Shown here piece after piece: positions 1-64,000 of a stretch of 64,000 nucleotides of DNA; the first letter of the stretch is position 1, and every line of letters starts with the position of its first letter. Location of the stretch: assembly GCA_030425205.1 (NCBI GenBank), contig JAUIAP010000001.1:310001-374000 (forward strand), given 5' to 3'. The stretch comes from Anaerolineae bacterium (lineage in GTDB: Bacteria > Chloroflexota > Anaerolineae > Promineifilales > Promineifilaceae). The notes beneath the pieces were generated by a model that saw nothing but the letters and a program-made list of their open reading frames with translations, was not told where the DNA came from and did no database searches. The translations under genes were made by a program, and so were the position numbers.

Positions 1-496
1 CCTTGAGTCGTCGGCCGCCGGGTGAAATAATCGTCTGTGACCATGCGGCGACTTGAGACTGATCGGCCGATGGGATGCCCAATAGATCGCTGATGACAAC
101 GACGGGAAAAGGCAGCGCAAAGTCGGCAATTAAGTCCATTGCCCCCATTGCATAGACGGCATCGATCAGCTCATCGGCCACCATTTGCAGCGTGGGCGCC
201 ATCTGCTCAACACGACGAGGGGTGAACGCCTGATTGACCAGCGTGCGGAGGCGTGTGTGGTTAGGCGGGTCAGCAAAGAGCATGTTCTGATTGATCGCAT
301 CGGTGGGCGGTCGGTCGGGCTGCTCTTTGACAAAACGCGCATCGCGCATGATGGTGACAACATCTGCGTAACGAGTAATATACCAGATCGTGTTGCCATT
401 GCGGTCGTGATGGGCATAGATGGGATGATTTGCGCGCATCTGGGCGAACGTTGGATGCGGATTGGCTTTGAAGGCGGGACTAAATAGATCGTACAT
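1..496 (-). CDS. Cytochrome P450, N-terminal part (truncated by window edge)
   Basis: The minus strand encodes about 165 residues from an ATG at 496, open through position 1. It starts MYDLFSPAFKANPHPTF and contains the P450 N-terminal pattern: a WYITRYADV strand, then the FADPPNHTRLRTLVNQAF segment of helix C (the His and Arg of HTRLR contact the haem propionates) and ADELIDA / LPFPVVVISDLLGIP around helices D-F. The haem-binding Cys, ExxR and I-helix Thr lie outside the window. The layout matches soluble bacterial class I P450s (CYP107-like). Substrate cannot be inferred. It is transcribed divergently from the ATPase gene at 567, with a 70-bp shared upstream region and no obvious ribosome binding site. 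Confidence 0.88.
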   Translation of the reverse strand, partial: MYDLFSPAFKANPHPTFAQMRANHPIYAHHDRNGNTIWYITRYADVVTIMRDARFVKEQPDRPPTDAINQNMLFADPPNHTRLRTLVNQAFTPRRVEQMAPTLQMVADELIDAVYAMGAMDLIADFALPFPVVVISDLLGIPSADQSQVAAWSQTIISPGGRRLK

Positions 497-566
497 GATG
501 ATTAGCGTGCGTATTCCGGATGATAACTATATTTTCAACCCATCTTAAACCTGTTACCATAACATA

Positions 567-1373
567 ATGCTTCATCTACGCACAATCAGATTTCCAAACG
601 TTACATCGCGTCAAGCGGAGACATTTCCATTTAACATTCCACTCGTCCGCACTGGGGCAGATATCAACCTGACACAAGCTGTTACGATACTGGTGGGAGA
701 AAATGGGGCAGGTAAATCGACGCTGATCGAGGCGTTGGCGATTGCCCTTCAAGCCCGCACAATTGGCAGCAATAACGTCGAGCGCGATCCAACCTTACAG
801 GCGATTTTACCGCTCGGACGCGCGCTGCGGCTTGTGTGGAATCGTCGCACAAAGGAGGGGTTTTTTCTTCGGGCAGAAGATTTTTTCGGCTTTGTGAAAC
901 GCATTCAGCAGACACGCGCCGACTTGCGGCGTGAGATGAATGAAGTTAAGGAGGAAATGAAGGGGCATTCCGCATTGGCACAGGCCTTGGCCGTGTCGCC
1001 GTTTGCCAATGAGCTTTCCGCCTTGCAGCGGCGTTATGGGGAAGGTTTGGACACGATGTCACACGGCGAAAGCTTTCTGCATTTGTTTCAAGAACGCATT
1101 GTCCCTCAAGGACTCTATCTACTCGACGAGCCTGAAACGCCCTTGTCCCCATTGCGGCAGTTGGCGTTGTTGTCACAAATCAAAGAGATGGTGGCGCAAG
1201 ATTGCCAGTTCATTATTGCGACGCACTCGCCGATTTTGATGGCCTATCCAGAGGCGACCATCTACGAAATTGTGGGCGGAGAGCTCAACGCCGTCGCGTA
1301 TGAGGATTTGGAACACGTGCGCCTGACACGGGACTTTTTGAACAATCCACAACAGTTCTTGCGCCATTTGTGA
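567..1373 (+). CDS. ABC-type AAA ATPase (COG3910-like predicted ATPase)
   Basis: A 268-aa soluble nucleotide-binding protein. Walker A is GENGAGKST (about residues 45-53). An ABC-signature-like MSHGESFLHLF lies near residue 165, Walker B is GLYLLDEPETPLSP, and the H-loop is IATHSP near residue 219. The insert between Walker A and the signature is short and helical, not the long coiled coil of RecF or Rad50, so it fits the compact stand-alone ATPases of the COG3910/SMC-like group. There is no membrane segment and no permease partner, so it is unlikely to be a transporter subunit. Cellular role unknown; DNA- or RNA-linked functions are only a guess. Confidence 0.8.
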   Translation: MLHLRTIRFPNVTSRQAETFPFNIPLVRTGADINLTQAVTILVGENGAGKSTLIEALAIALQARTIGSNNVERDPTLQAILPLGRALRLVWNRRTKEGFFLRAEDFFGFVKRIQQTRADLRREMNEVKEEMKGHSALAQALAVSPFANELSALQRRYGEGLDTMSHGESFLHLFQERIVPQGLYLLDEPETPLSPLRQLALLSQIKEMVAQDCQFIIATHSPILMAYPEATIYEIVGGELNAVAYEDLEHVRLTRDFLNNPQQFLRHL

Positions 1374-1539
1374 AAATGAAGTGACGCGTTTCAGCCGACT
1401 GATTTCGCGCTGTTTTTATGTGGGCGTTTATGCAATGTGTAAGCAATGGGCATTACAATCGCCTGATTGAATGATGCGCTCTTTCACTGTTGCACACTTA
1501 CTTTTGGATATGTTTCATCTCAGTAGGATTGATGTCAAT

Positions 1540-3648
1540 ATGATGCAATCTAATGCGGTAGCGCGACGAATCGCGCTCTTTTTTTGTCTATGGCTCGCGG
1601 GATGTTCGGTTACGGAGGCGCGACCTATCATTCCACTCGACTTCGCGCCTAATGACCTGCCTATTTTTGACGACAAAATCGCAACCGCGTGGAACGATTG
1701 GTCGTTCGGGATGCAGCTTGAGAGCGGTGAGCAGCAAATTGTGCACACGGGCAAGCGCAGTCTTGCGGTTTCGATTGATGATCGCAACGGTGGGCTACAG
1801 TTGGTGCATTCGGCCGATTTCTACCGCGAAGATTACACGATGTTGCGTTTTGCCATTCATGGGGGTGCGCGCGGTGGTCAATCGCTTGACTTGGCTCTGA
1901 TCGACGGAGATGGCGCGTGGACGGACGCGATCCATATCAAACCAGTTGCGCGCAAGTGGACGGTCTATGAAATCCCATTGGGCAAGTTTGGGGAACAAGC
2001 CTATATAAAAGGGATCGTTTTTCAAGTGGCGGGGGGCAACAAGGCGGATTTCTACTTAGATAGCGTCGTTTTGATTGGCAACGACAACATTGTACGCACG
2101 AAGGCGGGGCCAGCACTCAACATTGACCTGCGGACACGCCAACATCTGATTTCGGCCGATATTTATGGCATCAGTTTTGCCGATGCGGATTTTGCGGCCG
2201 AAATCGGACTGCCGATCAATCGCTGGGGTGGCAATGCCGTCACGCGCTACAACTGGCAGCTCGATGTCACCAATCGGGCAGCCGACTGGTTCTTTCTCAA
2301 CGTCCCAAATGAGGTGGCGGGTCGCTTGCCGAACGATAGTGCAGCCAATCAGTTTGTTGAACTAAATCAAGCACTGGGCGCCGAAACGGTGCTGACCGTG
2401 CCGCTGATCGGCTGGACACCCAAGAGTCGCGGCAACGATTGCGGCTTTACGGTAGCCGAGTATGGCAAGCAGCAACAGCTCGATTATGAAGAACGCTGTG
2501 GCAATGGGGTTGACGAAGATGGGGAGCCAATTGAGGGCAACGATCCGACCGATACCAGCAAGCGCATCGATGAGCAGTACGTGTCCGACTGGATAACCCA
2601 TTTAGTCGCGCAGCATGGGACAGCGGCCAATGGTGGTGTGCGTTATTATGCGCTCGACAACGAGCCAATGTTGTGGCACGTCACCCATCGAGACGTTTTT
2701 CCTGAGCCGTTGACCTATGACGATCTCATTGAACGCTCGATACGCTATGCGACGGCGGTAAAATCGGCCGATCCGACCGCCCAAACACTCGGCCCCGTCC
2801 TCTGGGGCTGGACAGCCTACTTCTACTCCGCACTCGACAACGCGACGGGCAACTGGACAGCCCCACCCGACTATTCGGCGCACGATAACACACCGCTAGT
2901 CGAATACTATCTCCAACAGATGGCAGATTACCAGGCCAAAACGGGGCAACGTTTGCTCGACGTTTTTGACCTGCACTACTATCCGCAAGGCAGCAACATT
3001 GCACTGGCAACGGCTGGGGGGGCAAGCGTACAAGAACGCCGTCTGCGCTCGACACGCTCATTGTGGGATTGGGATTACACCGATGAAAGCTGGATCGATG
3101 AACCTGTCGCGCTGATCCCGCGCATGCACGCATGGGTCGGCAACAACTATCCCGGCACAAAAATTGCCATCACCGAATATAACTGGGGTGGCCTAGAACA
3201 TCTCAACGGCGCACTGGCACAGGCCGATGTCTTGGGCATCTTTGGCCGCGAACGACTCGACATGGCGATGTTATGGGAGTCACCCGAATCGGCCGATCCC
3301 GGCGCATTCGCCTTTCGCATCTATCGCAACTACGATGGTGAGGGCGGTCGGTTTGGAGAGCTGAGTTTATCGGCCGAAAGCGCCGATCAAGACCAACTCT
3401 CCATCTATGCGGCCGAGCGACAAGCGGACGGCGCACGCACGCTTGTCGTCATCAACAAGACGCGCTATGCGCTCGAAAGCACGCTCGCCTTTCAGGGAAA
3501 TGCGGGAGATAGCATGGAAACCTACCGCTATAGTGGCGCGTCACTCCGCAGCATCATTCAGGAGGATCACACGCCGATCTCTGATGGACAGGTGACCACA
3601 CTTTTCCCCGCCCAGTCGATTACCCTGTTCGTGTTAGCTGCCCCCTAA
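1540..3648 (+). CDS. GH44 endoglucanase/xyloglucanase lipoprotein
   Basis: Predicted surface-anchored glycoside hydrolase of about 702 aa. I prefer the ATG at 1540 because it gives a clean lipoprotein signal (R9-R10, hydrophobic stretch, lipobox LAGC with Cys22); an in-frame ATG at 1471 adds 23 residues before it. After the signal comes a beta-rich module (about residues 40-185) resembling a carbohydrate-binding or jelly-roll domain. The GH44 catalytic part then begins at INRWGGNAVTRYNW. The acid/base Glu is in ALDNEPMLW and the nucleophile Glu in AITEYNWGG. The C-terminal beta domain ends in the LVVINKT and TLFVLAAP strands. Family members cut beta-1,4-glucans and xyloglucan, so this probably feeds extracellular polysaccharide use. 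It stands alone as a transcription unit. Confidence 0.88.
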   Translation: MMQSNAVARRIALFFCLWLAGCSVTEARPIIPLDFAPNDLPIFDDKIATAWNDWSFGMQLESGEQQIVHTGKRSLAVSIDDRNGGLQLVHSADFYREDYTMLRFAIHGGARGGQSLDLALIDGDGAWTDAIHIKPVARKWTVYEIPLGKFGEQAYIKGIVFQVAGGNKADFYLDSVVLIGNDNIVRTKAGPALNIDLRTRQHLISADIYGISFADADFAAEIGLPINRWGGNAVTRYNWQLDVTNRAADWFFLNVPNEVAGRLPNDSAANQFVELNQALGAETVLTVPLIGWTPKSRGNDCGFTVAEYGKQQQLDYEERCGNGVDEDGEPIEGNDPTDTSKRIDEQYVSDWITHLVAQHGTAANGGVRYYALDNEPMLWHVTHRDVFPEPLTYDDLIERSIRYATAVKSADPTAQTLGPVLWGWTAYFYSALDNATGNWTAPPDYSAHDNTPLVEYYLQQMADYQAKTGQRLLDVFDLHYYPQGSNIALATAGGASVQERRLRSTRSLWDWDYTDESWIDEPVALIPRMHAWVGNNYPGTKIAITEYNWGGLEHLNGALAQADVLGIFGRERLDMAMLWESPESADPGAFAFRIYRNYDGEGGRFGELSLSAESADQDQLSIYAAERQADGARTLVVINKTRYALESTLAFQGNAGDSMETYRYSGASLRSIIQEDHTPISDGQVTTLFPAQSITLFVLAAP

Positions 3649-3651
3649 GAA

Positions 3652-3683
3652 TTGACACAGTTCTTAGCTCCATTTGGTATAAT
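3652..3683 (+). promoter_or_regulatory. Probable promoter for hslO (extended -10)
   Basis: An extended -10 element TGGTATAAT occupies 3675-3683. A perfect TTGACA lies at 3652-3657, but the 20-bp spacer is long, so the extended -10 probably carries most of the activity. Transcription would start near 3690, just before the hairpins listed next. Confidence 0.6.
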
Positions 3684-3697
3684 TTCGCTGGTTCGAG

Positions 3698-3721
3698 CCG
3701 TCATATCTATGGCGGTTTTTT
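3698..3721 (+). terminator. Hairpin with U-tract in the hslO leader (terminator or attenuator)
   Basis: CCGTCATA (3698-3705) pairs with TATGGCGG (3708-3715) with one G-U pair and a 2-nt loop, followed by six Ts. It lies between the promoter-like sequence and the hslO start, so it could terminate GH44 read-through or act as an attenuator in the hslO transcript. Confidence 0.55.
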
Positions 3722-3727
3722 GATATT

Positions 3728-3769
3728 GAATGGGCATCTGCCCATTCGTCAGGAGCGGATTTAGATCTG
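3728..3769 (+). promoter_or_regulatory. Two adjacent inverted repeats upstream of hslO
   Basis: GAATGGGCA (3728-3736) is perfectly inverted at 3739-3747 with a 2-nt centre. Immediately downstream, an imperfect inverted repeat spans about 3750-3769 (GAGCGGATTT paired with AGATCTGCTC, 8 of 10 positions). These may be an operator pair or leader-RNA stems close to the ribosome binding site GTGAGG. Confidence 0.4.
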
Positions 3770-3787
3770 CTCAACGTGAGGTAAAAA

Positions 3788-4660
3788 ATGGGCGACAATT
3801 TAGTACGCAGCATTTCAAAAGAGGCTGGCGTTCGCGTTATCGTCGCAGTGACGACAGACGCGACACGTGAGGCCATACAACGACATGAGACGACTCCAAC
3901 GGCGACGGTTGCGCTAGGGCGCGCGTTGACGGCGGCGGCGTTGCTCGGTGCAACGTTGCGCGTTCAGCATCGGGTTGCGCTCAAGTTTGATGGCAACGGC
4001 CCATTGGGGAAATTGATCACGGAGTCCGACAGTTATGGGCGGATTCGTGGGTATGTGCAGTATCCGAAGACGGAGGTGGAGCGAGATGAATTCGGCCGAA
4101 TTCACGTTCCTGCTGCGCTTGGCACAGGGCAGCTAATCGTCGTTAAAGACATGAAGCTTGCTGATCTGGTCGAAGGCATCGTCACGCTGCAAGCGAGCGA
4201 CATTGGGAGTGATTTCCAACATTATCTGACCCGCTCAGAACAGATTCCGTCAGTTGTCCAGCTTGACACATTGCTTGATGATGAGGGCAACATTTTGATG
4301 TCTGGCGGCATCCTGATTCAGTCGGTTGGCGATATGAATGAAATCATCGTCGCAGATATGGCAGAACGACTGGAGGAGATGCCCCCCATCACACAACTGC
4401 TGCAAAATGGACGCGACCCCGATGAGATCATCGACACGCTGTTTGGCGAAACCAAGCACGAGATTTTGGAGACGCGCAACGTCGATTTTGTTTGTGGGTG
4501 TAGCCGGGCGCGTTCGGAAAAGGCGTTGATTTCGCTAGGGCCTGATGAACTAGCCTCATTGATTGAAGAAGGGCAAGCGATCATCGACTGCCATTTTTGC
4601 CACGCACAGTTTATCTTCACAAAGGCAGACTTGGAAGAACTGCTGGCAAACGCCTATTGA
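3788..4660 (+). CDS. hslO: Hsp33 redox-regulated chaperonin
   Basis: A 290-aa protein of normal Hsp33 length. The N-terminal domain contains ATREAIQRHETTPTATVALGRALTAAALLG, shown here only as the region around residues 20-50. The C-terminal redox switch has all four zinc cysteines: CxC at C236/C238 and CxxC at C268/C271. Hsp33 is a cytoplasmic holdase. When reduced it binds zinc and is inactive; on oxidation plus heat it unfolds, dimerises and binds unfolded proteins. The ATG at 3788 follows a GTGAGG ribosome binding site. The leader carries three potential stem-loops (3698-3769), suggesting regulation at the RNA or operator level. Confidence 0.95.
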   Translation: MGDNLVRSISKEAGVRVIVAVTTDATREAIQRHETTPTATVALGRALTAAALLGATLRVQHRVALKFDGNGPLGKLITESDSYGRIRGYVQYPKTEVERDEFGRIHVPAALGTGQLIVVKDMKLADLVEGIVTLQASDIGSDFQHYLTRSEQIPSVVQLDTLLDDEGNILMSGGILIQSVGDMNEIIVADMAERLEEMPPITQLLQNGRDPDEIIDTLFGETKHEILETRNVDFVCGCSRARSEKALISLGPDELASLIEEGQAIIDCHFCHAQFIFTKADLEELLANAY

Positions 4661-4689
4661 GTTTGCATCCAACTTCCGACATGAAACTT

Positions 4690-4809
4690 AATACAGTGTA
4701 AAGTAAGTCCTGTCATACCTGCGAAGGCAGGTATCCATTCTTTTCTAAGACTGGATTCCCACCTTCGTGGGAATGACAACGCCATACAATTTACTTTACG
4801 CTGTACTTA
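4690..4809. repeat. MITE-like inverted-repeat element, copy A
   Basis: About 120 bp with terminal inverted repeats of the form TACAGYGTAAAGTAA. Inside are two hairpins: ATACCTGC/GGCAGGTAT at 4716-4733 and ATTCCCAC/GTGGGAAT around 4755-4775. The same sequence recurs at 10857-10974 and 34694-34809 in the opposite orientation, with fragments near 17131-17175 and 34917-35005. No ORF is present. The rest of the 4661-5015 spacer shows nothing else I can name. Confidence 0.85.
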
Positions 4810-5015
4810 ATAACTGAACGAAAGGACAGGTGTTACCCTGTCCTTTTTGTTTATGGCACAGCATCGGCAATTTGCTATCCTTGTGAAAATCTTCATCTTA
4901 GGAGTTACGCAGTTACCTATCTGGCACTCGTGATTCGGGATATCCAAATCCCGAAACATCCACTCCAAGTGCGTAACTGCTACATCTTTTGAACCATCAG
5001 CAGGAGCAATGCACC

Positions 5016-6737
5016 ATGAACGAAGCTTATCTTTATGCCACATCGATGACGAAATTAAACGAGACGGGCTGTGTCACGGCACAAGTGGCTGGTCACGTGA
5101 TCGCGCTGTTTAAGTATGGCGAGCAGGTTTATGCTATCGACAATCGTTGTCCCCATATGGGCTTTCCACTCGACACGGGGACGGTTCAAGACGGTATTTT
5201 GACCTGTCACTGGCATCATGCCCGCTTCGATTTGAAAAGCGGCGGGACGTTTGATTTGTGGGCAGATGACGTGCGGGCGTTTCCCGTTGATGTGCGCGGA
5301 GAAGAGGTGTGGGTCGATACAACGCCACCTGACAATTCGCGTGAACGCCATCTACGCCGTCTCAACATCGGGCTAGAGCGCGATATTCCGCTGGTTATCG
5401 GCAAGGCTGTCTTGGCACTGTTGAGCGAAAACGATGAGCCAATTGCACCCTTTAAGGCGGGCTTGGCGTTTGGAACGCGCTATCGACAACAGGGGTGGGG
5501 ACAGGGATTGACGATTTTGACCTGCATGATCAATCTCTTGCCGCAATTAGACGTGCAAGATCGGCCACGTGCGCTGTATCAAGGGTTGGCAGCAGTGGCG
5601 CGGGATTCGAGTAATCCAACGGCGCGTTTCACCGTCGATCCACTGCCCAATGATCAGGTGGATATTGCGACGCTAAAACGCTGGTTTAGACGTTTCGTGC
5701 TGGTGCGGGATGCGACGGGGGCAGAACGTTGTATTGTGTCGGCCGTTCGTGCGGGAGCATCCCCCGTTGAGATGGCAGATATGTTGTTTTCAGCCGTTAC
5801 GGATTACCGCTATTTGAATGTGGGACATTCGGCCGATTTCACCAATAAAGTGTTCGAGGCGTTGGACGTCGTCGGTTGGGAGATGGCCGAACAAATCCTG
5901 ACGAGCCTTGTGCGTGATTATGCGATGGGACAGCGCATGGAGGAAACGAATTCATGGCGGTCGCCAGTTGATTTGGTCGAACTCCTCAATGCGGCATTCG
6001 CCGCCCTGCCCGCTGCGCTCAGCGCGGGCAAGGCGCAGACACAAACCCCTGATCGCGCTGCATTGGTTGAAGTGCTGCTCAGCGATGATCCGCAAGAGAC
6101 GACGTTCGTGTTATTGGCTGCGTTACGGAACGGGGTTGCGCCCGTCGATTTGGCGCAAGTTGTCACCTATGCGGCGGCGTTACGGATTGCGCGATTCCAC
6201 ACAAGCAATGAATTTCCCGATTGGGATACCGCCCTGCACACCTTTACGTTTGCCAATGCGATTGAGCAGGGCTTGCGACGGTGCCATTCGGCCGATCTTG
6301 TGCGCGGCATATTCGATGCGGCAATGAGCATCTATCTCGATCGCTTTCTCAATATCCCTGCCGCCAAAATGCCACAACCAAATGGTCATACACCAGAGCT
6401 TGCCAAAGAGTTGACGGCACTACTCAACCAACAGCAACAGGTTAATCAAGCTGGCAACATCGTCGCCCAACATCTCTATCACACAGGTGACGCTGATGAA
6501 CTGCTCGCCCTGCTCGGCAAACTGCTTCTGCGCGAAGACCGCGACTTCCACACCATTCAAACGGTCGAGGCCGCAATTTATCAGTTCAATGCCCAGCGTG
6601 ATTCGCAGGAAGGCATTCACTTTCTCGTCGCTGCCGCACGTTATCTCGCCGCGCATACCCCCACGATGCGCGCGCAAGAGCAGACCTACAACATCGCACA
6701 GCGACTACATCGGGGTGACAATCTGTTTGAAGGGTAA
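5016..6737 (+). CDS. Rieske [2Fe-2S] protein fused to a large uncharacterised helical domain
   Basis: 573 aa from the ATG at 5016, chosen because AGGAG sits 9 nt upstream; a TTG at 4989 would add nine residues. Residues 1-105 form a Rieske ferredoxin-type domain with both ligand pairs: C45-P-H47 and C64-H-W-H67. The remaining 470 residues are predominantly alpha-helical and I do not recognise them; a notable conserved-looking stretch is MADMLFSAVTDYRYLNVGHS. No transmembrane helix or oxygenase catalytic domain (no facial triad) is evident, so a simple aromatic-ring dioxygenase is unlikely. It leads a same-strand set with a VOC protein, a ferredoxin/CDGSH protein and a GNAT. That suggests electron delivery or iron-sulfur redox work with an unknown substrate. 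Confidence 0.8.
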   Translation: MNEAYLYATSMTKLNETGCVTAQVAGHVIALFKYGEQVYAIDNRCPHMGFPLDTGTVQDGILTCHWHHARFDLKSGGTFDLWADDVRAFPVDVRGEEVWVDTTPPDNSRERHLRRLNIGLERDIPLVIGKAVLALLSENDEPIAPFKAGLAFGTRYRQQGWGQGLTILTCMINLLPQLDVQDRPRALYQGLAAVARDSSNPTARFTVDPLPNDQVDIATLKRWFRRFVLVRDATGAERCIVSAVRAGASPVEMADMLFSAVTDYRYLNVGHSADFTNKVFEALDVVGWEMAEQILTSLVRDYAMGQRMEETNSWRSPVDLVELLNAAFAALPAALSAGKAQTQTPDRAALVEVLLSDDPQETTFVLLAALRNGVAPVDLAQVVTYAAALRIARFHTSNEFPDWDTALHTFTFANAIEQGLRRCHSADLVRGIFDAAMSIYLDRFLNIPAAKMPQPNGHTPELAKELTALLNQQQQVNQAGNIVAQHLYHTGDADELLALLGKLLLREDRDFHTIQTVEAAIYQFNAQRDSQEGIHFLVAAARYLAAHTPTMRAQEQTYNIAQRLHRGDNLFEG

Positions 6738-6796
6738 GTCCTGAAATCTGATATATACCCATACACAGACATCCCTACGTGTGCTACATTTAGGGA

Positions 6797-7426
6797 ATGC
6801 GAAAATTACAAACTCAAGGTGTCCATCACATCACGTTTGTCGGCGCAGATCGGCAAACCTCGATCGACTTTTGGGAGGGCGTTCTTGGAATGCCCTTTAT
6901 CTTTGAACAGCCCAATCTCGACGTGCCGGCCGAAAATCACCTCTACTTCGATCCCGGCGACGGACGGTTGATCACCGTTTTCACCAACGAAAATCGCAAA
7001 CCAAATCCGAAACACAACCCCGAACTGATCGGCTGCTTGCAGCATATTGCGTTTAACGTCTCGCGTGCAACCTATACGCAGGCGAAGGCGCGACTCGACG
7101 AGCGCGGCATCAAAAATACGGGCGAGGTTGATCGTGGTTTTATGGATTCAATCTACTTCCGCGATCCGCTGGGGCTGTTGGTCGAGTTGGCGTGCTATAA
7201 ATTTGAGCCGCCGCCCAACGTCAGCCATGCAGAGGTGTTGATGTTGGCGCACAAATTGCGGATGGAGCGTGACGACTATGCAATCGGGGACGAACATATT
7301 GCCGATGCGCTGGAGAGATTGGTGCGGCGCACACAACCTTCCCTGTCCGAAGATCGCGGCGTGAAAGACCCTTATAGTCGGGAAACGGCGGATATTCAAG
7401 ACCGCCATACCGAACAGAGAACATAA
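6797..7426 (+). CDS. VOC (glyoxalase/ring-cleavage dioxygenase) superfamily protein
   Basis: 209 aa. The N-terminal 135 residues hold two beta-alpha-beta-beta-beta modules. Typical metal ligands are visible: His in GVHHITFVG (residue 10 or 11), His in GCLQHIAFNV and Glu in GLLVELACYKF, i.e. the H-H-E set of extradiol-type VOC enzymes. The C-terminal 70 residues are charged and helical. Its stop overlaps the start of the next gene (TAATG at 7424-7428), implying translational coupling. Chemistry could be dioxygenation, isomerisation or lyase activity; the sequence does not decide. Confidence 0.85.
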   Translation: MRKLQTQGVHHITFVGADRQTSIDFWEGVLGMPFIFEQPNLDVPAENHLYFDPGDGRLITVFTNENRKPNPKHNPELIGCLQHIAFNVSRATYTQAKARLDERGIKNTGEVDRGFMDSIYFRDPLGLLVELACYKFEPPPNVSHAEVLMLAHKLRMERDDYAIGDEHIADALERLVRRTQPSLSEDRGVKDPYSRETADIQDRHTEQRT

Positions 7427-8097
7427 TGAGCGAGAAATATCAAGGCATGGTAGACGATAAACGGTATACGAGTGACGATATTGATGTGACCTTTAGCGGA
7501 CAACGCTGTATTCATGCGGCCGAATGTGTCAGCCATTTGCATGAAGTGTTTGATACGCAGAAGCGACCATGGATTCAGCCAGACCAGGAATCGGCCGATG
7601 CGATCGCCGCTACCATCCACCTCTGTCCCTCTGGCGCACTGCACTACGAACGTAAAGATGGCGGCGAGGCGGAACCAACCCCCGCAGAAAACACGATCTA
7701 TCTCATCGATAACGCATATTTGCGGATTCGCGGTGATTTGGAAATCAGTTCATCAAACGTCGCCCTGACCGATGAAACGCGGGCAGCCCTTTGTCGCTGT
7801 GGCATGTCAGACAAGAAGCCGTTTTGTGACAACTCCCATCGCACAGTGGGTTGGAAAGCCGAAATTCCGGAGACCATCGCGCGTGACGAGGCGCTGGCAA
7901 CAGGTGGCAGGATGCAGATTGAGGTCAGCCAAAACGGGCCAATCGGTATTTCGGGCAACTTCGAGATTCGCACAGAAGCTGGGGAAACTGTTTTCCAGAG
8001 TGCAGGCAAAACCGCGTGGTTGTGTCGCTGTGGTTCATCCGGATCAAAACCGTTTTGCGACGGGACACATAAGAAAATCGATTTTCACGGAGCATAA
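7426..8097 (+). CDS. Ferredoxin-like (Fer4_19) plus two CDGSH iron-sulfur domains
   Basis: 223 aa. The N-terminal part (about residues 15-75) matches the divergent mono-cluster ferredoxin pattern, with CIHAAECV and CPSGAL cysteines. Two CDGSH-type [2Fe-2S] motifs follow: CRCGMSDKKPFCDNSHR (about residues 123-139) and CRCGSSGSKPFCDGTH near the C-terminus. Each has three Cys and one His ligand. Similar bacterial mitoNEET-like proteins are redox-active and can transfer clusters or electrons. Coupled to the VOC gene upstream and the GNAT gene one base downstream, it is a likely electron or cluster carrier for this little operon. Confidence 0.9.
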   Translation: MSEKYQGMVDDKRYTSDDIDVTFSGQRCIHAAECVSHLHEVFDTQKRPWIQPDQESADAIAATIHLCPSGALHYERKDGGEAEPTPAENTIYLIDNAYLRIRGDLEISSSNVALTDETRAALCRCGMSDKKPFCDNSHRTVGWKAEIPETIARDEALATGGRMQIEVSQNGPIGISGNFEIRTEAGETVFQSAGKTAWLCRCGSSGSKPFCDGTHKKIDFHGA

Positions 8098-8098
8098 C

Positions 8099-8389
8099 AT
8101 GGCAGATGTTTTAGTGGTCGATAATTCGGCCGAAAAGCGTTATGAAACCACCACCGACGACGGTGTGGCATTTCTCAACTATATGCCGGCCGGTTCAAGC
8201 CGCGCCTTGGTTCACACCGAAGTCCCAGAAGCGTTAGAGGGGCAGGGGATTGGCAGCGCACTCGCTAAATTTGCACTGGAAGATGCGCGGGCAAATGGGC
8301 GGAAAGTGATCGTGACCTGTCCATTTGTGATCGCCTATCTGCGCCGCCATCCTGAGTATCAAGATGTTGTGCTAGGTGGCCGGCGATAG
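8099..8389 (+). CDS. Small GNAT-family N-acetyltransferase (YidJ/PF14542 type)
   Basis: 96 aa, start ATG 8099 one base after the previous stop. Contains the acetyl-CoA loop EGQGIGSALAKFALEDAR and the terminal VTCPFVIAYLRRHPEY characteristic of the minimal GCN5-related domain proteins of 90-100 residues. Longer upstream in-frame extensions overlap the CDGSH gene in another frame and are not credible. The last 31 bp overlap the end of the convergent lipoprotein gene. Confidence 0.88.
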   Translation: MADVLVVDNSAEKRYETTTDDGVAFLNYMPAGSSRALVHTEVPEALEGQGIGSALAKFALEDARANGRKVIVTCPFVIAYLRRHPEYQDVVLGGRR

Positions 8390-9531
8390 AAACGCCACCA
8401 GAATGGCATCACGCAGAGCAACGAGAGCAGATGCAACGGCAGTTGCCACCAACCGAAGCCCGTATTGGCGATCGTTGGCGGTGCAATCCACCAATTTTGT
8501 TCTGAATGGGCCAGCGCAACGAATGCGTCGCCAATCGGGAGCGCGCCAAAAGCATAGCGTTTATTGGCTTTGAACGTGAAGGGGAGGCCGAATGTTTCGG
8601 CCGATCCCGCCAACGCCCCCGCCAGCTCTTCATCCCCAAACACCCGCGCTGTCCCCAACATCACCGCCGTCGCAGACAGCGAAATATCCCAAAGTAATGG
8701 CCCTGAATCGACATCGCCGACCCCCGCGACACCATGTGGGAATTCACGCACGGCTGGAATGCCAGCGCGCGTTGTGACAAATTGTGTGCGGAACAATGTG
8801 TAATCACGCGCCGCTTGATCGGGATCGATTTCTGCAAAGAAACGCAAGATCAACGTCTGCGAGGTTGCGCGCGTTCCGTCAACTATTGCGCCCGTCGCCG
8901 CGTCGATTTTATGTGGGAACAACCCTGTGGCTGGGTCACGGTATGGCTCGATACGGGCAAGCCAGCCATCAAAAAAGGTGCCGAATTTATCGCTGGTAGT
9001 TCTGGCACACACCCTTATTGAGGCCGCGGCTGGGAATGTGTCAACTGGCCAAATCTGGTTGGGATAGGAGGGCAGAAACGGGTGAGGTGCGTGCGTGAGG
9101 GCACTGGCAAGGGTGTTACATTCGGCCGAAAATTCCTCGACCATATCCCCACCCAACAATACAATCCCACCCAGCAGCCAATTGCGCCAACCACGATAAA
9201 AAATCCCATACTCAGGGTCGAGATTTGCCGAAAACGGAATGGCTCCCTCTGGCGGGGCGAGCTGTTCATATGCCCAGCGTGCTTCTCGTAGGGCCTCATC
9301 CCGTCGCGCAGCATCTTCCAGCCCGACATTGACCCACGTGAGACCATAGAGCATGTAGGAGAAGAAGTTGCCTTCGGGGAAAAGCTGCTGCATGTCGCGC
9401 CCCATGCCGTTGTTTAGCTGGGTGTGCAGATAGGGGAGTTGGAGGGCGGAATCGGCCGATTCACGATACAACCGCGCCTGACACGCGACCATCAATGCGG
9501 TCAAAAGAAAGAGCAGTCCTTTGCGCAACAT
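8359..9531 (-). CDS. Uncharacterised lipoprotein with C-terminal membrane segment
   Basis: 390 aa from the ATG at 9531, which gives MLRKGLLFLLTALMVACQAR, a typical lipoprotein signal with Cys17. Upstream in-frame codons run into the neighbouring gene. The body is rich in aromatic helices (FFSYMLYGLTWVNVGLEDA, YRGWRNWLLGGIVLLGGD) that recall alpha/alpha-barrel folds. It ends in a hydrophobic helix (PLHLLSLLCVMPFWWRFY) and a basic tail. I do not recognise the family. It could be an envelope-bound enzyme acting on polysaccharide or lipid. It lies 28 bp after the reductive-dehalogenase-like gene on the same strand and may be co-transcribed with it. Confidence 0.7.
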   Translation of the reverse strand: MLRKGLLFLLTALMVACQARLYRESADSALQLPYLHTQLNNGMGRDMQQLFPEGNFFSYMLYGLTWVNVGLEDAARRDEALREARWAYEQLAPPEGAIPFSANLDPEYGIFYRGWRNWLLGGIVLLGGDMVEEFSAECNTLASALTHAPHPFLPSYPNQIWPVDTFPAAASIRVCARTTSDKFGTFFDGWLARIEPYRDPATGLFPHKIDAATGAIVDGTRATSQTLILRFFAEIDPDQAARDYTLFRTQFVTTRAGIPAVREFPHGVAGVGDVDSGPLLWDISLSATAVMLGTARVFGDEELAGALAGSAETFGLPFTFKANKRYAFGALPIGDAFVALAHSEQNWWIAPPTIANTGFGWWQLPLHLLSLLCVMPFWWRFYRRPPSTTS

Positions 9532-9559
9532 CGCATCATTCCCCGCACAACCTAAGTCG

Positions 9560-10747
9560 CTACGACTTACTGTGCCACCACAATTTGGGTTTGGCACGCT
9601 CGCCATAACCCAGCTTTCTATCGAGCCAAAGCATTAAATGTCGTAAAGGCGTTCCCGCCATACGAATGCCGATTCGATGCCACCATTTGCTGTAATCCTT
9701 GTTATAGGGACAAACACGAATACAAATTGAACAGTCGCTATTTTGCGCCGTCCAAAAGCCAAAACATTTTTCACCATCGACAGACCACTTCTCAACCCCT
9801 TTAATATTCGACTGATTATGGCGTTCTGTGTTGGGTGCGCCTTGCGGAATCGCCTTGACGGGGCAGCCATCCGCACAACGACGACAAATTTGGCACATCG
9901 CGTTGACACCAAAGTTGATCGGCGCATCATGGGAGAGCGGCATGTCGGTGAACACTTTGCCCAAACGAATGCGGGGGCCAAATTCGGGCGTGATGAGCAA
10001 GCCATTGCGCCCATATTCGCCCAGCCCCGCCTGAATTGCCAGCGGAATCGCCAGGGCTGAATCGTTCAAGCTGGCGACCGCGTTGTAGCCAAGATTGCGA
10101 ATGTATTGCGCGACCGACAGCACGACCATTGCGTCATACGAATAACCCAAGCCCGTCGCGGCACCACTCAACGCAGACGGCACGGTGCGGATCAAATCAT
10201 AATCCATCGCCTGCGCCGTGACGATGACGTTTGTCAGTTCTGCGCCGATCGCCTGTGGTTTTTCCGTGCGGCTCATGTCACTAAACGTCGTCGCATAAAG
10301 CCAACGCGGATCATTGCGCGTTATCCCGACCATATCTGCGCCAAATGCATTGGCGACGTGCTTGATCTCTCGCGCAGCCTCTTCTGGCGTTTCAAATGCG
10401 ACCTTTTCGGCCGCTGGTTCTCGATAGAGCGTAAATGGATCGCTGAACCCCTCACGACGATCTTCAGACTCTTTCAGCTCCGTAAAAATATCGCTGACGT
10501 GCCACGATGCATTGCGAAAGGCATAATCTTTCTGCGTAAAGCCGTCTGCGCGTCGCCACGTCTTTAACGGTTCACGATAAGTGCGGTAAAAACGCTCTGC
10601 CTTTTTAGAGCGAATCCGTTCATCCCACCATGAACGGCGAAACACGTCATCTTTTTGGTGGAAGCGTTCAAAATTGGGGCCGGTGTTGAATGGATCGGCG
10701 TTGAGTGTGCCGCTGGCGATGGGGATTGATTTTGGTGGGTTTGGCAT
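9560..10747 (-). CDS. Reductive-dehalogenase-like iron-sulfur protein
   Basis: 395 aa. The C-terminal third carries two ferredoxin-type motifs: CQICRRCADGCP, then a more distal Cys with CSICIRVCPYNK, as in RdhA and epoxyqueuosine reductase (QueG, COG1600). The central region (ATGLGYSYDAMV, NDSALAIPLAIQAGLGEYGRNGLLI) matches the cobalamin-binding core. There is no twin-arginine signal and no adjacent membrane anchor, so it resembles cytoplasmic, non-respiratory RdhA homologues. The Arg/Trp-rich N-terminal 110 residues are typical of these. Substrate unknown; catabolic dehalogenation or another B12-dependent reduction are both possible. Confidence 0.8.
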   Translation of the reverse strand: MPNPPKSIPIASGTLNADPFNTGPNFERFHQKDDVFRRSWWDERIRSKKAERFYRTYREPLKTWRRADGFTQKDYAFRNASWHVSDIFTELKESEDRREGFSDPFTLYREPAAEKVAFETPEEAAREIKHVANAFGADMVGITRNDPRWLYATTFSDMSRTEKPQAIGAELTNVIVTAQAMDYDLIRTVPSALSGAATGLGYSYDAMVVLSVAQYIRNLGYNAVASLNDSALAIPLAIQAGLGEYGRNGLLITPEFGPRIRLGKVFTDMPLSHDAPINFGVNAMCQICRRCADGCPVKAIPQGAPNTERHNQSNIKGVEKWSVDGEKCFGFWTAQNSDCSICIRVCPYNKDYSKWWHRIGIRMAGTPLRHLMLWLDRKLGYGERAKPKLWWHSKS

Positions 10748-10856
10748 TTTTAGTGCGGCGCATCATTGCAGTTGCGTATTTTTCAGGTTTGGTTGTGAAC
10801 ACTCCTACAAAATATGCAACTGCAAATTCATGCGAACTTTCACCCGCCTATCTTAT

Positions 10857-10974
10857 TACAGCGTAAGGTAAATTGTATGGCGCTGTCATTCCCGCCTTCG
10901 CGGGAATCCAGTCCCAGAAAAAGAATGGATACCTGCCTTCGCAGGTATGACGGGACTTAGTTTACGGTGTACTT
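10857..10974. repeat. MITE-like inverted-repeat element, copy B
   Basis: Near-full-length copy in opposite orientation to copy A. Ends are TACAGCGTAAGGTAA and GTTTACGGTGTACTTA; internal hairpins are ATTCCCGC/GCGGGAAT and ATACCTGC/GCAGGTAT. It fills most of the 338-bp gap between the dehalogenase-like gene and the liv operon. The remainder of that gap holds the terminator at 11014-11046. Confidence 0.85.
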
Positions 10975-11013
10975 ATATCCATTCTGAGAACAAGTGTTAG
11001 ATATTCGACCTTC

Positions 11014-11046
11014 AAAAACGGAGTTTCTGCCAGAAACTCCGTTTTT
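11014..11046. terminator. Strong bidirectional terminator after livF
   Basis: AAAAACGGAGTTTCTG (11014-11029) is inverted as CAGAAACTCCGTTTTT (11031-11046), giving a long stem with A/T tails on both strands. It is 40 bp beyond the livF stop on the minus strand. Confidence 0.85.
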
Positions 11047-11085
11047 CAGGGTTTATGATTACATCACTTGCCCTCACGATTGATA

Positions 11086-11799
11086 TTACTCGATACCGAG
11101 ATAGGCTTTTTGCACGGTGGGATCGTTTTGTAATACTTTGGCTGTATCGGCCAGCACAATCTCTCCCGTCTGCAACACATAGCCGCGATTTGCCACTTGC
11201 AACGCCATGTGCGCGTTCTGCTCAACGAGCAAGACGGTGATGCCTTCTTTGTTGATGCGCTCAATCGATTCGAAGATGAGATCGACCAAGACTGGTGCCA
11301 GCCCCATCGACGGTTCATCCATCAGCAAGAGGCGTGGTTGTGACATTAATGCGCGTGTCACCGCTAACATCTGCTGCTCGCCACCGCTCATCGTGCCAGC
11401 ATACTGCTTTTTGCGTTCACCTAAACGCGGGAATAGCTCATAGGATTTCTCAATATCCCGCTTGATTCCCTCGCTGTCGTTGCGATGATACGCGCCCATT
11501 TCAAGATTTTCCTGCACCGTCAGCTTGGCAAATACGCCGCGCCCTTCGGGAACCATTGCGATCCCTTTCGAGACGAGTTCGTGCGCCCGATATTGTGTAA
11601 TATCTTGTCCTTCAAACTTAACCGTTCCGACACGTGGCTTCATCAAGCCGCTAATCGTGCGGAGTGTGGTCGTTTTTCCCGCCCCATTTCCGCCGATGAG
11701 CGCGATAATTTCACCCTCGTTAACCTCAAGCGAAACGCCTTTGAGCGCGTGGATGTTGCCATAGTAGGCATGAACGTCGTTGACTTCTAGTAATGACAT
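11086..11799 (-). CDS. livF: Branched-chain amino acid ABC transporter ATPase LivF
   Basis: 237 aa, standard LivF length. Walker A GGNGAGKTT (about residues 36-44), ABC signature MSGGEQQMLAVTRALM, Walker B LLLMDEPSMGLAP and the LivF-type ending with EGITVLLVEQNAHMAL. It energises uptake of branched-chain amino acids or related substrates together with LivG. It is the last gene of the K-H-M-G-F set, followed by a strong terminator. Confidence 0.95.
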   Translation of the reverse strand: MSLLEVNDVHAYYGNIHALKGVSLEVNEGEIIALIGGNGAGKTTTLRTISGLMKPRVGTVKFEGQDITQYRAHELVSKGIAMVPEGRGVFAKLTVQENLEMGAYHRNDSEGIKRDIEKSYELFPRLGERKKQYAGTMSGGEQQMLAVTRALMSQPRLLLMDEPSMGLAPVLVDLIFESIERINKEGITVLLVEQNAHMALQVANRGYVLQTGEIVLADTAKVLQNDPTVQKAYLGIE

Positions 11800-11805
11800 T
11801 ATTTA

Positions 11806-11840
11806 GTGAACAGTGAACAGTGAACGGTGAATGGTGAACA
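11806..11840. repeat. Five tandem heptamers GTGAACA in the livG-livF spacer
   Basis: Five consecutive 7-bp units (GTGAACA, GTGAACA, GTGAACG, GTGAATG, GTGAACA) lie in the 103-bp gap between livG and livF. The gap is unusually long for this otherwise tight operon. The repeat may be slippage-prone; no function is evident. Confidence 0.9.
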
Positions 11841-11902
11841 GTGCCCGGTGCGCCAAGCCTTTGACTTATTGCCGTTTACTGCCTGCCATTGACTGTCTAC
11901 TG

Positions 11903-12715
11903 TCAACCGCGATCTCCCATGCTGTTAACTTCAATCTTGGCGGCGGCGGCCGCGCCCTTGCCTAAGTACGCTTCAATAACGGTTGGATCGGACTGTACCT
12001 CGTGGGGAAGTCCTTCTGCGATCTTCTTACCATAATCGATGACGGTCACTTTTTCGCTGATACCCATCACGACGCGCATATCATGTTCGATCATCAGAAT
12101 GGTGATTCCGAACTCATCACGTAGGCGGCGGATAAAATCTGTTGTTTGAGCCGTTTCGCGTGGGTTCATGCCGGCCGTTGGTTCGTCAAGCAGGAGCAGC
12201 TTTGGCTTTGCACCAAGCGCACGGGCGATTTCTAAGCGTCGCTGATCGCCGTAGGGCAGATTTTTGGCAAGATAGTCCCCCTTGCCCGTTAAGCCAACAA
12301 TGTCGAGGAGGCGTTGCGCTTCATGCAGCGTATCTCGCTCTTCCTGTCGGACAAACGGCGTGTGGAATAAAGAGCCGAGCCATGAACCTTTGAGATGGGG
12401 TTCCTGACCCACCATAATGTTTTCAATGGCTGTCATGTTCTCGAAAAGACGAATGTTTTGGTACGTGCGCGAGATCCCCATGCTGGTGATTTCGTATGGT
12501 TCTAAGCCAACCACCGATTGCCCGTCAAAGTCTAGCGATCCTTCTGTGATTTGGTAGAAGCCGGTCAAGCAGTTAAAGAAGGTAGTTTTGCCCGCGCCGT
12601 TTGGCCCGATAATGCTGGCGATTGTGCCGGCGGGAAGTTCGTAGTCGAGATGGTTGGTGGCAACGAGGCCACCGAACCGTTTGACGACTTGGGTTGCTTT
12701 TAGGATTATTGACAT
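11903..12715 (-). CDS. livG: Branched-chain amino acid ABC transporter ATPase LivG
   Basis: 270 aa. Walker A GPNGAGKTT, LivG-type TYQNIRLFENMTAIENIMVG, signature-like LPYGDQRRLEIARALG and Walker B LLLLDEPTAGMNPRE. The C-terminal YGKKIAEGLPHEVQ is typical of LivG. Four bases separate it from livM. A short Ala-rich C-terminal tail (KGAAAAAKIEVNSMGDRG) is an addition compared with usual LivG ends. Confidence 0.95.
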   Translation of the reverse strand: MSIILKATQVVKRFGGLVATNHLDYELPAGTIASIIGPNGAGKTTFFNCLTGFYQITEGSLDFDGQSVVGLEPYEITSMGISRTYQNIRLFENMTAIENIMVGQEPHLKGSWLGSLFHTPFVRQEERDTLHEAQRLLDIVGLTGKGDYLAKNLPYGDQRRLEIARALGAKPKLLLLDEPTAGMNPRETAQTTDFIRRLRDEFGITILMIEHDMRVVMGISEKVTVIDYGKKIAEGLPHEVQSDPTVIEAYLGKGAAAAAKIEVNSMGDRG

Positions 12716-12719
12716 TTGT

Positions 12720-14468
12720 TTACCTCAAATCGGCCGAAACCGTCACCGCTTCCTGACCACCCGTAATCGTATCGCCAGACATCGAAGCCATCTTATCCCC
12801 ATCGTCATCATCACGCCCCAGCTCGCGTTTGCGCGCCTCTGACGGCCATAGCCCTTCAGGACGGACGAGCATCATCACGATCAGCGCGATGCCATAGAGG
12901 AACAGGCGGAACTCTGAGAACTCACTCAGCAGTGCGGGGACGCCGATCAAGGCCAGCGCACCAACGACAATTCCCGGAATGCTGCCTAATCCACCGACGA
13001 TGATGAGGGCTAATACGTTGATTGAAACGATTAGCTCAAAGCTGGTTGGGAAAATCGAGCCAACTTTTGCCGCAAAAATCGCCCCAGCCAAGCCACCCGA
13101 TGCGGCACTCAACGTAAATGCCAGCACCTTGCTCGCCGTTGTGTTGATGCCCATCGCGTTGGCAACATCTTCGTCTTCACGAATGGATGTCCAGCGGCGA
13201 CCGGTGCTGGAGTTGTTGAGCCGATATGAAACGAACAACATCAATAAACAAGCCGCAATCGTCAAATAGTAGAGCCGTTGTGGTACGTCGAGTCCGATCC
13301 CAGCAACGGAGGCGGGTGGAACGCGTAGGATTCCCTGTGCCCCGCCAATTAACCCTTTCATCGCATCTGAGCGTGCCAGTACGCGGATAATTTCACCAAA
13401 GCCGAGTGTGGCAATCGCAAGATAGTCGCCGCGCATTCGGATGACGGGCAGTGCAAAAACAAATCCTGTCAACATCGCCGCCAGAACACAAATGGGCAGC
13501 GCTAGCCAGAAGTTGAATGGTCCAATGCCCGTTCTTGCCCCAATGCCCAACCCGCTCGTCGAGGTGAGAATCGCCATCAGATAGGCACCAACCGCGAAGT
13601 TGGTCACATAGCCTAAGTCGAGCAGACCAGAGAGACCCACCGCGATATTTAAGCCAAGCCCCATCAGAACATAGAGCGCAACGGTGTTGATGATTTCGGT
13701 TACATATCCACCAACCATCCATGGCAGTGCTAACATCAGTGCCAATAGCAGGAAGCGGATGATGCGGTCAGAAGTTAGTGACTGTTCGGCCGATTGTCCC
13801 GCCCGATAGCTTTGATATCTCTCTCGACCCGTTTGACTCCAGTAATACATCCCACCCGCAATAAGCGCCAGCAGCACAATGAATGGAATCAGCTTGATGC
13901 CCGTCGTCCCAAAAAAGATACGGACGACGCTGGCACCGACAAACGGCCGAAAAATGTTGACAAAAATATCGGACAGCACGCCAATTGCCGCCGCCCATGC
14001 AAAGGACATCAATGCTAAGCGGCGTGTATCAGCCTTAATCAGCGTCAATGCACCGCCAATTGCGCCTAAGACTGCAAAGGCAATGATGAGTAACAGACCG
14101 CCGACAACGGCATTCCCAGTGCCAAAGGTAAATAACCCAACGAGTGTCGGCGAAACATTGATAAACGCGGTCCGAATACCTGTCCAAACAAGCGTGATGA
14201 GCAACAAGATGAAGATTGGCACACCCGTCATTGCACCCGCGATATCGCCTGTGATGAGTCGGCTTTGTGTCGTATCTTCAGCATATTTTTGAGCGGCTAG
14301 ATAACCCGCAATAATCGGAATGCTATACAACAATAGCTGACCAAGTGAAAATATGTTGGTCACAATATCGCGGCCGTCAAACGCCTCGATAAGTCCAATC
14401 ATGCCAGAGCAGAGGGCGATGACACCCGCAATAAGACCCAATTTGATCGTTTCTTTGAGATTTGTCAT
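12720..14468 (-). CDS. livM: Branched-chain amino acid ABC transporter permease LivM, extended
   Basis: 582 aa, longer than the common 300-430 aa LivM. The C-terminal 330 residues are classical LivM (GLNIAVGLSGLLDLGYV, the EAA-like loop with GDYLAIATLGFGEIIRVL, and GGLGSIPGIVVGALALIG). The N-terminal 240 residues add several further membrane helices with no motif I know. A 35-residue acidic/Thr-rich tail follows the last helix. It overlaps livH by 4 nt (ATGA), so the two permease subunits are translationally coupled. Confidence 0.92.
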   Translation of the reverse strand: MTNLKETIKLGLIAGVIALCSGMIGLIEAFDGRDIVTNIFSLGQLLLYSIPIIAGYLAAQKYAEDTTQSRLITGDIAGAMTGVPIFILLLITLVWTGIRTAFINVSPTLVGLFTFGTGNAVVGGLLLIIAFAVLGAIGGALTLIKADTRRLALMSFAWAAAIGVLSDIFVNIFRPFVGASVVRIFFGTTGIKLIPFIVLLALIAGGMYYWSQTGRERYQSYRAGQSAEQSLTSDRIIRFLLLALMLALPWMVGGYVTEIINTVALYVLMGLGLNIAVGLSGLLDLGYVTNFAVGAYLMAILTSTSGLGIGARTGIGPFNFWLALPICVLAAMLTGFVFALPVIRMRGDYLAIATLGFGEIIRVLARSDAMKGLIGGAQGILRVPPASVAGIGLDVPQRLYYLTIAACLLMLFVSYRLNNSSTGRRWTSIREDEDVANAMGINTTASKVLAFTLSAASGGLAGAIFAAKVGSIFPTSFELIVSINVLALIIVGGLGSIPGIVVGALALIGVPALLSEFSEFRLFLYGIALIVMMLVRPEGLWPSEARKRELGRDDDDGDKMASMSGDTITGGQEAVTVSADLR

Positions 14469-15526
14469 GCTTTCTTCTCCGCCAGCTTTTCGCCGATGAT
14501 GCCTTGTGGCCGAAAGATCAGAACCAACACGAGCATCGTAAATGCAATCACATCTTTCAACTGATGAGACCCAGGAACGCCCAGCCCCTCAAGGAAGAGT
14601 GGCGGACCGATTGCCTCGATGATCCCCAGAAATAGGCCACCCAACGCGGCACCGGGAATGCTGCCGATGCCACCCAACACCGCCGCTGTAAATGCTTTGA
14701 TGCCCGGCGTGAAGCCCATGAAAAAGTGCAGTTGGCGGAAGACGATGGCAAACAACACACCCGCAACGCCCGCCATTGCCGCACCGACAACAAAGGTCAG
14801 CGTAATGGTACGGTCTACGTCAATCCCCATCAGCGTTGCCGATGATTTATTCTCTGCAACGGCGCGAATCGCCTTGCCTACTTTTGTTTGCTGGACAAAA
14901 ATTTGTAATCCAACCAACATCAGAATGGACATTGCCATCACAAATAAATCTGCTCGCAAAATATCAGTCTCGCCAAAGAGGATGATTTTGCCTTGCAAAA
15001 ACGCAAATTCAGGAAAGGGGACGAGAGAGGAGCCAAACATGCCGCGAAAGAAGTATTGCCAGAAAAAGGAGGCCCCAATCGCGGTAATTAATGGCACGAG
15101 GCGTGGTGCGCCACGTAGGGGACGATAGGCGACGCGCTCCGTCAGAATGGCGACGGAAACGGAGACCGTGATCGCCGTGAGAAATATGACAATGAGCGAA
15201 AGGTAGGGGTGGGCGGTAATGTGACCTGCGCGATCAAGCGGCCCAGCGACAAGAACGGCCGATGTCATTGCCCCTGCCATAAAAAACTCGCCGTGGGCAA
15301 AGTTAATCATGAACAAAACGCCGTAGACCATCGTATAGCCCAGGGCGATGAGAGCATAGAGACTACCTTGCGACAATCCTGAAACGAGAAAATCCATCCA
15401 GTCGCCACCGGAATAGCTGTTACCAACACCTAAAAACAGCTTGTTAACGGTGCCGTATATAACGATGCCGATTATTCCGATACGAAAAAACCAAAGAACA
15501 AGATCGATATAGTTAAATCGTCGCAT
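14465..15526 (-). CDS. livH: Branched-chain amino acid ABC transporter permease LivH
   Basis: 353 aa with about eight to nine membrane helices. Recognisable LivH features are GLSQGSLYALIALGYTMVYG near residue 50, INFAHGEFFMAGA, and the permease loop KVGKAIRAVAENKSSATLMG before GIGSIPGAALGGLFLGI. An extra N-terminal hydrophobic segment (about 35 aa) precedes the usual start. It is separated from livK by a 240-bp gap that contains a terminator. Confidence 0.93.
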   Translation of the reverse strand: MRRFNYIDLVLWFFRIGIIGIVIYGTVNKLFLGVGNSYSGGDWMDFLVSGLSQGSLYALIALGYTMVYGVLFMINFAHGEFFMAGAMTSAVLVAGPLDRAGHITAHPYLSLIVIFLTAITVSVSVAILTERVAYRPLRGAPRLVPLITAIGASFFWQYFFRGMFGSSLVPFPEFAFLQGKIILFGETDILRADLFVMAMSILMLVGLQIFVQQTKVGKAIRAVAENKSSATLMGIDVDRTITLTFVVGAAMAGVAGVLFAIVFRQLHFFMGFTPGIKAFTAAVLGGIGSIPGAALGGLFLGIIEAIGPPLFLEGLGVPGSHQLKDVIAFTMLVLVLIFRPQGIIGEKLAEKKA

Positions 15527-15681
15527 TGCATCTCCTCTTCCTTATCTGAGTCTATTATTTTTGTAATTCCTGCAAAGACATGAATCCAATTTTTAGCTAA
15601 ATCAAAAACCTATCAGCACAATGAACCTTGTCGTTCTTTTATCCACACCTGCGGCTCAAACGAGTCGCCGCAAGTATCGTT

Positions 15682-15729
15682 AAAACAAAACAAGCAGACG
15701 GTAAGCAATTTTGTTACCGTCTGCTTGTT
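15682..15729 (-). terminator. Terminator after livK
   Basis: AACAAGCAGACGGTAA (15689-15704) and TTACCGTCTGCTTGTT (15714-15729) form a 16-bp stem. On the minus strand this is followed by a T-rich run (complement of 15682-15690). It would let the binding protein be made in excess over the membrane components; the rest of the 15527-15766 gap is otherwise featureless. Confidence 0.85.
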
Positions 15730-15766
15730 GTTTCATGTTAGATTACTGCTGTCGTCCTGCGAATGC

Positions 15767-16963
15767 TTATGGCCAAATTGCGTTGAATTCGCCGCCAGAG
15801 ACTTCACTGACAGAAATCTTGGGATCAGCGCAGTCACCATTTGCATCACACGAGATGGTACCGGTGATTCCGTCCATGCCGCTCGTCGCCGCAACTGCGT
15901 CGATGAGTGCTTGTCGGCCGATTGACAACGTCCCGCCGCTCTCTTGTGCAACTTCTTCAATTGCGTCGAGAATCAAGTTGGTCGCGTCATACGCATGCGC
16001 GTGGAAGACAGAAAGTGGCTCTGTTCCGTATGTCTCTTGGTAGTCGTTCAAGAAGGTGTCATACAAGCTGTTGCCGAATCCGAGATCGGGGCCAGAAACG
16101 TACATACCTTCAGCTGCATCACCAGCCGCTTCGAGGAAGTCTGGTGATTGCACACCATCGGCCGATGCCAAGATAACGCCTTCCAAGCCGTCGATGTCTT
16201 TTGCTGTCTTTGCGATCAATGAACCCAACGTCGTGAATACGGGGAAGTAGATCAACTCAGGGCCAGCAGCCGCAATCGTCGTCAAAAGTGGTTCTACGTT
16301 AGAAGCGTCCGCAGACTCTGCTTCAAACGCAACGATTTCGCCACCCAGTGCGGTGAACTCATCGCGGAAGACGGTTGACAACCCTTCGGTGTAGGGATCG
16401 CCATCATGGATAGCAGCCGCTTGACGAACACCTAATTCGTTGTACACATACTCTGCCATCGCCTTACCTTGGATGGTGTCGTTGTGTGCTGTGCGGAAGT
16501 AGCAGCTTTCGCGGCTACCAGGTGCTGTCAGAATAGGGCCGGTGTTTGATGGTGAAACCATGACCATGCCTTTACCACAGACAATCGCACTCATTGGAAC
16601 GGCCGCGCCAGAGCAGCTTGTGCCAATAACGCCGACGATTTGATCATCAGAAACGATCTTTTGTCCAGCCGCCTGTCCGCCTTCTGCGTTACAGCCATCA
16701 TCTTCTGTTTGGAGGGTCACTTCATGTCCCAACACTTCGCCACGCTGTGCGATAGCGATTTCAACACCGTACTGTGAGTCCAAACCCAACTGCTCGTTTG
16801 CGCCAGAAATAACAAGGGCAGAGGCTAGTTTAATGGGTTCGCCGTCTTCGATGGTGACACACCCAATTGCATCGGTACATTCCAACTCAGCCGCGCCGCC
16901 GCAAGCGACGAGGAAGATTGAGAATGCGAGCAAAAATAATGGAATTAGCTTCGATTGCTTCAT
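15767..16963 (-). CDS. livK: Branched-chain amino acid ABC transporter substrate-binding lipoprotein
   Basis: 398 aa. The signal peptide ends in a lipobox (FLVACGG, Cys21), so the protein is membrane-anchored outside the cytoplasm. Periplasmic-binding-protein type I fold of the Leu/Ile/Val family: GVEIAIAQRGEVLGH, GVIGTSCSGAAVPMS in the ligand-contact loop, YVYNELGVRQAAAIHDGDPYTEGL at the hinge, and FHAHAYDATNLILDAI near the C-terminus. First gene of the liv set, followed by its own terminator. Confidence 0.94.
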   Translation of the reverse strand: MKQSKLIPLFLLAFSIFLVACGGAAELECTDAIGCVTIEDGEPIKLASALVISGANEQLGLDSQYGVEIAIAQRGEVLGHEVTLQTEDDGCNAEGGQAAGQKIVSDDQIVGVIGTSCSGAAVPMSAIVCGKGMVMVSPSNTGPILTAPGSRESCYFRTAHNDTIQGKAMAEYVYNELGVRQAAAIHDGDPYTEGLSTVFRDEFTALGGEIVAFEAESADASNVEPLLTTIAAAGPELIYFPVFTTLGSLIAKTAKDIDGLEGVILASADGVQSPDFLEAAGDAAEGMYVSGPDLGFGNSLYDTFLNDYQETYGTEPLSVFHAHAYDATNLILDAIEEVAQESGGTLSIGRQALIDAVAATSGMDGITGTISCDANGDCADPKISVSEVSGGEFNAIWP

Positions 16964-17130
16964 ATTTTTCTTCTCCAGAAATTTAGGTTTTCAATATTAC
17001 GACCAAGCCAAACGCTCGGTCGCAGTGCACGCTTATTCTATCAGCGTCCTTTAGATTATTCTAACACTTTTTACAAATTCGACAGCAATACTATGATGGA
17101 AACTTTTGACCATATTTGATTGTGGGGCTA

Positions 17131-17175
17131 AAGTCGAGCAGAATGGATTCCTGTCTTTGCAGGAACGACATGCTA
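17131..17175. repeat. Fragment of the MITE-like repeat
   Basis: AGAATGGATTCCTGTCTTTGC and the following hairpin half resemble the internal arm of the repeat at 4690, 10857 and 34694; the terminal repeats are missing. It lies directly upstream of the aminotransferase start region. The rest of 16964-17203 is AT-rich and probably holds the divergent promoters, which I could not place confidently. Confidence 0.5.
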
Positions 17176-17203
17176 ACAAGTTATTTTTATGGAGTGATCA
17201 AAC

Positions 17204-18127
17204 ATGGTACATGGAACACACAACGCAGTTGCTGATGACCGTAATGCAGCGGTTTTGATTGACGTAAACGGCGAACTATTTCCGCGCGATGAGGCAAAAA
17301 TCTCCGTTTTTGACAGCGGTTATCTGGTCGGCGATGGTGTGTGGGAGGCATTGCGCCTGCATGATGGGGTGTTGGTCTTTCTGGACGAGCATCTGGATCG
17401 ATTGTGGCAGGGAGCGGCGACAATTGGGATGGATGTAGGCATGACGCGGGAAGCGTTGACGGCGCGACTGTGGCGCGTGATCGAGGCGAATGAGATGCAC
17501 GACAATGTGCATATTCGCTTTATGTTGACACGTGGCATCAAGAAAACACCTTCGCAAGACCCGCGTTTGACAATTTCGGGGCCGAACCTGGTGATCATTG
17601 CCGAACACAAGTTGGCAAATGCGGCCAGTCGGGAGCGTGGCGTGACACTGTTTACAAGTACCATTCGACGCGGATCGCCTGACTATTTAGATGCACGCCT
17701 GAACTGTCACAGCAAGCTGCACGAGGTGATGGCGTTGGTGCAGGCGATTGAGGCGGGGTGCGACGAGGCGTTGATGTTGGACATTCATGGCTTTGTAGCG
17801 ACGTGTAATGCGACTAACTTCTTTATGGTTAAAAAGGGTGAGGTCTGGACTTCGACGGGGCAGTATTGCATGAATGGCATTACACGAGCGAAAGTGATTG
17901 AGGTGTGTCGGGAAAATGGGATTCCGGTTTATGAGAAGAACTTTTCACTGTTTGATGTGTATGGTGCAGATGAGGCGTTTGTCACTGGGACGTTTGGCGC
18001 ATTAACGCCCATATTTAAAGTAGATGGGCGCGTCATTGGGAATGGAACGTTCGGACCGATGACGCGGCGACTGTTGAAATTATATGAAGAAAAGGTGCAT
18101 GCAGCGGTGATGGAGGCGAAGAAATGA
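17204..18127 (+). CDS. Class IV PLP aminotransferase (branched-chain/D-amino-acid type)
   Basis: 307 aa. Fold-type IV signs: DSGYLVGDGVWEALRLHDG at the N-terminal domain, catalytic Lys171 in ARLNCHSKLHEVM, and the phosphate-binding GFVATCNATNFFMV followed by NGITRAKVIEVC. It differs from canonical IlvE in the region around the second substrate loop, so ilvE, D-amino-acid transaminase and other class IV roles are open. Its stop overlaps the next gene (ATGA, 18124-18127). The pairing with a sulfotransferase-like protein mirrors a plant fusion protein family and points to a joint function. The liv transporter next door makes a branched-chain substrate attractive but unproven. Confidence 0.85.
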   Translation: MVHGTHNAVADDRNAAVLIDVNGELFPRDEAKISVFDSGYLVGDGVWEALRLHDGVLVFLDEHLDRLWQGAATIGMDVGMTREALTARLWRVIEANEMHDNVHIRFMLTRGIKKTPSQDPRLTISGPNLVIIAEHKLANAASRERGVTLFTSTIRRGSPDYLDARLNCHSKLHEVMALVQAIEAGCDEALMLDIHGFVATCNATNFFMVKKGEVWTSTGQYCMNGITRAKVIEVCRENGIPVYEKNFSLFDVYGADEAFVTGTFGALTPIFKVDGRVIGNGTFGPMTRRLLKLYEEKVHAAVMEAKK

Positions 18128-18852
18128 CAACCAGAATTTGCTTGTGGAGTGGGCCACGCAACATTTCGACCGCGTTGATGTATTCGTTCGCACAGCGGGC
18201 AGACACGACTGTGGTGGACGAACCACTGTACGCGCACTATCTCAGCACGACGAATGCAGACGAATATCATCCTGTCGCGGATGCGGTGATCGCAGCGCAA
18301 GAAAATGACGGGGCCAAGGTGGTGCGTGATGTGATTTTGGGAGACTGTGAGACGCCTGTGCTTTTTGTGAAAAGCATGACGCACCATTTACCGAACTTAG
18401 ATTGGGGGTTTATGGCGCAAACGGTGAATGTGATTTTGACGCGCGATCCGTATGAGATGTTGCCCTCATATGTCAAGCAGGTAGCAACGCCGCAGATGCA
18501 CGATGTAGGTTATGCGGGACATATCGAACTATTGGAGTACCTGCGCGGGTTGGGACAGGAGCCACCCGTATTGGATGGCAAGCAGGTGTTATTGAATCCG
18601 CGCAAAGTATTAGGGGAGCTGTGTGCGCGGATTGGGATTGCGTTTGATGAAAAGATGCTGTCATGGGAAGCGGGGGCAAGACCAGAAGATGGGGTTTGGG
18701 CGCAACATTGGTATGAGAATGTTTGGAAGTCGCAGGGGTTTGGCGAATATCGGCCGAAAACCACCCCTTTCCCCGACTATCTTAAACCGCTTCTTGCAGA
18801 ATGTCAGCCTTATTACGAGCAGCTTTCCGCGTTGGCGATTCAGGCGCAATAG
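18124..18852 (+). CDS. Sulfotransferase-like P-loop protein coupled to the aminotransferase
   Basis: 242 aa. The N-terminal ICLWSGPRNISTALMYSF is the PAPS-binding P-loop variant of sulfotransferase-family proteins, and TVNVILTRDPYEMLPSYVKQ matches the 3'-phosphate-binding Arg/Ser segment. Family assignment is reasonable; real sulfotransfer is not shown and many such proteins lack a known acceptor. It overlaps the aminotransferase by 4 nt and is followed 5 nt later by the AlkD-like gene, so the three are probably co-transcribed. Confidence 0.78.
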   Translation: MTTRICLWSGPRNISTALMYSFAQRADTTVVDEPLYAHYLSTTNADEYHPVADAVIAAQENDGAKVVRDVILGDCETPVLFVKSMTHHLPNLDWGFMAQTVNVILTRDPYEMLPSYVKQVATPQMHDVGYAGHIELLEYLRGLGQEPPVLDGKQVLLNPRKVLGELCARIGIAFDEKMLSWEAGARPEDGVWAQHWYENVWKSQGFGEYRPKTTPFPDYLKPLLAECQPYYEQLSALAIQAQ

Positions 18853-18856
18853 AAAT

Positions 18857-19591
18857 ATGAATCAATACCAGCTAGATGTAGTCGGTTTGCACCAGATGAT
18901 TGTGGCAGATTTGGTGGAGGAAGGGCGCGATAGTCCTTACGTAGCCGATGCGAATGAGCCAGACCCGCGCTACAACAGTTACGGGGTGCGTGCAGATGGA
19001 AAAAAGCGCGTCATCAAAAAACATCGGGCTGCGATTCGCACACTTAGCGTTGATGAAAAACTCGCGCTTGCCTACAAACTCATTAACTCACGATATGGCG
19101 AGCAACAAAGCGTCGGGCTATTTATTTTGGAGCCAATGGCGACTTACTTCACGCCTGACAAACTTGACGAGTTAGACAGTCTGGTGCGTTGCTTACATGG
19201 GTGGAGCAAGATCGATGCATTTACGGGTTCTCTTTTGCGTGACGTGCTGTTAGCGCAGCCCGATGCATTTATCAAACTGGTGGAATCGTGGAATCGTGAT
19301 GAAGATATGTGGCTACGGCGAGCGAGCGTGGTCTTGTTTACGCGCAAGATTGCCCGTTCTGGTGCATTCAACACTGTCGGCTTGGCGATGTGTGACAACC
19401 TGATTTTTGATCAGGAAAATTTGGTGCAAAAAGGAGTTGGTTGGGCGTTAAAAGATATGTTGCGCAGTGATAAGGCGCGGATTGTTGCGTATGTCAAAGC
19501 GTTACGAACACGCGGCGTGTCAAGTGTGATCACGCTTTATGCGATCAGAGAGCTTAAGGGCGAAGAGCGGGCGGAGGTGTTGAGTGCGTGA
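18857..19591 (+). CDS. AlkD-like DNA alkylation repair protein (HEAT-like repeats)
   Basis: 244 aa from the ATG at 18857; upstream in-frame sequence overlaps the sulfotransferase gene and is not used. All-helical, with pattern typical of the AlkD/AlkC superfamily: LALAYKLINSRYGEQQSVGLFIL, then LVRCLHGWSKIDAFTGSLLRDVL, ESWNRDEDMWLRRASVVLFTRK and VQKGVGWALKDMLRSDK. AlkD homologues remove N3- and N7-alkyl purines from DNA. The final 72 bp overlap the end of the convergent spondin-domain gene. Confidence 0.8.
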   Translation: MNQYQLDVVGLHQMIVADLVEEGRDSPYVADANEPDPRYNSYGVRADGKKRVIKKHRAAIRTLSVDEKLALAYKLINSRYGEQQSVGLFILEPMATYFTPDKLDELDSLVRCLHGWSKIDAFTGSLLRDVLLAQPDAFIKLVESWNRDEDMWLRRASVVLFTRKIARSGAFNTVGLAMCDNLIFDQENLVQKGVGWALKDMLRSDKARIVAYVKALRTRGVSSVITLYAIRELKGEERAEVLSA

Positions 19592-20365
19592 AACGAGTTG
19601 TAATGTCAACAATCCAAGCAATGCGATGGCAAATAACATCGTGTGATTCGCCTGCCCAACGCCTGCGCTATTGAGCGTAACGGCGGTCGGGTTTGTGAGA
19701 CGGGTAAAGGTGAGCGTGCCAAGTGATGCTGTGGAGAAGGGCGCCACACCCTGCGCGTTGCTGATCGGATCGGCGGGATTCGTCGCTGTGTTCGTGTGAT
19801 TGTAATCTGGCGCACTATCGGTTCCAGCATCGTATGGGTAGAGATCGACAACCACCTCATCGAGCCACTCCCCGTTAGGCGCACGCAGTGGCTGACCGCT
19901 CACGCCAACAAACCAGTCGGGGCTGGGCGCAATCATCGTGACGAGCGTCACACGATCGAATGTCGAGGTGACGTCAAATTCCATCGTCAACGTGCCACTA
20001 TCGCTAAAGAGCAGTTCGTCATCTTCTAGGATCAATTCGGCCGATCCCGCATCAATTGCCGCACCGATCTCATTTTTAAGTTCGCTGTTTGCCCCGCGCT
20101 CCGCAACATTTTTAATTCCCAGCGATGCGAGCTGGCCCGCATCCCAAAACGAAACGCTGTCATCGTGTGTACCGCCGACCAGCACAGACCAATGGGCCGT
20201 GTTGGGCAAGTTGCCGCTGGGGTGTGGGTGGGTGTCTTGAGACCATGTGCTCGTAAAGGTAGCACGATAGCGCACGGTGGTTGGCTTGGCGACTGGATCG
20301 GCCGAAATAGTTCCAACGCTAAAAAAGGCAATGATTAGGATGAGTGCGGATAACTGCTTGAACAT
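19520..20365 (-). CDS. Spondin-domain surface protein
   Basis: 281 aa. N-terminal signal peptide (MFKQLSALILIIAFFSVGTISA). Residues about 28-205 match the Spondin_N domain: YRATFTSTWSQDTHP, AHWSVLVGGTHDDSVSFW, LGIKNVAERGANS and IAPSPDWFVGVSG. A C-terminal hydrophobic helix (MLFAIALLGLLTLQLV) with a basic tail would hold it at the cell surface. Bacterial spondin-domain proteins are poorly characterised. The C-terminal tail is encoded within the 3' end of the AlkD-like gene. Confidence 0.82.
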   Translation of the reverse strand: MFKQLSALILIIAFFSVGTISADPVAKPTTVRYRATFTSTWSQDTHPHPSGNLPNTAHWSVLVGGTHDDSVSFWDAGQLASLGIKNVAERGANSELKNEIGAAIDAGSAELILEDDELLFSDSGTLTMEFDVTSTFDRVTLVTMIAPSPDWFVGVSGQPLRAPNGEWLDEVVVDLYPYDAGTDSAPDYNHTNTATNPADPISNAQGVAPFSTASLGTLTFTRLTNPTAVTLNSAGVGQANHTMLFAIALLGLLTLQLVSRTQHLRPLFALKLSDRIKRDHT

Positions 20366-20493
20366 CGTGTCTCCAGCGAAATAAAGTCGCGCAAATGAAA
20401 ATTGATGTGGGTAAGTGCTCCGTTTATTGTAAACTTGCCAGAGTCAAAATGACGCAACCGTAAGCAGGTTGTAAGCAATTGGAGCAAGCGAAG

Positions 20494-21261
20494 ATGATGG
20501 AATTTGATTTTACGGATAAGGTGGCGTTGGTGACGGGCGGATCGCGGGGAATCGGCCGATCGATCGCTGAAATGTTGGCCGAATCGGGGGCTAAGGTCGC
20601 CGTACACTACAACAGCAATTTGGCAGCAGGAGAGGAGACACTCGCCGCATTAGAAGGGGAAGGGCATCTGTTGGTGCAGGCGGAGATGGGAACCGTTGCG
20701 GAGTTGGCGCGGATGGTGGCGGAAGTTGTCGGGTGGTTCGGCCGAATCGACATCCTCATCAACAATGCGGGCATCTACGAAGATCATCCGATTGCCAGCA
20801 GTAGCTTTGAACATTGGCAGCGCGCATGGCAAAACGTCATCGGTGTTAACTTGCTCGGCGTGGCGAATTTAACCTATTTGACGGCGCAAGAGATGATCAA
20901 AACGGGCGGTGGGCGTGTCGTTAACGTCTCATCACGGGGTGCATTTCGTGGTGAACCAACCGCACCGGCCTACGGCGCAAGTAAGGCAGGTCTCAACGCG
21001 ATGGGGCAGTCATTGGCGCAAGCCCTCGCTCCACACAACATCTTCGTCCACACGGTCGCGCCAGGCTTTGTCGAAACGGATATGGCAGATTATGTGCTGA
21101 AGTCGCCGCGTGGCGAGGAGATACGCAATCAAAGTCCGCTCAAGCGCGTCGCCAAACCAGAAGAGGTGGCGCGTACCGTTCTTTTTTGCGCAAGCGAGGG
21201 GACGGAGTTTCTGACGGGCTGTATTGTGGATGTGAACGGTGCATCCTACTTGCGGACGTGA
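20494..21261 (+). CDS. Short-chain dehydrogenase/reductase
   Basis: 255 aa; ATG 20494 is preceded by GGAG nine bases upstream, favouring it over a TTG at 20479. Classical SDR: cofactor loop TGGSRGIGRS, NNAG, catalytic Ser in VVNVSSRGAF, YxxxK as YGASKAGLN, and the PG segment VAPGFVETDM. Close to FabG-type 3-oxoacyl reductases, but the substrate is uncertain. Two bases separate it from the oxidase gene downstream, so the two are an operon. Confidence 0.9.
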   Translation: MMEFDFTDKVALVTGGSRGIGRSIAEMLAESGAKVAVHYNSNLAAGEETLAALEGEGHLLVQAEMGTVAELARMVAEVVGWFGRIDILINNAGIYEDHPIASSSFEHWQRAWQNVIGVNLLGVANLTYLTAQEMIKTGGGRVVNVSSRGAFRGEPTAPAYGASKAGLNAMGQSLAQALAPHNIFVHTVAPGFVETDMADYVLKSPRGEEIRNQSPLKRVAKPEEVARTVLFCASEGTEFLTGCIVDVNGASYLRT

Positions 21262-21263
21262 CC

Positions 21264-22211
21264 ATGATCAAGATTATTGGGGCAGGTGTTTCAGGCTTAT
21301 CGTGTGGCATTCGGCTGTTAGAGGCGGGGTTTGATGTGCAGATTGTGGCAGATCGATTGCCACCGCAGACAACATCGAATGTGGCTGCCGCATTTTGGTT
21401 GCCATTTCATGTGCAGCCGTTGGACAATGCGTTGCAGTGGGCGGCAGTAACGTATGAGGCGTTTGCGGCGTTGACACAAGACAGAGAATCAGGGGTGTCG
21501 TTTCGGCCGTTTATCGACCTACATCCCACCAAACAAACCGCACCACCCGCGTGGACAGCCGCCGCACCCAACTGGCGACGGGCAACGACAGATGAACTGC
21601 CGGCGGGGTGTGCGGATGGATTTTCGGCCGATGTCCCCCTCGCCCAATCCCCCATCTATCTGCCCTATCTCATCAACCGATTCAAAAGTATGGGCGGCAA
21701 AATCCAACAACTCGCCGCACGACTATCATCACTACACGAAGTAACTGCGTCCGACCGTCTAATCGTCAACTGTGCGGGGTTGGGCGCTAGAGCATTGTGT
21801 GATGATGAGGCGGTGATGCCGATTCGTGGGCAAGTCATTCGCACAACAAATCCCGGATTGCGCCGCATACTCACCTATGAAAGTGACCATGAGTTGGCTT
21901 ATATCATTCCGCGTGATGAAGATGTGGTGTTAGGCGGGACAGTGGAAGCTGGCGATTGGTCGGAGGCGGTTCGGGAGGAATCGGCCGAAAAGATCCTCGC
22001 GCTCTGTACCCAACTTGAACCCACCCTCGCCAACGCAACCATCCTCGAACATCGGGTTGGATTACGACCCGGCCGCACGGCAATTCGACTGGAGGCTGAG
22101 CAGTTCCCCAACGGCACGACCGTTATCCACAATTATGGACATGGCGGCGGTGGCTATGCGCTTTCGTGGGGTTGCGCAGATGCAGTCGTGAAGATGGCAC
22201 AGTCCGCTTGA
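21264..22211 (+). CDS. D-amino-acid oxidase family FAD enzyme
   Basis: 315 aa from ATG 21264; an in-frame extension back to 21186 lies inside the SDR gene. FAD-binding GAGVSGLSCGIRLLEAG at the N-terminus, TTSNVAAAFWLPF as in the DAO substrate-side loop, LIVNCAGLGARALCDD, and the terminal HNYGHGGGGYALSWGCA that identifies eukaryote-type DAO and DASPO. It oxidises D-amino acids to 2-oxo acids with H2O2. The adjacent SDR could act on the oxo product, but that is inference. Confidence 0.9.
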   Translation: MIKIIGAGVSGLSCGIRLLEAGFDVQIVADRLPPQTTSNVAAAFWLPFHVQPLDNALQWAAVTYEAFAALTQDRESGVSFRPFIDLHPTKQTAPPAWTAAAPNWRRATTDELPAGCADGFSADVPLAQSPIYLPYLINRFKSMGGKIQQLAARLSSLHEVTASDRLIVNCAGLGARALCDDEAVMPIRGQVIRTTNPGLRRILTYESDHELAYIIPRDEDVVLGGTVEAGDWSEAVREESAEKILALCTQLEPTLANATILEHRVGLRPGRTAIRLEAEQFPNGTTVIHNYGHGGGGYALSWGCADAVVKMAQSA

Positions 22212-22264
22212 TTTGTGACAGAATCGACTCGTTCACTGCAAGATGAGTGCATCATTTGCGCCTA

Positions 22265-22726
22265 TCACCTTGCAATCCGCTTACTCTCAAAATCGGCATG
22301 ACCTGCGATGTATTGTAACCACGCGCGCACGCTAAAATCCCCAAACTGATTGTGTTTCACTTTGTGATTGGTCGGGACATTTTGGGCGGCAAGTTGCTCG
22401 GCCAATGAAATAGATTCGGCGCGGGTTGCATGGAACAGTGGCAATAAATCGGCCCATGCCGTCGCTTGTGCAGGGCGATAGACGTTATATTCTTCCTGCT
22501 TAAACGGCTCACCCAACGCCACGCGCACGCGACTTTGCGCCCATTTTTCGATGCCAATGAGGTGTGTCAACACCTTATGCTGTTTTTCGTCGCCATTGCC
22601 TTTTGCAATCCGCGCCTCGACCGCTGCCCCTTTGTCGCGCAAAATGCGGATGAAATCTTGATAGCTTCTATTGCGTGCGGGGCGTTCAAACATGATCCCG
22701 CTGATAAGTCGCGTGATTAAACTCAT
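22265..22726 (-). CDS. DinB-like four-helix protein
   Basis: 153 aa. Helical pattern with KVLTHLIGIEKWAQSRVRVALGE and the C-terminal FSVRAWLQYIAGHADFE, matching the DinB/YfiT superfamily with His residues that can bind a metal (H in THLIG, H in GHADF). Function is unknown; relatives include thiol-dependent transferases. The start overlaps the stop of the upstream small gene by one base (TAATG). Confidence 0.72.
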   Translation of the reverse strand: MSLITRLISGIMFERPARNRSYQDFIRILRDKGAAVEARIAKGNGDEKQHKVLTHLIGIEKWAQSRVRVALGEPFKQEEYNVYRPAQATAWADLLPLFHATRAESISLAEQLAAQNVPTNHKVKHNQFGDFSVRAWLQYIAGHADFESKRIAR

Positions 22727-22959
22727 TATTCCTCCTTTAGCGTTTGTAGGTGTTCCATCGCACGACGTGCGCGGCGCAGTTCGGCCGAACTATAAGCATC
22801 CTCATTTTCTTCAATATAGGCGAAGGCACATTCGGCCGATTCCACTGCGTCGGCAAACTGCTTGGCCGTCTGCGTCTCCTCTGTGGTACGCACAGCCTCC
22901 ATAAATTTGATATACCACTCTTTGCTCGTCAACTCTTTTTCTTGCATTTTCTTAGCCAT
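22726..22959 (-). CDS. Small acidic helical protein of unknown function
   Basis: 77 aa, charged (Glu- and Lys-rich), no cysteine and no signal. Starts MAKKMQEKELTSKEWYIKF and ends in an amphipathic helix (LRRARRAMEHLQTLKEE). Its tight overlap with the DinB-like gene supports it being real. Two TCGGCCGA octamers sit in this short ORF, giving two Ser-Ala-Glu segments. Confidence 0.65.
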   Translation of the reverse strand: MAKKMQEKELTSKEWYIKFMEAVRTTEETQTAKQFADAVESAECAFAYIEENEDAYSSAELRRARRAMEHLQTLKEE

Positions 22960-23073
22960 TCGATTTTCCTCAGATTATTTTGCAAGTTAGACCCCTATTC
23001 GTGCAGATTGCTACACGCTTTTATCCGATTATAACCAACGTTCATTTGTAACCACATCCCAATAGCGCGTAAA

Positions 23074-24702
23074 ATGGGGTGCATGGCACAAATCATTAGC
23101 ACCCTGAATATCAATACACCTGAATATAAATCGAATTATGCACACAATAAACAGCTTGCTGAACAGTTAAACGACCGACAGCAAAAGGCTGCAACCGAGC
23201 GTTCTCAGCGTACGCTAGAGCGTCATCGCAAGCGTGACAAGCTGCTGGTGCGCGAGCGGATTGAAGCAATTTTAGACGACAATTCCCCATTCTTGGAGCT
23301 TTCACCACTGGCGGCATGGGACATGCACGACGGAGACGCCCCCAGCGCGGGGATCGTGACGGGAATCGGCCGAATCTCTAACCTAGAGTGCATGATTATC
23401 GCCAATGACCCCACGGTGAAAGGGGGAACCTACTTCCCTGAAACGGTTAAAAAGCATCTCCGCGCCCAAACGGTGGCCGAAGAAAATCACCTACCTTGTA
23501 TCTATCTGGTCGATTCGGGCGGGGCATTCTTACATCTGCAAGCCGATGTCTTTCCCGATCGGGAGCATTTCGGCCGAATTTTCTACAACATGGCGCGTAT
23601 GAGCGGCAAGCAAATCCCACAAATTGCCGCCGTGCTGGGTTCCTGCACGGCGGGTGGCGCATACATTCCCGCGATGGCGGACGAGACGATCATCGTGCGT
23701 GAAAACGGGACGATCTTTTTGGCTGGCCCACCGCTCGTCAAAGCGGCAACGGGTGAAGAGGTCAGCGCAGAAGATTTGGGCGGTGCAGACGTGCATACCC
23801 GGCTTTCCGGCGTTGCCGACCACTTTGCCAACGACGAACAGGAAGCCCTTGAGCGTGTCCGCGACATTGTGAGCCACCTCAATCGCGCCAAGACAAACCC
23901 GCTCGTCATGCAGTCACCCGAAGACCCCGCCTATGATCCCGACGAACTCTACGGCGTGATCCCCAGCGACCCGCGCCATCCGCTCGACGCCTATGAAGCG
24001 ATTGCGCGGCTGGTCGATGGCTCACGCCTGAGCGAGTTCAAATCGCGCTATGGAACGACTATCGTTTGTGGTTTTGCCCACATCATGGGGATTCCGATTG
24101 GGATTGTGGCGAATAACGGGCTGTTGTTTAGCGAATCGGCCGAAAAAGCATCCCACTTCATCCAACTGTGCGGGCAGCGCGGAACCCCCCTTCTTTTCAT
24201 GCAAAACATCGCGGGCTTTATGGTCGGCAAACAGTATGAAAACGGCGGTATCGCCAAAGATGGCGCAAAGATGGTGCAGGCGGTCAGCAACGTCAACGTC
24301 CCGCGCATCACGCTCCTGCATGGGGTCAGTCACGGCGCGGGCAACTATGGCATGAGCGGTCGCGCCTACGATCCGCGCTTCCTCTTCTCATGGCCGAACA
24401 GCAAAATCAGCGTCATGTCAGGCGATGCAGCGGCGGGGACGTTGTGGACAGTTGGGGAACGTGGGGTTATGCGTGGTATCGAAAATCCGACGGCCGAACA
24501 AATCGCCGTGGCCGAAGCAAAATTCAAAGCCCCCATCCTCGACCAATACGCCCACGAATCAAACCCCTACTTCGCAACCGCACGCCTCTGGGATGACGGC
24601 ATCCTCGACCCCAAACAGACCCGCGCCGCCCTCGCGCTCTCCTTCGCCACGACGCTCAACGCGCCCTTCCCGACCGATCGCTTTGGGACATTTAGAATGT
24701 AG
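23074..24702 (+). CDS. Acyl-CoA carboxylase carboxyltransferase subunit (MccB-like)
   Basis: 542 aa (533 if the ATG at 23083 is used; neither has a strong ribosome binding site). Two crotonase-fold halves. The biotin-side oxyanion loops are visible in [16 protein letters not shown] and [44 protein letters not shown] and the [22 protein letters not shown] segment favour the 3-methylcrotonyl-CoA or geranyl-CoA carboxylase beta group rather than propionyl-CoA. The biotin-carrying alpha subunit is not in this window. A role in leucine catabolism would fit the liv genes nearby. Confidence 0.9.
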
Positions 24703-24711
24703 TCGCCTATA

Positions 24712-24751
24712 AACGAAGTTCTTAAAAGAATCTATTTGCAGGAACTTCGTT
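24712..24751 (+). terminator. Probable terminator after the carboxyltransferase
   Basis: AACGAAGTTC (24712-24721) and GAACTTCGTT (24742-24751) form a perfect 10-bp stem with a 20-nt loop. The T-run after it is weak (TCGTTTCC), so termination may be partial. Confidence 0.5.
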
Positions 24752-24800
24752 CGTTTCCATATGGCTCTGTTAATACAAAGATGATAGTATGTACATATTG

Positions 24801-24831
24801 ATAGTGTGATTTAACACTATAACGATAGTGT
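24801..24831 (+). promoter_or_regulatory. Operator-like triple repeat upstream of the toxin-antitoxin pair
   Basis: ATAGTGT (24801-24807), its inverse ACACTAT (24814-24820) and ATAGTGT again (24825-24831) lie 20-50 bp before the antitoxin start. The middle copy overlaps a -10-like TATAAC at 24818-24823. Phd/YefM antitoxins usually bind such palindromes to repress their own operon. Confidence 0.6.
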
Positions 24832-24849
24832 GCAATAGGAGCTGCGATC

Positions 24850-25176
24850 ATGAAAACAATTTCAATTAGCGACGGGAGAAAACAATTTAGCTCTGTTATC
24901 AATTGGGCTGAACAAAATCAAGATGATGTCATCGTGCAAAGTAGAGGCCAATCGAAAGCTGTCATCATCCCTTTTGTGGATTATGAGTTACTTCAACAAG
25001 CAAGAGAAAGAGCGCGAAAGAGAAAGGCAATTGAAGAATTGAGAGCAATCGCGCAAAGGGTCAGAGCAGCTAATCCAGATATTACAGCAGAACAAGCGGA
25101 TCAAATTGGGATAGAAGTCACCCGCGAGGCAGTAGAAAACTTGGTCAAAAAGGGCAAAGTTGTTTTTGAAGGATAA
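24850..25176 (+). CDS. Phd/YefM-family antitoxin
   Basis: 108 aa. The N-terminal ISDGRKQFSSVINWAE and VIVQSRGQSKAVIIPFVDYELL form the DNA-binding Phd/YefM fold. The C-terminal helical tail rich in Glu, Ala and Arg would wrap the toxin. GGAG lies 9-12 bp before the ATG. The stop overlaps the toxin start (TAATG at 25174-25178). Codon and base use here look more AT-rich than in the flanking genes. Confidence 0.88.
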   Translation: MKTISISDGRKQFSSVINWAEQNQDDVIVQSRGQSKAVIIPFVDYELLQQARERARKRKAIEELRAIAQRVRAANPDITAEQADQIGIEVTREAVENLVKKGKVVFEG

Positions 25177-25598
25177 TGATGCGCGTACTGATTGATACAA
25201 GTGTTTTCATCTCCTATCTTCTAAACCCACATCAAGAGAGCTTTGTACAACTCATATTGGATGCGATCATAGAAGACAGAATCACTCTGCTTGTTTCAGA
25301 GCCCTTACTTGAGGAGATCGAAAGAACCGTTAAGCGAAAAAAGTATCTGATTGAGGCTATCACAGCAAGAGAACTAGAAAGATTCCTGCTCCTGTTACGC
25401 GCAATTTCTGAGATGATTCCATCCATTGACTCGCCAATACCAACAATTACGCGCGATGTGAATGATGATTATTTAATCGCCTATGCGGTTGTTGGCAATG
25501 CGGACTACTTGGTAAGCGTTGACAAAGACCTGCTAGTATTAGGCGAAGTTGGCACTCTGAAAATAGTTCATACACGGGAATTTAGAACTGTTCTATAA
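25176..25598 (+). CDS. PIN-domain ribonuclease toxin
   Basis: 140 aa (139 from the second ATG at 25179). All PIN-domain acidic positions are present: Asp in VLIDTSVFISYL, Glu in SEPLLEEIERTV, Asp in DVNDDYLIAYAV and Asp in LVSVDKDLLVLG, which coordinate Mg2+ at the nuclease site. It belongs to the COG1569 type paired with Phd-like antitoxins. Expected to cut RNA when free of its antitoxin. It may be an accessory or mobile gene pair. Confidence 0.88.
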   Translation: MMRVLIDTSVFISYLLNPHQESFVQLILDAIIEDRITLLVSEPLLEEIERTVKRKKYLIEAITARELERFLLLLRAISEMIPSIDSPIPTITRDVNDDYLIAYAVVGNADYLVSVDKDLLVLGEVGTLKIVHTREFRTVL

Positions 25599-25627
25599 AG
25601 ATGAGTCACAATAAAGGAGCTTTTTAT

Positions 25628-26043
25628 ATGCAAGTTACCATTCCAAACGATGTCTATTCACAGTTAGAACATTATGCGCGGTCAGTGAATCAGCCGCTGG
25701 AAACCGTCGTTGCAGAACGCCTACGCGCTTCCTTCTGTTACGCTTCAATCAACCATTTCACACGCTACCAATTGACGAACAAGTTGAACTGAATGCACTC
25801 ACCCATCTATCAATAGACGCGCTTCTGACAATCGCCGCTGAACAAATGCCAGCCGCGATGCAACAGCGGCTAGAAACGTTGATGAATCGCAACAGTCTCG
25901 GAAAAATTTCTGGTCAAGAAGTCAGTGAACTGGAGCAGTTAGTAGAACGCGCCGATAGGCTGATGCTTCGGAAGGCAGAAGCTGCCGCGATTTTACGACA
26001 ACGTGGTTATGCACTACGTCAATCCGATTTGAGTTCTTCTTGA
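25628..26043 (+). pseudogene. Frameshifted hypothetical gene (broken near 25730)
   Basis: An AGGAG-preceded ATG at 25628 opens MQVTIPNDVYSQLEHYARSV and reads in one frame to about 25730. The clearly continuous remainder (PFHTLPIDEQVELNALTHLS, then MNRNSLGKISGQEVSELEQL, LRKAEAAAILRQRGY) is in another frame up to 26043. Joining the frames gives one roughly 138-aa protein of a type I recall as common in filamentous Chloroflexota and cyanobacteria and often placed before an HNH nuclease gene. Either a one-base indel inactivated it, or it is a sequencing error. Confidence 0.75.
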
Positions 26044-26090
26044 TGAGTGAGATTTCTTGGGCAGAGACAAAACGTCGTGTTTATGAATGA
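26044..26090 (+). pseudogene. Possible 5' remnant of an HNH-type gene
   Basis: ATG at 26043 starts MSEISWAETKRRVYE and then hits a stop at 26088-26090. The opening resembles the N-terminus of the small HNH nucleases that often follow the family above, and no intact continuation is present. Very short, so this is only a suggestion. The remaining gap to 26282 holds the terminator-like hairpin and tandem duplication listed below. Confidence 0.25.
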
Positions 26091-26165
26091 GCACTTGGTT
26101 ACGAACAATGCACATTGAGCATATTGAGCCAGATGATAGAACATCAACCTCAAATATTTCTGCTC

Positions 26166-26198
26166 ACAAAAAAAGCCAGCCCCCATCGGCACAGCTTT
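26166..26198 (-). terminator. Weak terminator candidate after the orphan gene
   Basis: On the minus strand GCTGTGCC...GGGGCTGGC forms an imperfect stem followed by seven Ts (complement of 26167-26173). It is about 85 bp beyond the stop of the gene at 26283. Confidence 0.35.
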
Positions 26199-26222
26199 TC
26201 AATCACATTGTTGCATGGTAGA

Positions 26223-26279
26223 GGACTTTAATCAAATATCAACTGATATTTGGACTTTAATCAAATATCAACTGATATT
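26223..26279. repeat. Tandem 29-bp duplication containing a palindrome
   Basis: The unit starting GGACTTTAATCAAATATC occurs twice back to back (26223-26251 and 26252-26279, the last base differing). Each copy contains AAATATCA-AC-TGATATTT, an 8-bp inverted repeat with a 2-nt centre. Position is immediately downstream of the orphan gene's stop codon. Confidence 0.9.
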
Positions 26280-26282
26280 GCC

Positions 26283-27152
26283 TTAGCTATTCACACGCAG
26301 CCTCTTAACATATACATTGTGATCTCGAACAGCAACATTGGTTACTTTAAGTAATTCAAGCATTGCATAACTGTTTAAACTCCCTACTTCAATGGCTCTA
26401 CCTTCTCGTTGTTCTTCAATCGCTTCAACAAATTTCTTAAATGCTTCACGCCCCGCCTTTGGTCCGCAATCTTGGAAAATTTTCTCAATGAGCATTACAA
26501 TTTCTAAGATATTAGAAAAATGGTTAAGGAACTGAAGGGGGGGGGTTAAAGCATTGGTGTTGTCGTCCTTCGACCCGACTGGAGTGCGAGGTTGTGGCCC
26601 TCGTTCAGAGGCCCGAATGCCTTGAGCAACCACTCCAGAGAGTGCCTTAAACTGGTCAGCTATCGTTTTTAAACATAGATTTGAAATGTGTTTCAGAATA
26701 GCCTGTTCTACTCGCTTAAACTTTGAATTGGAAGAGCTATTGTTCGATTTCTTTAAATACTCCCACCGTGATGTCACCTTTAGTTGCGCCCAGTAAATGG
26801 GGATTTGTAGATATAGTTGACACAGAAGGAAACAATACATAAGTCTGTATTGTGTACACTCTTTGTACCAAACCATTCGCGCTCGTCCCCCTTCTATCAA
26901 GATAATCGACAACTCAGAAAACAGAAAGAGAGCGACCGCATAGCGACCACCCTCCTTCTGTTCTACTGCACAATGTTCCAAAAATGCAGAGGCTTGTGCA
27001 TTCATATGATTTTCCGAGTTCCATTGTGGATGGATACGATTTGCACACATAAATATCCATTCGCGTCCACGCGGGGTATCAATTACCCCCGTTGTGAACA
27101 TTTCTACGATTTTCAAAATGGCGGCAAGTACCACCTGCAACATTATCTTCAT
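26283..27152 (-). CDS. Uncharacterised protein with N-terminal hydrophobic helix and C9 tract
   Basis: 289 aa from the ATG at 27152, which has GGAG nine bases upstream; an earlier TTG (27179) and ATG (27167) are in frame. It begins MKIMLQVVLAAILKIVEMF, a possible membrane helix, and has another hydrophobic stretch near residue 80-105. The rest is charged and helical. A run of nine C on the coding strand (26537-26545 on the plus strand) encodes part of ALTPPLQF and could slip. No family recognised. It sits 48 bp downstream of a PadR regulator on the same strand, so it may be the regulator's target or partner. Base use is AT-richer than the surroundings. Confidence 0.6.
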   Translation of the reverse strand: MKIMLQVVLAAILKIVEMFTTGVIDTPRGREWIFMCANRIHPQWNSENHMNAQASAFLEHCAVEQKEGGRYAVALFLFSELSIILIEGGRARMVWYKECTQYRLMYCFLLCQLYLQIPIYWAQLKVTSRWEYLKKSNNSSSNSKFKRVEQAILKHISNLCLKTIADQFKALSGVVAQGIRASERGPQPRTPVGSKDDNTNALTPPLQFLNHFSNILEIVMLIEKIFQDCGPKAGREAFKKFVEAIEEQREGRAIEVGSLNSYAMLELLKVTNVAVRDHNVYVKRLRVNS

Positions 27153-27200
27153 GGTAGAGTTCTCCATGCTAAACTTCAAAATAAACGTTACGGCTTTATC

Positions 27201-27512
27201 TTAGACAACTAAGGCTGGCGAACGATCAAATCGTCTAAGATAGTCAATATGCTCATTTAAGAGCGCACGTCCTTTTTTTGAAATTTTGAAATATTTACGA
27301 CGTTCATCATCAAGTTCTCTTGGTAGAGGCGATTGGGCTTTCTCAATCAAATCCTCCATTTCTAATTCATCAATATAGCGATATAACGTCCCATACGGGA
27401 TGCGCTTTCTCGATAATTCTTCGGCTTGCTTGCGAATTGCATACCCATGGAGAGGGCCATCCTCAAGCACTACTAGAATGGCAGCAATCTTGTGGCTCAA
27501 TGGTGCATTCAT
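27201..27512 (-). CDS. PadR-family transcriptional regulator
   Basis: 103 aa from ATG 27512 (AGGAG upstream); a longer in-frame start at 27575 is unlikely. Winged-helix pattern of PadR: LEDGPLHGYAIRKQAEE, then IPYGTLYRYIDELEMEDLIEKA and DDERRKYFKISKKGRALLNEH. PadR proteins repress genes for phenolic-acid response, efflux pumps or antimicrobial resistance, usually neighbours. The only same-strand neighbour is the orphan at 26283. Confidence 0.88.
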   Translation of the reverse strand: MNAPLSHKIAAILVVLEDGPLHGYAIRKQAEELSRKRIPYGTLYRYIDELEMEDLIEKAQSPLPRELDDERRKYFKISKKGRALLNEHIDYLRRFDRSPALVV

Positions 27513-27639
27513 TATTACTCCTGATGTGTTGGTTAAAGCGGTTAAGGTAGCGAGTTGGATATATTGTATCCACAAATGGATATAGTGTCAATATCCTGCC
27601 TCAAAATATAAGCTTCTCTGTTCAGCACTGCTTTCGATT

Positions 27640-30459
27640 TCATCGTGATCGCTCTTGCCATCGCTTGATGATTTCGGGGAGGCGTTTGGTGCGCTGACGC
27701 AGGAGGGTGCAGTCGGGGAGCGCAGTCAGGAAAAGTTCGCCATAGCGTTTGGTGAGAACACGCTTGTCGAGGACGACGACGATCCCTTCGTCTGATTTGC
27801 GGCGGTTTAATCGGCCGAAACCCTGCCGAAACCTAAGCACCGCCTCCGGAATCGCATACTCCATAAATGGATTGTCAAACGTCTCAGATCGCGCCCCCAC
27901 GACGGGATCGGATGGCACATCAAACGGCAGCTTGACCAAAATGACTGCCTCCAACGCCTTGCCCGGCACATCAACCCCCTCCCAAAAAGAGCGTGTCCCC
28001 AGTAAAATCGCCTTTGCATCGACCGCTTTGAACTGGTCGGTCAACTGTTGGCGTGAAGAGCCTGTTTGTTGGGCAAGAACGCTAATTCCCTTGTCAGCGA
28101 GGGGGGCGGTGATGGCGCGCGCGGTTTCGCTCAACTGTTTGTAGGAGGTGAATAGCACCATCGTGCGCCCTTCGAGCGTTTCGGCCACGTCGATGATCGC
28201 CTGTTCGACATGACGCTGATAGCCGGGCTGCTTTGGTTCAGGAATGTCGGAGCAGACGTAGAGTAGCGTGTTTTTCTTGTAATCGAACGGGGAACCAACA
28301 GCCAGTTCTTGGATGCGATTCGGGTCTTTGGCGTTGAGGCGTTCGCGCAGATAGTCGAAATTGGCTGTCACCTGTCGGCCGTTTGGTGCAGTGCGCATCG
28401 TCGCGGATGTCATAACAACACAATCGAGCTTGTCCCACAGATGTTTGGCAACCAGCTCACCGACGTGGAGTGGCGCGGCGTGGAGCGAAACACGCTCTCT
28501 CCAAATCTCGATCCATGTGATAAATTCGGGGTTTTCTTCTTCGATAATCGTATTGAGATTGGAGGCGGTTTCGAGAATGGAGCGAAAGTTGTTGGTCAAT
28601 TCAGCGAGGATTTCGTCACCATCGGTGATTTTTGCCTGATTGTCCATCAGGTTGGCGATCCCCTTAGCAACCGCTTCGATTGATTTGGCGATGTCGGAGA
28701 GATGGACAAGCACATTCTTCCAACTCTGGCGCACCATGCGAAATTCGGCCGAATCCCGCATCCCGCCCACCAACCGAATCTGCTGGGCGAACTCGGCGCG
28801 ACTGTTGATCTTGTCGCTCAAGAAAAAATTTAGGACGCTAAAGAACTCTTCCAACCGCATCTCAGCATTTTTTCCCGCCTGGCGAATCGGCCGAATTGCG
28901 TCCGCAATATTCTCTTGTGTTTTGCGCGGCAGGTCGGTCATGTTCCGTTCAAGATCGGTGAAAATCCCCCCTTTTGTATCGGTGATCGTTTCGAGAACGG
29001 CATCGAGGAAGCGTTTATCGGCCGAAAAGCTCATCCCGCTCGTCACCGCCGCTTCGAGATGATGTCCCTCATCAATGATCAAATCTTTGTAGTCGGGCAG
29101 AATGTGGTTTTGTGTGTCTGCGTCGGCCAGCAAAAGTGCATGGTTGACGATGACGATGTGGGCGTATTCGGCGCGACGACGGACAAAGTGAAGTGGGCAT
29201 TTTTCGGCCGAACAATCTTGTGGCGAACAGGGCGCGTTCTCCCCGCTCAGTTTACGCCAGACGATGCGCTCGGCCATATTGCGCAGCGGCAACTCGGCAA
29301 TATCCCCCGACTTTGTGCGCGGCAACCAGAGCAGCAGACGTGAAAAAACGGTCATCTCATCTTTATCTTTCGGGCCACGATGGCGCATCGTCTGGAACAA
29401 GCGCATACATAAATAGTTGCTCTTGCCTTTGCGAACGGCGGCGCGAACCTCAAACGGCAGTGCGGCTGAGAGGGCGGGAATGTCCTTGTGAATTAACTGA
29501 TCTTGCAGGTTAATCGTGTTGGTCGAAACGACGACACGCCGCCCGTTGTTGTACGCCCAAAACGCGGCTGGCAGCAGATAGGCCAAACTTTTGCCCGTTC
29601 CCGTTCCCGCCTCGACCATCAAATGCTGATGCTTGTTCAACGCTCCAGCCACCGCGCTGACCATCTGCACCTGCTGTTTGCGTGGTTCGTAATCGGGGAA
29701 GATGCGGCTAAAGTTACTCCCTTCCTTGAGCATCCCAGTCACAGCTTCCACATCAATCGGCGTTAGCTTTTCCTCATCTTCGATCTCAACAATCGCCTCC
29801 CCTTTTGGCTGGGGTGCATCAAATAGATGGCGTTTGCGATCAAAACTGTCGTTGCCAAACGCCTTGCGCGTGCGTTCTTTGAGCGCGTTTTCAAAGAAGA
29901 GCGTTTCGGGCCAGCCAAGCGTATTGCCAAACTGGACGATTTCGTCGAGTAAGGCGAGCTTTCGGCCGACTGCGACCTGATGGAGTGCTTGATAGAGGTT
30001 GAGCGTGTGCAGTGTATCAGCTTCAGCGCGATGGGCGGTGGTTCTCGGCAGATCGAGCGCGCGCACGAGATGTTCAAGATCATAGCGACCCACTTCGGGC
30101 AGCAAAATGCTCGCCAGCGTAATCGTGTCGATCCGATGATTCCCATAAGCCATCCCGTTCGCTTGCAAAAAGCCTAAATCAAACGCGATGTTGTGACCGA
30201 CAATGATGGCGTCGCCGATAATTTGTTTGATTTTCGGCCGAATGGCAAACAAGCTCGGCGCATCCTTCACCATCTCGTCCGTTATTCCCGTTAACTGCGT
30301 CACAAACTGTGGAATAGCGACGTGGGGGTTAACCAGCGACGTAAACTGTTCGACAATCTCCCCCTCCCGCCACGCGACGACCGCGATTTCGATAATGTTA
30401 TCCCGTTCGGGATTTAAGCCCGTTGTTTCGACATCCAAAAAGACAAATGTTTGCGCCAT
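27640..30459 (-). CDS. dinG: DinG-family helicase with N-terminal DnaQ-type 3'-5' exonuclease domain
   Basis: 939 aa from ATG 30459. Residues 1-165: DEDDh exonuclease with FLDVETTGLNPERD, GHNIAFDLGFL and HRAEADTLHTL. Helicase core follows: Walker A EAGTGTGKSLAYLLP, DEAH-box variant LIIDEGHHLEAA, and C-terminal motifs FTSYKQLSETARA and FRQGFGRLNRRKSDEG. The four cysteines of an XPD/DinG-type [4Fe-4S] cluster appear to be present (NYLCMRLF and APCSPQDCSAEKC). The same exonuclease-helicase fusion is known from Gram-positive bacteria. Likely a 5'-3' DNA helicase for repair of replication conflicts. Seven TCGGCCGA octamers fall in this gene, the densest run in the window. Confidence 0.93.
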   Translation of the reverse strand: MAQTFVFLDVETTGLNPERDNIIEIAVVAWREGEIVEQFTSLVNPHVAIPQFVTQLTGITDEMVKDAPSLFAIRPKIKQIIGDAIIVGHNIAFDLGFLQANGMAYGNHRIDTITLASILLPEVGRYDLEHLVRALDLPRTTAHRAEADTLHTLNLYQALHQVAVGRKLALLDEIVQFGNTLGWPETLFFENALKERTRKAFGNDSFDRKRHLFDAPQPKGEAIVEIEDEEKLTPIDVEAVTGMLKEGSNFSRIFPDYEPRKQQVQMVSAVAGALNKHQHLMVEAGTGTGKSLAYLLPAAFWAYNNGRRVVVSTNTINLQDQLIHKDIPALSAALPFEVRAAVRKGKSNYLCMRLFQTMRHRGPKDKDEMTVFSRLLLWLPRTKSGDIAELPLRNMAERIVWRKLSGENAPCSPQDCSAEKCPLHFVRRRAEYAHIVIVNHALLLADADTQNHILPDYKDLIIDEGHHLEAAVTSGMSFSADKRFLDAVLETITDTKGGIFTDLERNMTDLPRKTQENIADAIRPIRQAGKNAEMRLEEFFSVLNFFLSDKINSRAEFAQQIRLVGGMRDSAEFRMVRQSWKNVLVHLSDIAKSIEAVAKGIANLMDNQAKITDGDEILAELTNNFRSILETASNLNTIIEEENPEFITWIEIWRERVSLHAAPLHVGELVAKHLWDKLDCVVMTSATMRTAPNGRQVTANFDYLRERLNAKDPNRIQELAVGSPFDYKKNTLLYVCSDIPEPKQPGYQRHVEQAIIDVAETLEGRTMVLFTSYKQLSETARAITAPLADKGISVLAQQTGSSRQQLTDQFKAVDAKAILLGTRSFWEGVDVPGKALEAVILVKLPFDVPSDPVVGARSETFDNPFMEYAIPEAVLRFRQGFGRLNRRKSDEGIVVVLDKRVLTKRYGELFLTALPDCTLLRQRTKRLPEIIKRWQERSR

Positions 30460-30589
30460 ATTGCTGATTTCCCTATGCGAAAATTGGTCTGTATTGTAGC
30501 ACAAACTTTCTACAGAATGATGCTGGTGTTATGCGCAGGGGGATGGCTAGCTCATCGTAGCGCGCATCGTCGGATGCTATGACATTGAT

Positions 30590-30715
30590 CGTGTTTTACT
30601 GAGCCTGTCGCTTCGCGTTCAAAGGCTGGTACACAAAGTGCGTTGAAACGCACTGCAACCAACGCGCTTGAGCGCGTTTCGCGTATCAGCCTTCGGCTTT
30701 AGCCGCAGGATTTTG
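30590..30715. repeat. Cluster of REP-like hairpins
   Basis: The 319-bp gap between the helicase gene and the 30779 gene contains successive short palindromes: AGTGCGTT-GA-AACGCACT, AACGCGCT-TG-AGCGCGTT and CAGCCTTCGGCTTTAGCCG, preceded by GCTTCGCGTTCAAAGGC. No ORF. This looks like a REP/BIME-style intergenic element; other copies were not seen in the window. Confidence 0.65.
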
Positions 30716-30778
30716 GCAAAGGTCTTTTCGGCTTCACGCGCAACGAGAGGCAGTGAAAATCGGTCGATCTGAAAATGA

Positions 30779-31084
30779 TTATCGGCCGATTTTCTCAGCC
30801 AGTTGGCTAGATTTATACACTTGATAGTCCCGTTTCATCTGCTTCAACTCCGCCCATCTCATGCGCCACCATGCGTTAGCATCATGGCCATGCACGCGTT
30901 TGGCGCACGGTTTACAGTGAACAGCCTCGACTGGCTCATCCTCTTCACCCAAGAAAAGGTTATCCTTAATTTCTAAGAAGCAATTCTGACATAACAATCG
31001 CCCACAATGATGACAAGCGTACTGTACATTACCGGCATTCTTCTTATCGGTGCAGGTCGGGCATTCAATTGGTAGAAACATCAT
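30779..31084 (-). CDS. Small double zinc-ribbon protein (operon gene 3)
   Basis: 101 aa. Eleven Cys/His residues form metal-binding pairs: CPTC, CHHCGRLLCQNC and CKPC with a following His. The core HHCGR[LG][LI]C module is shared with the N-terminus of the upstream gene product, so both probably fold as B-box/zinc-ribbon domains. The C-terminal 40 residues are basic and helical. It overlaps the upstream gene by 4 nt (ATGA). Function unknown. Confidence 0.75.
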   Translation of the reverse strand: MMFLPIECPTCTDKKNAGNVQYACHHCGRLLCQNCFLEIKDNLFLGEEDEPVEAVHCKPCAKRVHGHDANAWWRMRWAELKQMKRDYQVYKSSQLAEKIGR

Positions 31085-32901
31085 TCGTCACTCTGGGGTA
31101 GAAAAGACGGCGTCGATTGACCATAGCGCGGCCAATAATCTCTGCGAACTGTCTCCTTGAACGCCGCAATAATCGCGCACAACGTCTCTTCCATAAAATC
31201 CTTCAATGCCTCATTTGTCACATTCCCGTGTACTGTCACCTCAAGGCGCGTCGATGCACCTCTTTTGCGCGTCGTCAAATCTTCAAGCGTCTCACCCATC
31301 ACGACGATATGACAGTTCACGCCATAGACACCGTGATAGGCGCGTCCAGCAATGTCCCAATAGTGGGTGAGTCGATATGCGTCATAGGCATCGTGCTGAA
31401 TTGGGTTTTCAACAACGCGCTTGACATACATTTTTTCGCTCAGTTGCGCGACGAACGCCGTGATCAGCTTGTAGTCGGCGTAAATTCCCGGCTCAGTGTG
31501 CGTATCAGTAAAATCTATTGTTCGTTGGAAGGACAAGCTATTGAGATTAAGCGTAAACCCAATCTGCACTTCAGTTGACATGCGGGGTTGTGCTTTCGCT
31601 TCATGTGCCTGACCCAATGGGTAAAATGAATGCGCTGCTTCCACCCCTGACAGCAATTTATCAATCTGAATCGTTGCGATTCCCTTTAGCTCAATCTGTC
31701 CCAACGCCTCCTGCGAGTTATTTTCAAACAATATCTGGAATTTGCGGGCAATGATGCCGTTTTCAAAATTCTGTAAACCAACGCGATACCACGTCATAAC
31801 GAGCTGCTCACGGTCTTGATAAGGTTGAATAGACGTTTGCGCGGAGGGTTCACAAAATGACATCGTTGCAACATCGGTGGAAATCATGATTCGCAACATG
31901 TCAACAGTGACTTTTGCCCCTCCTAATTTTTTGCGGCTCAGGCTGGGCAGCACTTGAACCTGTAGTTCCAAGACGTTGTACTCACCGATTTGCGTGATAA
32001 ATGGGATGATCTGAATCGGCAGTTTCAACTTTTCTGGCGCACGCAAGCGATAGCCAAACATCATTTTGAGCGCACGTCGGTTGGGGGCAGCAGCTTCCGT
32101 CTGAAAGAATGGAAGCTGTGCAAACTTATCGCTAAGTTCCATCGTATTTGCGCCAGCTCGTAAGAAGGGATAGCGAGTTGGTGTCTGATTTATCGGCCGA
32201 TCTACCCCCTGCAAGGGTGAAATCTGCGCCTCACCGCGCAGCACAACAAATCCCGCATGAAACTTGTGGGGATCGCGACTGTGTCGTTTTTGATAGAGTG
32301 CTAGACGGGCAAAATCGCGTTGCGTTAGCTTTAACTTCGCCTCCACAAAGCTATCTGTCACCGCCACCGTCGCCTGATACACACCATCTGCATTGAGCGT
32401 CAGATCACCCTTCAGCTTTTCAACAACACGCACCGTGCGGTCGCGTCCAAACAGCGGCAACGGTGGGAGATGATGCTTTTTGGACTTATATTGGAACCAA
32501 AGCTGAATCGGTAGCCCAATCATCAAGATCGATATCATCAACATGCCGAGCAAGGTTGCAACCAGCGTCTGTGTCGCAAGATCAAACCCATTTGGTGCGG
32601 TTAAGGTCGGATACGCGAGCAGCGTCAGGAAGAAACAGCCATAGATCAGATAGCGCATTAAGCGGACACGATAGTGCAGGTGCTGTTTGCAATGGATAGC
32701 GATCCCACCTTTTGCCCACGTCTCAACATCGACTTTGTGAAATTCATCCTGCATGATGAAAAACCATTTGGGGGCTTCCCCTTCTTCCAGATGGTCGGCA
32801 CAAATGCCGCGACCGCAATGGTGGCAGACGGCGACAATTTCAAATCGGCCGCACAAATAACAACGTGACTGGGGGGCTTGTTGCTTGATCTGCTCGCGCA
32901 T
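31081..32901 (-). CDS. Zinc-finger membrane protein of unknown function (operon gene 2)
   Basis: 606 aa from ATG 32901, which overlaps the upstream stop (TAATG); longer starts fall in the upstream gene. Layout: zinc module with CYLCG and CHHCGRGICADHL (about residues 14-40), two membrane helices (YLIYGCFFLTLLAYPTL and LVATLLGMLMISILMIGLPI, about residues 85-145), then about 450 residues of beta-rich soluble domain. This last part resembles the product of the upstream gene in order and spacing of motifs (for example KLLSGVEAAHSFYPLG here, PYLLSGLRLAFFNAIG there). No known family recognised. Confidence 0.75.
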   Translation of the reverse strand: MREQIKQQAPQSRCYLCGRFEIVAVCHHCGRGICADHLEEGEAPKWFFIMQDEFHKVDVETWAKGGIAIHCKQHLHYRVRLMRYLIYGCFFLTLLAYPTLTAPNGFDLATQTLVATLLGMLMISILMIGLPIQLWFQYKSKKHHLPPLPLFGRDRTVRVVEKLKGDLTLNADGVYQATVAVTDSFVEAKLKLTQRDFARLALYQKRHSRDPHKFHAGFVVLRGEAQISPLQGVDRPINQTPTRYPFLRAGANTMELSDKFAQLPFFQTEAAAPNRRALKMMFGYRLRAPEKLKLPIQIIPFITQIGEYNVLELQVQVLPSLSRKKLGGAKVTVDMLRIMISTDVATMSFCEPSAQTSIQPYQDREQLVMTWYRVGLQNFENGIIARKFQILFENNSQEALGQIELKGIATIQIDKLLSGVEAAHSFYPLGQAHEAKAQPRMSTEVQIGFTLNLNSLSFQRTIDFTDTHTEPGIYADYKLITAFVAQLSEKMYVKRVVENPIQHDAYDAYRLTHYWDIAGRAYHGVYGVNCHIVVMGETLEDLTTRKRGASTRLEVTVHGNVTNEALKDFMEETLCAIIAAFKETVRRDYWPRYGQSTPSFLPQSDE

Positions 32902-34319
32902 TATCCCACCGTGCTGACGTGACGAAACCGCTCTTTTAGTTTCATGTGAATTTTGCTGATCAGCCAAGTCAGATAACGGCTATCAAAACTCGCTTCACAA
33001 CAGATCACGAAGGTAGTGTGGCCAGCAGTTAACGGAGATGTGTAGACAACATCTCCTTGAATTGAATCTTCGCGGAAGGTTGTATGATGGGTTCCCATCA
33101 TCAATATCCAAACTTCGAGTTTGCTGGCGAGATGGCGTTTTGTGGCGTGTAGTAGATATTGGTTGGGGGTGTTTAGTTCGATAGGTTGCTTAAAGTCCAG
33201 CCCCAGGTCAGCGAGCAACGACTTGACATCATCGACTCTTGCCTCTTCAACGAGCACGTTTTGAAAGTGCAGTTGCTGTCGTGGCGAATAGGTTCGCATC
33301 TCGAAGAAACGCTTAATATCGACGGTGAATGCTGATTTGACAAGCGAATGTTGGTCCACCTCTTCCATGTAACCAATCGCGTTGAAGAATGCCAAGCGCA
33401 GACCGCTCAACAGATAGGGAACTTTGACGCTGAACTTTCCCGTCAGCTTTTCGTGCATGTAGATTTCGCCGGGCGTGCTGATCGTGAGCGTGATCGGTTC
33501 GGCCGAAAATCGCCACACCCCGCCCATCCCATCTGGTTCCCCCTGATACGCCATTTCAACATCATGCCAACGAATTACACCCTGCTCGGTCGGATCGTAA
33601 AAGACGACCTTCTTCTCATCGCCAACGGCTAAATCGACCAGCTTGTAGGCCGTTGCAATGGGCCAGTCAAGCTGCATCTCTTCAATCACGAGTGGTTTAT
33701 CATGGCTCTGACTACGCGGAACATCAATCGTGACATACAGGCGAACTTTGAGCGTTTGGCGAATGTCCATCTTGACGCGCATCTGTTTGGCAATGGCAAT
33801 ATCATCCCGACGACGGTCATTCCCCTTCCGATGAGCCATGTTTTCTGTCAGCGCATCTTCATCCCAAACTTCAGCATCTATTTGCACCAGTGGATTTTTA
33901 GGGATTTTCGGCGTATAGGCGACCGTCCAGTTGCTAGATTTTTTGTCTGCGGTTAGCTCGCGTCGCGTTCCCAACAGACTGATATTGACGGGGATCACGT
34001 CCTCAGCATTAATCGCGGGATGGCGTGGTAATGGACTGGCAAATTCGACGTTTCCCTTCACATCTTCAATATACAAGTGTCCAATTTTAATCTTGTCGCC
34101 ACGCTGCCACTTTTTCTGTTTGCGCTGACGTTCAATGTCGGAGATCGCATAGGGGCGGAAATATGCACCTCCCTCGTAAGGTGTAATAATTTCGATCTTG
34201 CCTTCACTTTCCGATTTGTTTTCTTTCTCAGGGATCAACGATACGGTCGTCTCCGTATGGTACGTTTCAACTGCCTTTAGTGTCTTGGGATAGACACGGG
34301 CGAGAAGTGATTCAGCCAT
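32901..34319 (-). CDS. Uncharacterised beta-rich protein (operon gene 1)
   Basis: 472 aa, no signal peptide, no membrane helix and almost no cysteine. Repeated beta-strand patterns (KVRLYVTIDVPRSQ, RLAFFNAIGYMEEV) suggest immunoglobulin-like or arrestin-like sandwiches, followed by a more alpha/beta C-terminal 130 residues (DVKSLLADLGLDFKQPIEL, KLEVWILMMGTHH). It probably shares ancestry with the soluble part of the downstream gene product. First gene of a translationally coupled three-gene operon. Function unknown; I found no catalytic motif. Confidence 0.72.
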   Translation of the reverse strand: MAESLLARVYPKTLKAVETYHTETTVSLIPEKENKSESEGKIEIITPYEGGAYFRPYAISDIERQRKQKKWQRGDKIKIGHLYIEDVKGNVEFASPLPRHPAINAEDVIPVNISLLGTRRELTADKKSSNWTVAYTPKIPKNPLVQIDAEVWDEDALTENMAHRKGNDRRRDDIAIAKQMRVKMDIRQTLKVRLYVTIDVPRSQSHDKPLVIEEMQLDWPIATAYKLVDLAVGDEKKVVFYDPTEQGVIRWHDVEMAYQGEPDGMGGVWRFSAEPITLTISTPGEIYMHEKLTGKFSVKVPYLLSGLRLAFFNAIGYMEEVDQHSLVKSAFTVDIKRFFEMRTYSPRQQLHFQNVLVEEARVDDVKSLLADLGLDFKQPIELNTPNQYLLHATKRHLASKLEVWILMMGTHHTTFREDSIQGDVVYTSPLTAGHTTFVICCEASFDSRYLTWLISKIHMKLKERFRHVSTVG

Positions 34320-34585
34320 GATCGATACTCCTGATTTCTCCTACAACCGAAAAGGGGGTAGCACAACACGACGTCGCTACGACCGCCTCCTAAACGTTAT
34401 TATGCCAGCTATAGGCCGTTTTCTGCAATAAGCTGCTAAATTGGCACGCTGTAAGAGGGGTGATTGCGCCACGCGAATGGCCGATAGGGACGTTATACTT
34501 GTGAGCGTCGCCCACAGCAATGGATTTTACAGCGCACGGATATCAAATCATCCGTTGTGCATTTGGGCGATTTTGAACGATTTGA

Positions 34586-34702
34586 AGTAAGTACACGCAA
34601 ATTTGTCTTGTTGGTTCGTAGCCGCGATTTCCAATCGCGCCCTTGACTAGCGCAATTGGAAATTGCGGCTACATCCATCACTATGTGTTTGAATGTACTT
34701 AG
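34586..34702. repeat. Second inverted-repeat element with 23-bp arms
   Basis: Arms at 34618-34640 (GTAGCCGCGATTTCCAATCG...) and 34650-34672 are inverse copies with two mismatches around a 9-nt loop. Outer ends AAGTAAGTACA and TGTACTTAGT are also roughly inverted, so the whole may be a mobile MITE. It abuts, and partly shares its TGTACTTAG end with, the next repeat. Confidence 0.75.
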
Positions 34703-34809
34703 TAAATTGTATGGCACTGTCATTCTCGCGCAGGCGGGAATCCAGTCCCTGAAAAAGAATGGATACCTGCCTTCGCAGGTATGACGGGACTTACTTTACG
34801 GTGTACTTA
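34694..34809. repeat. MITE-like inverted-repeat element, copy C
   Basis: Same orientation as copy B: TGTATGGCACTGTCATTC, a GCGCAGGCGGGAAT hairpin arm, GAATGGATACCTGCC with its hairpin, and TTTACGGTGTACTTA at the end. The left terminus (TGTACTTAG) differs from copies A and B, as if exchanged with the neighbouring element. Confidence 0.85.
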
Positions 34810-34916
34810 GACTGATTAACGATAAAAAAGTGGTGTGTTTTATCTCGGTTGCTGCGTATTTCGGGAATGTCACTCCGTGTCCCTGCGGAATGGAAATCTC
34901 GAAAAGTCTAGCCTAG

Positions 34917-35006
34917 AAGAATGGATTCCCACCTGCGTGGGAATGACAGTTGCAACTCATCTGAAACGCGCCCATGAAAAAGTGGCTTCCCGCAAGCAGG
35001 GGAGTG
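34917..35006. repeat. Degenerate repeat fragments upstream of hisE
   Basis: AGAATGGATTCCCACCTGC with GTGGGAATGACA (34918-34948) and GGCTTCCCGCAAGCAGGGGAG (34984-35004) are partial copies of the same hairpin family. The second contributes the only purine-rich ribosome-binding-like sequence (GGGGAG) before hisE. The 34320-34585 part of this 700-bp gap shows nothing I can name. Confidence 0.6.
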
Positions 35007-35018
35007 ACAAAAAACGCT

Positions 35019-35300
35019 ATGAATGGATTTCTCCACCAGCTCGCAGACCTGATCGAACAACGCCAACGAGAACAACCTGCTGACTCGTACACCGTTACCC
35101 TGCTAAATGATGAAAACAAAGCCGCGCAAAAAGTGGGTGAGGAAGGGGTTGAGGTCGTGATCGCCGCGCTCAATCAACCGCGCGAACGACTCGTCGAAGA
35201 GAGCGCAGACCTGCTCTATCATCTATTGGTTTTGTTGACTGCAAAGGGGGTCTCACTAGAGGAAGTGGAAACCGTTTTAGAGAATCGGCACAGTAAATAA
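35019..35300 (+). CDS. hisE: Phosphoribosyl-ATP pyrophosphohydrolase
   Basis: 93 aa from the ATG at 35019; an in-frame start at 34974 would translate repeat DNA. All-alpha NTP-PPase (MazG-like) fold of HisE: NDENKAAQKVGEEGVEVVIA with its Glu pairs for Mg2+, and EESADLLYHLLVLLTAKG. It hydrolyses PR-ATP to PR-AMP, the second step of histidine synthesis. It is isolated from other his genes here. The GGGGAG sequence 15 nt upstream is distant, so initiation may be weak. Confidence 0.92.
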   Translation: MNGFLHQLADLIEQRQREQPADSYTVTLLNDENKAAQKVGEEGVEVVIAALNQPRERLVEESADLLYHLLVLLTAKGVSLEEVETVLENRHSK

Positions 35301-35375
35301 GGGTGAGTTGACGCCTGCAATACAGGCGCGGGTAATTGGTTACAATGCAACCAATTACCCACAAATTTTTCGCGC

Positions 35376-36068
35376 CTACCAAGCCCAATCTTCACCCGTC
35401 CAGCCAAAGAAGCTGTTTGTATCGGCTGGGGTTAATCGGCCGATTAACCCCAACAATCCCTCCACCGACGCCTCCGGCGTAATTGCCGCACGGCTGCCAC
35501 CCATATCTGTCTGCACCCACCCGGGATGTACGCAGATTACCGTCACGTCAGGCAGGTCATAGGAGAGCATGCGCGTCAACATGTTAAGGGCGGCCTTGCT
35601 TGCATTATAGCTATAGTCACCGGAACGATTTCTGCCCAAAGTCGTGAGCGAGCCGAGATTAGACGAGATATTGACCAGTCGTGGATTGTTGCCCGCGTTG
35701 AGCAGATCGGCGAATGCCTTGGTGACATTCATCGTGCCAATTGTGTTTGTCTCAAACGTCTTGCGCATTGCGTCGGGGTTAAATGTGGCGAGTTTTTCGT
35801 TACGGTCAAAAAATGCGCCCGCATTGTTGATCAGAACGTCGATAGCATCCGTTTTCGCGCCAACGACTTCCCGCGCTTGTGCAACAGAGTCAACATCTGT
35901 CACATCCAATTCAATTGGGAAAACTTGCCCAGTTTTTGCCAGTTCATTTAATTCAGTTGCTGCTTCGCGATTGCGTGCGGTCGCAAAAATCGTGTCGCCG
36001 TTTGCGACCAATTGTTTTACAAATTCAAGTCCAATGCCACGATTGGCTCCAGTGATCAAGTAGCGCAT
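35376..36068 (-). CDS. Short-chain dehydrogenase/reductase (C-factor-like)
   Basis: 230 aa. TGANRGIGLEFV cofactor loop, NNAG, catalytic Ser in LVNISSNLGS, YxxxK as YSYNASKAALN, and VHPGWVQTDMGG. The short length and motif set match the CsgA/C-factor-like SDR subgroup. The octamer inside the gene at 35436 is embedded in a 26-bp perfect palindrome. The 55-bp gap to the subtilase gene holds no clear terminator. Confidence 0.9.
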   Translation of the reverse strand: MRYLITGANRGIGLEFVKQLVANGDTIFATARNREAATELNELAKTGQVFPIELDVTDVDSVAQAREVVGAKTDAIDVLINNAGAFFDRNEKLATFNPDAMRKTFETNTIGTMNVTKAFADLLNAGNNPRLVNISSNLGSLTTLGRNRSGDYSYNASKAALNMLTRMLSYDLPDVTVICVHPGWVQTDMGGSRAAITPEASVEGLLGLIGRLTPADTNSFFGWTGEDWAW

Positions 36069-36123
36069 AATTTTGATGAAGATATTCCATATTTTGAAAA
36101 GATGGAATATCTCGATAGTTTTA

Positions 36124-37905
36124 CTATTTACGCTCTATCTTCTCAACCTTTCTTGAAAAAGCCAATCCTGTTGTCAGTGTAATAACAATAATTGTAAGCA
36201 GCGATAACCACACCGCTTGCACGTTCGCCTGCTTAAGACCCGATAACCCAACGCTTGTCGGCACTGTGTAATCACCGATAAAACCGCTCCCCATATCAGC
36301 ATCATCGGGCGTTGCAGCCTCTTCCACTTGAGCACGCACAGCGGTGGGCGATTGCCAAAATTCCGAACGTGATGGGCCAAGTTCTTCTATCTTTTGAGCA
36401 GCCATGCCGGTGATGATGGGTGCAGCAAACGATGTACCGATGCCATAAGCCCAATCGTTGGGCGAGTGTGGATCGAACCCTGTTAAGCAGCCACCTCGTA
36501 CATTGATGGCGCAATCATGGGCAATTTTATCAGGTAGGCAAGGGCCGGGTGCGCTGCGCGGATCACCACCGCCCCACGTTGCAATATCCCCTTTATTCGC
36601 ATAACAAGCCAAAGTGTTCCCTGGTGCAATCGCCGTGACACCCAAAACATTAGGATGACTTGCTGGCAGATTCGGGTCTCGCGGTGCGAGTGACCATGCT
36701 GAGTTATTCCCCGCAGCCCCTATTTGGAAGATGTTGGTGTTGTGAACTTGATCAAGCGTGCGAGCAAGTGCAGAGAGCGAGTCAACGTAATCTTCCTCTT
36801 CGAGACCTAAACTATAGTTAAAGATAACGCCATCGTAATTATCTGCATTCGTAAGAAAAAAATTGCGCATCTCTTCAATCGCTTGAATCAGCAGAAACTC
36901 TGTACCAATCCCGTCAATACTCAACGCTCGCATCAGGTAGATGTCACTGCTGGGTGCGTAATGGGTGATGGGCGTGGCAACAAAGGTGCCGTGTGATCCA
37001 ACAACAGATTGCCCTGAAAACGGCAATCCAGGAGGGAGGGGCAAACTTTTGTTAACCGTGATGTCGATGCCATTGACATTTTGTGTGCTGACAGCGGGAG
37101 CCGCCACATAGGGGGATGTATCGAATATCGCAATGCCAACTTTCTGACCTGTAAACCCGTCAAATGGCGAATTAGGCAATGTGAGGGTTGTCGTTCCCGG
37201 TGTCGCCATACCTGCGGGGCTTCCAAAAATATAGTAGCCGCCAGGGAAACCCATCGTGAGCTGATTGGGTTGTGCGAGTGCATCGTCGATATTAGGATCG
37301 TTGTCAATCACCATGTTGACTGAGTTAATTGTTTGCACAACCGTTTTTCCAGCCAGTGATTGGAAAAGACCGACGGCGAAGCAGTCCCCTTGAATAGTGA
37401 ATTCCACCGCTTCGACTCCCTGCACGGGTGTCAGATCGACGCGATTCACCGTTGAGGCGACATCGGCACATGTGCCACTCACAATAATCTGCTGAGGGAT
37501 GTAGGCAAGATGTTGAATGTCTCTTTCCGCTTGGACATCTGCATAGGTGGCAGCTTCCGCGTAAACAGCGTTTATTATGGTGTTAACGTTGGGTGTTGTT
37601 GTCATTACCTGATACACCTTGATATTAAACGGGTTAGGAAGTTGTCCACCATTGTAGTTTGGATTTTCTACATGGTAGTTGCTTGCAGCAGCCCCATACT
37701 CACGAACAAAGTGTAGTCTGCCGTCCGCCACAAATGGAGCCGCCGCCTGATCAATTTGCCCATCATGCCCTGCAAGTGAAACAAACCCATAAATTGGCGG
37801 TTCCGCAAAGGATGTGCCAACGGCTTGCCAGAGAAAGAGGCACAGTGCGAGGGCAAACAAAAGTGGAATCGGTAACTTTGCCAGTCGATGATAATAGATG
37901 TTCAT
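36124..37905 (-). CDS. Membrane-anchored subtilisin-like serine protease (S8)
   Basis: 593 aa. Signal or anchor helix at residues 12-34. About 220 residues of pro- or accessory region precede the catalytic domain. Triad: Asp262 (AIFDTSP), His305 (GSHGTFVA) and Ser492 (GTSFAAPI), with the oxyanion Asn in GAAGNNS (about 400). Several Cys in 434-473 may form disulfides. A C-terminal helix (AVWLSLLTIIVITLTTGLAF) with a basic tail anchors it with the protease outside. It is followed upstream on the same strand by the CHAT-TPR gene, so the two proteases may be part of one unit. Confidence 0.9.
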   Translation of the reverse strand: MNIYYHRLAKLPIPLLFALALCLFLWQAVGTSFAEPPIYGFVSLAGHDGQIDQAAAPFVADGRLHFVREYGAAASNYHVENPNYNGGQLPNPFNIKVYQVMTTTPNVNTIINAVYAEAATYADVQAERDIQHLAYIPQQIIVSGTCADVASTVNRVDLTPVQGVEAVEFTIQGDCFAVGLFQSLAGKTVVQTINSVNMVIDNDPNIDDALAQPNQLTMGFPGGYYIFGSPAGMATPGTTTLTLPNSPFDGFTGQKVGIAIFDTSPYVAAPAVSTQNVNGIDITVNKSLPLPPGLPFSGQSVVGSHGTFVATPITHYAPSSDIYLMRALSIDGIGTEFLLIQAIEEMRNFFLTNADNYDGVIFNYSLGLEEEDYVDSLSALARTLDQVHNTNIFQIGAAGNNSAWSLAPRDPNLPASHPNVLGVTAIAPGNTLACYANKGDIATWGGGDPRSAPGPCLPDKIAHDCAINVRGGCLTGFDPHSPNDWAYGIGTSFAAPIITGMAAQKIEELGPSRSEFWQSPTAVRAQVEEAATPDDADMGSGFIGDYTVPTSVGLSGLKQANVQAVWLSLLTIIVITLTTGLAFSRKVEKIERK

Positions 37906-37984
37906 TGATCGCTCCTTATTGCGAATATCACATTATATGAACGCTGGTACGCTCCATTTTTCCAGCATTTCATCATAGTTCAGA

Positions 37985-40798
37985 TTACACACTGCCAGTC
38001 TTACCGACAAGAAAAAAGGGAGACCAAAAGTAGGGGTGGCGATAGTGGGCGGGGAGCGTCGTGTCTTCGATGAAGGTGGTGTAGGTCGTTTGTAACGCTT
38101 GTGCTTTGCTTTGTCCAGATTGCAATGCGCGATAGAACGTTTCCATCCAAAAAAGTGTTGCCAAATCGTTGACCTGCCAAAGACCGAGCAACAATGAGTC
38201 GGCACCAGCATAAAGAAATGCACGCATCAAGCCCATTAATTCATCACCCCCTTTGACAACGCTGCGCCCCGTTTGGCACGCACTGAGTGTGACAAGGGAT
38301 GCGTTGAGGCGCAGGCTAAAAATGTCAAGTGTGCTGAGCTGTCCATCAGCGAGAGCTAACCCTGAAAAGAGCGGGTTGGACTGATTAAAGTCTCCGTGCG
38401 TAGAAAAGTGCAAAATTTCGGCCGATCCCGCGCTCGCCTTCACCTGATCAATTGTTGCCTCTTGTTCTGTAAATGCGTGTCCACCCAACAGAGCCGCAAT
38501 CCGTAACGCTTCCTCGGCGGCATGGGGCAAATAGCTCTCATTGCTGTATCCGTAAGCGATTGTTGCACCCGTTGTTGGTGGGCGGTCAGTTTGATAGGCA
38601 AGCAATGCGGCACTCGGCAGATAGCCAATGGCGTACTGCTGACCAAGATAGTGAACGCCGTCAAACAACGCCTGGAACGGCAGATAGTGGAGAGCGGCAT
38701 TGTGCGGTGCGATGAGCAGATGTGTATAGTCAGTGAGCCGGTCGGCAATCGGCCGAATTAACACTGCATACATCTGTCCCAACAACTTTTGTGCCGACCG
38801 CAACAGTTGCGGCACTCGTTCTGGCGGGGCGGTCGAGGTCGCCTTGATGTTGAGGTTAAACACCCGCATCAACTGCGCCACACGCCTTACCCCTTGTGGC
38901 AACTGAACAACCTCAATACTTGTCTGATCAACCAAGAAGAACAGAATATCTTCACCCACTGTAAAACAGTCAATCAGCAAGGTTTCGGCCGATAAATAAG
39001 GCTGAATCGGCTCGGCTCGCACCCGGGTCAGCGACGCATCACGCGCATAATCGCTGTTATGAACGAGCAGTTGATGCCAACGTTCCGTGATTTGCGCTTC
39101 GAGCGTGTGCAGTTGTTGACGGGTTGTCGCATTATCCTCGCCTGATCCATGCGTCCACTGGCGATAGAGAACATTGCGGCGCGATTGCAACGATTCTAGT
39201 TCATTGATGCGGTCGTGATCTTCGGGAGAAATCGGCCGAATGCGTAAATCAACCTGCTGCCCGATCATCTCAACCAACGCCCGCGACTTCGCACGCTCGA
39301 CCCACTCCAAGGCGCGTTCCTTCTCGTCGGCCGCAACAGCCGCAGCGACCGCCTCCTCATAGATTTGCTGCTTGTCATGTAAGAAATCGGCGCGAAACTC
39401 TGTTATTAACCGTCCACGCAGGCGTTCCAACATATCCAGTGCCACTTCATACGCCTCCAGCGACCGTGTTAGCTGACCCCGCAACGCATAAATCTGATGC
39501 AGCAACCAATACGCCTGTTGTGCTTGTGCGGATGGCTCAATCTTCTGCAAAATCGCGTTTGCCGCGTCCGCATTCCCCTGCATTGCCAACGCCTTTGCAC
39601 ACAGCATCTGCGCTTGTGCCTCACGCAATATGTGGTCGTTTGCGCGAAAAATTTCTGCGCTGGCATTGGCTAACAGAAACGCGGCGGCTGGGTCGCGCTG
39701 TTGGATAAAGAGCGTTGCATGTTCAAGACGACAAATAGCCTCTTGAATCGCATCCCCGCTCTGCTGGCACTGCATTCGCGCTTGCAACATCATCTGATGC
39801 GCGGCCTCAAATTGATGCAGACCTGCATTTGCAACAGCCGCATGGCGCATCACAATCGCCAGTTCATGCGGCACACTATGTTGACGAAACTGTGTTTCTA
39901 TCGACTTCGTTAAGGTCAGCACTCGTTCATATTGCCCCAAATGAAGCAAGACTGGCAGCGCATCAAGCTCATTCGACAGCGCATCTTCAGCACGCTCGTC
40001 TTCAATATAAGCCGTCCGCGCATCATCAAACAGCGCCAGGGATTCATTATAACGATGCTGATTGAGATAGATGAGCGCACGAATTTGTTGAGCGCGGGCA
40101 ACAGAAATTGTGTGCGTAATTTCTGCAAAGCTTGCTTCGGCGCGCTGCACTGCTTCTTCGGCCGCTGATAATTCGCCTAAATTAAGCAACAGTCGCGCCC
40201 GATTGAGTTCGACAGCAGCGCGATAGTGGATGGGGAGTGCGTGATCAATTGCAAGCTGGCGAGCATGAGCAAGCAGCGCAACTGCTTCGCGCAGTTCTCC
40301 CTGCCGACTATGCAAAACGGAAATGTTAGTGACAAGTCGAAACAGAGCATCCCAATCGGCGTGCTGTTCCAAAACAGAGCGAACTTGGGTGGCAAGGGTG
40401 AGCGCATCGGCCGATTTGCCCAAATAACCCAAACACGCCACCGTCCCAATCTGGCTACTCGCCCAATCTAAATCGGCTCCTGCCGTCTTGTAAATCGCGC
40501 CTGCATCTTCAAATTTCGCCATCGCCAGTTCATAGTCACCACCAGCAAAAATGGCGACATTCCCCTCAACGCGATAGGCGAGAGCGGTGAATGTCGGCGT
40601 ATTGGCAATGTCAGATAAAAGATGGAGCAAGTCGGCGCAGTGGGTGGCCTGTTCAATGGCGGTTCGCAGTGCGCCGTCGGCGTGGCTTTTGAGCTGATTG
40701 GCAATTTCGGCCGATTGTGCAACGTTGGCGCGCAGAAGTGCCGCCTGTTCATCGGCACTTGCCAATTGCAATAATGAATCGACCAACGTCTGCATCAT
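37985..40798 (-). CDS. TPR-CHAT caspase-like protease
   Basis: 937 aa. The N-terminal 480 residues are a run of TPR-like helical repeats, many with Ala-Leu-rich helix pairs. A helical linker with a coiled-coil character follows to about residue 600. The CHAT domain holds the cysteine-protease dyad His801 (HFSTHGDF) and Cys841 (SACQTG), followed by GLMRAFLYAGADSLLLGLWQVND. No signal peptide: the protein is cytoplasmic. CHAT proteases are activated through their TPR or partner domains and in some defence systems cleave specific substrates. Its own substrate could be the neighbouring anti-sigma-like protein or the subtilase, but this is inference. Confidence 0.9.
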   Translation of the reverse strand: MMQTLVDSLLQLASADEQAALLRANVAQSAEIANQLKSHADGALRTAIEQATHCADLLHLLSDIANTPTFTALAYRVEGNVAIFAGGDYELAMAKFEDAGAIYKTAGADLDWASSQIGTVACLGYLGKSADALTLATQVRSVLEQHADWDALFRLVTNISVLHSRQGELREAVALLAHARQLAIDHALPIHYRAAVELNRARLLLNLGELSAAEEAVQRAEASFAEITHTISVARAQQIRALIYLNQHRYNESLALFDDARTAYIEDERAEDALSNELDALPVLLHLGQYERVLTLTKSIETQFRQHSVPHELAIVMRHAAVANAGLHQFEAAHQMMLQARMQCQQSGDAIQEAICRLEHATLFIQQRDPAAAFLLANASAEIFRANDHILREAQAQMLCAKALAMQGNADAANAILQKIEPSAQAQQAYWLLHQIYALRGQLTRSLEAYEVALDMLERLRGRLITEFRADFLHDKQQIYEEAVAAAVAADEKERALEWVERAKSRALVEMIGQQVDLRIRPISPEDHDRINELESLQSRRNVLYRQWTHGSGEDNATTRQQLHTLEAQITERWHQLLVHNSDYARDASLTRVRAEPIQPYLSAETLLIDCFTVGEDILFFLVDQTSIEVVQLPQGVRRVAQLMRVFNLNIKATSTAPPERVPQLLRSAQKLLGQMYAVLIRPIADRLTDYTHLLIAPHNAALHYLPFQALFDGVHYLGQQYAIGYLPSAALLAYQTDRPPTTGATIAYGYSNESYLPHAAEEALRIAALLGGHAFTEQEATIDQVKASAGSAEILHFSTHGDFNQSNPLFSGLALADGQLSTLDIFSLRLNASLVTLSACQTGRSVVKGGDELMGLMRAFLYAGADSLLLGLWQVNDLATLFWMETFYRALQSGQSKAQALQTTYTTFIEDTTLPAHYRHPYFWSPFFLVGKTGSV

Positions 40799-40832
40799 GT
40801 CGGCGGGATCGCCAACATCATGCTGGCGACCA

Positions 40833-41516
40833 TTACAACTCTAAGTTCGGAACGTGTATCGTGAGTGATTGACCCGTAATCAGCAATTCATACTGACCTG
40901 ATTCTAGTTGGTCAAAGGTAAAATTGCCAAACTCATCTAACGGAGCGGTCAATTTTGCACTGGCATCATCGCGCCAGAGGTCTGCGGACAGCTTTTCGTC
41001 GTCTTCTAGCCCCATGACAAGCCCAGAAAGTGCCATGCGCGTCGGGTCATCAAAATCGGTGTCTGTCTCGATCACAATCTGATAATCACCTGCTGTGTAA
41101 ATCCCTTCTTGTGCGCCGCGCAACCCAAAGGCGAAGGCAGGCTGATTACCACCGCCCGAAATCAAATCTGCCACCAAGACACGCGCTTTTTCAAGCAATG
41201 AGGGCTTGGCGACAGGGGCTGGTTCAAGGGCATTCCAGAATTCCTTCAACAGATCGGTTTGCCGTTGGGCGTGGGGTTCACGGGTTAGATCAACGTCGCC
41301 AATACCGAGTGCGGCTTCACCGATTTGGAGGGTTGAGGGTTTCGGCCGATTTTTCAACCGCCTTCTTAAATCATCCTCTACCTCGCGCAACGCCGCGACT
41401 TGCGCCATTAACGCTGGACTCGCCTCGATTGCCGCACGTGTATCTGCGTCAACATCATCATCTAAATAGGCACTCAATGTTCCGTCGGGAAAATTTTTCA
41501 TCTTATTCATAGTCAT
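40833..41516 (-). CDS. Anti-sigma-factor-like/regulatory protein
   Basis: 227 aa; ATG 41516 follows AAGGA at a good distance, with further in-frame ATGs at 41510 and 41501. The first 50 residues (LSAYLDDDVDADTRAAIEAS, VAALREVEDDLRRRL) resemble the zf-HC2/anti-sigma N-terminus, but the zinc HxxxCxxC residues are absent. The C-terminal part (about 130-227) is a beta domain ending GQYELLITGQSLTIHVPNLEL, like carboxypeptidase-regulatory sandwiches. No sigma factor is adjacent and there is no membrane helix. Likely the regulatory partner of the CHAT gene 34 bp downstream. Confidence 0.6.
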   Translation of the reverse strand: MTMNKMKNFPDGTLSAYLDDDVDADTRAAIEASPALMAQVAALREVEDDLRRRLKNRPKPSTLQIGEAALGIGDVDLTREPHAQRQTDLLKEFWNALEPAPVAKPSLLEKARVLVADLISGGGNQPAFAFGLRGAQEGIYTAGDYQIVIETDTDFDDPTRMALSGLVMGLEDDEKLSADLWRDDASAKLTAPLDEFGNFTFDQLESGQYELLITGQSLTIHVPNLEL

Positions 41517-41589
41517 TCACCGTCCTTGCTCATCTACCTATCTAAACGTGGCCAACCCATTTTTTCCGCTACGCTTATGATCTTATATG

Positions 41590-41620
41590 AAAAACGCCGA
41601 TCGTTTTGATCAGCGTTTTT
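41590..41620. terminator. Bidirectional terminator after the pullulanase gene
   Basis: AAAAACGC (41590-41597) with GATC pairs and inverse GCGTTTTT (41613-41620) make a hairpin with T5 on either strand. It lies 43 bp past the pullulanase stop and separates it from the anti-sigma-like gene. Confidence 0.8.
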
Positions 41621-41662
41621 CAAATCATCGTAAATTCTCTTTTTCAGGAACCGAACAAAATT

Positions 41663-44600
41663 TTAGTCGTCACTCTCGCTCGTCAGGCTGTTCACGCCCA
41701 AAATCCCCAAGAAGATCAGCGAAATCATCACGGCCAATCCCACAATACATAGCGCAGAAATCAGCGCGGTTAGCGTTCCTGTCAAACTTCCTGCATCAAA
41801 CATCGAACTATCTCCTAAATCTGCCGCTTGCGTTTCACTACCAGAGAGGGCAGCAAGCGATCCAATTGGTAAATCAGGCTCCAAAACGGTGTTTGCATCA
41901 CCCGCTTGGACAAAAATTGTCGTTGTGAGCGCGGGAACGGTGAACGTCCCAGCGTTAAATTGTGCGTTGAGCCACGTATCACGCGAGCTCGCTGCCAAAA
42001 GCGGGTGCAGGAACATCTCTGCGTCCGCTAATTCTTCAACTGTAAACGTCACATCTGTGTTGCGACTATTGAATAGAACGACAATTTTATTGTAATTCGG
42101 GTCAATACGCACATCGCCATCGTCGCTCAAACTCATCACTATCAATCCGGGCAGTTGCTCTGCACCCGTGTTGTGAAATTGGAGGCGATTTTGGACTTCT
42201 TCGGCCGATCTTAAGCGGAACAGCGGCGAATCTTGTCGCACCTGCGCCATCCGGCGAAAGTGATCACGTGTTGCTGCAATATCTTCGGGCGTAGGCGCAA
42301 TTGACTCATTTGCTAACAGGGGCGCAATGATCGGCCAATTGGCTTCATTTTTGTCGGCAATCGGCAATCCCGTCGCCCAGTTGTTATCCTGATACGTCCA
42401 GTCGATCCGATTAAACCAGTCCCCACTGTTATAGCTGTCCCGATCCATCGACTTTGAGCGCAACAGGTCACTGCCCGCATGGAAGAATGGAATGCCCTGC
42501 CCCAGCATCACCAAATCGAGCGCAAACATCTGCGTCTTGGCGCGGTCGGCCGTCGACATGCCAACGGGAACCTTGTATTGGATCGCATCAAACAACGTCT
42601 CGTTATCATGCGCCGAAACGTAGTTGATCACCTCTTGCGGATCGGTCGTATAGCCCGTTGGCGCACCGTTGTAGTCGATCTCGCGCCCCGTCACGGTGTT
42701 TCCGTTGCGATCCACGAGTAAGTAATCGGCCAAGTTGCCAGTCAGGCCAACGCGAATCCAGTCGGCAAATTTGGTCAGGTTGTTTTCCATCACGGCGGGG
42801 CTGTCCGCCTCTGCATTGGGATTGGTCAATAAGCCTGTCGCAAAACCCTGCTCTTGCCAGCCGCCAAACGGGTTGCCGCCGCGCACACCGTCACGGATGC
42901 GGTCGTTAAATGTGCCAATTCCCAAGCCCCCTACACGTGTCTGGGTTGCATTTGCACCACGCTGGCCGCCCTGTACCTCGCCAAAGTCCCATCCTTCACC
43001 ATAAACATAGATCGCCGCCCCATTCACGCCGTCTTTTTCTAACGTCAGCGCGTCTAACGCCTCGCGCACGGCGCGCATATCTTCGACCATATGATGTCCC
43101 ATCAGGTCAAAGCGGAAACCATCTACTTTGTACTGCGTCGCCCACGTCACAATCGAATCAACCATCAGCTTGCGCATCATCACATGTTCAGTGGCCGTGT
43201 TCGCACAACAGGTTGAATTTTCGACCTTGCCTCGACTGTTGAGGCGATGGTAGTAGCCGGGCACAATGCGGTCGAGCACAGATTTTTCCGCTTGACCTGC
43301 CGAGTTGGTATGATTGTAAACGACATCCATCACGACCCGCATCCCCGCATCCTCATTGAGCGACTGCACCATTTCGCGGAACTCGACGATGCGTGTTGTG
43401 CCGTTCGGGTTGGTGCTATAGCTGCCTTCTGGCACAGTGTAGTGATAGGGGTCATAACCCCAGTTAAAGCCGTCTGCGTCGCGCAACAAATTGACTGCAT
43501 TTTGCTGCTGTGCGCTATCACGCGGGAAGCTCTCCAAAAGGCGCAGGAGCGGGGCCTTTTGTTCGTCACGAACTTCTTCGATCGTTGCAATATCAAAAAC
43601 GGGCAGCAAATGCAGATGGGATACACCCGCAGCGGCAATTGCGCTCAAGTGTCGCATGCCCGCGCTGTCTGGATGGGTAAACGCCTTGAACGTGCCGCGC
43701 TCTGCCTCTGGCACACTCTCATCGCTGATGCTGAAGTCGCGCACGTGCAGTTCATAGAGCACGATGTCCTCAAACGCCTCTAGTGTCGGTTTTTGGACGG
43801 TTGCCCATCCCGCTGGCGCGAGATCGGGGTCGTTTAAGTCGATGATTTGACTGCGTGTGCTGTTGGCAGACAGACTGTGCGAATAGGGATCGGTGACATA
43901 ATTTGTGACAACGGCTAGTTCGCTTGGCACATACACGTCAACTTCGTAGATGTAGTAACCACCGTAAAATTGGGCGTCGCCCGTGTGCGACCACACGCCT
44001 GTCTGATTATCCCGCACCATATCAAAACCACGTGCCGAAACGTCGCTATCAATCCCACTTAACGAGGCTGGATCGGTTGCGAATTGGATGCGAACGGCTT
44101 GCGCGGTTGGCGCCCACAAGCGAAAGGTAGGCGTTTTATCTTCAGCAAACGACAGACCCAGTTCGCCATCGTAACGATAAAGTTCGTCGAGAACACCCGC
44201 AACCTGCACGCCCGTCGCTGTGACGGGATTGCCAGCGGGGTCTGTGGCGGAGACAACGAGTTGGCCGCGCAATAATGCGTCGGTTTCAGCTACTGCTTCG
44301 GCTGGGATTTGCAAGCGGGTTAACCGTGCGAGATGGGGAAACTTTTGCAATGCCGCTGCGGACAGCTCTTCAGTGTGGGTCAATGGGTAGCTTGTGCCGC
44401 CTGTTACGCCAGATTCACCGACTTGAAGGCTGGAATCGGCCGAAAAGTGCAGTTCAAACTGATTCTCTGCCGCCTCATTAACCAAAATCGTGTCGGCCGT
44501 CACCCAATAAGCTCCCAACTCACTTAAATTTCCCTTTGGCGCACCTTCACTCTCAATCGTTAACACTTTTGTCTCACTGTTCCAATTAAATGTAATCGCG

Positions 44601-45181
44601 GCATTGTCATTCGCAACGGTGAAGCCGATATTGGCACCGCCCGGCGCACCCGCTTCCCCGTAGTTCTCACCCCAATTGCCCCCAACGGCAACCTTGCCCT
44701 CATAACTACCAGCGGGCAGCGCGGTCGTCGAAAAGGTGTAAACGCCATCTCCATCGGGGTCTTCAAGCAGCGTTTGCCAACAGTCAGGCGCCCAATCGCC
44801 GGGATTGCCTGAATCATCTAGCGCAGTATCTGTACACCCAATTTCGCTGTTAAAGTTGCCGGGCAGGTTGGCAAAAATGCGGTTGACATTGTCGGCTAAA
44901 TAGCCAGTCGCATGGTTGTAAATAAATGTCACGGTGGTGTCGCCAGCGAGCGTGAGCGGGGCAACGGCGGCAACCGTCGTGCCATCATCAAGCGCAACGC
45001 CGTATTCATATTCACCAGCAGGCAGTGCAATTTCACCAATCCAAAGTTGGTGAGTGTCGTTAAATGACAGTGCGGCCTCAGTGGGCAGACCTGTCAGCGT
45101 GACGGTCGCAGGCTGCTGTGCAGCAACCACACCAACCATAAGTAGCATGAGGAGCAATAGTAGGGTACGCAGAAATTTCAT
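41663..45181 (-). CDS. Pullulanase-type alpha-1,6-glucosidase, surface anchored
   Basis: 1172 aa. Signal peptide (MKFLRTLLLLLMLLMVGVVAA). N-terminal starch-binding and CBM48-like beta modules (about residues 25-400) come before the GH13 catalytic barrel. Catalytic residues: nucleophile Asp in VDGFRFDLMGHH, acid/base Glu in YVYGEGWDFGE and Asp in VSAHDNETLFD. VVYNHTNSAG is GH13 region I. A C-terminal beta domain and a membrane helix (LISALCIVGLAVMISLIFLG) anchor it. The order matches PulA-type debranching enzymes that cut alpha-1,6 links in pullulan, amylopectin or glycogen. It may act with the GH44 enzyme in polymer use. Confidence 0.92.
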   Translation of the reverse strand: MKFLRTLLLLLMLLMVGVVAAQQPATVTLTGLPTEAALSFNDTHQLWIGEIALPAGEYEYGVALDDGTTVAAVAPLTLAGDTTVTFIYNHATGYLADNVNRIFANLPGNFNSEIGCTDTALDDSGNPGDWAPDCWQTLLEDPDGDGVYTFSTTALPAGSYEGKVAVGGNWGENYGEAGAPGGANIGFTVANDNAAITFNWNSETKVLTIESEGAPKGNLSELGAYWVTADTILVNEAAENQFELHFSADSSLQVGESGVTGGTSYPLTHTEELSAAALQKFPHLARLTRLQIPAEAVAETDALLRGQLVVSATDPAGNPVTATGVQVAGVLDELYRYDGELGLSFAEDKTPTFRLWAPTAQAVRIQFATDPASLSGIDSDVSARGFDMVRDNQTGVWSHTGDAQFYGGYYIYEVDVYVPSELAVVTNYVTDPYSHSLSANSTRSQIIDLNDPDLAPAGWATVQKPTLEAFEDIVLYELHVRDFSISDESVPEAERGTFKAFTHPDSAGMRHLSAIAAAGVSHLHLLPVFDIATIEEVRDEQKAPLLRLLESFPRDSAQQQNAVNLLRDADGFNWGYDPYHYTVPEGSYSTNPNGTTRIVEFREMVQSLNEDAGMRVVMDVVYNHTNSAGQAEKSVLDRIVPGYYHRLNSRGKVENSTCCANTATEHVMMRKLMVDSIVTWATQYKVDGFRFDLMGHHMVEDMRAVREALDALTLEKDGVNGAAIYVYGEGWDFGEVQGGQRGANATQTRVGGLGIGTFNDRIRDGVRGGNPFGGWQEQGFATGLLTNPNAEADSPAVMENNLTKFADWIRVGLTGNLADYLLVDRNGNTVTGREIDYNGAPTGYTTDPQEVINYVSAHDNETLFDAIQYKVPVGMSTADRAKTQMFALDLVMLGQGIPFFHAGSDLLRSKSMDRDSYNSGDWFNRIDWTYQDNNWATGLPIADKNEANWPIIAPLLANESIAPTPEDIAATRDHFRRMAQVRQDSPLFRLRSAEEVQNRLQFHNTGAEQLPGLIVMSLSDDGDVRIDPNYNKIVVLFNSRNTDVTFTVEELADAEMFLHPLLAASSRDTWLNAQFNAGTFTVPALTTTIFVQAGDANTVLEPDLPIGSLAALSGSETQAADLGDSSMFDAGSLTGTLTALISALCIVGLAVMISLIFLGILGVNSLTSESDD

Positions 45182-45483
45182 TTTCTTCTCCGAAATAAAT
45201 TATCTCTATCTGCCAGATTGTACCGAATATCTCGCACATAAACTGTCCGATTACTGGCGACTTGCCTGTGCCGAATTCGTTCGTGTCATGAAGTTTGCGC
45301 TTAGTGCGTGATGCGTATCCAGTTCACGCACCACGTCTAAACCAGCCATTCTTTAAGAAACGCTTTACGTAACAGGTCTTTGCGTCCTGAACGGTTTATG
45401 CGAGAATGATACGAAATGGCGAGATGATGTTTTGGGCAATCATAATCTCAAAACACGCTCGCTTGAAAATCTGGTAGATTCAA
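45182..45483. other. Intergenic region with no recognisable feature
   Basis: The 302 bp between the divergent pullulanase and pheA genes must hold both promoters, but I could not place a convincing -35/-10 pair. There is no repeat from the families described here and no ORF with coding character. Confidence 0.5.
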
Positions 45484-46320
45484 ATGACCCAAATTATCGC
45501 ATTTCAAGGCGTTCCCGGCGCCTATTCACAACAGGCGTGCCGCCAATACTTCGGCAACGATGTCAACACCCTGCCCTGCCAATCATTCAACGATATGTTT
45601 ATGGCACTCCATCGTGGCGAGGTCACAAATATCATGTTGCCCATCGAAAACTCAGTCGCGGGAACGGTATCAACCGCATACGACACCCTTTCCAACCACG
45701 ATTTTCGTGTTCAGGGAGAGGAGATCGTCAAGGTGCGCCACTGTCTGGTTGCACCACATGGGCTGAAGCTGGAGGATGTCAAAAAGGCAAAGTCCCACTG
45801 GCAAGCGTTGGCACAATGTCAAGGGACGCTGCACCGCATGGGAATCGAAGAGGTAAATCATCTCGACACGGCGGGGGCGGCAAAGGAAGTTGCGGAATTA
45901 CAAGAGCCAGATACAGCTGCAATATCGAGCGAGCTGGCGGCCGATCTCTATGGTCTGAACATTTTGGCGCGTGATTTACAGGATTCGCTGAATAACTACA
46001 CGCGCTTTTTTGTGATCGGCCGAGAAGATGCCCCGCGTGGTGAACGCAACAAAACATCGATCATTTTTGTGACACGCAACGACAACAAGCCGGGTGCACT
46101 CTATCGGGTCTTGGGTGAGCTTGAGAACAATGGGATCAACATGACCAAGCTCGAATCACGACCGCGTCAGAATATCGCGTGGCACTATCGCTTTTTTGTC
46201 GATTTTGAGGGGCATGAAGACGATGAGAATGTGCAGGCGGCACTGACCGGAATTTTGCGCCATACATCATCGTTGAAGATTTTGGGGTCTTATCCCGCCA
46301 AAGCTCTCAATGGGGGTTAG
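45484..46320 (+). CDS. pheA: Prephenate dehydratase
   Basis: 278 aa, monofunctional PheA. The PDT domain has AFQGVPGAYSQQAC, PIENSVAGTVSTAYD and the catalytic TRF motif in NNYTRFFVIG. The ACT domain follows with KPGALYRVLGELENNGINMT and the ESRP phenylalanine-binding motif (KLESRPRQN). It converts prephenate to phenylpyruvate in phenylalanine synthesis and should be feedback inhibited by Phe through the ACT domain. No chorismate mutase domain is fused. Confidence 0.95.
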   Translation: MTQIIAFQGVPGAYSQQACRQYFGNDVNTLPCQSFNDMFMALHRGEVTNIMLPIENSVAGTVSTAYDTLSNHDFRVQGEEIVKVRHCLVAPHGLKLEDVKKAKSHWQALAQCQGTLHRMGIEEVNHLDTAGAAKEVAELQEPDTAAISSELAADLYGLNILARDLQDSLNNYTRFFVIGREDAPRGERNKTSIIFVTRNDNKPGALYRVLGELENNGINMTKLESRPRQNIAWHYRFFVDFEGHEDDENVQAALTGILRHTSSLKILGSYPAKALNGG

Positions 46321-46361
46321 TGGTGCCAGCTTGGCTTAAAAAGATGGCAACCACTTGTCAC

Positions 46362-47144
46362 TTATTCCATCGTTTCATTCAGTCGAACAGGTTTAACAGG
46401 GGCAGGTTGCTCCAATAGTGCGAGCGTTGCGTTGAGAACGCGCAGTTGTTGGGCAACGTCATGAGGTGCGCCGATGGTGGCACCGCGCATCAGTTGCGTG
46501 AAGGTGGCACGGGGCGGCGCAGTGACGCGCGTGCGACCTGCGTTCCAACTCGTCAGCGTAGTGGCAATGCCGTTCATTTCGAGTGCGCGTGCGATCAGTC
46601 CCACGGACTGAGAGCAGATCGGTCAGGACGGGACGAGCAGTGCGCCATCGGCCTGCTCCATTTCCACAACATCCAAGATAGCTGGAATCGTCTCATCTAA
46701 CACCTGCGAAATGTCGGGTTGATAGCCCATCGCAAAGATCATGTTGTTGGTCAATGCGCCAATTTTGCCATCCTCGACCATTTTTTGCAGATGGCGCAGC
46801 GGGACGAGCACTTGTGGATCAGCGTTGACAGCGGTGTGGTCGTAGTGCGTATGGGAATAGGCGATTTGGTCGAGTGGCGTGTGGCTAGGGACGGAGCGAA
46901 TGGCATAGTCGCCGAGATCGTTTTCCGCATCGAATGGCGGTTGAGATGCGGGGAGATAGCCGCCGGCGGTTGAGATAAGGATGAGACGACTGCTGGCAAG
47001 ATCGATCGGATCACCAGCAGGGGCGACTTTGTTGTTGGGCTTGTTGTAAATGCTCCAATCCGTTTGGCCTGTTGCATTGTAGTGGGCAAGCCAGCCGCTT
47101 TGGAATTCGGTTTCCCACTGGGGGCGATTTTCTAAAATTTGCAT
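46362..47144 (-). CDS. Selenoprotein of the glycine/sarcosine/betaine reductase GrdB-like family (UGA = Sec174)
   Basis: 260 aa if the in-frame TGA at 46625-46623 is read as selenocysteine. Upstream of it the frame ends ...EQADGALLVPS. Directly after it the same frame continues PICSQSVGLIARALEMNG to a TAA at 46362. The result is a Sec174-Pro-Ile-Cys177 UxxC redox motif, exactly where GrdB-type selenoproteins carry Sec. A SECIS-like hairpin sits at 46595-46611. The start at 47144 (MQILENRPQWETEF) fits the family; an ATG at 47195 would add 17 residues. Single-gene members of this family occur without the glycine-reductase complex and their substrate is unknown. A naive gene caller would split this into two ORFs. 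Confidence 0.88.
46595..46611 (-). promoter_or_regulatory. Bacterial SECIS element within the selenoprotein mRNA
   Basis: Read on the minus strand: TCAGTCC (46611-46605), apical loop GTG, GGACTGA (46601-46595): seven perfect base pairs. The loop starts 19 nt after the UGA, within the roughly 16-37 nt window for SelB-binding hairpins, and its first two bases are GU as required. Confidence 0.8.
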
Positions 47145-47286
47145 ATTTGCAATGTTGCCAGCAAGCCTATGGTAACCGTTGGCAACTTGATACATTTGCT
47201 AGAGAATGATGGAGATCGGCCGATTTCTCTACCCATCTGCCTGTATTCTGGTAAGTTAGGTGCAATCATAATCAGAGGACGAACGA

Positions 47287-48273
47287 ATGTTATTAGCTGG
47301 TGACATCGGTGGTACAAAGACAATACTTGCGCTATTTGATCCTGAGAACGACCCCAATCAACCATTACAAGAGCGTCGCTTTTCGAGTCATGATTACGCT
47401 AGTTTAGAAGCGATCATCCGCGAATATCTTACTGATATTGCTGTAGAGGTCGATGCGGCGGCATTTGGCGTGGCGGGGCCAGTGACAGATGGACACGCGC
47501 AAATCACAAATTTGCCGTGGGAGATGGACGAGGAAACTTTATCGGCCGAATGTAATCTCCCGCGTGTCAAGCTTGTCAATGACTTGGTCGCAACGGCCAG
47601 TGCCGTTCCCCATCTCGCCACAACAGATTTGGAAACGTTGAATATCGGCGAGCGTGTCGAGACTGGAACGATTGCCGTGATTGGTCCGGGAACGGGCTTG
47701 GGGATGGCATTTTTGACGTGGAACGGGACACGCTATCAAGCGTACCCATCAGAAGGTGGTCATTCTGCGTTTTCGCCATCCAGCGAATTCGAGCTTGAAC
47801 TGCTGCGCTATCTGTTCAAAAAGTTTAACGGCCATGTCAGCACGGAACGGGTCGCATCGGGTTCGGGCATCCCCAACATCTATGGCTATTTCAAAGAGGC
47901 AGGCTATGCCAGCGAACCACAATGGTTAGCAGATGCACTTGCGGAGGCAGATGATCCGACCCCGATCATTGTCGAAAATGCACAGGGCGAGAATTCCGAC
48001 GATTTGTGCGTGCTGACGTTGGACACGTTTGTGAGCATTCTTGGGGCAGAATCGGCCGATGTTGCCCTCACCTATCTTGCAACTGGCGGTGTCTATCTCG
48101 CGGGGGGCATCCCTCCCCGCATCCTTGACACCCTAAAAAGCGAACATTTCTATCGCCCATTCGTTACAAAAGGGCGTTTTTCAAACATGATGAAGCGCAT
48201 CCCCGTGCACGTCGTTCTCAATCCAAAGACAGCATTATTAGGCGCAGCACGGGTGGGGATAACACTGCTGTAG
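47287..48273 (+). CDS. glk: Glucokinase
   Basis: 328 aa ROK-unlike, Glk/GlcK-family fold (COG0837). GDIGGTKTILALFD binds phosphate, GVAGPVTDG, NLPWEMDEETL and VKLVNDLVATA form the sugar site, with the catalytic Asp in VND. IGPGTGLGMAFL and SEGGHSAFSP are family hallmarks. It phosphorylates glucose with ATP. It precedes gnd and pgk on the same strand, a small block of central carbon genes. The upstream gap carries the only clearly intergenic TCGGCCGA octamer (47216). Confidence 0.94.
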   Translation: MLLAGDIGGTKTILALFDPENDPNQPLQERRFSSHDYASLEAIIREYLTDIAVEVDAAAFGVAGPVTDGHAQITNLPWEMDEETLSAECNLPRVKLVNDLVATASAVPHLATTDLETLNIGERVETGTIAVIGPGTGLGMAFLTWNGTRYQAYPSEGGHSAFSPSSEFELELLRYLFKKFNGHVSTERVASGSGIPNIYGYFKEAGYASEPQWLADALAEADDPTPIIVENAQGENSDDLCVLTLDTFVSILGAESADVALTYLATGGVYLAGGIPPRILDTLKSEHFYRPFVTKGRFSNMMKRIPVHVVLNPKTALLGAARVGITLL

Positions 48274-48340
48274 AAAATACTTTCGTCTATTTATCACGAC
48301 AACGGGCTATTATTTATTGCCCGCACACTTAGGAGCAAAA

Positions 48341-49255
48341 ATGGAAATCGCAATCGTTGGACTTGGCAAAATGGGCAGCAATATGGCGAAACGACTGCTG
48401 CAAGGCGGTCATCGTGTCATCGTCTCTGACCTCAATGAGATGGCAATCGCAGAAGCTGTTGCAGCGGGTGCAGTTGGCGCGGAATCACTTGAAGATTTGT
48501 GCGGCAAGTTTGAAAATACGCCGCGAGCAGTTTGGGTGATGGTTCCATCGGGCAAGCCAACCGAAAGCGTGATTGGCAAGCTAAAAGAGTCTCTTGATGA
48601 AGGAGATATTCTGATCGACGGTGGCAACAGCAACTATAAAGAAACGAAACGACGGGGTGATGAACTTGCGATCTCCGGAATTGACATGGTGGATGTTGGC
48701 ACAAGCGGTGGCGTTTGGGGGCTGGAACAAGGGTATAGCATGATGGTGGGTGGCTCCGATGCAGCGGTCGCACACGTGCGCCCAGCGCTTGAAACGCTCG
48801 CACCCGGTGCAGAGATGGGCTGGGGGCATGTCGGGCCGCGCTCCTCTGGTCACTATGTCAAAATGGTGCATAACGGTATCGAATATGGCATGATGCAGGC
48901 TTATGCCGAAGGGTTCGACATTCTACATGCAAAGAAAGAGTTTGAACTTGACATGCACCAAATCGCTGAAATTTGGCGCTTTGGCAGCGTAATTCGTTCA
49001 TGGCTGCTCGACTTGACAGCAATTGCGTTAGACGGCAACGCCGAATTGGACGACCTCGAAGGGTTTGTTAACGACAGCGGTGAAGGTCGTTGGACGGTGC
49101 AAGATTCGATCGATCTCGCCGTTCCCGCCCCTGTGATCACATTGGCCTTGCAAATGCGCTTCGCCAGCCGCGACAACGAGAAGTATTGGGCGAAAATGTT
49201 GGCAGCGATGCGCAACCAGTTTGGTGGTCACGCAGTTGTCAAAGCGGAAGATTAG
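48341..49255 (+). CDS. gnd: 6-phosphogluconate dehydrogenase, short NAD-type
   Basis: 304 aa from ATG 48341, with AGGAG eight to ten bases upstream; a TTG at 48317 is in frame. IVGLGKMGSNMAKRL cofactor loop, DGGNSNYKET, GTSGGVWGLEQGYSMMVGG and the catalytic HYVKMVHNGIEYGMMQA. About 300 residues instead of 470 places it in the short, usually NAD+-specific class that lacks the second helical half. It oxidatively decarboxylates 6-phosphogluconate to ribulose-5-phosphate. Confidence 0.93.
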   Translation: MEIAIVGLGKMGSNMAKRLLQGGHRVIVSDLNEMAIAEAVAAGAVGAESLEDLCGKFENTPRAVWVMVPSGKPTESVIGKLKESLDEGDILIDGGNSNYKETKRRGDELAISGIDMVDVGTSGGVWGLEQGYSMMVGGSDAAVAHVRPALETLAPGAEMGWGHVGPRSSGHYVKMVHNGIEYGMMQAYAEGFDILHAKKEFELDMHQIAEIWRFGSVIRSWLLDLTAIALDGNAELDDLEGFVNDSGEGRWTVQDSIDLAVPAPVITLALQMRFASRDNEKYWAKMLAAMRNQFGGHAVVKAED

Positions 49256-49296
49256 TCGGCAGTCAGCAGTAAAACTGTTATCTGTTGACTGGGAAT

Positions 49297-50145
49297 ATGT
49301 TAACGACAGACCAAGCGATCACCGACATCTGGCCGCGCGGGCGTGCGCTACTTGAACTGGTTCTAAATCAGGAAGAGCGCGGCGTGAGGTCGCTGCTTGC
49401 GCCAAAAGGTAGTGCAGCGGCCTATTACAATTTGCACGGAATGGTTGGGTTAGAGGTGTTATTAAAGACGCTTTTCGGCCGATCCCAAGTCGGTCTCACC
49501 CAAGCGATTCCAACACAGCAAGATAGGCTGATCTTCTTTGAGTTTGTTTGGTTTGACCCTGAACATGAGCAAGAGGTCTATCAACCGAAAGATACAGTTA
49601 GCTTGAGCATGGAGCGGGTTCGCAAGGCGTGGCGCGTGGTGGACATCAATCCATCCAGTTTGAGCCATTGGGTGACCAGTGCGATGGCGCGGGGACTGTT
49701 AACAGAGGAGCGCGAGAAAAATGGGGGAACATTGCCGCAGTCTGCGGACGTTCTGCCCCTAGCCTTCCTCGCAGGGCAGATGAAACTGCCAATTCGCGCG
49801 GCTGGCATGAAAGATGATGTTGAGCGACAGCTACTGCCGATGTTACAAAATCAGGGCTTTGGCGCACTCGCGCTCGTCAATGCGCGCAAATTGTGGCGTG
49901 ATTTCGTCAAACGTAAGCCGCCACGTATTAATGAAAACACACAGAAACTATGGGCGGCAGCCGTCACAGAAATAATGGCGGAGCAGGCACATGTTGAAGT
50001 GACTCAGGCAGCAATTGCCAAACTGTATGGCGTCCCATTAGCCAAGCTGTTTACCCCGATCCGCGAAATTCGCACGACATTGGGGATAGCCGCAGCCGAC
50101 GAACGCTATTCACCGATTTTGAATTTGATGGTCATGACAAAATAG
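49297..50145 (+). CDS. Uncharacterised helical protein between gnd and pgk
   Basis: 282 aa from ATG 49297. Soluble, no signal, no membrane helix and no motif recognised. Starts MLTTDQAITDIWPRGRALLEL and has alternating hydrophobic helices; residues 100-145 (VSLSMERVRKAWRVVDINP) are basic and might bind nucleic acid, but no helix-turn-helix is convincing. Its place in the sugar-metabolism block, 11 bp before pgk, suggests co-expression. Confidence 0.7.
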   Translation: MLTTDQAITDIWPRGRALLELVLNQEERGVRSLLAPKGSAAAYYNLHGMVGLEVLLKTLFGRSQVGLTQAIPTQQDRLIFFEFVWFDPEHEQEVYQPKDTVSLSMERVRKAWRVVDINPSSLSHWVTSAMARGLLTEEREKNGGTLPQSADVLPLAFLAGQMKLPIRAAGMKDDVERQLLPMLQNQGFGALALVNARKLWRDFVKRKPPRINENTQKLWAAAVTEIMAEQAHVEVTQAAIAKLYGVPLAKLFTPIREIRTTLGIAAADERYSPILNLMVMTK

Positions 50146-50156
50146 GAAATGAGAAA

Positions 50157-51356
50157 ATGGCAAAGAAAACAGTAAAAGACGTAGAACTCAAAGGGAAGCG
50201 CGTGTTAATGCGTGCAGATTTTAATGTGCCGCTGGATGATGGCACGATCACGGACAATTCGCGCATCGTGGCGGCATTGCCGACGATTGAATATATCTTA
50301 GGGCAAGCACCAAAAGCCCTTATTTTGATGTCACATGTCGGACGGCCAAAATCGGCCGATGACACCCAATTCAGCACCAAGCCAATCGCGGACGAATTAA
50401 GCAAATTGCTTAATACTGACGTGATTCATGTCAATGGCGTTGTTGGTGATGACGTACAACAAGCGGTTGAGAATGCGCCTGCTGGCTCCGTTCTCCTGCT
50501 CGAAAACACCCGTTACGAAGCGGGAGACACCAAAAACGATGCTGCACTTTCGGAGAAGTTTGCGGCACTGGGCGATCTTTATGTGAATGACGCATTCGGC
50601 ACCGCCCATCGCGCCAATGCCAGCACGGAAGGGGTTGCACAGGCAATCAAGGCAAAAGGTGGGGCGGCCGTTGCAGGTTTCCTGATCGGCAAAGAACTGG
50701 ATGCATTGGGGGCGGCCGTCGAAAATCCCGACCATCCCTACATCGCCATTATGGGTGGTGCCAAGATCAGCGACAAAATCCAGCTTATCGACAATGTGCT
50801 TGAAAAGGCGGATAAGGTCCTGATTGGAGGCGGGATGGCAAATACCTTCCTTGCGGCGCAGGGGCATCCGATGGGCAAATCGCTGGTCGAGGAAGCCGCC
50901 ATCCCAGAAGCGAAACGCCTCATGAAACAGTTTGGCGATCGGCTTGTGCTGCCTGTCGATGTGGCGATTGCGGATGAATTTTCGGCCGATGCAAAAGGTG
51001 ATCTGCGCAAGGTCCATAACATCCCGCATGACAAGATGGCACTCGACATCGGTCCCGGCACGATGGAGCTTTTTGAAGAGATCCTTGAAGATGCAGCATT
51101 AGTGATTTGGAATGGTCCAATGGGTGTCTTTGAGTTTGAAAATTTCTCGCATGGTACGTTTGGCATTGCGCACATCTTGGCCGATGCCGTCGAAAATGGC
51201 GCAACGGTCATCATTGGTGGTGGCGACTCGGCCGCAGCCGTCCGCGAGGCTGGTTTGACTGACCAGATGAGCCATGTTAGCACGGGTGGCGGCGCGAGTT
51301 TGGAACTATTGGAAGGCAAGACGCTTCCCGGTATTGCGGCACTGGATGATAAGTAG
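50157..51356 (+). CDS. pgk: Phosphoglycerate kinase
   Basis: 399 aa. Substrate-side RADFNVPLDDGTITDNSRI, MSHVGRPKSADD, LLENTRYEAGDTKND and the ATP-side GGAKISDKIQLIDNVLEKAD, WNGPMGVFEFENF and GGGDSAAAVREAGL are all present. Reversible phosphotransfer between 1,3-bisphosphoglycerate and ADP in glycolysis and gluconeogenesis. Three TCGGCCG-type sequences are embedded, two of them full octamers. Confidence 0.97.
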   Translation: MAKKTVKDVELKGKRVLMRADFNVPLDDGTITDNSRIVAALPTIEYILGQAPKALILMSHVGRPKSADDTQFSTKPIADELSKLLNTDVIHVNGVVGDDVQQAVENAPAGSVLLLENTRYEAGDTKNDAALSEKFAALGDLYVNDAFGTAHRANASTEGVAQAIKAKGGAAVAGFLIGKELDALGAAVENPDHPYIAIMGGAKISDKIQLIDNVLEKADKVLIGGGMANTFLAAQGHPMGKSLVEEAAIPEAKRLMKQFGDRLVLPVDVAIADEFSADAKGDLRKVHNIPHDKMALDIGPGTMELFEEILEDAALVIWNGPMGVFEFENFSHGTFGIAHILADAVENGATVIIGGGDSAAAVREAGLTDQMSHVSTGGGASLELLEGKTLPGIAALDDK

Positions 51357-51370
51357 TCCATTTGCCCAGT

Positions 51371-51422
51371 GTTGCCAACTTTTGAACGCTGTTATTGCCA
51401 GCGTTCAAAAGAAGTTGGCAAC
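51371..51422 (+). promoter_or_regulatory. Long bulged inverted repeat between pgk and the WecA-type gene
   Basis: GTTGCCAACTTTTGAACGCTG (given here only as 51371-51391) is inverted at 51399-51422 with a single 3-nt bulge and a 7-nt loop. No T-run follows, so it is not a classical intrinsic terminator. It covers any start codon before 51432. Confidence 0.7.
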
Positions 51423-51431
51423 GCCTACAGC

Positions 51432-52475
51432 GTGATTTATCTTCTGATCTTTCTGCTGCCACTGCTGGTCGCGGCCGCACTTGTGCCTGTCGCACGCTGG
51501 CTTTCGCAGCAATTAGGGATCGTCGCCGTGCCGGGTGGGCGACGCAAGCATCAGGGATTGCTCCCCAAATTGGGGGGCATCCCTATTTTTTTTGGCTATC
51601 TGGTCGGCATTTTGCTGATCTACTGGCAACTGCCTCCGTTAGACAATCGACTGCCATTGCGGGGGGTGATTCTTGGGACGATTGTTGTCTTTGTCGGCGG
51701 ATTGCTCGATGATCGCTTTGATTTGGCGCCACGCTGTCAATTCCTGCTGCAATTTGTGGCAGCCATCATTGCAAACTATCACATCGCGTTTCTTGAGAGA
51801 ATCTCAAATCCATTTGGGGGATCGGCCGATTTGTTCCTCTTCCAAATCACGCCAACGGAAATCATCTTTGCCACCCCCGTCGCATGGGCAATTACAATCT
51901 TCTGGATAATGGGCATGATGAACGCAATTAACTGGCTTGACGGGCTCGATGGCCTCGCAGCTGGCGTTGGCACCATTGCCTGCACCGTTTTTGCCCTACA
52001 CGGCTTTCTCAACTTAGGTCAAACGACCATCGCCGCCTTCCCACTGGCCCTCGCTGGCGCACTACTTGGCCTGCTCTTTTTTAACTTCGCGCCCGCTCGC
52101 ATCTTTCTCGGATCGGCCGGTGTCTATATCCTCAGCTATAACATCGCCACACTCTCTTTTCTTGCCCCCGCAAAATTCGCCACGCTCCTGCTTGTCCTCG
52201 CCCTGCCCCTACTCGACGGCCTCTGGCGCATCATCGACCGTATGCGACACGGGCGCAATCCGTTTAGCGGAGATCGCGGCCACTTGCATTTTATGCTCGC
52301 CGACTCTGGCTGGCCGACACAACGAATCGTTTTAACTTATTACGCCATTGCCATTATGCTGGGTGCAGTCGCCCTATTTGCGCCGAGTGGCCTAATTAAG
52401 TTTGGCGTGCTGGCAGTATTGGGGGTGGTGATTCTCGGTTTTTTGGTTTGGTATAGTGGACGCAAGTCACGCTGA
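51432..52475 (+). CDS. WecA/TagO/MraY-type undecaprenyl-phosphate sugar-1-phosphate transferase
   Basis: 347 aa from a GTG at 51432; an earlier GTG at 51369 would be inside the inverted repeat. About ten membrane helices. Family residues: RRKHQGLLPKLGGI near residue 38, GGLLDDRFDL, the catalytic NWLDGLDGLAAGVG and the HIH-like SGDRGHLHFMLADSG. It transfers a sugar-1-phosphate (often GlcNAc-1-P) to undecaprenyl phosphate on the cytoplasmic side, starting synthesis of a cell-envelope polymer. The exact sugar cannot be told. Confidence 0.88.
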   Translation: MIYLLIFLLPLLVAAALVPVARWLSQQLGIVAVPGGRRKHQGLLPKLGGIPIFFGYLVGILLIYWQLPPLDNRLPLRGVILGTIVVFVGGLLDDRFDLAPRCQFLLQFVAAIIANYHIAFLERISNPFGGSADLFLFQITPTEIIFATPVAWAITIFWIMGMMNAINWLDGLDGLAAGVGTIACTVFALHGFLNLGQTTIAAFPLALAGALLGLLFFNFAPARIFLGSAGVYILSYNIATLSFLAPAKFATLLLVLALPLLDGLWRIIDRMRHGRNPFSGDRGHLHFMLADSGWPTQRIVLTYYAIAIMLGAVALFAPSGLIKFGVLAVLGVVILGFLVWYSGRKSR

Positions 52476-52483
52476 TATTAACC

Positions 52484-52492
52484 TGCTATAAT
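52484..52492 (+). promoter_or_regulatory. Extended -10 promoter candidate for radA
   Basis: TGCTATAAT, the same extended -10 form as upstream of hslO. No good -35 is seen 17 bp upstream. It lies 73 bp before the radA start. Confidence 0.5.
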
Positions 52493-52564
52493 TGGACAAA
52501 CGTTCTATAAAATGAGTGTCCAACAGGTCTAATAACAACCGTTGGTAACTCACATCACATAAAT

Positions 52565-53944
52565 ATGGCAAAAGATAGAGTTCAATACGTCTGCTCCAAC
52601 TGTGGGCGCACCACGCCAACCTACATGGGACGCTGCCCTAAATGCGGTGAATTTGATACGATGGCGCGTGAAGTTGTCGTCTCGGAAACAAAGACGAAGA
52701 GTGGCAAAACGCGTCGACCCGTTTCATTCAACAGCACGCCGCAACGGATCCGAGACATCGTGATAGATAACACGATGCGGATGAAGCTACCCTTAACCGA
52801 GTTTTCGCGCGTGTTGGGGGGTGGCATTGTGCCGGGTTCGCTCGTCTTGCTGGGCGGTGATCCCGGCATCGGAAAATCGACGCTGCTGCTCTCCGTCGCC
52901 GATATGACGGCCAAGGCGCATGGGGCGGTGCTTTATCTCTCTGGCGAAGAGAGCGCACAACAGATCAAGATGCGGGCCAAGCGGCTTGATACCCATGCTG
53001 ATGATCTCTACATCGCCACTGAAACGAGCGTCAGCGCAATGGTCTCACACATTCAGGAGATCAAGCCCGTTCTCGTTATCATCGACAGTATCCAAACGTG
53101 TGTGAGCGATGACAGCAGTTCGGCCGCTGGTAGCGTTAGCCAAGTTCGGGCCGCCGCCGCCATCTTTCAAGAGGTCGCCAAAACAACGGGGGTGACCATC
53201 TTTCTCGTCGGTCATGTCACAAAGTCCGGCACGATTGCAGGGCCGCGCGTCTTGGAACATATCGTCGATACGGTTCTCTATCTTGAAGGGGATCAATTCC
53301 ACCGTTTCCGCCTCCTGCGCTCCGTCAAAAACCGCTTTGGTGCGACGAGCGAAGTGGGTGTCTTTGAGATGGAAGCGGACGGGATGCAGGAGGTCACAAA
53401 CCCATCTGAGGCGTTCCTTGCCGAACGTCAAATCAATGCACCCGGTTCATCCATTGCGATAACGATGGAAGGGACGCGCCCCTTACTGGTCGAAATCCAA
53501 GCGTTAACCAGTTCAACCGCCTTTGCCAATCCGCGCCGCACCGCCAATGGCGTTGACTACAACCGTTTGTTGCTGGTTTCGGCCGTTCTTAGCAAGCGTG
53601 TGCGCGTCAAGCTGTTTGACAAGGATATCTTTGCCAACGTGATTGGCGGCATGACGATTGATGAACCGGCCAGCGACCTCGCGCTCGCCATCGCCATCGC
53701 CAGCAGCAACAAGGACAAACCCGTGCATGCAGACATGGCGTTCGTTGGGGAAATTGGACTGAGCGGCGAATTGCGTGCCGTCAGCCAGCTTGAGCAGCGG
53801 TTGAAAGAGGCTTCGAAGCTAGGATTTAAGCGTTGTGTGGTACCGCGTTTACAGGGGCGGCGGCTCAAAAATCCGCCCGAAGGGATGGAAATGATCCCCT
53901 GTCGTTCACTTTCTGAGGCGGTTGACGTCGCATTGATTGGCTAG
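52565..53944 (+). CDS. radA: DNA repair protein RadA
   Basis: 459 aa. N-terminal zinc finger CSNCGRTTPTYMGRCPKCG. RecA-like core with Walker A GGDPGIGKSTLLL, Walker B VLVIIDSIQT and the RadA hallmark KNRFG (SVKNRFGATSE). C-terminal Lon-like domain (SSNKDKPVHADMAFVGEIGLSGELR). It promotes branch migration at recombination intermediates. Ends at a strong terminator. Confidence 0.96.
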   Translation: MAKDRVQYVCSNCGRTTPTYMGRCPKCGEFDTMAREVVVSETKTKSGKTRRPVSFNSTPQRIRDIVIDNTMRMKLPLTEFSRVLGGGIVPGSLVLLGGDPGIGKSTLLLSVADMTAKAHGAVLYLSGEESAQQIKMRAKRLDTHADDLYIATETSVSAMVSHIQEIKPVLVIIDSIQTCVSDDSSSAAGSVSQVRAAAAIFQEVAKTTGVTIFLVGHVTKSGTIAGPRVLEHIVDTVLYLEGDQFHRFRLLRSVKNRFGATSEVGVFEMEADGMQEVTNPSEAFLAERQINAPGSSIAITMEGTRPLLVEIQALTSSTAFANPRRTANGVDYNRLLLVSAVLSKRVRVKLFDKDIFANVIGGMTIDEPASDLALAIAIASSNKDKPVHADMAFVGEIGLSGELRAVSQLEQRLKEASKLGFKRCVVPRLQGRRLKNPPEGMEMIPCRSLSEAVDVALIG

Positions 53945-53970
53945 ATAAAGCACTACTTCAAAATAAAAAA

Positions 53971-53992
53971 CCCCGCGATTGCGGGGTTTTTT
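53971..53992. terminator. Strong bidirectional terminator between radA and the helicase gene
   Basis: CCCCGC-GATT-GCGGGG followed by six Ts, preceded by six As, serving both convergent genes. Confidence 0.95.
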
Positions 53993-54019
53993 GTTCAAAT
54001 TTTGAGCGACGTACAGATA

Positions 54020-55258
54020 TTAGCCACGCTGTTGCGTGCGCTGATTATTGCGACGATTGCGGCTACGTTTCGAGTTAGAATTTCTGTTATTCGGCTGCGA
54101 GTTATTGTTTGAGCGCGGTTGCGATTGCGGCTCGGGTTGCGAATAGTCGAAGTCGGGTAGTTCACGGCGTTCTATTTTTGTGCCGAGCCGACGTTCGATG
54201 TCGCGGATCATTTTATCATCGTCACGGGTGACAAACGTAAATGCTTCCCCTGAGCTATCCGCACGACCCGTTCGGCCGATTCTGTGCGAATACGCATCGA
54301 CTGTGTCGGGAATGTCAAAGTTGATGACGTGTGAAATCTCCGAGATGTCGATCCCACGTGCCGCAATATCGGTTGCGACCAGCATATCAAATGTGCCATC
54401 GCGGAACCCATCCATCGCACGTTGCCGCTGATTCTGCGACATATTTCCCTGGAGGGCGGTCGCTTTGTACCCTTTCTTGTCCAAGTCACGAGCAAGATTA
54501 CGAGCGCGATACTTGGTGCGCGTAAAGATCAAGATGCGGTCTGTATGGAGTTGCTGTAACAATGCCAACAGCAGATTTTTCTTGAGCTTGTGTGCGATAG
54601 GATAGAGCGCGTGCGAAACCGTTTCAGCGGGAGCAATCGTGCCAATCTGTACCGTTTTGGGATTCTTCAGGATGCTATCAGCCAATTTGCGGATATCTTT
54701 TGGCATGGTTGCCGAGAAAAAGAGCGTTTGACGTTTGGCGGGGACGAGCTTGAGAACGCGCTTGATATCGGGCAAGAACCCCATATCACACATCATATCT
54801 GCTTCATCCAGCACCAACACTTCGACGTTTGACAAATCAATCGCCTTGTCATTGGCAAGATCGAGCAAACGACCGGGACAGGCAACGACAATCTCCGCCC
54901 CTTTTCTAAGTTCGTTTATTTGTCGATTTTTGCTCACGCCACCATAGACGGCGACGCTGCGAATCTTTGTCTTTTTGCCAAAATCGACGGCCGTCTGGTG
55001 AATCTGTTCGGCCAATTCACGGGTGGGAGCGACAACGAGCGCACGCACCTGTCGCAGTGGCCCAGTCGTGAGACGTTCCAAGATGGGCAGCATAAAGGCG
55101 GCCGTTTTGCCAGTACCCGTTTGGGCAAGCCCCAGTACGTCGTGGTCGTCAAGCACCATCGGAATGGCTTGTTGTTGAATAGGGGTCGGCTCTGTGTAAC
55201 CAGCAGCCTTAATTTGCGCGTCAATACGCTTGTCGAAAGAAAATTGTTCAAAATTCAC
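54020..55258 (-). CDS. DEAD-box RNA helicase (RhlE/CshA type)
   Basis: 412 aa. Q motif GYTEPTPIQQQAIP, motif I AQTGTGKTAAF, Ia PTRELAEQ, II VLDEADMMCD, III FFSATMP, V ATDIAARGIDI and VI HRIGRTGRA are all intact. The C-terminal 45 residues are Gln/Asn/Arg-rich (RSRNRRNNQRTQQRG at the end), a disordered RNA-binding tail. Likely unwinds structured RNA in ribosome assembly or RNA decay, often cold-induced. Exact subfamily is not certain. Confidence 0.94.
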   Translation of the reverse strand: MNFEQFSFDKRIDAQIKAAGYTEPTPIQQQAIPMVLDDHDVLGLAQTGTGKTAAFMLPILERLTTGPLRQVRALVVAPTRELAEQIHQTAVDFGKKTKIRSVAVYGGVSKNRQINELRKGAEIVVACPGRLLDLANDKAIDLSNVEVLVLDEADMMCDMGFLPDIKRVLKLVPAKRQTLFFSATMPKDIRKLADSILKNPKTVQIGTIAPAETVSHALYPIAHKLKKNLLLALLQQLHTDRILIFTRTKYRARNLARDLDKKGYKATALQGNMSQNQRQRAMDGFRDGTFDMLVATDIAARGIDISEISHVINFDIPDTVDAYSHRIGRTGRADSSGEAFTFVTRDDDKMIRDIERRLGTKIERRELPDFDYSQPEPQSQPRSNNNSQPNNRNSNSKRSRNRRNNQRTQQRG

Positions 55259-55499
55259 GGTATGAGTACTCCAAGACTCTTTAAGATTGACATGGTCAAT
55301 GAAGACGATGCAATCCTATATTTTGAGCCAAGTTACATCCTCAGCCCTGTGATGTTTTGTGTTAAATTGTTTTGCGAATGATGGGGATTCAAAACCGATC
55401 GATTGCGGAAACAAGAATTTATTCTAGTTGGTCTTTGTCACGATTACGAGGGTTGCTAGTGGGGTTCATACAAACGACCCACTGGCAAATGCGGTGACG

Positions 55500-56072
55500 T
55501 CAGTCTTGCGCTTCGGCCATTTCGGCCGATTCCTCGAACTGTTTGCGGTACTCTTCATACTCTTCCTCCGACCAAAAACGATCTTCGCTCGTCAGTTTGT
55601 CGGTATAGAGAATGCCGTTGAGATGATCGATTTCATGTTGGAAGATGCGGGCATCCCACCCCTTGAGGCGCAGGCGTTTGCGTCGGCCGAAGCGATCCTG
55701 ACACTTGACCGTGACGGCATAGGGTCGCTCAACTTCACCCAAATAGCCGGGCAGCGAGAGACACCCTTCGATGCCCACGACGCGCTTGCGTGATTGCCAA
55801 ATCACCTGCGGATTGGTGATAACATACAACTTGCGCGATCCCTCGATCAGTTCATCATCCTCATCAAATTCGCCAAGCGTTTCAATCACGGCAAGCTGCA
55901 AATCTTTGGCAACTTGTGGCGCGGCAAGCCCAACCCCGTCGCGCTCACGCATCGCGGCAATCATTTCATCGATTAGGCTTTGGATTTGCGGGTCCTTATG
56001 GTTTTTGATCGCTTGATTCTCACCGCGCAGTGCGGCTTCATTTGTTTCAGGTGTGACAATTTCGATAGGCAT
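55500..56072 (-). CDS. def: Peptide deformylase
   Basis: 190 aa. All three motifs: GVGLAAPQV, EGCLSLPG (metal Cys) and QHEIDHLNG (two metal His and catalytic Glu). Removes the formyl group from nascent proteins. The acidic C-terminal tail (EEEYEEYRKQFEESAEMAE) is longer than usual. The 241-bp region upstream of the neighbouring helicase start (55259-55499) shows nothing else. Confidence 0.96.
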   Translation of the reverse strand: MPIEIVTPETNEAALRGENQAIKNHKDPQIQSLIDEMIAAMRERDGVGLAAPQVAKDLQLAVIETLGEFDEDDELIEGSRKLYVITNPQVIWQSRKRVVGIEGCLSLPGYLGEVERPYAVTVKCQDRFGRRKRLRLKGWDARIFQHEIDHLNGILYTDKLTSEDRFWSEEEYEEYRKQFEESAEMAEAQD

Positions 56073-56187
56073 GGATCAGTAATTAGTAGTTTCCTGTCAT
56101 CGTAAAGTGTGACAGAACAGCTCAATTAAGTGTAATAGTAACCACAAATTTTAGAACATCGTGTCAAAAAATGAAATCGGAAGGGGA

Positions 56188-57930
56188 TTAAAAGTTTTCA
56201 ATATCCTCTTCTTCTGAATCGGGAAGCGCGTAATCGGGAAAGTCTTCATTGGCCTGCAATTGTTGAAATTCGCGCAGGATCAGCCCAAATTCGCGCCGAC
56301 GACTGGTTGCGTCAGCCGCCTGTTTCCTTCGTATGACGTGCTGGCGGCGTTCAAAGATGTCACTCTGCACAAGTGTGGGATTGGCGACATTTTCAAAGAT
56401 AATTTCGGCCGATGCACCGGCCGTGTCGATCACGACGTTGCCATATTTGAAGATGGCCGAGATGATATTCGGCCGAACCGCCCGCACGTCCTGCACATTG
56501 CCCAACTGCGCCGCCTTGCGATTTTCTGTAAAGCCAAATGGGCCGCGATCAATATCGATCACCAAATCGCCTGTCAACATGAAGACGTCATTCGCCCAAT
56601 CTTCATAGACATAATAAAAATAGGCTGCTTCCAAGAGAAAAACAAATCCGCCGACGATAAACGTGAATGGAATCGTAAAGACAAGTGACCATGTCGCAAT
56701 CGTTGCTCCAATTGTCGCCAACATCAGCAGGGAAAGCCACCAAACCTGTTGGGCTAACACGATCCAATGCTTGCCATAGACAATCGTGTTGTCGTCCAGT
56801 CGTGTGCGCGTCGTGCCAATACGCCGGCGCAACTTATTGCGATGGCCTCTGCGCTTTGTCACCCGCTCGGCTGCGTCGGATGCGCTCTCTCCATCTTGCA
56901 GGATGGGGGAGAGTGCAGCGGGAACGGCGAACTCCTCACGCAAGAAGGCCCGTACTTCTGCACGGGTGCGACTCGTGTCGACCTGTCGTTCCCGCTGGCG
57001 AACCCGATTAAACACCTGCTCAAATTCAGCGGGGTTGTTGATCTTGCTGAAAGTCAACTTCTGCTTTTGCGCCGCCGTTGTCACCTCAAGCGTGCCGATA
57101 TTCAGGAAAGTTTCGATGAAATTCGGCTTGTTCACGCGCACGCTTTGGACTTGGTCAAGCGGCAGGGTCAGCGTCTCTCCAGCAAAACGGCGTAAATCGT
57201 ACTCCTGATGGACGAGGTGACGATTGGTCATGAGCAAATAGTCGTTGGCCCAATCGAGGTAACGATAGATGGCAAACCCGACAAATGGCAGCGTCAGCAC
57301 AACGGCGAAAATGCTCGTTATGAGTGACAGCCCGCCCTCAAATAGGCGCGTCGCGGCAAAGAGCAATGTCCATGTGACAAGCGCACCGACAATTGGAAAG
57401 ACCATCTCAAAGGCAAGTAGAATCAAGGTGCGACGAGATTGGTATTCGATGACTTCACCCGACGCAACGCCATACTTCTGGTAACTCGTATCGGTTGTCT
57501 TTTCGCGTCTTACAGGGGCGGGAGCGCTCGATGGCCCGACAATTGTTGGCTCTTCAAAAATTGGTGCGGTGGGAAAGCGGTCGAGGAAGTCCTGCATCTC
57601 AATCGTCACAACGACATAGACGCTACCATCCGTCGCCGCCCGTAGCGTCGCATCATGCACACCGGGCGTGAGCAGCCAATCATCCTGTACGATGTCGCCC
57701 CGTTCATACATCTTTGTTTCCTGGACGATGCCACGTGGGTCTGTTTTGTAGGCAGCCAATCGCCCCTCATTTACGATGTAGGTGCGGTCGGCCAAGTCCC
57801 CTTGATAGGCGAGAATGGCCCCTTTGTCAAAGCGATATTCGTCGCAAATTCTGGCTAGCTCAACCAGTTCTCGCTCGGAGAAATTTCGGAATGGGCTTAG
57901 GCTGCGGAGAAAATCGTGCTTTGTGGACAT
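56188..57930 (-). CDS. Cyclic-nucleotide-binding-like plus duplicated bacterial PH (YdbT-like) membrane protein
   Basis: 580 aa. Residues 10-130 resemble a cNMP/CRP sensor barrel (SPFRNFSERELVELARIC, GAILAYQGDLADRTYIVNEG), although the conserved cyclic-nucleotide Arg is not evident. Two repeats of membrane-helix pair plus bPH_2 domain follow (TNRHLVHQEYDLRRFAGETL near residue 240; LTGDLVIDIDRGPFGFTENR near residue 450). The link between sensor barrel and PH repeats suggests ligand- or stress-dependent membrane signalling. No kinase or channel domain. Function unknown. Confidence 0.8.
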   Translation of the reverse strand: MSTKHDFLRSLSPFRNFSERELVELARICDEYRFDKGAILAYQGDLADRTYIVNEGRLAAYKTDPRGIVQETKMYERGDIVQDDWLLTPGVHDATLRAATDGSVYVVVTIEMQDFLDRFPTAPIFEEPTIVGPSSAPAPVRREKTTDTSYQKYGVASGEVIEYQSRRTLILLAFEMVFPIVGALVTWTLLFAATRLFEGGLSLITSIFAVVLTLPFVGFAIYRYLDWANDYLLMTNRHLVHQEYDLRRFAGETLTLPLDQVQSVRVNKPNFIETFLNIGTLEVTTAAQKQKLTFSKINNPAEFEQVFNRVRQRERQVDTSRTRAEVRAFLREEFAVPAALSPILQDGESASDAAERVTKRRGHRNKLRRRIGTTRTRLDDNTIVYGKHWIVLAQQVWWLSLLMLATIGATIATWSLVFTIPFTFIVGGFVFLLEAAYFYYVYEDWANDVFMLTGDLVIDIDRGPFGFTENRKAAQLGNVQDVRAVRPNIISAIFKYGNVVIDTAGASAEIIFENVANPTLVQSDIFERRQHVIRRKQAADATSRRREFGLILREFQQLQANEDFPDYALPDSEEEDIENF

Positions 57931-58062
57931 TGATTGTGTTTAGACGAGCAGGGTTTGTAAATGGGTCGATTGACCCCAACCGTTTTCAGGAATCCATTTG
58001 CGACTATATGATACCATCAATCTCTCAGGGGAGGTGTAGGGACGCGGCGTTGGCTGCGGGCG

Positions 58063-60627
58063 TTATGGGGCAATCGCGTCAACGCGCCATTGATCGGCCG
58101 AAATCAGCGTCAAATTACGGAAAACGGTGGTGTCGTCGGCAAGCGTCAATTCGGCCGAAACGACCATCTGCGCTCCTTCCGACCAACTGCCGCGCAACAC
58201 AAATGCTGTCACATCTGCCTCTGTTTGCAACGCGGCCTGATTGCCGCCGTTGAGCAACAACGCCTGAACTCCGTAGGTCGCAAACGGCAAGGCTTGAATC
58301 CCCGTTGAATCAGCGACCAGTGCTTCTAGAAATTGGGTGGCGACGGCATCGACATCGGCCGAAATTGAACGCCCATCCGATTCAGTCGTCGGTTCAGGCG
58401 ATGGCGTGGGCGTCGCTAATTGCAGCGGCGGAGTCGTCGGGCGTGGCGTTGGCGCGGTCGTCGGGGTTGCTGCGGGAGTTGCCGTTGCGGCCGACGTCGG
58501 TGTAACCAGCACAACTGTCGGTTCAGGAGTTTGTGTCGGCACAACCGTCGCGACAGACGTTGGTGTTTCGGTTGGGGTCGCCGCCTCGCTTGTGGCAGTC
58601 GCCGTTGGCTCAATCGTCGGCAAATCGCGTTCCGCCTCTTCCGTTGGGGTCGCCGTCGGTAGTAGCGTTGGCGTGGCAATGACGACAATCGGCGTAGCGG
58701 TTGGTTCATCAGTCGGGATCGGTGTTGGCTCGACCGGCAATGGCGTTGGCGTGATGACGATTATGTTTTGCGTCGCTGTCGGTTGCACAAGCACAGGTGG
58801 CTGCTGCGTCGGCTGGGCAATGACGACAGGCTGAGTCGGTTGTGGCGTTGCTGTCGGAACTTGGCGTGGCGCACTTGGCACAGCATAGCTGAGATCGGAT
58901 GAACCAAATTCAGCCGTCCAATAGTAGATGCTCGGCGCGGTGTCATCATAGGTGAAGGCAACGCCGACCTGATCGACCAGTGGGTTCAAAATAAGTGGGC
59001 GATGGGAAGGGCTATCGAGCCAAAATTGAACGGCGCGACTGGGGAACTCAAAGCCCCATGCGGTCGCCTCGCCGCCATAGCCACCTTCGTAGCCGGCGGC
59101 CTCTTGTCGCTCAACGGGATGGGTGCCGTCAGAGCCAGTGTGACCCCAGAAGCGATTAAACGCCATGTCGTTCGTATGCCTTTTGGCGGCAACGCTCAAC
59201 AGCGCAACGTGTTCGAGTGGGGGCAATTCAACCGTCTCACGCGCCTTGTTTATATACCACAAGAGCCGTTCTTCTTGGGTGCTGTCGAGTGGCGCAACAT
59301 TTTCAGTCAGGTCAATCGGCGTGAAATCGCGTAGATAGTCAGGGACGGCCGCCGCTGCCTCCGCCTCCATTTGTGCCACATAGGCCAAATCGTAATCGTG
59401 AAAGATTGCTGGTAAATATAGATTGAGGATGCCCGGTGAAACTTGAATTGGCTGTGCGAGCGTGGTGAGGCCAAACGTGTTTTCGGCCGAAACGGTCACC
59501 GTATAGACACCGGGTCGCGTGTAGATAAAAGAAATCGCATCGCCGACGACGCGCTGACCGTTGCCCATGTGCCATGTGAATGAGTCGATCGTCTCGTCCC
59601 CCAGCGCACGTGCAATCACCTGTTGTCCAACTTCGGCCGATGCGGGCAACGCCATCGCCAACTCAGGCGGCTCGCCGACCGTCACGCGCATCTCTGTTTC
59701 AGAAACACCATACGCATTTTCGACAATCAACTTAATTGTATGTTCACCCACTTCCGTAAATTGATGCAGCGGCTCGCGCACAAACGCCGTTTTGCCGTCG
59801 CTGAATTCCCATGTGTAGGTCAACGGGGCTTCACCCCCACTTTGATTGATGAGCTTGATCGGTTGACCCACGCTCGGTGTGGGGTCATCGAGTGAGTAGA
59901 GCGCAATCGGCTCGGGAACAACCGTAATCGTCTTGCGCACAAAGACTGTGCCGAGCGGGTTCTCAACTTCAAGCGTCAACAGATGCTCGCCTGCTGTCGC
60001 AAAGCTAATCGGTGGATTGTCGGCGCGAAAGACACGCCCATCCCCTAAGTCCCATTTCTGAGCAAAGGGGCCGGCTCCCTCAATATCGGCACGGACTTGG
60101 AGGGGTTGACCGACAGCAACCTGATCGGCCGAAAGTATCTCGATCTGTGGGAGTGCGCCGGCCCAAAATTCGGCCGAAAGCTGCCCGTTTTCCCCATACC
60201 GCGCAACAATGGATTGGATCGGCTGTGCCATAATCGCCGTATCCACGCGCAGCGGCAGTTCAATCACGCGCGTCTGACCAGCTGGGACAACAGGCTGCCA
60301 GCGAAAACTGTTTTGTCTAAAGTTAAATGTCGTGCTGGCGGGAATTTTGGTTATTTGTGAGGAGAGATTGGGGGGATATTCGACATCAAAAATCGGCAGC
60401 CCATCCACCAAGCCACGATTTTGCGCCGTAATTCGCAACATGATCGTTTCGCCGGGTCGCACAACGGCTGGCTCAATCTCCATCTGAAAATTGACAATCC
60501 CCACCGCCTCATCACTGCTGCGAATCTCGTCTGCTGGGCCGATCGCTGAAACAAAGCCGTTAAAGACCAGCAATGTGGCAACAACACCAAGAATGACCCA
60601 GAATCCAACGCGATTTCTATGCAACAT
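58063..60627 (-). CDS. Secreted PKD-repeat/SCP (CAP) domain protein with Pro/Thr-rich spacer
   Basis: 854 aa. N-terminal hydrophobic signal. Beta module (about residues 45-165) comes before three PKD-type repeats (KWDLGDGRVFRADNP, TYTWEFSDGKTAFV, SFTWHMGNGQRVVG). A CAP/SCP domain at about residues 450-580 shows INKARETVELPPLEH, AKRHTNDMAF, WGHTGSDG and SPSHRPLILNP. Next is a roughly 190-residue Thr/Pro-rich low-complexity spacer (PTPTPT-like), then a C-terminal NTF2/SnoaL-like domain. Extracellular role unknown. Seven octamers lie in this gene. Confidence 0.88.
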   Translation of the reverse strand: MLHRNRVGFWVILGVVATLLVFNGFVSAIGPADEIRSSDEAVGIVNFQMEIEPAVVRPGETIMLRITAQNRGLVDGLPIFDVEYPPNLSSQITKIPASTTFNFRQNSFRWQPVVPAGQTRVIELPLRVDTAIMAQPIQSIVARYGENGQLSAEFWAGALPQIEILSADQVAVGQPLQVRADIEGAGPFAQKWDLGDGRVFRADNPPISFATAGEHLLTLEVENPLGTVFVRKTITVVPEPIALYSLDDPTPSVGQPIKLINQSGGEAPLTYTWEFSDGKTAFVREPLHQFTEVGEHTIKLIVENAYGVSETEMRVTVGEPPELAMALPASAEVGQQVIARALGDETIDSFTWHMGNGQRVVGDAISFIYTRPGVYTVTVSAENTFGLTTLAQPIQVSPGILNLYLPAIFHDYDLAYVAQMEAEAAAAVPDYLRDFTPIDLTENVAPLDSTQEERLLWYINKARETVELPPLEHVALLSVAAKRHTNDMAFNRFWGHTGSDGTHPVERQEAAGYEGGYGGEATAWGFEFPSRAVQFWLDSPSHRPLILNPLVDQVGVAFTYDDTAPSIYYWTAEFGSSDLSYAVPSAPRQVPTATPQPTQPVVIAQPTQQPPVLVQPTATQNIIVITPTPLPVEPTPIPTDEPTATPIVVIATPTLLPTATPTEEAERDLPTIEPTATATSEAATPTETPTSVATVVPTQTPEPTVVLVTPTSAATATPAATPTTAPTPRPTTPPLQLATPTPSPEPTTESDGRSISADVDAVATQFLEALVADSTGIQALPFATYGVQALLLNGGNQAALQTEADVTAFVLRGSWSEGAQMVVSAELTLADDTTVFRNLTLISADQWRVDAIAP

Positions 60628-60739
60628 AGGGCTGAGTGTATGCGAGTTACGATTTGGTTACAATCGACTATGACCGCCTATTCACAAACAGTTTAGGTGT
60701 TGTGAAAAAGACACCAACGGTCTAGGAAATTTGTCCTGC

Positions 60740-61534
60740 TCAATCCTCTGAAATAGTCTGTTGTACTAACGCCTCTAGCTCGCTGATTTGTGTGCGCAAT
60801 CGCTCACTTTCGTCTTCCAATTCAAGACGCACCTCGTTCCACCAGCTAAGACCCGCCTCTTCTAACGATTGCGCTTTACGCCACAGTCGCGCCGTGTTTT
60901 CTTTTTTCATCGCCAGAAAGAGTTCCCCCACTTTGCGAATGCGGCGACGGATGCCATAGAGCCGTTTTTGCAGTTTGCGCTCATGCAAGTTGGCCGTCTT
61001 TTCAAATTGAATTGCCTCCGCAGGATCCAGCTCGCCAGCCAAGTTGCGCAGGGTTGTTACATCCCCTTTTTGATAGGCGTCATTGACACTCGCCATCATC
61101 GTCGTGGCATATTCGCGGGCGAGCATCCCTTCGGCAAGATCAGGATGAAAGCGTTTCGCCAACTGGCGGAATAGGCGTTTTTCGGCCGCCTTGTCGCGCG
61201 GCACATCGGTCGGCAAAATAATATGTTCAGGCGTATCGTCGGGGATGTCAAATTCAGGAAACTCGGCATTGCGTGCTTCCCATGTGGGATCATCCTCCTC
61301 TATTTCAGCCATCCGCAACTGAGTTAAGAGCGATTGTTTCTGGCTCCGCAGCGACAATACATCATCTACCTGATCACCAATTTTGAGACGTGCATGCATC
61401 CGAAAGCGGTTAACCGCCGCCTGCTCTGCCGCCAATGCCGCCTCTGCCTTATTTAGCTCAAATCGCGCCGCTTCGATCTCTAACTCAAGATCACGTAGCC
61501 GCTGCTTATCAACCGAAATCAATGCGGAGTTCAT
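60740..61534 (-). CDS. Coiled-coil protein with a J-like (HPD) domain
   Basis: 264 aa. Coiled coil at residues 8-85, then about residues 118-165 a compact J-domain-like motif KRLFRQLAKRFHPDLAEG and ASVNDAYQKGD, with the HPD tripeptide. A second helical, basic part and a final coiled coil (ESERLRTQISELEALVQQ) follow. It may stimulate a DnaK partner, but it lacks the Gly/Phe and zinc regions of DnaJ. Proteins with this layout are seen in several bacteria without known function. Confidence 0.78.
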   Translation of the reverse strand: MNSALISVDKQRLRDLELEIEAARFELNKAEAALAAEQAAVNRFRMHARLKIGDQVDDVLSLRSQKQSLLTQLRMAEIEEDDPTWEARNAEFPEFDIPDDTPEHIILPTDVPRDKAAEKRLFRQLAKRFHPDLAEGMLAREYATTMMASVNDAYQKGDVTTLRNLAGELDPAEAIQFEKTANLHERKLQKRLYGIRRRIRKVGELFLAMKKENTARLWRKAQSLEEAGLSWWNEVRLELEDESERLRTQISELEALVQQTISED

Positions 61535-61599
61535 AGGCGAATTTTAGCGATTTGCGGCAAGGACTACAACGGATATTAGGAGACATGTGATAAACACAA

Positions 61600-61630
61600 A
61601 AACACCCGAACAGTTGATATTCGGGTGTTT
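61600..61630 (-). terminator. Terminator after msrQ
   Basis: AACACCCGAA and TTCGGGTGTT form a 10-bp stem with a roughly 10-nt loop. On the minus strand it is followed by TTTTTGTG. It lies 23 bp past the msrQ stop. Confidence 0.85.
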
Positions 61631-61652
61631 CAAAAGAAGAGGAGAAAACAGT

Positions 61653-62510
61653 TTAGGCGCGGGCGGCGCGTGCTTTGGCTTGTCGCGCTCTCTTGAACTC
61701 ACGAATGCGCGTCTTAATGGCGGGGATTCGCACAAAGAGCAAAAATGCGACGACGACTGCGTAGAGGACGGGTTTGCCGAGGTCGAGCTTCGAGAGCTTG
61801 ACCCAGATATAGTGCGTCACTGCGAGTACATTGATGACATAGACAAGCTTATGTAACTGCTTCCATTGCTTGCCTAATTTCTTCATCGCCCATTTATTGG
61901 AGGTTGCCGCCAGTGGGACAAGCAACAAAAACGCGATAAACCCGATCACGGCATACTGTTTTAACAACGCCTCGCTTGCAATCGCGCCAAAGTCGATCTG
62001 ACCATTGACATAACCGTAATCATAGCTAAACAGAATGAGATGGAGGACAACAAATGCAAATCCCCAGTTGCCCGTTGGCTTTTTTAGTGCATTGAGCGAT
62101 GACCAACCAAACAAGGTGACGAGCGGGGTACAGGCAAGTGAGAGAACGAGAAAGGCGATGGCGGTGCGTCCTGTCAGAAACGTCGTGTCACCAAACCAAT
62201 CGGATGCGGTCACAAATTCCCAATACCAAACTTCCCAAAAGATGATAAATGCGGTTGCCACACCGATAAAGTGCGTTAAGATGCGTAGGATTTCGCCCTG
62301 TCGTTTTGTTTTGACATTGCTAAACTGCAAGAGTCCGACGACAGCGGCCGCGAGCGCAATTGTGGCCAAGCGCGGAAAGCTTGGCATTGCCGCGATGATG
62401 CCGTCATCGCTCAAGAACCAAATCCACGAAAGAAGGCCACCCGCCAGCAAAATCGCGGCGGTGGGCAGCACATCCCACGCCTGCACCCAACTCTGTTTTG
62501 ACTTGGCCAT
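61653..62510 (-). CDS. msrQ: MsrQ haem-binding membrane subunit (YedZ family)
   Basis: 285 aa with about six membrane helices. Ferric-reductase-like core: the haem His residues are visible in ILTHFIGVAT, FVVLHLILFSY and KQLHKLVYVINVLAVTHYIW. It passes electrons from the cell interior to MsrP. The C-terminus is basic. Two bases separate it from msrP, the normal arrangement. Confidence 0.92.
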   Translation of the reverse strand: MAKSKQSWVQAWDVLPTAAILLAGGLLSWIWFLSDDGIIAAMPSFPRLATIALAAAVVGLLQFSNVKTKRQGEILRILTHFIGVATAFIIFWEVWYWEFVTASDWFGDTTFLTGRTAIAFLVLSLACTPLVTLFGWSSLNALKKPTGNWGFAFVVLHLILFSYDYGYVNGQIDFGAIASEALLKQYAVIGFIAFLLLVPLAATSNKWAMKKLGKQWKQLHKLVYVINVLAVTHYIWVKLSKLDLGKPVLYAVVVAFLLFVRIPAIKTRIREFKRARQAKARAARA

Positions 62511-62512
62511 GA

Positions 62513-63541
62513 TTAGAAGTTCTCCTGCAAATCCATTCCCTGATAAAGAGAGGCAACTTGTTCTTCATAGCCATTAAACATTAGGGTATCAATTCGGCCG
62601 AATTGACCAATACGCCTTTCTGTTGCCTGTGACCAGCGTGGATGCGGGACATTTGGATTGACGTTACTATAAAAACCATACTCGCGTGAGTTAGCATCCA
62701 TCCAAAATGAGACGGGCATTTCGTCCACCAGTTCGATCTTGACAATCGACTTAATGCTCTTAAAACCGTACTTCCACGGAACAACCAAGCGCAACGGGGC
62801 ACCGTTTTGCGGCAGTAGCGGTTCACCATAAATGCCCGTTCCCATCAGGGTGAGATCATTCATCGCCTCATCCAGTCGCAATCCTTCGACATACGGCCAA
62901 TCGTAAAAGTTAAATGCACCACCTTGACCCGGAAATTGATCGGGATCATCGAGTGTCGTGAATTTGACAAATTTTGCGTCGCTGGTTGGTTCAACCTTTT
63001 CGAGCAGCTTGCGCAATGGGAAGCCGACCCATGGAATTACCATCGACCACGCTTCAACACAGCGTAAGCGGTAGATTCGCTCTTCTTGATCATATTCCGC
63101 CAGCAAATCTTCCAGCCCAAACGTCCCGCCGTTGTTGACCATGCCAGATACTTCAACATCCCACGGTGAGGTCACAAAATTTTGCGACAGCGGTTGGACT
63201 TTGCCCTTGTCTGTGCTGAACTCATAAAAATTGTTGTAACTGATAATATCTTGCAGATCGGTCAGTTCGGCACCGAGTTCATCGGTTGTTTGTGAGACAG
63301 ATGGTTGGAGTCCTGCCGCCTCATCTCCAGTTGTGGGTGCCGCGCCTTGTGGATCGGGCAATGATGTTGGGACAGCGACTGAGCCGGGTTCAACGGGACG
63401 ATCTGGGCGACATGCGGCGAAAAGTGATGTGCCCGCAATTGCGCCAGCCCCCTTGATAAAGCTGCGACGGTTGAGATAGTGCTGTTTTGGGGTAACTTCA
63501 TTTTCTGAAATCTCCCATGATTTTCGTTTTTTGATTAACAT
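62513..63541 (-). CDS. msrP: MsrP periplasmic methionine sulfoxide reductase (molybdopterin, YedY family)
   Basis: 342 aa from ATG 63541 (GAGGA upstream). Twin-arginine signal NRRSFIKGAGAIAG for export of the folded Mo-cofactor enzyme, with a following FAACRP that could add a lipid anchor. The Mo-binding Cys is in YRLRCVEAWSMVIPWVGFPL. GAPLRLVVPWKYGFKSIKSI is also typical. It repairs oxidised methionines in envelope proteins using electrons from MsrQ. With hslO it is the other clear oxidative-damage response gene in the window. Confidence 0.94.
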   Translation of the reverse strand: MLIKKRKSWEISENEVTPKQHYLNRRSFIKGAGAIAGTSLFAACRPDRPVEPGSVAVPTSLPDPQGAAPTTGDEAAGLQPSVSQTTDELGAELTDLQDIISYNNFYEFSTDKGKVQPLSQNFVTSPWDVEVSGMVNNGGTFGLEDLLAEYDQEERIYRLRCVEAWSMVIPWVGFPLRKLLEKVEPTSDAKFVKFTTLDDPDQFPGQGGAFNFYDWPYVEGLRLDEAMNDLTLMGTGIYGEPLLPQNGAPLRLVVPWKYGFKSIKSIVKIELVDEMPVSFWMDANSREYGFYSNVNPNVPHPRWSQATERRIGQFGRIDTLMFNGYEEQVASLYQGMDLQENF

Positions 63542-63631
63542 AGTTTGTCCTCTACTTTTGTATACGCTCAATTGTACGAGTTAAATCCTATGAAATCGTA
63601 AACATTAGCTTGCGAGATTATTACAAGACGG

Positions 63632-64000
63632 CTATTCGACGATCAAATCATGTAGGAAGGTGACAGCCTTCTGTGTATCGACTTCATTTACAACGAGACT
63701 AATGCTGCATTCTGATGACCCCTGCGCGATGGCAATAATGTTGACCGTTGAAAGCGCACTAAAGACACGACCTGCAACGCCCGACGTTCCAGCCATGCCT
63801 GCACCGACAACCGTCACAATCGAGACAGGACGCTGAACGCGCACACGATCAATGTCGCGCGCCTTAATCTCTTCGACAAACTCTTCCTCAATGCTTTCGA
63901 TGATGTCATCCGAGTGACCCGCAGGAACGGCAAAACAGATCGACTGCTCTGAGGAGGCTTGCGAAATTAGTAAAACGCTGACCCGCTCATCTGCCACAGC
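63632..64000 (-). CDS. Aspartokinase, C-terminal ACT domains (truncated by window edge)
   Basis: Open from the right edge; 122 residues visible, no start in the window. Two ACT-like halves: SVLLISQASSEQSICFAVP, then VSIVTVVGAGMAGTSGVAGRV and NIIAIAQGSSECSISLVV, the allosteric region of aspartate kinases that senses Lys or Thr. It ends FLHDLIVE and stop, so it has no fused homoserine dehydrogenase after it. The kinase domain is outside the window. Confidence 0.9.
   Translation of the reverse strand, partial: AVADERVSVLLISQASSEQSICFAVPAGHSDDIIESIEEEFVEEIKARDIDRVRVQRPVSIVTVVGAGMAGTSGVAGRVFSALSTVNIIAIAQGSSECSISLVVNEVDTQKAVTFLHDLIVE

Follow-up and report, generated by a model that had tools for sequence, protein, structure and literature searches.

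A predicted stand-alone selenoprotein of the PrdB/GrdB superfamily encoded across an in-frame UGA codon in a Chloroflexota genome

Results

A single predicted gene spanning an in-frame UGA codon

The window, as we call the whole 64,000-nucleotide stretch of DNA analyzed here, very probably contains one intact gene for an expressed, selenocysteine (Sec)-containing, stand-alone protein of the PrdB/GrdB superfamily, a reading built on comparative sequence analysis. Two minus-strand open reading frames (ORFs) in the same frame (47144→46626 and 46622→46362) are separated by a single UGA (46625–46623), and reading through this codon yields a 260-aa protein containing Sec174-Pro-Ile-Cys177. Ordinary gene callers report two spurious ORFs here, with the result that the protein readily escapes notice or the gene is labeled a pseudogene. 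An initial annotation of this DNA had proposed two same-frame ORFs split by a single TGA as well as the Sec174-Pro-Ile-Cys177 motif; the ORF coordinates agree, and the read-through translation gives exactly these residues. Its structural claims held throughout, but it left out that the gene lies on the minus strand. The features within the window are as follows.

46362 to 47144, minus strand: predicted selenoprotein gene, 260 aa (ATG at 47144, TAA at 46364-46362)
46623 to 46625, minus strand: UGA codon, predicted to encode Sec174 (TGA in the same column in 12 close orthologues and 32 aligned homologues)
46614 to 46616, minus strand: TGC codon for Cys177, the putative resolving Cys of the UxxC motif (invariant in the alignment)
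46595 to 46611, minus strand: SECIS-like hairpin with a 7-bp stem (from folding and covariation)

As to the start codon, an in-frame TGA lies just 5′ of the equivalent ATG in the orthologue L024. Two orthologues appeared to have two TGA codons, and a second Sec was rejected in these cases, the extra TGA being located 5′ of the start codon. Across the 64-kb window, 11 TGA codons are flanked in frame by sense stretches of ≥100 and ≥60 codons, and three of the 10 others likewise have some hairpin (≥6 bp) at the SECIS distance; judged from this sequence alone, a TGA accompanied by a hairpin could be a product of chance. The site described here stands above chance because the UGA column is constant across homologues and the hairpin covaries.

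Conservation of the UGA codon and of the downstream peptide

Homologues (E value of 1e-10 or better) were found in 37 of the 298 genomes of the class, and among the matches listed, all but one contained an internal TGA, the exception being a truncated match that stops short of the position. When 32 Chloroflexota homologues were aligned, the Sec column was UGA in every row (32/32), and Cys177, H98, D109, E189, and R212 were invariant. Comparison of the window gene with 11 orthologues (~50 to 66% identity) revealed higher protein identity 3′ of the UGA than 5′ of it; for L024, identity was 79% after the UGA versus 60% before. Synonymous differences in these 11 orthologues were near saturation on both sides of the UGA (pS of about 0.6 to 0.85, pN of 0.16 to 0.36), and this pattern 3′ of the UGA indicates that the downstream peptide is under purifying selection in this frame.

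A phylum-wide search detected homologues in 100 of 400 genomes, and the stop-free relatives that we fetched from the phylum carry Cys precisely at the Sec position (TAGCPLC). The same position is Cys in two homologues on alphaproteobacterial plasmids (Haematobacter and Roseomonas; CPIC and CPVC), which NCBI names “glycine/sarcosine/betaine reductase selenoprotein B family protein”; these are stand-alone like the window protein but have Cys in place of Sec and share about 33% identity with it. The alignment of Sec- and Cys-containing homologues that the initial annotation had proposed as a check thus gave Sec or Cys in all sequences compared and no other residue. In another Chloroflexota genome (G647), three tandem PrdB/GrdB-like matches are located at L134:5380-10246; every one of them lies in an open frame some 450 residues long that includes one TGA.

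A covarying hairpin immediately after the UGA

The first 28 nt 3′ of the UGA contain the hairpin UCAGUCC-GUG-GGACUGA (5′ arm, 46611-46605; triloop, 46604-46602; 3′ arm, 46601-46595). The 7-bp stem and the GU-starting triloop had been proposed beforehand, together with position 19, which corresponds to the first base of the loop: the GUG begins at nucleotide 19 after the UGA. The bacterial SECIS consensus calls for a hairpin 16 to 37 nt after the UGA with a G close to where the apical loop begins, and the hairpin of the window gene agrees in both distance and loop. The folding energy of the 60 nt was ordinary (z of 0.17).

In 28 homologues, the stem is found at an identical distance from the UGA, the loop consists of GU plus any base, and the inner six pairs are intact in all 28. 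When codons were permuted among the sequences with synonymous exchanges only, leaving every protein unchanged, the mean number of sequences with the inner six pairs intact over 2,000 runs was 21.3 and the maximum was 26, compared to the 28 observed. Compensatory double changes occurred at five of the seven stem pairs (0 of 500 shuffles). Each of the five covariation measures was higher than in all 500 shuffles and in every slid control.

The same genome has a divergent paralogue (L001; Sec170-Pro-Asp-Cys, 32% identity) about 81 kb away from the window gene.

L001:1117-2007 (G000:C98:437975-438865, outside the window), minus strand: paralogue, second predicted selenoprotein of the same superfamily

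L001 and its relatives have the stem ACGYGCC/GGCRCGU with a loop, CGUGYU, that starts from nucleotide 24 after the UGA. Since the hairpins of the window gene and of the L001 group differ in shape and spacing, at least two SECIS shapes appear to occur in the family.

Selenocysteine machinery

The initial annotation implied that the organism has selA, selB, selC, and selD, and a search of the genome recovered all four: selC (tRNA-Sec) with the anticodon UCA (TCA in DNA; 64.4 bits), selA (553 bits; cutoff, 268), selD (377 bits; cutoff, 125), and selB (343.5 bits; cutoff, 242), the last on the window's own contig. The assembly (7.8 Mb, 96% complete) has a listed contamination of 7.7%; this does not explain the presence of the machinery, because selB and the gene lie on one 590-kb contig. 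A selA match (E value of 0.001 or better) was obtained in all 37 carriers of the class, one of them weak (E value of 1.4e-8), and in 262 of the 298 class genomes. The selD gene has an in-frame TGA of its own (L019:1531-1533) within the motif ASCAGUASK, suggesting that the selenophosphate synthetase is also a selenoprotein.

From the conservation of the codon and the presence of the machinery, we infer that Sec is inserted at the UGA. SelB with Sec-tRNA would bind the hairpin 3′ of the UGA, and the UGA at 46625-46623 would be decoded as Sec174. A nonsense mutation or sequencing error that split a former reductase gene, leaving a pseudogene, would fit the single in-frame stop, the monocistronic arrangement, and the lack of the gene in most genomes of the family, but the identical stop is present in all compared homologues, from many families of the phylum, and purifying selection is evident on both sides of it. 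The conserved UGA refutes this explanation, and we give it a negligible probability. Scarcely more probable is that the UGA is a true stop, as the standard code has it, terminating a 173-residue product, and that the downstream ORF is a separate gene, for which the GTG at 46604 could serve as the start. However, the invariant Cys177 precedes that GTG, relatives have Cys at the Sec position, and the hairpin covaries, all of which favor one gene read through the UGA.

Relationship to PrdB and GrdB

The protein matched the Pfam GRDB family (PF07355) with 33.9 bits versus a gathering score of 22 (positions 210-315 of 347). Its best NCBIfam match was the PrdB model TIGR04483 (95.1 bits; E value of 4e-27), which missed the equivalog cutoff of 300, whereas authentic clostridial PrdB scored 423.7 bits against the same model. 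The glycine reductase protein B models TIGR01917 and TIGR01918 gave 25.4 and 30.5 bits and missed their cutoffs (602 and 65, respectively). The earlier description of the protein as “GrdB-like” is apt insofar as the Pfam GRDB cutoff is passed, but the closest named family is PrdB, and the score is far under the PrdB cutoff. A weak metallo-beta-lactamase match arising from an HTHYDH stretch (E value of 0.017, under the cutoff) was dismissed as chance, and a PDB sequence search returned no homologue of the window protein.

In a maximum-likelihood tree, which was midpoint rooted and so carries no direction of change, the window protein and 15 Chloroflexota orthologues formed one clade (support of 100/100; branch length of 1.13). 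Firmicutes PrdB formed a separate clade (100/100), sister to the Chloroflexota Cys group (99/95). This Cys subfamily (TAGCPLC; L102-L116) occurs in several genomes of Chloroflexota, some of them very large, and its position beside Firmicutes PrdB hints that the phylum could be used to trace how Sec and Cys were exchanged and how PrdB arose.

Absence of a pyruvoyl partner

No pyruvoyl subunit (PF09338; PrdA/GrdE), on which D-proline and glycine reductases depend, was found in the 96%-complete genome, and all 37 carriers likewise lacked a match; as a positive control, the same search gave strong matches in 3 of the 298 class genomes, none of them a carrier. The genes next to the window gene are prephenate dehydratase-like and glucokinase-like (names read from sequence), both on the opposite strand, and no prdA, prdC, or prdD adjoins it. 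Three of the five Firmicutes prdB loci that we fetched were flanked by prdA and companions. Clustering of the neighborhoods of the 37 loci yielded no partner common to them: genes for SDR, FAD-linked oxidase, thioesterase, PIG-L, RidA, GFO/IDH, and other proteins each occurred beside only one to a few loci. Some neighbor clusters that appeared conserved proved to be antisense ORFs over the selenoprotein gene itself. At two loci (L058:7095-8483 and L065:7789-9204), both orthologous to that of the window gene, a FAD-linked oxidase gene (PF02913/PF01565) lies directly 3′ of the selenoprotein gene on the same strand. The view in the initial annotation that this is a stand-alone protein with no known reaction fits these findings, with neither PF09338 nor a conserved neighbor over the 37 loci.

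There is a slight chance that the window protein is in fact the PrdB subunit of D-proline reductase, TIGR04483 being its best named family. The two share a homologous domain and Sec in a UxxC motif, but PrdB has UGTC, usually occurs with prdA, prdC, and prdD, and scores 424 bits, whereas the window protein has UPIC, scores 95 bits, and lacks a partner. GrdB, GrdF, and GrdH (PF07355) are homologous to the window protein in their Sec-containing C-terminal half; the GrdB models, however, are about 430 aa long, and GrdB works with the pyruvoyl subunit GrdE and with GrdA. Because the score is 95 rather than 300 bits, the clade is separate and on a long branch, and the pyruvoyl partner is absent, the window protein is neither D-proline reductase PrdB nor glycine reductase GrdB proper. 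The missing pyruvoyl partner also makes D-proline or glycine reduction unlikely.

Predicted structure

An AlphaFold2 model of the window protein (pLDDT of 95.5, pTM of 0.93) predicted a compact alpha/beta fold in which Sec occupies the turn from strand to helix, between the strand at 167-171 and the helix at 175-190, and Cys177 one helical turn on. Foldseek searches against PDB and viral models returned nothing below an E value of 0.001 (best PDB match, E value of 0.019 and TM score of 0.24). With no convincingly similar fold, the structure points to no function.

Discussion

The gene described here belongs to a known group, given that counts of stand-alone “PrdB” selenoproteins in ocean metagenomes go back to 2005. 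Members of this family, probably redox-active enzymes, occur in many environmental bacteria. The Sargasso Sea survey contained 42 such UxxC selenoproteins and the Global Ocean Sampling data 235; in abundance, PrdB/GrdB-like UxxC proteins rank with the foremost selenoprotein families reported from marine metagenomes (PMC1088965, PMC2398784), and reviews also name a “PrdB” selenoprotein family (PMC9312934, PMC13188914). The marine proteins resemble the window protein in their UxxC motif, PF07355/PrdB homology, bacterial SECIS right after the UGA, and occurrence in Sec and Cys forms. In those papers, the proline reductase name was given by homology; here, we tested for the partner, which is absent, and against the PrdB cutoff, which the protein fails to reach. 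The family is named after an anaerobic amino acid reductase whose partner subunit is missing here. The absence of this subunit from all 37 sampled carriers of the class argues that the PrdB label misleads about the actual reaction; the literature that we searched held no assignment of a reaction for stand-alone members.

By analogy to GrdB and PrdB chemistry and from the UxxC motif, the most likely role of the protein is that of a thiol-regenerated selenol reductase, most likely working through a selenolate and a selenenylsulfide. The Sec174 selenolate would attack an electrophilic substrate, Cys177 would resolve the intermediate as a selenenylsulfide, and a cellular dithiol or the thioredoxin system would re-reduce it. 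For the reductive cleavage step taken by itself, the motif and distant homology tip the balance slightly in favor. A smaller but substantial chance goes to Sec serving in peroxide or disulfide reduction or in metal binding rather than in reductive bond cleavage of a small metabolite, an alternative that competes with the chemistry step only and leaves the selenoprotein reading as it is. UxxC is common to thioredoxin-like redox proteins, and the diverse neighbors indicate no pathway, both of which are compatible with this alternative; against it, Foldseek gave no likeness to thioredoxin or peroxiredoxin folds, and the invariant H98, D109, E189, and R212 point to a substrate pocket in addition to the redox motif.

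More speculatively, and with the odds against it, the window protein may represent a large, mostly Sec-containing stand-alone family, with a fold absent from PDB, that carries out a previously undescribed selenol-dependent reduction without a pyruvoyl subunit, classical PrdB being a specialized branch that acquired such a subunit as its partner. Activation of the substrate in glycine and sarcosine reduction takes place through a Schiff base (PMC10838667). The lack of a pyruvoyl subunit, and with it of Schiff base activation, favors a substrate that either comes already activated or is no amine. The farB/farE products, for which cleavage of the fluoroacetate C-F bond has been proposed (PMC10838667), show that diversification of the superfamily extends past amino acids, but a GrdE-type partner is still present in that system.
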